Shown one piece after another: positions 1 through 9,886 of a stretch of 9,886 bases of DNA. The stretch is from positions 1-9,886 of the forward strand of contig JAGUYV010000096.1 of NCBI GenBank assembly GCA_020061125.1, in the 5' to 3' direction. Source of the stretch: a bacterium. GTDB lineage: Bacteria; UBP15; UBA6099; DSWB01. The notes beneath the pieces were generated by a model, which ran no database searches, was not told the DNA's origin, and worked only from the letters and a program-made list of their open reading frames with translations. Both the position numbers and the translations under genes were made by a program. Position 1 is the stretch's first letter. Each line of letters opens with the position of its first letter.

Positions 1-132
1 GGCCCGGCAGCCGGGTTCGGTGACGGCCACGCCGTTCACGGTCACGCGTCCCGCGGCGATCAGGTCTTCGCATTTGCGGCGCGAACCCAGCCCGGCGCGC
101 GCAAGAATTTTCTGCAACCGCTCTTCAGCCAT
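1..132 (-). CDS. RsuA/RluB-family pseudouridine synthase, N-terminal S4 domain (partial)
   Basis: This is the first 44 codons of a gene that runs off the left edge of the window. The translation starts [20 protein letters not shown] and continues with [14 protein letters not shown], the classic S4 RNA-binding domain that opens RsuA/RluB/RluE/RluF pseudouridine synthases. These enzymes convert a specific uridine of 16S or 23S rRNA to pseudouridine in the cytoplasm. The S4 part docks on rRNA; the catalytic domain with its Asp lies outside the window. The start at 132 is chosen because the S4 motif begins directly after it. There is no Shine-Dalgarno sequence, but TATAAT lies 8 nt upstream, suggesting a leaderless mRNA. 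The gene follows the methyltransferase by 29 bp on the same strand. RluB-like is the most likely subtype, but the S4 domain alone cannot separate RluB from RsuA or from other S4 proteins. Confidence 0.85.
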
Positions 133-140
133 AATGCTGT

Positions 141-149
141 ATTATAGCA
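141..149 (-). promoter_or_regulatory. Extended -10 promoter of the pseudouridine synthase gene
   Basis: On the minus strand the sequence reads TGCTATAAT, a perfect extended -10 element (TGn-TATAAT). No good -35 box is found 16-18 bp upstream, as expected for extended -10 promoters. The hexamer ends 8 nt before the ATG at 132, which puts transcription initiation at or within two bases of the start codon. The promoter sits in the 29-bp gap after the methyltransferase stop, so this gene need not depend on read-through. Confidence 0.6.
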
Positions 150-161
150 ATCCGGGAAAAC

Positions 162-1394
162 TCACAGGGGCTTCCGCGACAGGATCAGGCAACCGGGGGC
201 GGACAGATCCGCGAAATCCAGATTCTTGAAATCGGCGTGCAGTTGCGCAACCGTTTCAGGAGTCACGGGAATGGAATTGCCCGCCGTTTCGGGCCGTGCG
301 ACAACCTCTTCGAGGCCCGCGTTTTTGAACGCCTCACTCCAGCGGCTCATGCGCCAGCGGTTGGCGCGCTGGTTCTGCGGCACGCTCATGGCCCGCCATT
401 GCGCATCGGAGTATTTGAGGAATTCCAGGGGCGCGTTCTTGGGGTCGCGATGGTCGCACAGGTCAATCATGTGCGCGGACCAGCCGCCGGGTTTGAGCAC
501 GCGCGCGATCTCGCGCACCGTGTCCGCGGGATCCCCGTCCGGGTCGCCCACATGTTCGAGCGTGGCCACGGAAGACACCAGGTCGAACGAGCCTGTGTCG
601 AATGGCAGGTTCGCCGCGTCCACGCCGCCGCGGAAATCCAGAAACCGTGGGTCGAACGCCACGGAATTGTTGCTGCACTCGACAAGCTCATCCATGATGA
701 GCGGTGGATTTCCGGCAAGCCATTCTGCCGGAAGCAAGTCGCGTTTGGCCAGCCGCGCGAAGATGGTTTCGTGGCAAATGCGTTGCGCGGCGGGGCCGAG
801 GATGTTAATGGATTCGGATGTGCGGAATTTGTCCACGGCGCACACGCGGGCGCCCATGACCGCATATAAATAGCAGACCGCGGGCACGATGCTGCCGCCG
901 ATTTCCAGAACGCGCGCGCCGCGGAAATCGAATCCCCGCTCGATAAGCAAAGGGGCGTGGAGAAGCACCCAGTTCGCGGCGGTGTCGAGCAATGTGTTGG
1001 CGTGAGTCGTGAATTCCCTGGTGTATTCTTCAATGAATCTGCGCGCCCGGGTTTCAATCTCTTCGGGCGCATATCGTGGCGCCAGCAAATCCCGGTAGGA
1101 CTGGAACGCGGCGTCCCGGGCCGTTTTTTCGAGGCTTGCGGCAAGCTGCTGGTGCGCTTGAAACCCCATGATTTGCGCCTTGATGGCGGCCGCGCCGAAA
1201 TGCCGGACCGCATCCAGCACACGGCCCGCTTGATTCATGGCTTGCGCGCGCATCAAATTGATCCCGGGGAAATGGGGCGCAAGGCTTTCGGCCCGATCAA
1301 ACTGCGCGTCCGCGCCCGCGTATTCGCCGCGCTCGATCATGTCCATGGCCTGCTGGAGCGCGGTGAACGCCTGCGACATGTTTCCCGGATTCAT
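162..1394 (-). CDS. Class I SAM-dependent methyltransferase with helical (TPR-like) N-terminal extension
   Basis: The protein has 410 residues. Residues about 1-150 are helical. Residues 9-90 look like TPR-type repeats (A-x-x-Y/F and A-E-x-L-A-P-type spacing). Residues 158-310 form a Rossmann methyltransferase of the Methyltransf_11 type: motif I V-L-E-I-G-G-S (162-168), the acidic residue after strand 2 in V-C-A-V-D (188), L-P-F-D-T-G-S-F-D-L-V followed by A-T-L-E-H-V (263-282), and K-P-G-G-W (301-305). It should transfer a methyl group from SAM in the cytoplasm; the substrate is unknown. I chose the ATG at 1394 because AGGAG lies 9 nt upstream and a promoter lies just beyond. A longer TTG start at 1433 would fall at the promoter itself. 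The gene is 84 bp downstream of the sulfatase on the same strand, so a role in envelope polysaccharide or small-molecule modification is possible but unproven. Confidence 0.85.
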   Translation of the reverse strand: MNPGNMSQAFTALQQAMDMIERGEYAGADAQFDRAESLAPHFPGINLMRAQAMNQAGRVLDAVRHFGAAAIKAQIMGFQAHQQLAASLEKTARDAAFQSYRDLLAPRYAPEEIETRARRFIEEYTREFTTHANTLLDTAANWVLLHAPLLIERGFDFRGARVLEIGGSIVPAVCYLYAVMGARVCAVDKFRTSESINILGPAAQRICHETIFARLAKRDLLPAEWLAGNPPLIMDELVECSNNSVAFDPRFLDFRGGVDAANLPFDTGSFDLVSSVATLEHVGDPDGDPADTVREIARVLKPGGWSAHMIDLCDHRDPKNAPLEFLKYSDAQWRAMSVPQNQRANRWRMSRWSEAFKNAGLEEVVARPETAGNSIPVTPETVAQLHADFKNLDFADLSAPGCLILSRKPL

Positions 1395-1433
1395 TAAGTA
1401 AGTCTCCTGTTTCTCCACGGTACTGATTTCCAA

Positions 1434-1462
1434 AGTATAGAGAGCGGGATTGAAAATTTAAA
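1434..1462 (-). promoter_or_regulatory. Predicted sigma70-type promoter of the methyltransferase gene
   Basis: On the minus strand there is a -35-like TTTAAA (1457-1462, 4/6), a 17-bp spacer, and TATACT (1434-1439, 5/6). Transcription would start near 1427, giving a leader of about 33 nt that includes the AGGAG ribosome-binding site before the ATG at 1394. The -35 lies inside the 10-bp palindrome AATTTAAATT (1455-1464). No intrinsic terminator separates this site from the upstream sulfatase, so read-through is also possible. Confidence 0.45.
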
Positions 1463-1478
1463 TTGTGTTATGCGCGGC

Positions 1479-3149
1479 TTATTGCAGATACCCCAGGCCT
1501 TTGAGCTTGTCGCGCTCTGGGCGGGAGACGCCCGCGGTTGCTCCGGCCAGGGCCATGGACCGGTTCCATTTCCCCATGCGCGCAGCCAGGGCGTCCAAGG
1601 CGCGCGCGCGCTGCACGCGCGCAGCCAGCAGATCTTTGCTCTCCGCGGGATCCGCCTGTGTGTCGTAGAGCGTCCTGCCCCGCGCGGGGTACGCCAGATC
1701 TCCGGTCCATTTCATCATGAACGCTTCCGCGGGCGGCGGAGTTCGCGTGATGAGTTTGAACCCGCCCGCGTATACGGCCATGGCGCGGCCCGTGCGTTCG
1801 CCATGGCCGTGTTCCCGTTCCGCCAGAAGAGCCTGATGGCCATTTGCGCGCGCTGATCCGTCTCCGGTCAGCCAGGCAAACGATCTGCCTTGAAACTGCC
1901 CGGTTTCATACGGGATCGCAAGGAGATCCAGGAGCGTGGGCGTGAGGTCCACAAGGCCCACGCGCTGCGCGCGCCTTCGCCCCTGCCCGCCGCCCGGAAG
2001 GCGCATGATGAGGGGCACATGCAGCGCTTCGGCGTGAAGCGAATGCGCGTGCATGCCCACGGTTCCCCGTTCGCCAAGTTCCTCGCCGTGATCGGACATG
2101 ACCACCAGCAATGTGCTGTTCAGCAAATCGTTATCATCGAGATAATCAACAAGCGCCTGAATGTAGGTGTCGGTGTAGCGGACGCCCGCGTCGTACTGGG
2201 CGTTGATGTGGTCCAGGTCCGCGGCGGTTGCGCGGATCCGCCCGTCGCTGACCCGCTTGGCGATGTCCAGTGTGATGGCGTCGGGCAGAGGGCCGGAGTA
2301 GTCCGGGTTGAACGAGCGGTTGAAAGGCGGCGGCGGGTCGTAGGGTGTGTGGATGTCGTAGCTGTGCAGGAACAGGAAGAACTTGCGGCCGTCCTGCGCG
2401 TCGAGCCACCTGCGCGCCTCGGGCCAGATGGAGGCCATATCCATAGCGTCATCCTTGTACGCGTCGAAACCCTGCGCCATGCCGAAGTTGCGGCTCAACT
2501 GCGCGCCGCCGGTGAATCCGCCGGTTGCGTAGCCGCGGCTCTTGAGAATTTCGGCCAGAGTGAGCGCGCTGGAAGGGAGTGCGGCGTGGGTCATAACCTG
2601 TGCGCCGTGCGCGCCGGGATACAGTCCCGTGAAAGCCGTGGCGTGGCTGCTCAAGGTGGCCGGGGCCGAGGACACCGCATTCTCGAAGAGCACGGATTCG
2701 CGCGCGAGTCGGTCCAGCGCGGGCGTGGTGTTGCGGCGGTACCCATACGCGCCCACGCGGTCCGCACGCAGTGTGTCCAGGCTCACGACGATCAGGTTGT
2801 AGTCCTTGAAGGGTTCGCGCGCCCCGCTCTTTTTCACCGGCGGCGGGATTTGTGAGCCGTGTCCGGGCAGAGTCAGGCGGCAGAAGGCCATGCTGGAGAG
2901 AATCAGCAGCGCGGCCGCGGCTCCGGTTCGTGCGCTCCAGATTGCGCGCGGCCATATCATGCCCGCAATCCACAGCGCGCCGAGCGCCGCCGCGGGACCG
3001 GCGGGCAAACGCACCGGAATTCCCCGGCCGAACACATTCAGAACGAACGGCCCGGCATTGATAAGCGCCAGCGCCGAAAGGCCCAGGGGAACAAGCAGGA
3101 TCAGAGTAATTCTTCTCCGCATCGTTTGTATGTCGTTGGCTGACGCCAT
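1479..3149 (-). CDS. Membrane-anchored sulfatase-like hydrolase/transferase (alkaline phosphatase superfamily)
   Basis: The protein has 556 residues from the ATG at 3149. The N-terminus carries about three hydrophobic segments (about 12-33, 50-70, 76-95) that anchor it in the inner membrane. The catalytic domain follows, presumably periplasmic: N-L-I-V-V-S-L-D-T-L-R-A-D (118-130, metal-ligand Asp125), A-P-A-T-L-S-S-H-A-T (162-171), H-S-Y-D-I-H-T-P-Y (262-270), S-D-H-G-E-E (352-357, metal ligands) and H-A-H-S-L-H-A-E-A-L-H-V-P-L-I (367-381). The usual formylglycine motif C/S-x-P-x-R is absent. Thr165 occupies the nucleophile position, as in phosphotransferases of the superfamily, so true sulfatase activity is doubtful. 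The C-terminus ends in L-K-G-L-G-Y-L-Q, typical of large TPR-linked sulfatases, but no TPR part follows. The start is uncertain: a GTG at 3188 or an ATG at 3122 would also preserve the membrane anchor, and none has a clear Shine-Dalgarno. Confidence 0.85.
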   Translation of the reverse strand: MASANDIQTMRRRITLILLVPLGLSALALINAGPFVLNVFGRGIPVRLPAGPAAALGALWIAGMIWPRAIWSARTGAAAALLILSSMAFCRLTLPGHGSQIPPPVKKSGAREPFKDYNLIVVSLDTLRADRVGAYGYRRNTTPALDRLARESVLFENAVSSAPATLSSHATAFTGLYPGAHGAQVMTHAALPSSALTLAEILKSRGYATGGFTGGAQLSRNFGMAQGFDAYKDDAMDMASIWPEARRWLDAQDGRKFFLFLHSYDIHTPYDPPPPFNRSFNPDYSGPLPDAITLDIAKRVSDGRIRATAADLDHINAQYDAGVRYTDTYIQALVDYLDDNDLLNSTLLVVMSDHGEELGERGTVGMHAHSLHAEALHVPLIMRLPGGGQGRRRAQRVGLVDLTPTLLDLLAIPYETGQFQGRSFAWLTGDGSARANGHQALLAEREHGHGERTGRAMAVYAGGFKLITRTPPPAEAFMMKWTGDLAYPARGRTLYDTQADPAESKDLLAARVQRARALDALAARMGKWNRSMALAGATAGVSRPERDKLKGLGYLQ

Positions 3150-3218
3150 GTGGTTTCGCCGCACTGTAAATTGAAGATTGCGCTGCACGGCGGCATCCGC
3201 TGCGCAACCGCCAAATCC

Positions 3219-3247
3219 AATATAGCGGCGCAGGCCGGCGCCCGCAA
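3219..3247 (-). promoter_or_regulatory. Predicted sigma70-type promoter of the sulfatase-like gene
   Basis: On the minus strand TTGCGG (3242-3247) is followed after exactly 17 bp by TATATT (3219-3224, 5/6). Transcription would begin near 3212, leaving a leader of about 60 nt for the ATG at 3149 or about 25 nt for the GTG at 3188. The promoter lies in the divergent region shared with the propeller-protein gene. The same TTGCGG-17-TATA arrangement precedes the histidine kinase. The GC-rich spacer makes chance similarity possible. Confidence 0.4.
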
Positions 3248-3319
3248 CTTCTCCGGCGCCTGCACGCCCCTTGATTTCTGTCCGCCGCGTAGATTTTTTC
3301 CAATGAATAAATAATAATT

Positions 3320-3323
3320 AGGA
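3320..3323 (+). promoter_or_regulatory. Ribosome-binding site of the propeller-protein gene
   Basis: AGGA lies 7 nt before the ATG at 3331, in the AT-rich end of the divergent intergenic region. It favours this start over the in-frame ATG at 3337. A TTGATT (3271-3276) could be a -35 box, but I find no convincing -10 at 15-19 bp from it, so the forward promoter is not called. Confidence 0.5.
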
Positions 3324-3330
3324 CTGACTT

Positions 3331-5889
3331 ATGAACATGGAAAAGAAGCACGGAATCCCGCTCACGGTTCTCCTGGCAATCCTGGCATCAGGGCTTGGTT
3401 TGCTGTGCCTTGCCGGATCCGGATGCCGCAGGGGTGCGCCCGGGAAATCCATTCATGTCAAATACCAGGCTTCGCGGCCGCAGTGGATCGAGGCCAGAGC
3501 GCGCGGCCCGGTTCCAGATGCTCTTGACGGCAAACGCATTGATGTCATTCGCATTCATAAAAACCGGGCTTACATCGGCGTGCGCGATTATGGCATTGCA
3601 ATATATGAACCCCGGTCGGACGCCTGGGAGCTGTATCCTTACGATTATTCAAGGTTCAACGAAAATCTGTTTATCAAGGACATTCTTCCGCACGGAAACG
3701 CCGTATATGCGGGAGCGGCCGGAGGGCTGCTGCGCCTCAATTTGAAAACCCGCGCATGGACTCCCTTCAAAAATCGAAGAAATCCCGAAAGCAATTCCAT
3801 CGCCAGAATGATTTTGCACGGCAATTCTCTCTGGCTGGCTACTTCCACGGGATTGTATACATTTGACACAGGCTCCGAATCGTTCTCTCTGGTTAAGGAA
3901 GGTTATTTTTTTAATGTCGCATACGCAAAGGGTGCGGTCTGGTGCAACGGGACCATTAAAGACAGCCCCGGCACATTGTACAGATTTGATCCGGCGACGC
4001 GAAAATCCACGGGAAGCTGGACGCCCGACCCGGGCCTGTCCATTGGCATTGAGTTGAATGTGGAATCAGACCGTATCGTGATGCCTAAAGCCAACGGCCA
4101 GGTGTTCTTCCGGTTCGCGGACAAGAAGTTCGAGTTTGTGTACAAGCCCGACGGATTTCCGGAATTTCTGCCCGTGACAATGGCGCGTTACGGCGAACAG
4201 TATCTCATGGGGTCAAAATCGGGGCTGGCTCTTTTCAACCCCGGCAAAAACGACTGGCTTCTGATCACCAAAAATGCCGGAATCATCGCATCCAATGTGC
4301 TGTCTCTGGGCGTGATTGGAGACCTTGTGTTTCTCGGGTTCCCCCAGGGACTGATGCTGGTGGACAAGGGCCTCTTTGCGCAGATTGAATATCTTGCGCG
4401 GAATCCCGGCGCCGGTTGCGCGGACGCATGCGTGGCGGAGAACTCCGGCGCCGTGAATCCCTGGCGTCTTCTGGACACCTCGCACGGACTGATGAGCAAC
4501 ACGGTGATCAGCCTTCTGCCGCTGGAACAGGGCACATGGGTTGGCGTGCACTCCCTGGGCATCAGCCGCGTGAGCGGGGATTCGCTTGAAGTCAAAACTT
4601 TCATTCCTCCGGGAGTCAAAAAGAACGAAGTGCCCGCCACCCAGATTCTGGAACTGGCGGAAAAGAACGGGATTCTGTGGTACGGCGGTGACTATTTTAT
4701 TGGGAAAATGGACGCCGCAACCGGCAAGTGGCTGACGAAACCGCAAACCGACGATGTGTTAAGGAGAACGAATGTCGAGGCCTTGTGGATCGGGCGCGGC
4801 CAGGTGTGGGCCGGGGTGCGCAAGCAGGGAATCCGCGTTCTCGAAAAAGGGCGCTGGAGGCTTTACCCCGGGGAACGCATTCTGCTTAGTCCCTATGTGA
4901 CGGACATCGTGCATGCCGAAGACGCCCTGTGGATCTCCGCAGACTTCGGGCTGCGCCGCTACAACGATGTGGACGACGGTTTCGTGTATGTGGAACTCGG
5001 CGGGGTCATGGATATCGAATCCATGAGCAGCGACGGCGGCGCCGTGCTGTGGATCGGCTGCCGCGAACGCAGCGCGCCTCCCAGTGAAATTAATACAGGT
5101 CTCTACCGCTACAATGTGCGCACCCGCCATATGGTGCGGTTCAACGAACTCGATAATCCGGGTCTTGGCGATCGGGTCAACAAGGTGTTTGCGGATGGGC
5201 CGTTTGTGTGGATCGCCCACGAAAAAGGCGTGAGCCGCTATGACCGGCTCACCGGTGAGTTTACGCATTTCGGCGCCGCGGACGGACTCGAGGCGAGCGA
5301 ATATCTGACGGTTGCCGTGAACGCGGACTGGCTTTTTGTGGGCACGGATCAGGGTTTGTATGCGCGGCGCATTCTCGAATTCGAAGACCCGGCAGTTCGC
5401 GATCAATATCGCGACGCCTGGCATCTTGCGCGCAAAGGAAACCACGGCCGCGCCGCGGCGCAATACGCCTCGTTGCGCGCGCGGGCAAAAAGTCAGCATC
5501 CGGAATATGCGGATTATCTGGCCTGGCGCGCATCCAGCGAGCGCGCGCTGGCAGGAGATACGGATCTGGCCTGGCGGGATTTCCAGCCCCTGCTCAAAAA
5601 ACATCCCATGCTGTTGCTGGATCTGGACACGCTGGCCGCGGCGCGCCTGGGGTTTGACGGATACGCGCAGCGCCTGATCGATCTTCGCGACTCGCTGCCG
5701 CAGCGAGCGCGCAACAAGCGCCTGGCCGCCGCATGGCTCAAGCATGCGGATTACGCGCTCGAGCAGTTCGCAAAAAGATCAGAAAAAAAAGGTGAGCATA
5801 AAGCCGCGGAGCGCGCACGGCGGATCGCCGCAAAGCTCCAGGGCGCCAAGCAGCCGCGCGCAGCCCTTTCCAGGAAACCCGGACGATGA
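3331..5889 (+). CDS. Secreted, probably lipid-anchored beta-propeller (reg_prop-like) protein with C-terminal helical domain
   Basis: The protein has 852 residues. It begins with a Lys-rich n-region, a hydrophobic core (11-27) and L-A-G-S-G-C (C32). This resembles a lipobox but has Gly at -3, so it is either a lipoprotein or a Sec-secreted protein. Residues about 65-680 consist of many repeats of a hydrophobic strand followed by G-L/I-x-x-Y/F-x-P/D and W/F: for example G-I-A-I-Y-E-P (88-94), G-L-L-R-L-N (132-137), G-L-Y-T-F-D (174-179), L-W-I-S-A-D-F-G-L-R-R-Y-N (533-545), V-W-I-A-H-E-K-G-V-S-R-Y-D (626-638). These match the two-component-regulator-propeller repeats found in periplasmic sensor domains and suggest one or two propellers. 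Residues 690-835 are helical and TPR-like, with a very basic tail. The start is set by AGGA 7 nt upstream. The gene is followed directly by a short overlapping ORF and a hybrid kinase, so a periplasmic sensing role is possible. No enzyme motif is seen. Confidence 0.8.
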   Translation: MNMEKKHGIPLTVLLAILASGLGLLCLAGSGCRRGAPGKSIHVKYQASRPQWIEARARGPVPDALDGKRIDVIRIHKNRAYIGVRDYGIAIYEPRSDAWELYPYDYSRFNENLFIKDILPHGNAVYAGAAGGLLRLNLKTRAWTPFKNRRNPESNSIARMILHGNSLWLATSTGLYTFDTGSESFSLVKEGYFFNVAYAKGAVWCNGTIKDSPGTLYRFDPATRKSTGSWTPDPGLSIGIELNVESDRIVMPKANGQVFFRFADKKFEFVYKPDGFPEFLPVTMARYGEQYLMGSKSGLALFNPGKNDWLLITKNAGIIASNVLSLGVIGDLVFLGFPQGLMLVDKGLFAQIEYLARNPGAGCADACVAENSGAVNPWRLLDTSHGLMSNTVISLLPLEQGTWVGVHSLGISRVSGDSLEVKTFIPPGVKKNEVPATQILELAEKNGILWYGGDYFIGKMDAATGKWLTKPQTDDVLRRTNVEALWIGRGQVWAGVRKQGIRVLEKGRWRLYPGERILLSPYVTDIVHAEDALWISADFGLRRYNDVDDGFVYVELGGVMDIESMSSDGGAVLWIGCRERSAPPSEINTGLYRYNVRTRHMVRFNELDNPGLGDRVNKVFADGPFVWIAHEKGVSRYDRLTGEFTHFGAADGLEASEYLTVAVNADWLFVGTDQGLYARRILEFEDPAVRDQYRDAWHLARKGNHGRAAAQYASLRARAKSQHPEYADYLAWRASSERALAGDTDLAWRDFQPLLKKHPMLLLDLDTLAAARLGFDGYAQRLIDLRDSLPQRARNKRLAAAWLKHADYALEQFAKRSEKKGEHKAAERARRIAAKLQGAKQPRAALSRKPGR

Positions 5890-6035
5890 ACCGCAAACCG
5901 GGGAGGCCGCGCCCAGCGCTTGCGGAAAACGGCATCAAGATCTATAAAACAGGAAGTTTGTCAACAAAACACAGGGATGTTGCGACTGGTCTCTATCGTG
6001 CATCAATACGCCTGCGGGCCGTGAGCATGAGATGA
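5886..6035 (+). CDS. Candidate 49-aa basic small protein bridging the propeller and kinase genes
   Basis: An open frame of 49 codons starts at an ATG that overlaps the stop of the propeller gene (ATGA, 5886-5889). It ends in a TGA that overlaps the ATG of the kinase (ATGA, 6032-6035). AGGA lies 10 nt upstream of its start. The product begins MNRKPGRPRPALAENG, is rich in Arg and Lys, and has no Cys, signal peptide or recognisable domain. The 4-nt overlaps at both ends are typical of translationally coupled operon genes. They would also explain why the kinase lacks a clear Shine-Dalgarno. Against it, codon use in the second half (ATA, TCA, ACT, AGT) departs from the GC-ending style of the neighbours, and a predicted promoter lies inside the frame. 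It may be a coupling ORF whose peptide has no function, or chance. Confidence 0.35.
   Translation: MNRKPGRPRPALAENGIKIYKTGSLSTKHRDVATGLYRASIRLRAVSMR
5920..5948 (+). promoter_or_regulatory. Predicted sigma70-type promoter upstream of the hybrid kinase
   Basis: TTGCGG (5920-5925), a 17-bp spacer and TATAAA (5943-5948, 5/6) form a plausible promoter. A start near 5955 would leave a leader of about 77 nt before the kinase ATG. The -35 and spacing are the same as in the predicted sulfatase promoter. If used, it would let the kinase be expressed without the propeller gene. Confidence 0.4.
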
Positions 6036-8401
6036 CACACCAAACCATACAAGCGCCCGGTGCGCCGCGCCTTCCCCTGCACGCCAAAATCGCCGTGCTT
6101 CTGGCCGTGCTGCTTGCAGGCTGTATGGTTCTGTTTTCTTTCGTCACCTACACATCAAGCCGCGGCGCGCGCCAGCGCCTTGCCGATGCCGAAATGCGCC
6201 GCACCGCGTCCCACATCGCGTCCTTGAGCACCCAGGACCAATCCCCGGACTGGGCGCGCGTGCAGAATTTCGTGCGTGGCACCATGAGCCTTTACACCAG
6301 GGAGGGCGCATCGGAACTGCTCGAACTGGTTTACATCGTGATCGAGGATGATTCGGGGACGCCGCGCGCCTATGCGTTCAATCACGCGCTCATGGGCAGC
6401 AACGGCATCCGCATCACGAATTCCGCGGGCGAACCCGTGGACGAAAAGAATTTCGAGGCATCCGCCCGGGATGTGGATCTGGGCGCGGTCTCCGCAGCGG
6501 GGCTGACTCATCTTTCCATGGACATCGCGGTCAATGGCCGCGCGCGCGGCACCGTGAAAATGGGATATCTGGTCAAGAACCTCGCGCGCCAGGAACAGAC
6601 GATTTTCCTTCAGTCCCTGGCCGTACTGTGCGGGCTGCTGGCGTTTGGCGTGATCCTGGCGATTTTCCTGTCGCGCCACCTCACGCGTCCCATACTCGAA
6701 GTGGTGCAGGGCATGGACCTCGTGGCCCACGGCGATCTGTCGGCCCGCGCCCATTCCCAGAACAGGGACGAAACCGCTCTGCTGGTGCAGGGGTTCAACC
6801 ACATGGCCGCGCACCTCGAAGAATCCAGAACCGCCCTGCACGAAAAATCCCGCGAACTGGCCGAATCCGAACTCAAATACAGAAGCGTGGTGGACAACGC
6901 CAACGACGGCATCGGCATCCTGCAGGCCGGTTGTCTGCGTTTCGTAAACGCGCGGTTCGCGGAAATTGCGGATGAACCCGCGGACACGATCACCGGCACG
7001 CCGTTTATCCAGTTCGTGGCGCCGGACGAGCGCCCGCGCTTCACAAAAATCCTCGACCGGTTCATCAACGATTCCGCACGGCGGCAGCTCGTGGAAACGG
7101 TCCTTGTCAGGCCCGGCGGCGAAACCGTGAGCGTTGAGATCAACATCACCGCCATAACCTGGAACGGCGCGCCCGCGGGCCTGGTCTGCGTGCGCGACAT
7201 CACCGAAAGAAAGAACGCCGAGACCGAGCGCCAGGCCCTGCAGGAGCAGCTTCTTCAGTCCCAGAAAATGGAAGCCGTGGGAACCCTCGCGGGCGGCATG
7301 GCCCATGACTTCAACAATCTGCTCGCCGTGATCATGGGCATCGCAGACCTCGCCCTTGTGAACGGCGATCCCGAAAGCAAGGATTACGCAAATTATCAGA
7401 AAATCGTGGACATCGCCCGCAAGGCCAAAGACCTCACAACTCGTCTGCTCACCTTTGTGCGCAAGGACAAATTGAATATCGAAACCGTGGACATCAGCCT
7501 GGTCACCGGGGAGCTTGCGGATTTGCTGCGCCGCACCATGCCCCGCAAAATCACGGTCGTCAACCGCGCCGCGGGCTGCCCCCTGCCCGTGAAGATGGAC
7601 GCCAACCAGGTGCAGCAGGCGCTGCTCAACATCTGCATCAACGCGGGCGACGCCATGCCGGACGGCGGACAAATCGTCATTGAAACGCGCCAGGCCGCGC
7701 CCCATGACATCCCCGCCGCTCTGGGCGCTGTTCTGTCTCCGGACCGCACATGTCTTGTGGAAATCCGGGACTCTGGGCCGGGCGTGCCCGAGGAAATCCG
7801 CACAAAAATATTCGATCCGTTCTTCACCACCAAAGGCCGCGGCAAGGGCACGGGCCTGGGGCTGTTCACCTCCATGGGCATCATTCGCAATCACGGAGGC
7901 GCGCTGTATACGGACCAGGCCCCGGAAGGCGGATGCTCGTTCCGCGTTTTGCTGCCCCTTGCGCCGGATTCCGGCGAAATGCGGGTCGCGGAAACGGCGC
8001 GCGCCCGCTCGCTGGCCCCGGGCAAACAATCGGAAACCATTCTTGTGATTGACGACGAACCCGATGTCCTGACCATGGCCAGGGAGGCCCTGTCCCTTAT
8101 CGGCTATTCGGTTCTGGCCGCGGAATCGGGCGCACGGGGCATCGAGGTGTTCAGGGAGAACGCGCACCGCATCAATCTCGTGATCCTCGACATGATCATG
8201 CCCGACATGGACGGCGCGCAGGCGTTCCGCGCGCTGCGCGAGATCAGCCCCGAGGCGCCCGTGTCCCTGTGCTCGGGCTACAGCGACGACGGCGACGCCG
8301 CGGCCCTTATCGAACAGGGCGCGCTCGGTTTCCTGCAGAAGCCTTTCGACATCAGCGGCCTGTCCGCGTTCGTGCGCGCAAAGCTGGACGCCCAGGCGTA
8401 A
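6032..8401 (+). CDS. Membrane-bound hybrid sensor histidine kinase (sensor-HAMP-PAS-HisKA-HATPase-REC)
   Basis: The protein has 789 residues. TM1 is about 18-40, an extracytoplasmic sensor of about 145 residues (45-190) has a Cache/PAS-like look, and TM2 is about 191-213. HAMP follows (214-268, with R-P-I-L-E-V and [13 protein letters not shown]). A PAS domain spans about 278-397 and ends D-I-T-E-R-K. HisKA carries the H-box G-G-M-A-H-D-F-N-N (phospho-acceptor His425). HATPase_c has the N-box with Asn537, D-S-G-P-G (580-584), F-D-P-F-F-T-T-K and G-T-G-L-G-L (606-611). The C-terminal receiver has Asp674/Asp675, phospho-acceptor Asp720 in [10 protein letters not shown], Ser748 and Lys770. All key residues are intact. 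It should autophosphorylate on ATP and pass the phosphate to its own receiver. The start has no good Shine-Dalgarno but overlaps the upstream short ORF (ATGA). No separate DNA-binding response regulator lies beside it; the next gene is Crp-like, so the output is unknown. Confidence 0.93.
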
Positions 8402-8448
8402 CGCCAGCAGCGCCATCTCCCCTCCGCTCTTTTCTTTCCCGCCGGATG

Positions 8449-8457
8449 TGCTATGAT
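8449..8457 (+). promoter_or_regulatory. Extended -10 promoter of the Crp-family gene
   Basis: TGCTATGAT matches the extended -10 consensus (TGn-TATAAT, one mismatch), with no strong -35. Transcription would start near 8464, leaving a leader of about 37 nt. This rules against the longer in-frame ATG at 8453, which lies inside the -10. A weak Crp-like dyad, TGTGC-N6-ATACA (8447-8462, 7/10), is centred on the hexamer and could mediate autorepression. That part is speculative. Confidence 0.5.
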
Positions 8458-8500
8458 ATACAAGTCTATCATTACTTTTGCGGCAACGAGGCGGACCCCC

Positions 8501-9184
8501 ATGACCGTACCCAAACAGGCCCTGCAAAAAGTGCCCCTGTTCCAGAGTTTGAACGAACAGGAGCTTTCGCTGCTCGGAGATGTGAGCAGCGTGAAAACCT
8601 TTGACAAAAACCAGACCATCATCCACAAGTTGGACGAAGGCGATACCTTCTTTTCCATCGTGAGCGGAAAGGTCAAGGTCATCCTCACCGACGACGAGGG
8701 CAAGGAGTACATCGTCAGCATCCTCAAGCCCCTGGATTTTTTCGGAGAGCTTGCCTTGCTGGACGGTGAGCCGCGCTCCGCGTCCGTGGTCGCGCAGGAA
8801 AAAACCGAGGTGCTGCAAATCAAGCGTGAGGAGTTTCTCCGGCTGATCACGGCCAACCCCGAGCTGTGCATCAAGATCGTGGGCGTGCTGGGCCGCAGGC
8901 TGCGCAAGGCCAACGAGCATATCGAGAGCCTGGTGTTTCTAGATGTGTGCGGCCGCCTGGCGCGCCTCATGCTGGACATGGCCGAGCAGCAGGGCACGCG
9001 CGGCGCCGGCGGCACTCTGGTCGAGGTCGGCTACAGCCGCACCGAGCTGGCCAACCTCATCGGCACAACGCGCGAAACCCTCACCCGCGCGCTCAAAACT
9101 CTCGAAACCATGGGGTATCTGGCCATCCAGAAGAATAAAATCACCATCCGGGACGAAGCCGGGCTGCGCACCCGCATGTACTGA
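8501..9184 (+). CDS. Crp/Fnr-family transcriptional regulator, CRP-like subgroup
   Basis: The protein has 227 residues, the normal family length. An N-terminal cyclic-nucleotide-binding fold (about 10-125) carries the phosphate-binding cassette F-G-E-L-A-L (81-86) and P-R-S-A-S-V (91-96). The dimerisation helix and hinge follow (about 126-157, including F-L-D-V-C-G-R-L-A), then a winged helix-turn-helix. The recognition helix is T-T-R-E-T-L-T-R-A-L-K-T-L (189-201). Arg191, Glu192 and Arg196 align with E. coli CRP Arg180, Glu181 and Arg185, which read TGTGA. There is no N-terminal Cys cluster, so it is not an oxygen-sensing FNR. Ala137 and Asn138 replace CRP Thr127 and Ser128, which contact cAMP, so the ligand is uncertain. 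The ATG at 8501 is chosen over 8453 because GAGG precedes it by 9 nt and the promoter lies between the two. Perfect CRP-type sites follow just downstream. The gene may act with the kinase upstream or control the FecR gene downstream. Confidence 0.92.
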   Translation: MTVPKQALQKVPLFQSLNEQELSLLGDVSSVKTFDKNQTIIHKLDEGDTFFSIVSGKVKVILTDDEGKEYIVSILKPLDFFGELALLDGEPRSASVVAQEKTEVLQIKREEFLRLITANPELCIKIVGVLGRRLRKANEHIESLVFLDVCGRLARLMLDMAEQQGTRGAGGTLVEVGYSRTELANLIGTTRETLTRALKTLETMGYLAIQKNKITIRDEAGLRTRMY

Positions 9185-9194
9185 CCACATCCGG

Positions 9195-9210
9195 CGTGAC
9201 GCCAATCACG
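9195..9210 (+). promoter_or_regulatory. Candidate Crp-type operator A (8/10)
   Basis: CGTGA-N6-TCACG is a perfect 5-6-5 inverted repeat differing from TGTGA-N6-TCACA only at the outermost base of each arm. It starts 10 nt after the Crp gene stop, and its centre is 24 bp from that of the perfect site B. It also overlaps the palindrome GGCGTGACGCC, so it could be read differently. Confidence 0.4.
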
Positions 9211-9218
9211 GCCCGGAA

Positions 9219-9234
9219 TGTGACTTTAATCACA
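9219..9234 (+). promoter_or_regulatory. Perfect Crp-type operator B, TGTGA-N6-TCACA
   Basis: TGTGACTTTAATCACA matches the E. coli CRP core at all 10 defined positions, and the dyad extends one more base pair (A...T). It lies 34 bp after the stop of a regulator that keeps the CRP base-reading residues. Its centre (9226.5) is about 117 bp upstream of the predicted FecR transcription start, far for a lone activator site but workable with the neighbouring dyads. Confidence 0.65.
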
Positions 9235-9267
9235 TACTTTATTTATTTATGAGCCTAAAATGTTGTG

Positions 9268-9283
9268 TGTGAGCGGAAACACG
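9268..9283 (+). promoter_or_regulatory. Candidate Crp-type operator C (8/10)
   Basis: TGTGA-N6-ACACG has a perfect left arm and a 3/5 right arm. It also contains the dyad GTGT-N8-ACAC. Its centre is about 68 bp upstream of the predicted FecR transcription start, close to the -61.5/-71.5 positions of class I CRP promoters. It is weaker than site B and may be chance. Confidence 0.3.
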
Positions 9284-9310
9284 CCTGTCCATTATCTTGA
9301 TATGAAGCTA

Positions 9311-9337
9311 TTGAAATATGGGTTTGCGTGTTATAAT
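9311..9337 (+). promoter_or_regulatory. Promoter of the FecR-domain gene (extended -10)
   Basis: TGTTATAAT (9329-9337) is a perfect extended -10 element. TTGAAA (9311-9316) could be a -35 with a short 15-bp spacer. Transcription should start near 9344, leaving a long leader of about 148 nt. This is the strongest promoter-like sequence in the window. Confidence 0.65.
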
Positions 9338-9343
9338 GAATCC

Positions 9344-9491
9344 GCTTTAATCAAGTAGGTTTACAAGGTCCGCGCATGACCGGAACAGTTCCAGACTCAA
9401 CTGACACCATGCCGTGTGATACGGTTAATTTTTCATATTCAATAAAGAAGTGCGCAATATGCGGATTCAAGATAATCCGGGGAGGACACGA
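9344..9491 (+). other. Predicted structured 5' leader of the FecR-domain gene
   Basis: The leader holds several short inverted repeats: GGTC-7-GACC (9367-9381), GGAAC-A-GTTCC (9382-9392), CCGT-5-ACGG (9412-9424) and CGGATT-6-AATCCG (9462-9479). The last ends directly against the GGGGAGG ribosome-binding site. I could not match it to a known riboswitch; the c-di-GMP GEMM core is not present. It also carries a possible 39-codon upstream ORF. Together with the Crp-type dyads and promoter, this accounts for the whole gap between the Crp and FecR genes. Confidence 0.35.
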
Positions 9492-9495
9492 ATGA
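9376..9495 (+). CDS. Candidate 39-aa upstream ORF with CxxC knuckle
   Basis: A 39-codon open frame begins at the ATG at 9376, with AAGG 7 nt upstream, and ends in a TGA overlapping the FecR start (ATGA, 9492-9495). The peptide contains K-K-C-A-I-C-G-F-K (24-32), like one half of a zinc ribbon, plus a further Cys at 14 and a His near the C-terminus. It could be a leader peptide coupling translation to the FecR gene or a tiny metal- or redox-sensing protein. Against it, codon third positions are not GC-biased as in the neighbours, and an open stretch of this length is not rare by chance. Confidence 0.25.
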   Translation: MTGTVPDSTDTMPCDTVNFSYSIKKCAICGFKIIRGGHE

Positions 9496-9886
9496 GAAAA
9501 CAAATGATCGGCACGGGCTTGATGCTGGCGCTGGCTCTGGGGCTTGCGCTCCTGGCCGCGGCGCCCGCATCGGCGGTTCCCGTCAGCGCCACGCTCACCT
9601 CCATTGTGGGCGATGTGCAGGTGCACGCACCGGGCGGGACATGGACCAAAGCCACTGAAGGCATGACCGTGAAAACCGGCGCCGAGATTAAAACCGGCGC
9701 CAAGTCCACGGTCGTAATCAAGTGGAGCACAAAGAATGTCATCAAGCTGACACCCTACACCAATTTCACAATCAAAGACATGGATGTGGACCCCCGCTCC
9801 AAGACCGTCAACACCAAGGCGGAACTCATGACGGGCAAGGTCAAGGGACGCGCGGAAAAACTCCGCAACCCCAATTCCAGCTACAC
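9492..9886 (+). CDS. Secreted FecR-domain protein (partial, 3' end outside the window)
   Basis: The visible 131 residues begin with a Sec signal peptide: M-R-K-Q, a hydrophobic core (6-24) and A-P-A-S-A, with cleavage likely after Ala28. A FecR-type domain follows: I-V-G-D-V-Q-V (38-44), G-x-W-x-x-A-x-E-G-M-x-V-K-T-G-A-E-I-K-T-G (49-69), then a strand S-T-V-V-I-K-W (72-78), I-K-L-T-P-Y-T-N-F-T-I (84-94) and G-K-V-K-G (115-119). Free-standing secreted FecR domains are common in Gram-negative bacteria and are not the classical anti-sigma regulator, since no cytoplasmic segment precedes the domain; their role is mostly structural or unknown. GGGGAGG lies about 6 nt before the ATG. The gene has its own strong extended -10 promoter and upstream Crp-type sites, so the Crp-like protein is its likely regulator. 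No stop is reached before the window ends. Confidence 0.85.
   Translation, partial: MRKQMIGTGLMLALALGLALLAAAPASAVPVSATLTSIVGDVQVHAPGGTWTKATEGMTVKTGAEIKTGAKSTVVIKWSTKNVIKLTPYTNFTIKDMDVDPRSKTVNTKAELMTGKVKGRAEKLRNPNSSY

Follow-up and report, generated by a model that had tools for sequence, protein, structure and literature searches.

The 90 bp that follow a CRP-family regulator gene in the window, the 9,886-nt stretch of DNA analyzed as a whole, probably constitute a tandem CRP-dependent class II promoter that activates the adjacent gene for a secreted FecR-domain protein. Judging from sequence comparisons, we assign this reading a probability of roughly three in four. We infer binding by the regulator, its ligand, the activation and the start site, which would combine as follows. 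A dimer of the regulator, probably nucleotide-bound, would occupy a perfect TGTGA-N6-TCACA dyad centered at about -41.5, in place of a -35 element, and a second dimer would sit on a dyad 22-24 bp further upstream, at about -65. Both dimers would recruit RNA polymerase to a -10 element at 9256-9261, and the recruited polymerase would switch on the FecR-domain gene through a leader of ~220 nt.

The original prediction of a local regulon with the FecR gene as its target is supported by the genome-wide enrichment of such dyads and by the conservation of dyads, regulator, and target. For a lineage with few sequenced relatives, these findings make regulator, operator, and promoter geometry concrete, and they would link cyclic-nucleotide signaling to a giant cysteine-rich secreted protein.

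The window comes from a 4.12-Mb draft genome that is 79% complete (G000), and the comparison set comprised six further species of the order (G001-G006), including a 95% complete relative (G001); the next nearest genomes share only the domain. G002 and G003 represent another family than the window's genome and, because they lie close together, sharing 279 of 329 spacer positions, amount to approximately one independent lineage. Genome-wide counts were obtained by fixed-pattern searches, with the reversed pattern as a control.

Conserved dyads in the spacer

The array starts 10 bp past the end of the regulator gene and contains the three dyads originally described, with the same coordinates and scores. 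The upstream dyad, CGTGA-N6-TCACG (9195-9210, 8/10), is centered at about -65.5 relative to the inferred start and corresponds in the alignment to the dyad that is perfect in the relatives. The promoter-proximal dyad, TGTGACTTTAATCACA (9219-9234), is perfect, is centered at about -41.5, and carries outer A/T and inner Y/R bases of the CRP type. The third (9268-9283, 8/10) coincides with the inferred start or lies slightly 3' of it. In shuffles of the spacer, a perfect dyad had a probability of 0.0007, and none of 20,000 shuffles produced one accompanied, 17-30 bp away, by a second dyad of at most two mismatches. The earlier estimate of about one perfect match per Mb by chance is roughly right, as the reversed pattern has 3 matches in 4.12 Mb. 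The 8/10 dyads taken alone are weak evidence, because the whole window holds 7 dyads with at most two mismatches, with 2.5 expected.

In both G002 and G003, the order regulator-dyads-FecR is kept, with regulator orthologues 60-61% identical to that of the window; the gene 5' of the regulator differs. Each of their spacers contains one perfect and one 9/10 dyad, 23 bp apart (24 bp in the window), and a MAFFT alignment places these two on the first two dyads of the window, with the perfect one having swapped position. Compared with either relative, the window is identical at 17 of 19 aligned half-site columns, as opposed to 120-125 of 268 (~45%) in the remaining spacer. The distances from the dyads to the start codon are also similar, at 297 and 273 nt in the window and 293 and 270 nt in the relatives. 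The conservation anticipated for the dyads therefore holds for the first two, together with regulator and target, and fails for the third, which has no conserved counterpart in the aligned spacers of G002 and G003. We rejected this third dyad as a member of the conserved array; it is probably incidental. In G006, the region that would hold the dyads and the regulator is missing because the FecR orthologue begins 246 nt into its contig.

Tandem dyads with a spacing of 22-24 bp are also present at G000:C19 and at G001:C59, the latter being a triple array (L074, 918-978) spaced at 22-23 bp.

Promoter geometry

A -10-like hexamer, TAAAAT, is located at 9256-9261 on the forward strand and begins 22 nt past the proximal dyad, which would place the start at ~9268. 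Exactly this offset carries a 5/6 match to TATAAT in all three genomes (TAAAAT in the window, AATAAT in G002, GATAAT in G003). By composition, the chance of such a hexamer at 22 nt is ~0.009 in the window and 0.027 and 0.023 in G002 and G003, which are not independent of each other. As a yardstick, the -10 element of E. coli galP1, TATGGT, also begins 22 nt past the CRP dyad, and the galP1 arrangement is class II, with the CRP site at -41.5. With its -10 element at 9256-9261, the perfect dyad would likewise be centered at -41.5. The same class II spacing is found in the window, G002, G003, and an unrelated genome, G344, described below. From the distances between dyad, hexamer, and start codon, the predicted 5' leader spans 9268-9491 on the forward strand, ~224 nt, compared with ~221 nt in the relatives. 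A sigma-70 scan of the region reported no promoter, which is expected since there is no -35 element, and an Rfam search of spacer and leader found no family.

Most likely, the -10 element of the FecR promoter is the one at 9256-9261 and not the TATAAT near 9332. With the downstream candidate, an extended -10 (TGTTATAAT, 9329-9337), the sites would fall at about -117 and -141; such positions, together with a regulator gene that ends so close to the array, would suit a regulator that represses the FecR gene or acts on its own transcript from the 3' end. We consider this improbable: the kept 22-nt spacing to the -10 hexamer fits activation at -41.5, and when the relatives are aligned, the downstream TATAAT is not conserved.

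The CRP-family regulator

The regulator gene (8501-9184, forward strand) encodes 227 aa with a cyclic-nucleotide-binding domain and a CRP-type helix-turn-helix containing R-E-T-L-T-R. Both Pfam matches, cNMP_binding in the N-terminal part (4.4e-26) and HTH_Crp_2 in the C-terminal part (1.4e-17), are above the cut-off, and they form the domain pair of the CRP/FNR superfamily, an N-terminal nucleotide-binding domain followed by a C-terminal Crp-type helix-turn-helix. The top NCBIfam model is cAMP-activated CRP (NF008732), with 130 bits, below its equivalog cut-off of 266 bits.

Alignment with E. coli CRP, taken from MG1655 and 33% identical, bears out the matching recognition helix claimed for this protein: R-E-T-L-T-R aligns with R-E-T-V-G-R, and RETLTR is unchanged across the three orthologues (window, G002, and G003), all of which retain R-E-T-x-x-R. 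The phosphate-binding cassette, G-E-L ... R-S, is also kept, with columns G72, E73, L74, R83, and S84 invariant. In helix C, Thr127 and Ser128 of E. coli CRP, which make the adenine contacts, are replaced by Ala-Asn in all three orthologues, and the cAMP specificity of the regulator is unsure because of this replacement.

The regulator is the only clear CRP-type helix-turn-helix protein detected in the 79%-complete genome. Other HTH_Crp_2 matches there (contigs C351, C56, and C84) were rejected as CRP proteins, since their sequences look GntR- and DtxR-type. Directly 5' of the regulator, the window encodes a hybrid sensor kinase with HAMP, PAS, HATPase, and receiver domains (6032-8401); this neighborhood is particular to the window, as the kinase is not adjacent to the regulator in G002 or G003.

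Discrimination between CRP and Rex

The operator consensus of the NADH-sensing repressor Rex, TTGTGAA-N4-TTCACAA (PMC2883068), shares both core and spacing with the perfect dyad, and Rex is present as a single copy in 7/7 genomes of the order, with the copy in the window's genome confirmed by NCBIfam. A perfect dyad alone therefore cannot name its reader. The agreement between recognition helix and dyad proposed at the outset is indeed compatible with CRP, and the flanking bases favor CRP; the match itself is not specific, as Rex uses the same core.

Perfect dyads are several-fold enriched in the window's genome (17 versus 3 for the reversed pattern), in line with the enrichment that a regulon would leave. 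They are also enriched in relatives with no detectable CRP-type regulator (18 versus 4 in G001; 4-6 versus 0-1 in G004-G006), for which Rex is a likely reason. Sites were scored by the bases flanking the core on its outer and inner sides, four of which discriminate between CRP and Rex, with some sites being intermediate. All four of these bases are CRP-type in the perfect dyad of the window and none is Rex-type, which would mean T ahead of and A behind the core with A and T on its inner side, so that it does not match a Rex operator, and the perfect fecR sites of the two relatives score 4 and 3 for CRP and 0 for Rex. By these bases, each of the three genomes has fecR sites of the CRP type.

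The strict CRP-type pattern, allowing one mismatch, has 18 matches in the window's genome versus 1 in the control, 6 versus 1 in G001, and 1-3 versus 0 elsewhere; in G002, the fecR site is the sole exact match. Further CRP-type sites in the window's genome lie upstream of very large secreted proteins (contigs C452 and C476) and near an ileS-like gene.

Several of the 17 perfect dyads in the window's genome are themselves Rex-like. The hydroxyacyl-CoA dehydrogenase gene has a Rex-like site upstream in G000 and G005 and a mixed-type site in G002, G003, G004, and G006, and other Rex-like sites precede a pyrophosphatase-like gene in several genomes of one family (f3) and, in G000, a nuo-like operon. 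Dyads at the hydroxyacyl-CoA dehydrogenase gene were located at L005 1501-1516 and on L069, L077, and L078. The Rex pattern at two mismatches is too loose, giving 25 matches versus 8 controls in the window's genome and counts near the control in most relatives. No CRP-type regulator was detected in the 95% complete G001 despite its 18 perfect dyads and tandem array; another reader may therefore exist in the order.

The shared core and the Rex-like sites elsewhere in these genomes could be taken to make the perfect dyad a Rex operator. We judge this very improbable for the fecR promoter, given the Rex scores of zero in all three genomes and the linkage of the CRP-family gene to the FecR target, which contrasts with a Rex gene located elsewhere (G000:C393) and unlinked to it. 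Where Rex is present, a perfect TGTGA-N6-TCACA dyad should not be assigned to CRP without considering its flanking bases.

That the dyads are RNA hairpins forming a terminator of the regulator gene, and not protein sites, is more improbable still: the first 65 nt past the gene do fold at -17.8 kcal/mol (z -4.2) with a T-rich end, but folding is a property of any inverted repeat, a terminator scan did not report one, and the relatives, whose folds are different and in one case no more stable than those of shuffles, lack a T tract directly after the dyads, yet conserve the TGTGA/TCACA letters.

The likely FecR-domain target and a possible nucleotide signal

The likely target of the tandem promoter begins at 9492 on the forward strand, and the contig end cuts the gene, so that the window contains its 5' part (9492-9886, 395 nt). 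The encoded N-terminus is 51-53% identical to those of the proteins linked to crp in G002 and G003. In G002, the protein has 3,683 aa, 387 of them Cys, and carries a TSP3-like repeat and, close to its N-terminus, a FecR domain (7e-13); a Pfam search gave no family for the ~2,700 residues of cysteine-rich repeats. The gene for this giant secreted protein occupies 4175-15226 on the reverse strand of L086 (G002:C97).

Where a FecR paralogue of the relatives has no linked regulator, no dyad better than 8/10 was found. A dyad in another FecR gene of the window's genome (G000:C162) falls within the coding region, where it would be translated as V-I-K-I-T, and was rejected as a coding coincidence.

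Each of the seven genomes encodes class III nucleotide cyclase domains. In G002, a gene combining TPR and a class III nucleotide cyclase (L057, 6574-9402) adjoins the regulator in divergent orientation, and G003 has a cyclase match at the corresponding place. Literature searches found no description of a CRP-FecR pair.

Related arrangements beyond the order

We examined 74 CRP-like loci of other lineages for dyads carrying no more than one mismatch. In 4 of them, such dyads lie within 250 nt of the CRP gene on its 3' side, against an expectation of 0.38 dyads derived from the remaining sequence of these loci; the P of ~0.0006 is indicative only, as the test came after the pattern had been noticed. 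No such dyad was found in the upstream stretch that was scanned. In G037, G041, and G208, the TGA stop of the CRP-like gene belongs to a TGTGA half-site, within dyads of 0-1 mismatches at L020 2177-2192 (reverse orientation), L022 2174-2189, and L247 2173-2188 (reverse orientation). The gene that follows the CRP-like gene in G041 (L022) again encodes a FecR-domain protein.

In the unrelated lineage of G344 (G344:C166, L245), the CRP-like gene is followed by a perfect and a 9/10 dyad in tandem, 23 bp apart (reverse strand, 2876-2891 and 2899-2914), shortly before the contig ends. A -10-like hexamer is again found at 22 nt, in an AT-rich stretch that holds other such hexamers.

These loci raise the tentative idea that many CRP-like regulators of little-studied phyla might control the next gene on their 3' side through an operator that overlaps their own stop codon or closely follows it, with several TGA stops within TGTGA, tandem sites 22-24 bp apart, and secreted FecR proteins as a recurring target.

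Comparison with known systems

Operators of Rex, which is encoded in the window's genome, share the TGTGA-N6-TCACA core with the fecR sites and differ from them in the outer and inner bases, which at the fecR sites are of the CRP type in all three genomes. With E. coli CRP, the regulator has in common the recognition residues R-E-T-x-x-R and the putative TGTGA-N6-TCACA sites, whereas it differs in its limited identity (33%), its score below the NCBIfam CRP cut-off, and its Ala-Asn in place of Thr-Ser in helix C. Along with E. coli CRP, its best full-length relatives by sequence among solved structures are actinobacterial CRP/GlxR-type proteins (4byy, 3d0s); regulators of this type, such as Rv3676, have other ligand residues in helix C, and we know of no FecR target linked to them.

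The predicted promoter resembles E. coli galP1 and other class II and tandem (class III) promoters in its center at -41.5, the 22-nt offset of its -10 element, and its tandem sites. It differs from the CRP-dependent promoters of E. coli in that the likely target adjoins the regulator and, in a relative, encodes a giant secreted protein, and in that the tandem sites lie 23-24 bp apart. In this comparison, the predicted tandem fecR promoter would be a well-conserved further example of a known CRP-dependent type.
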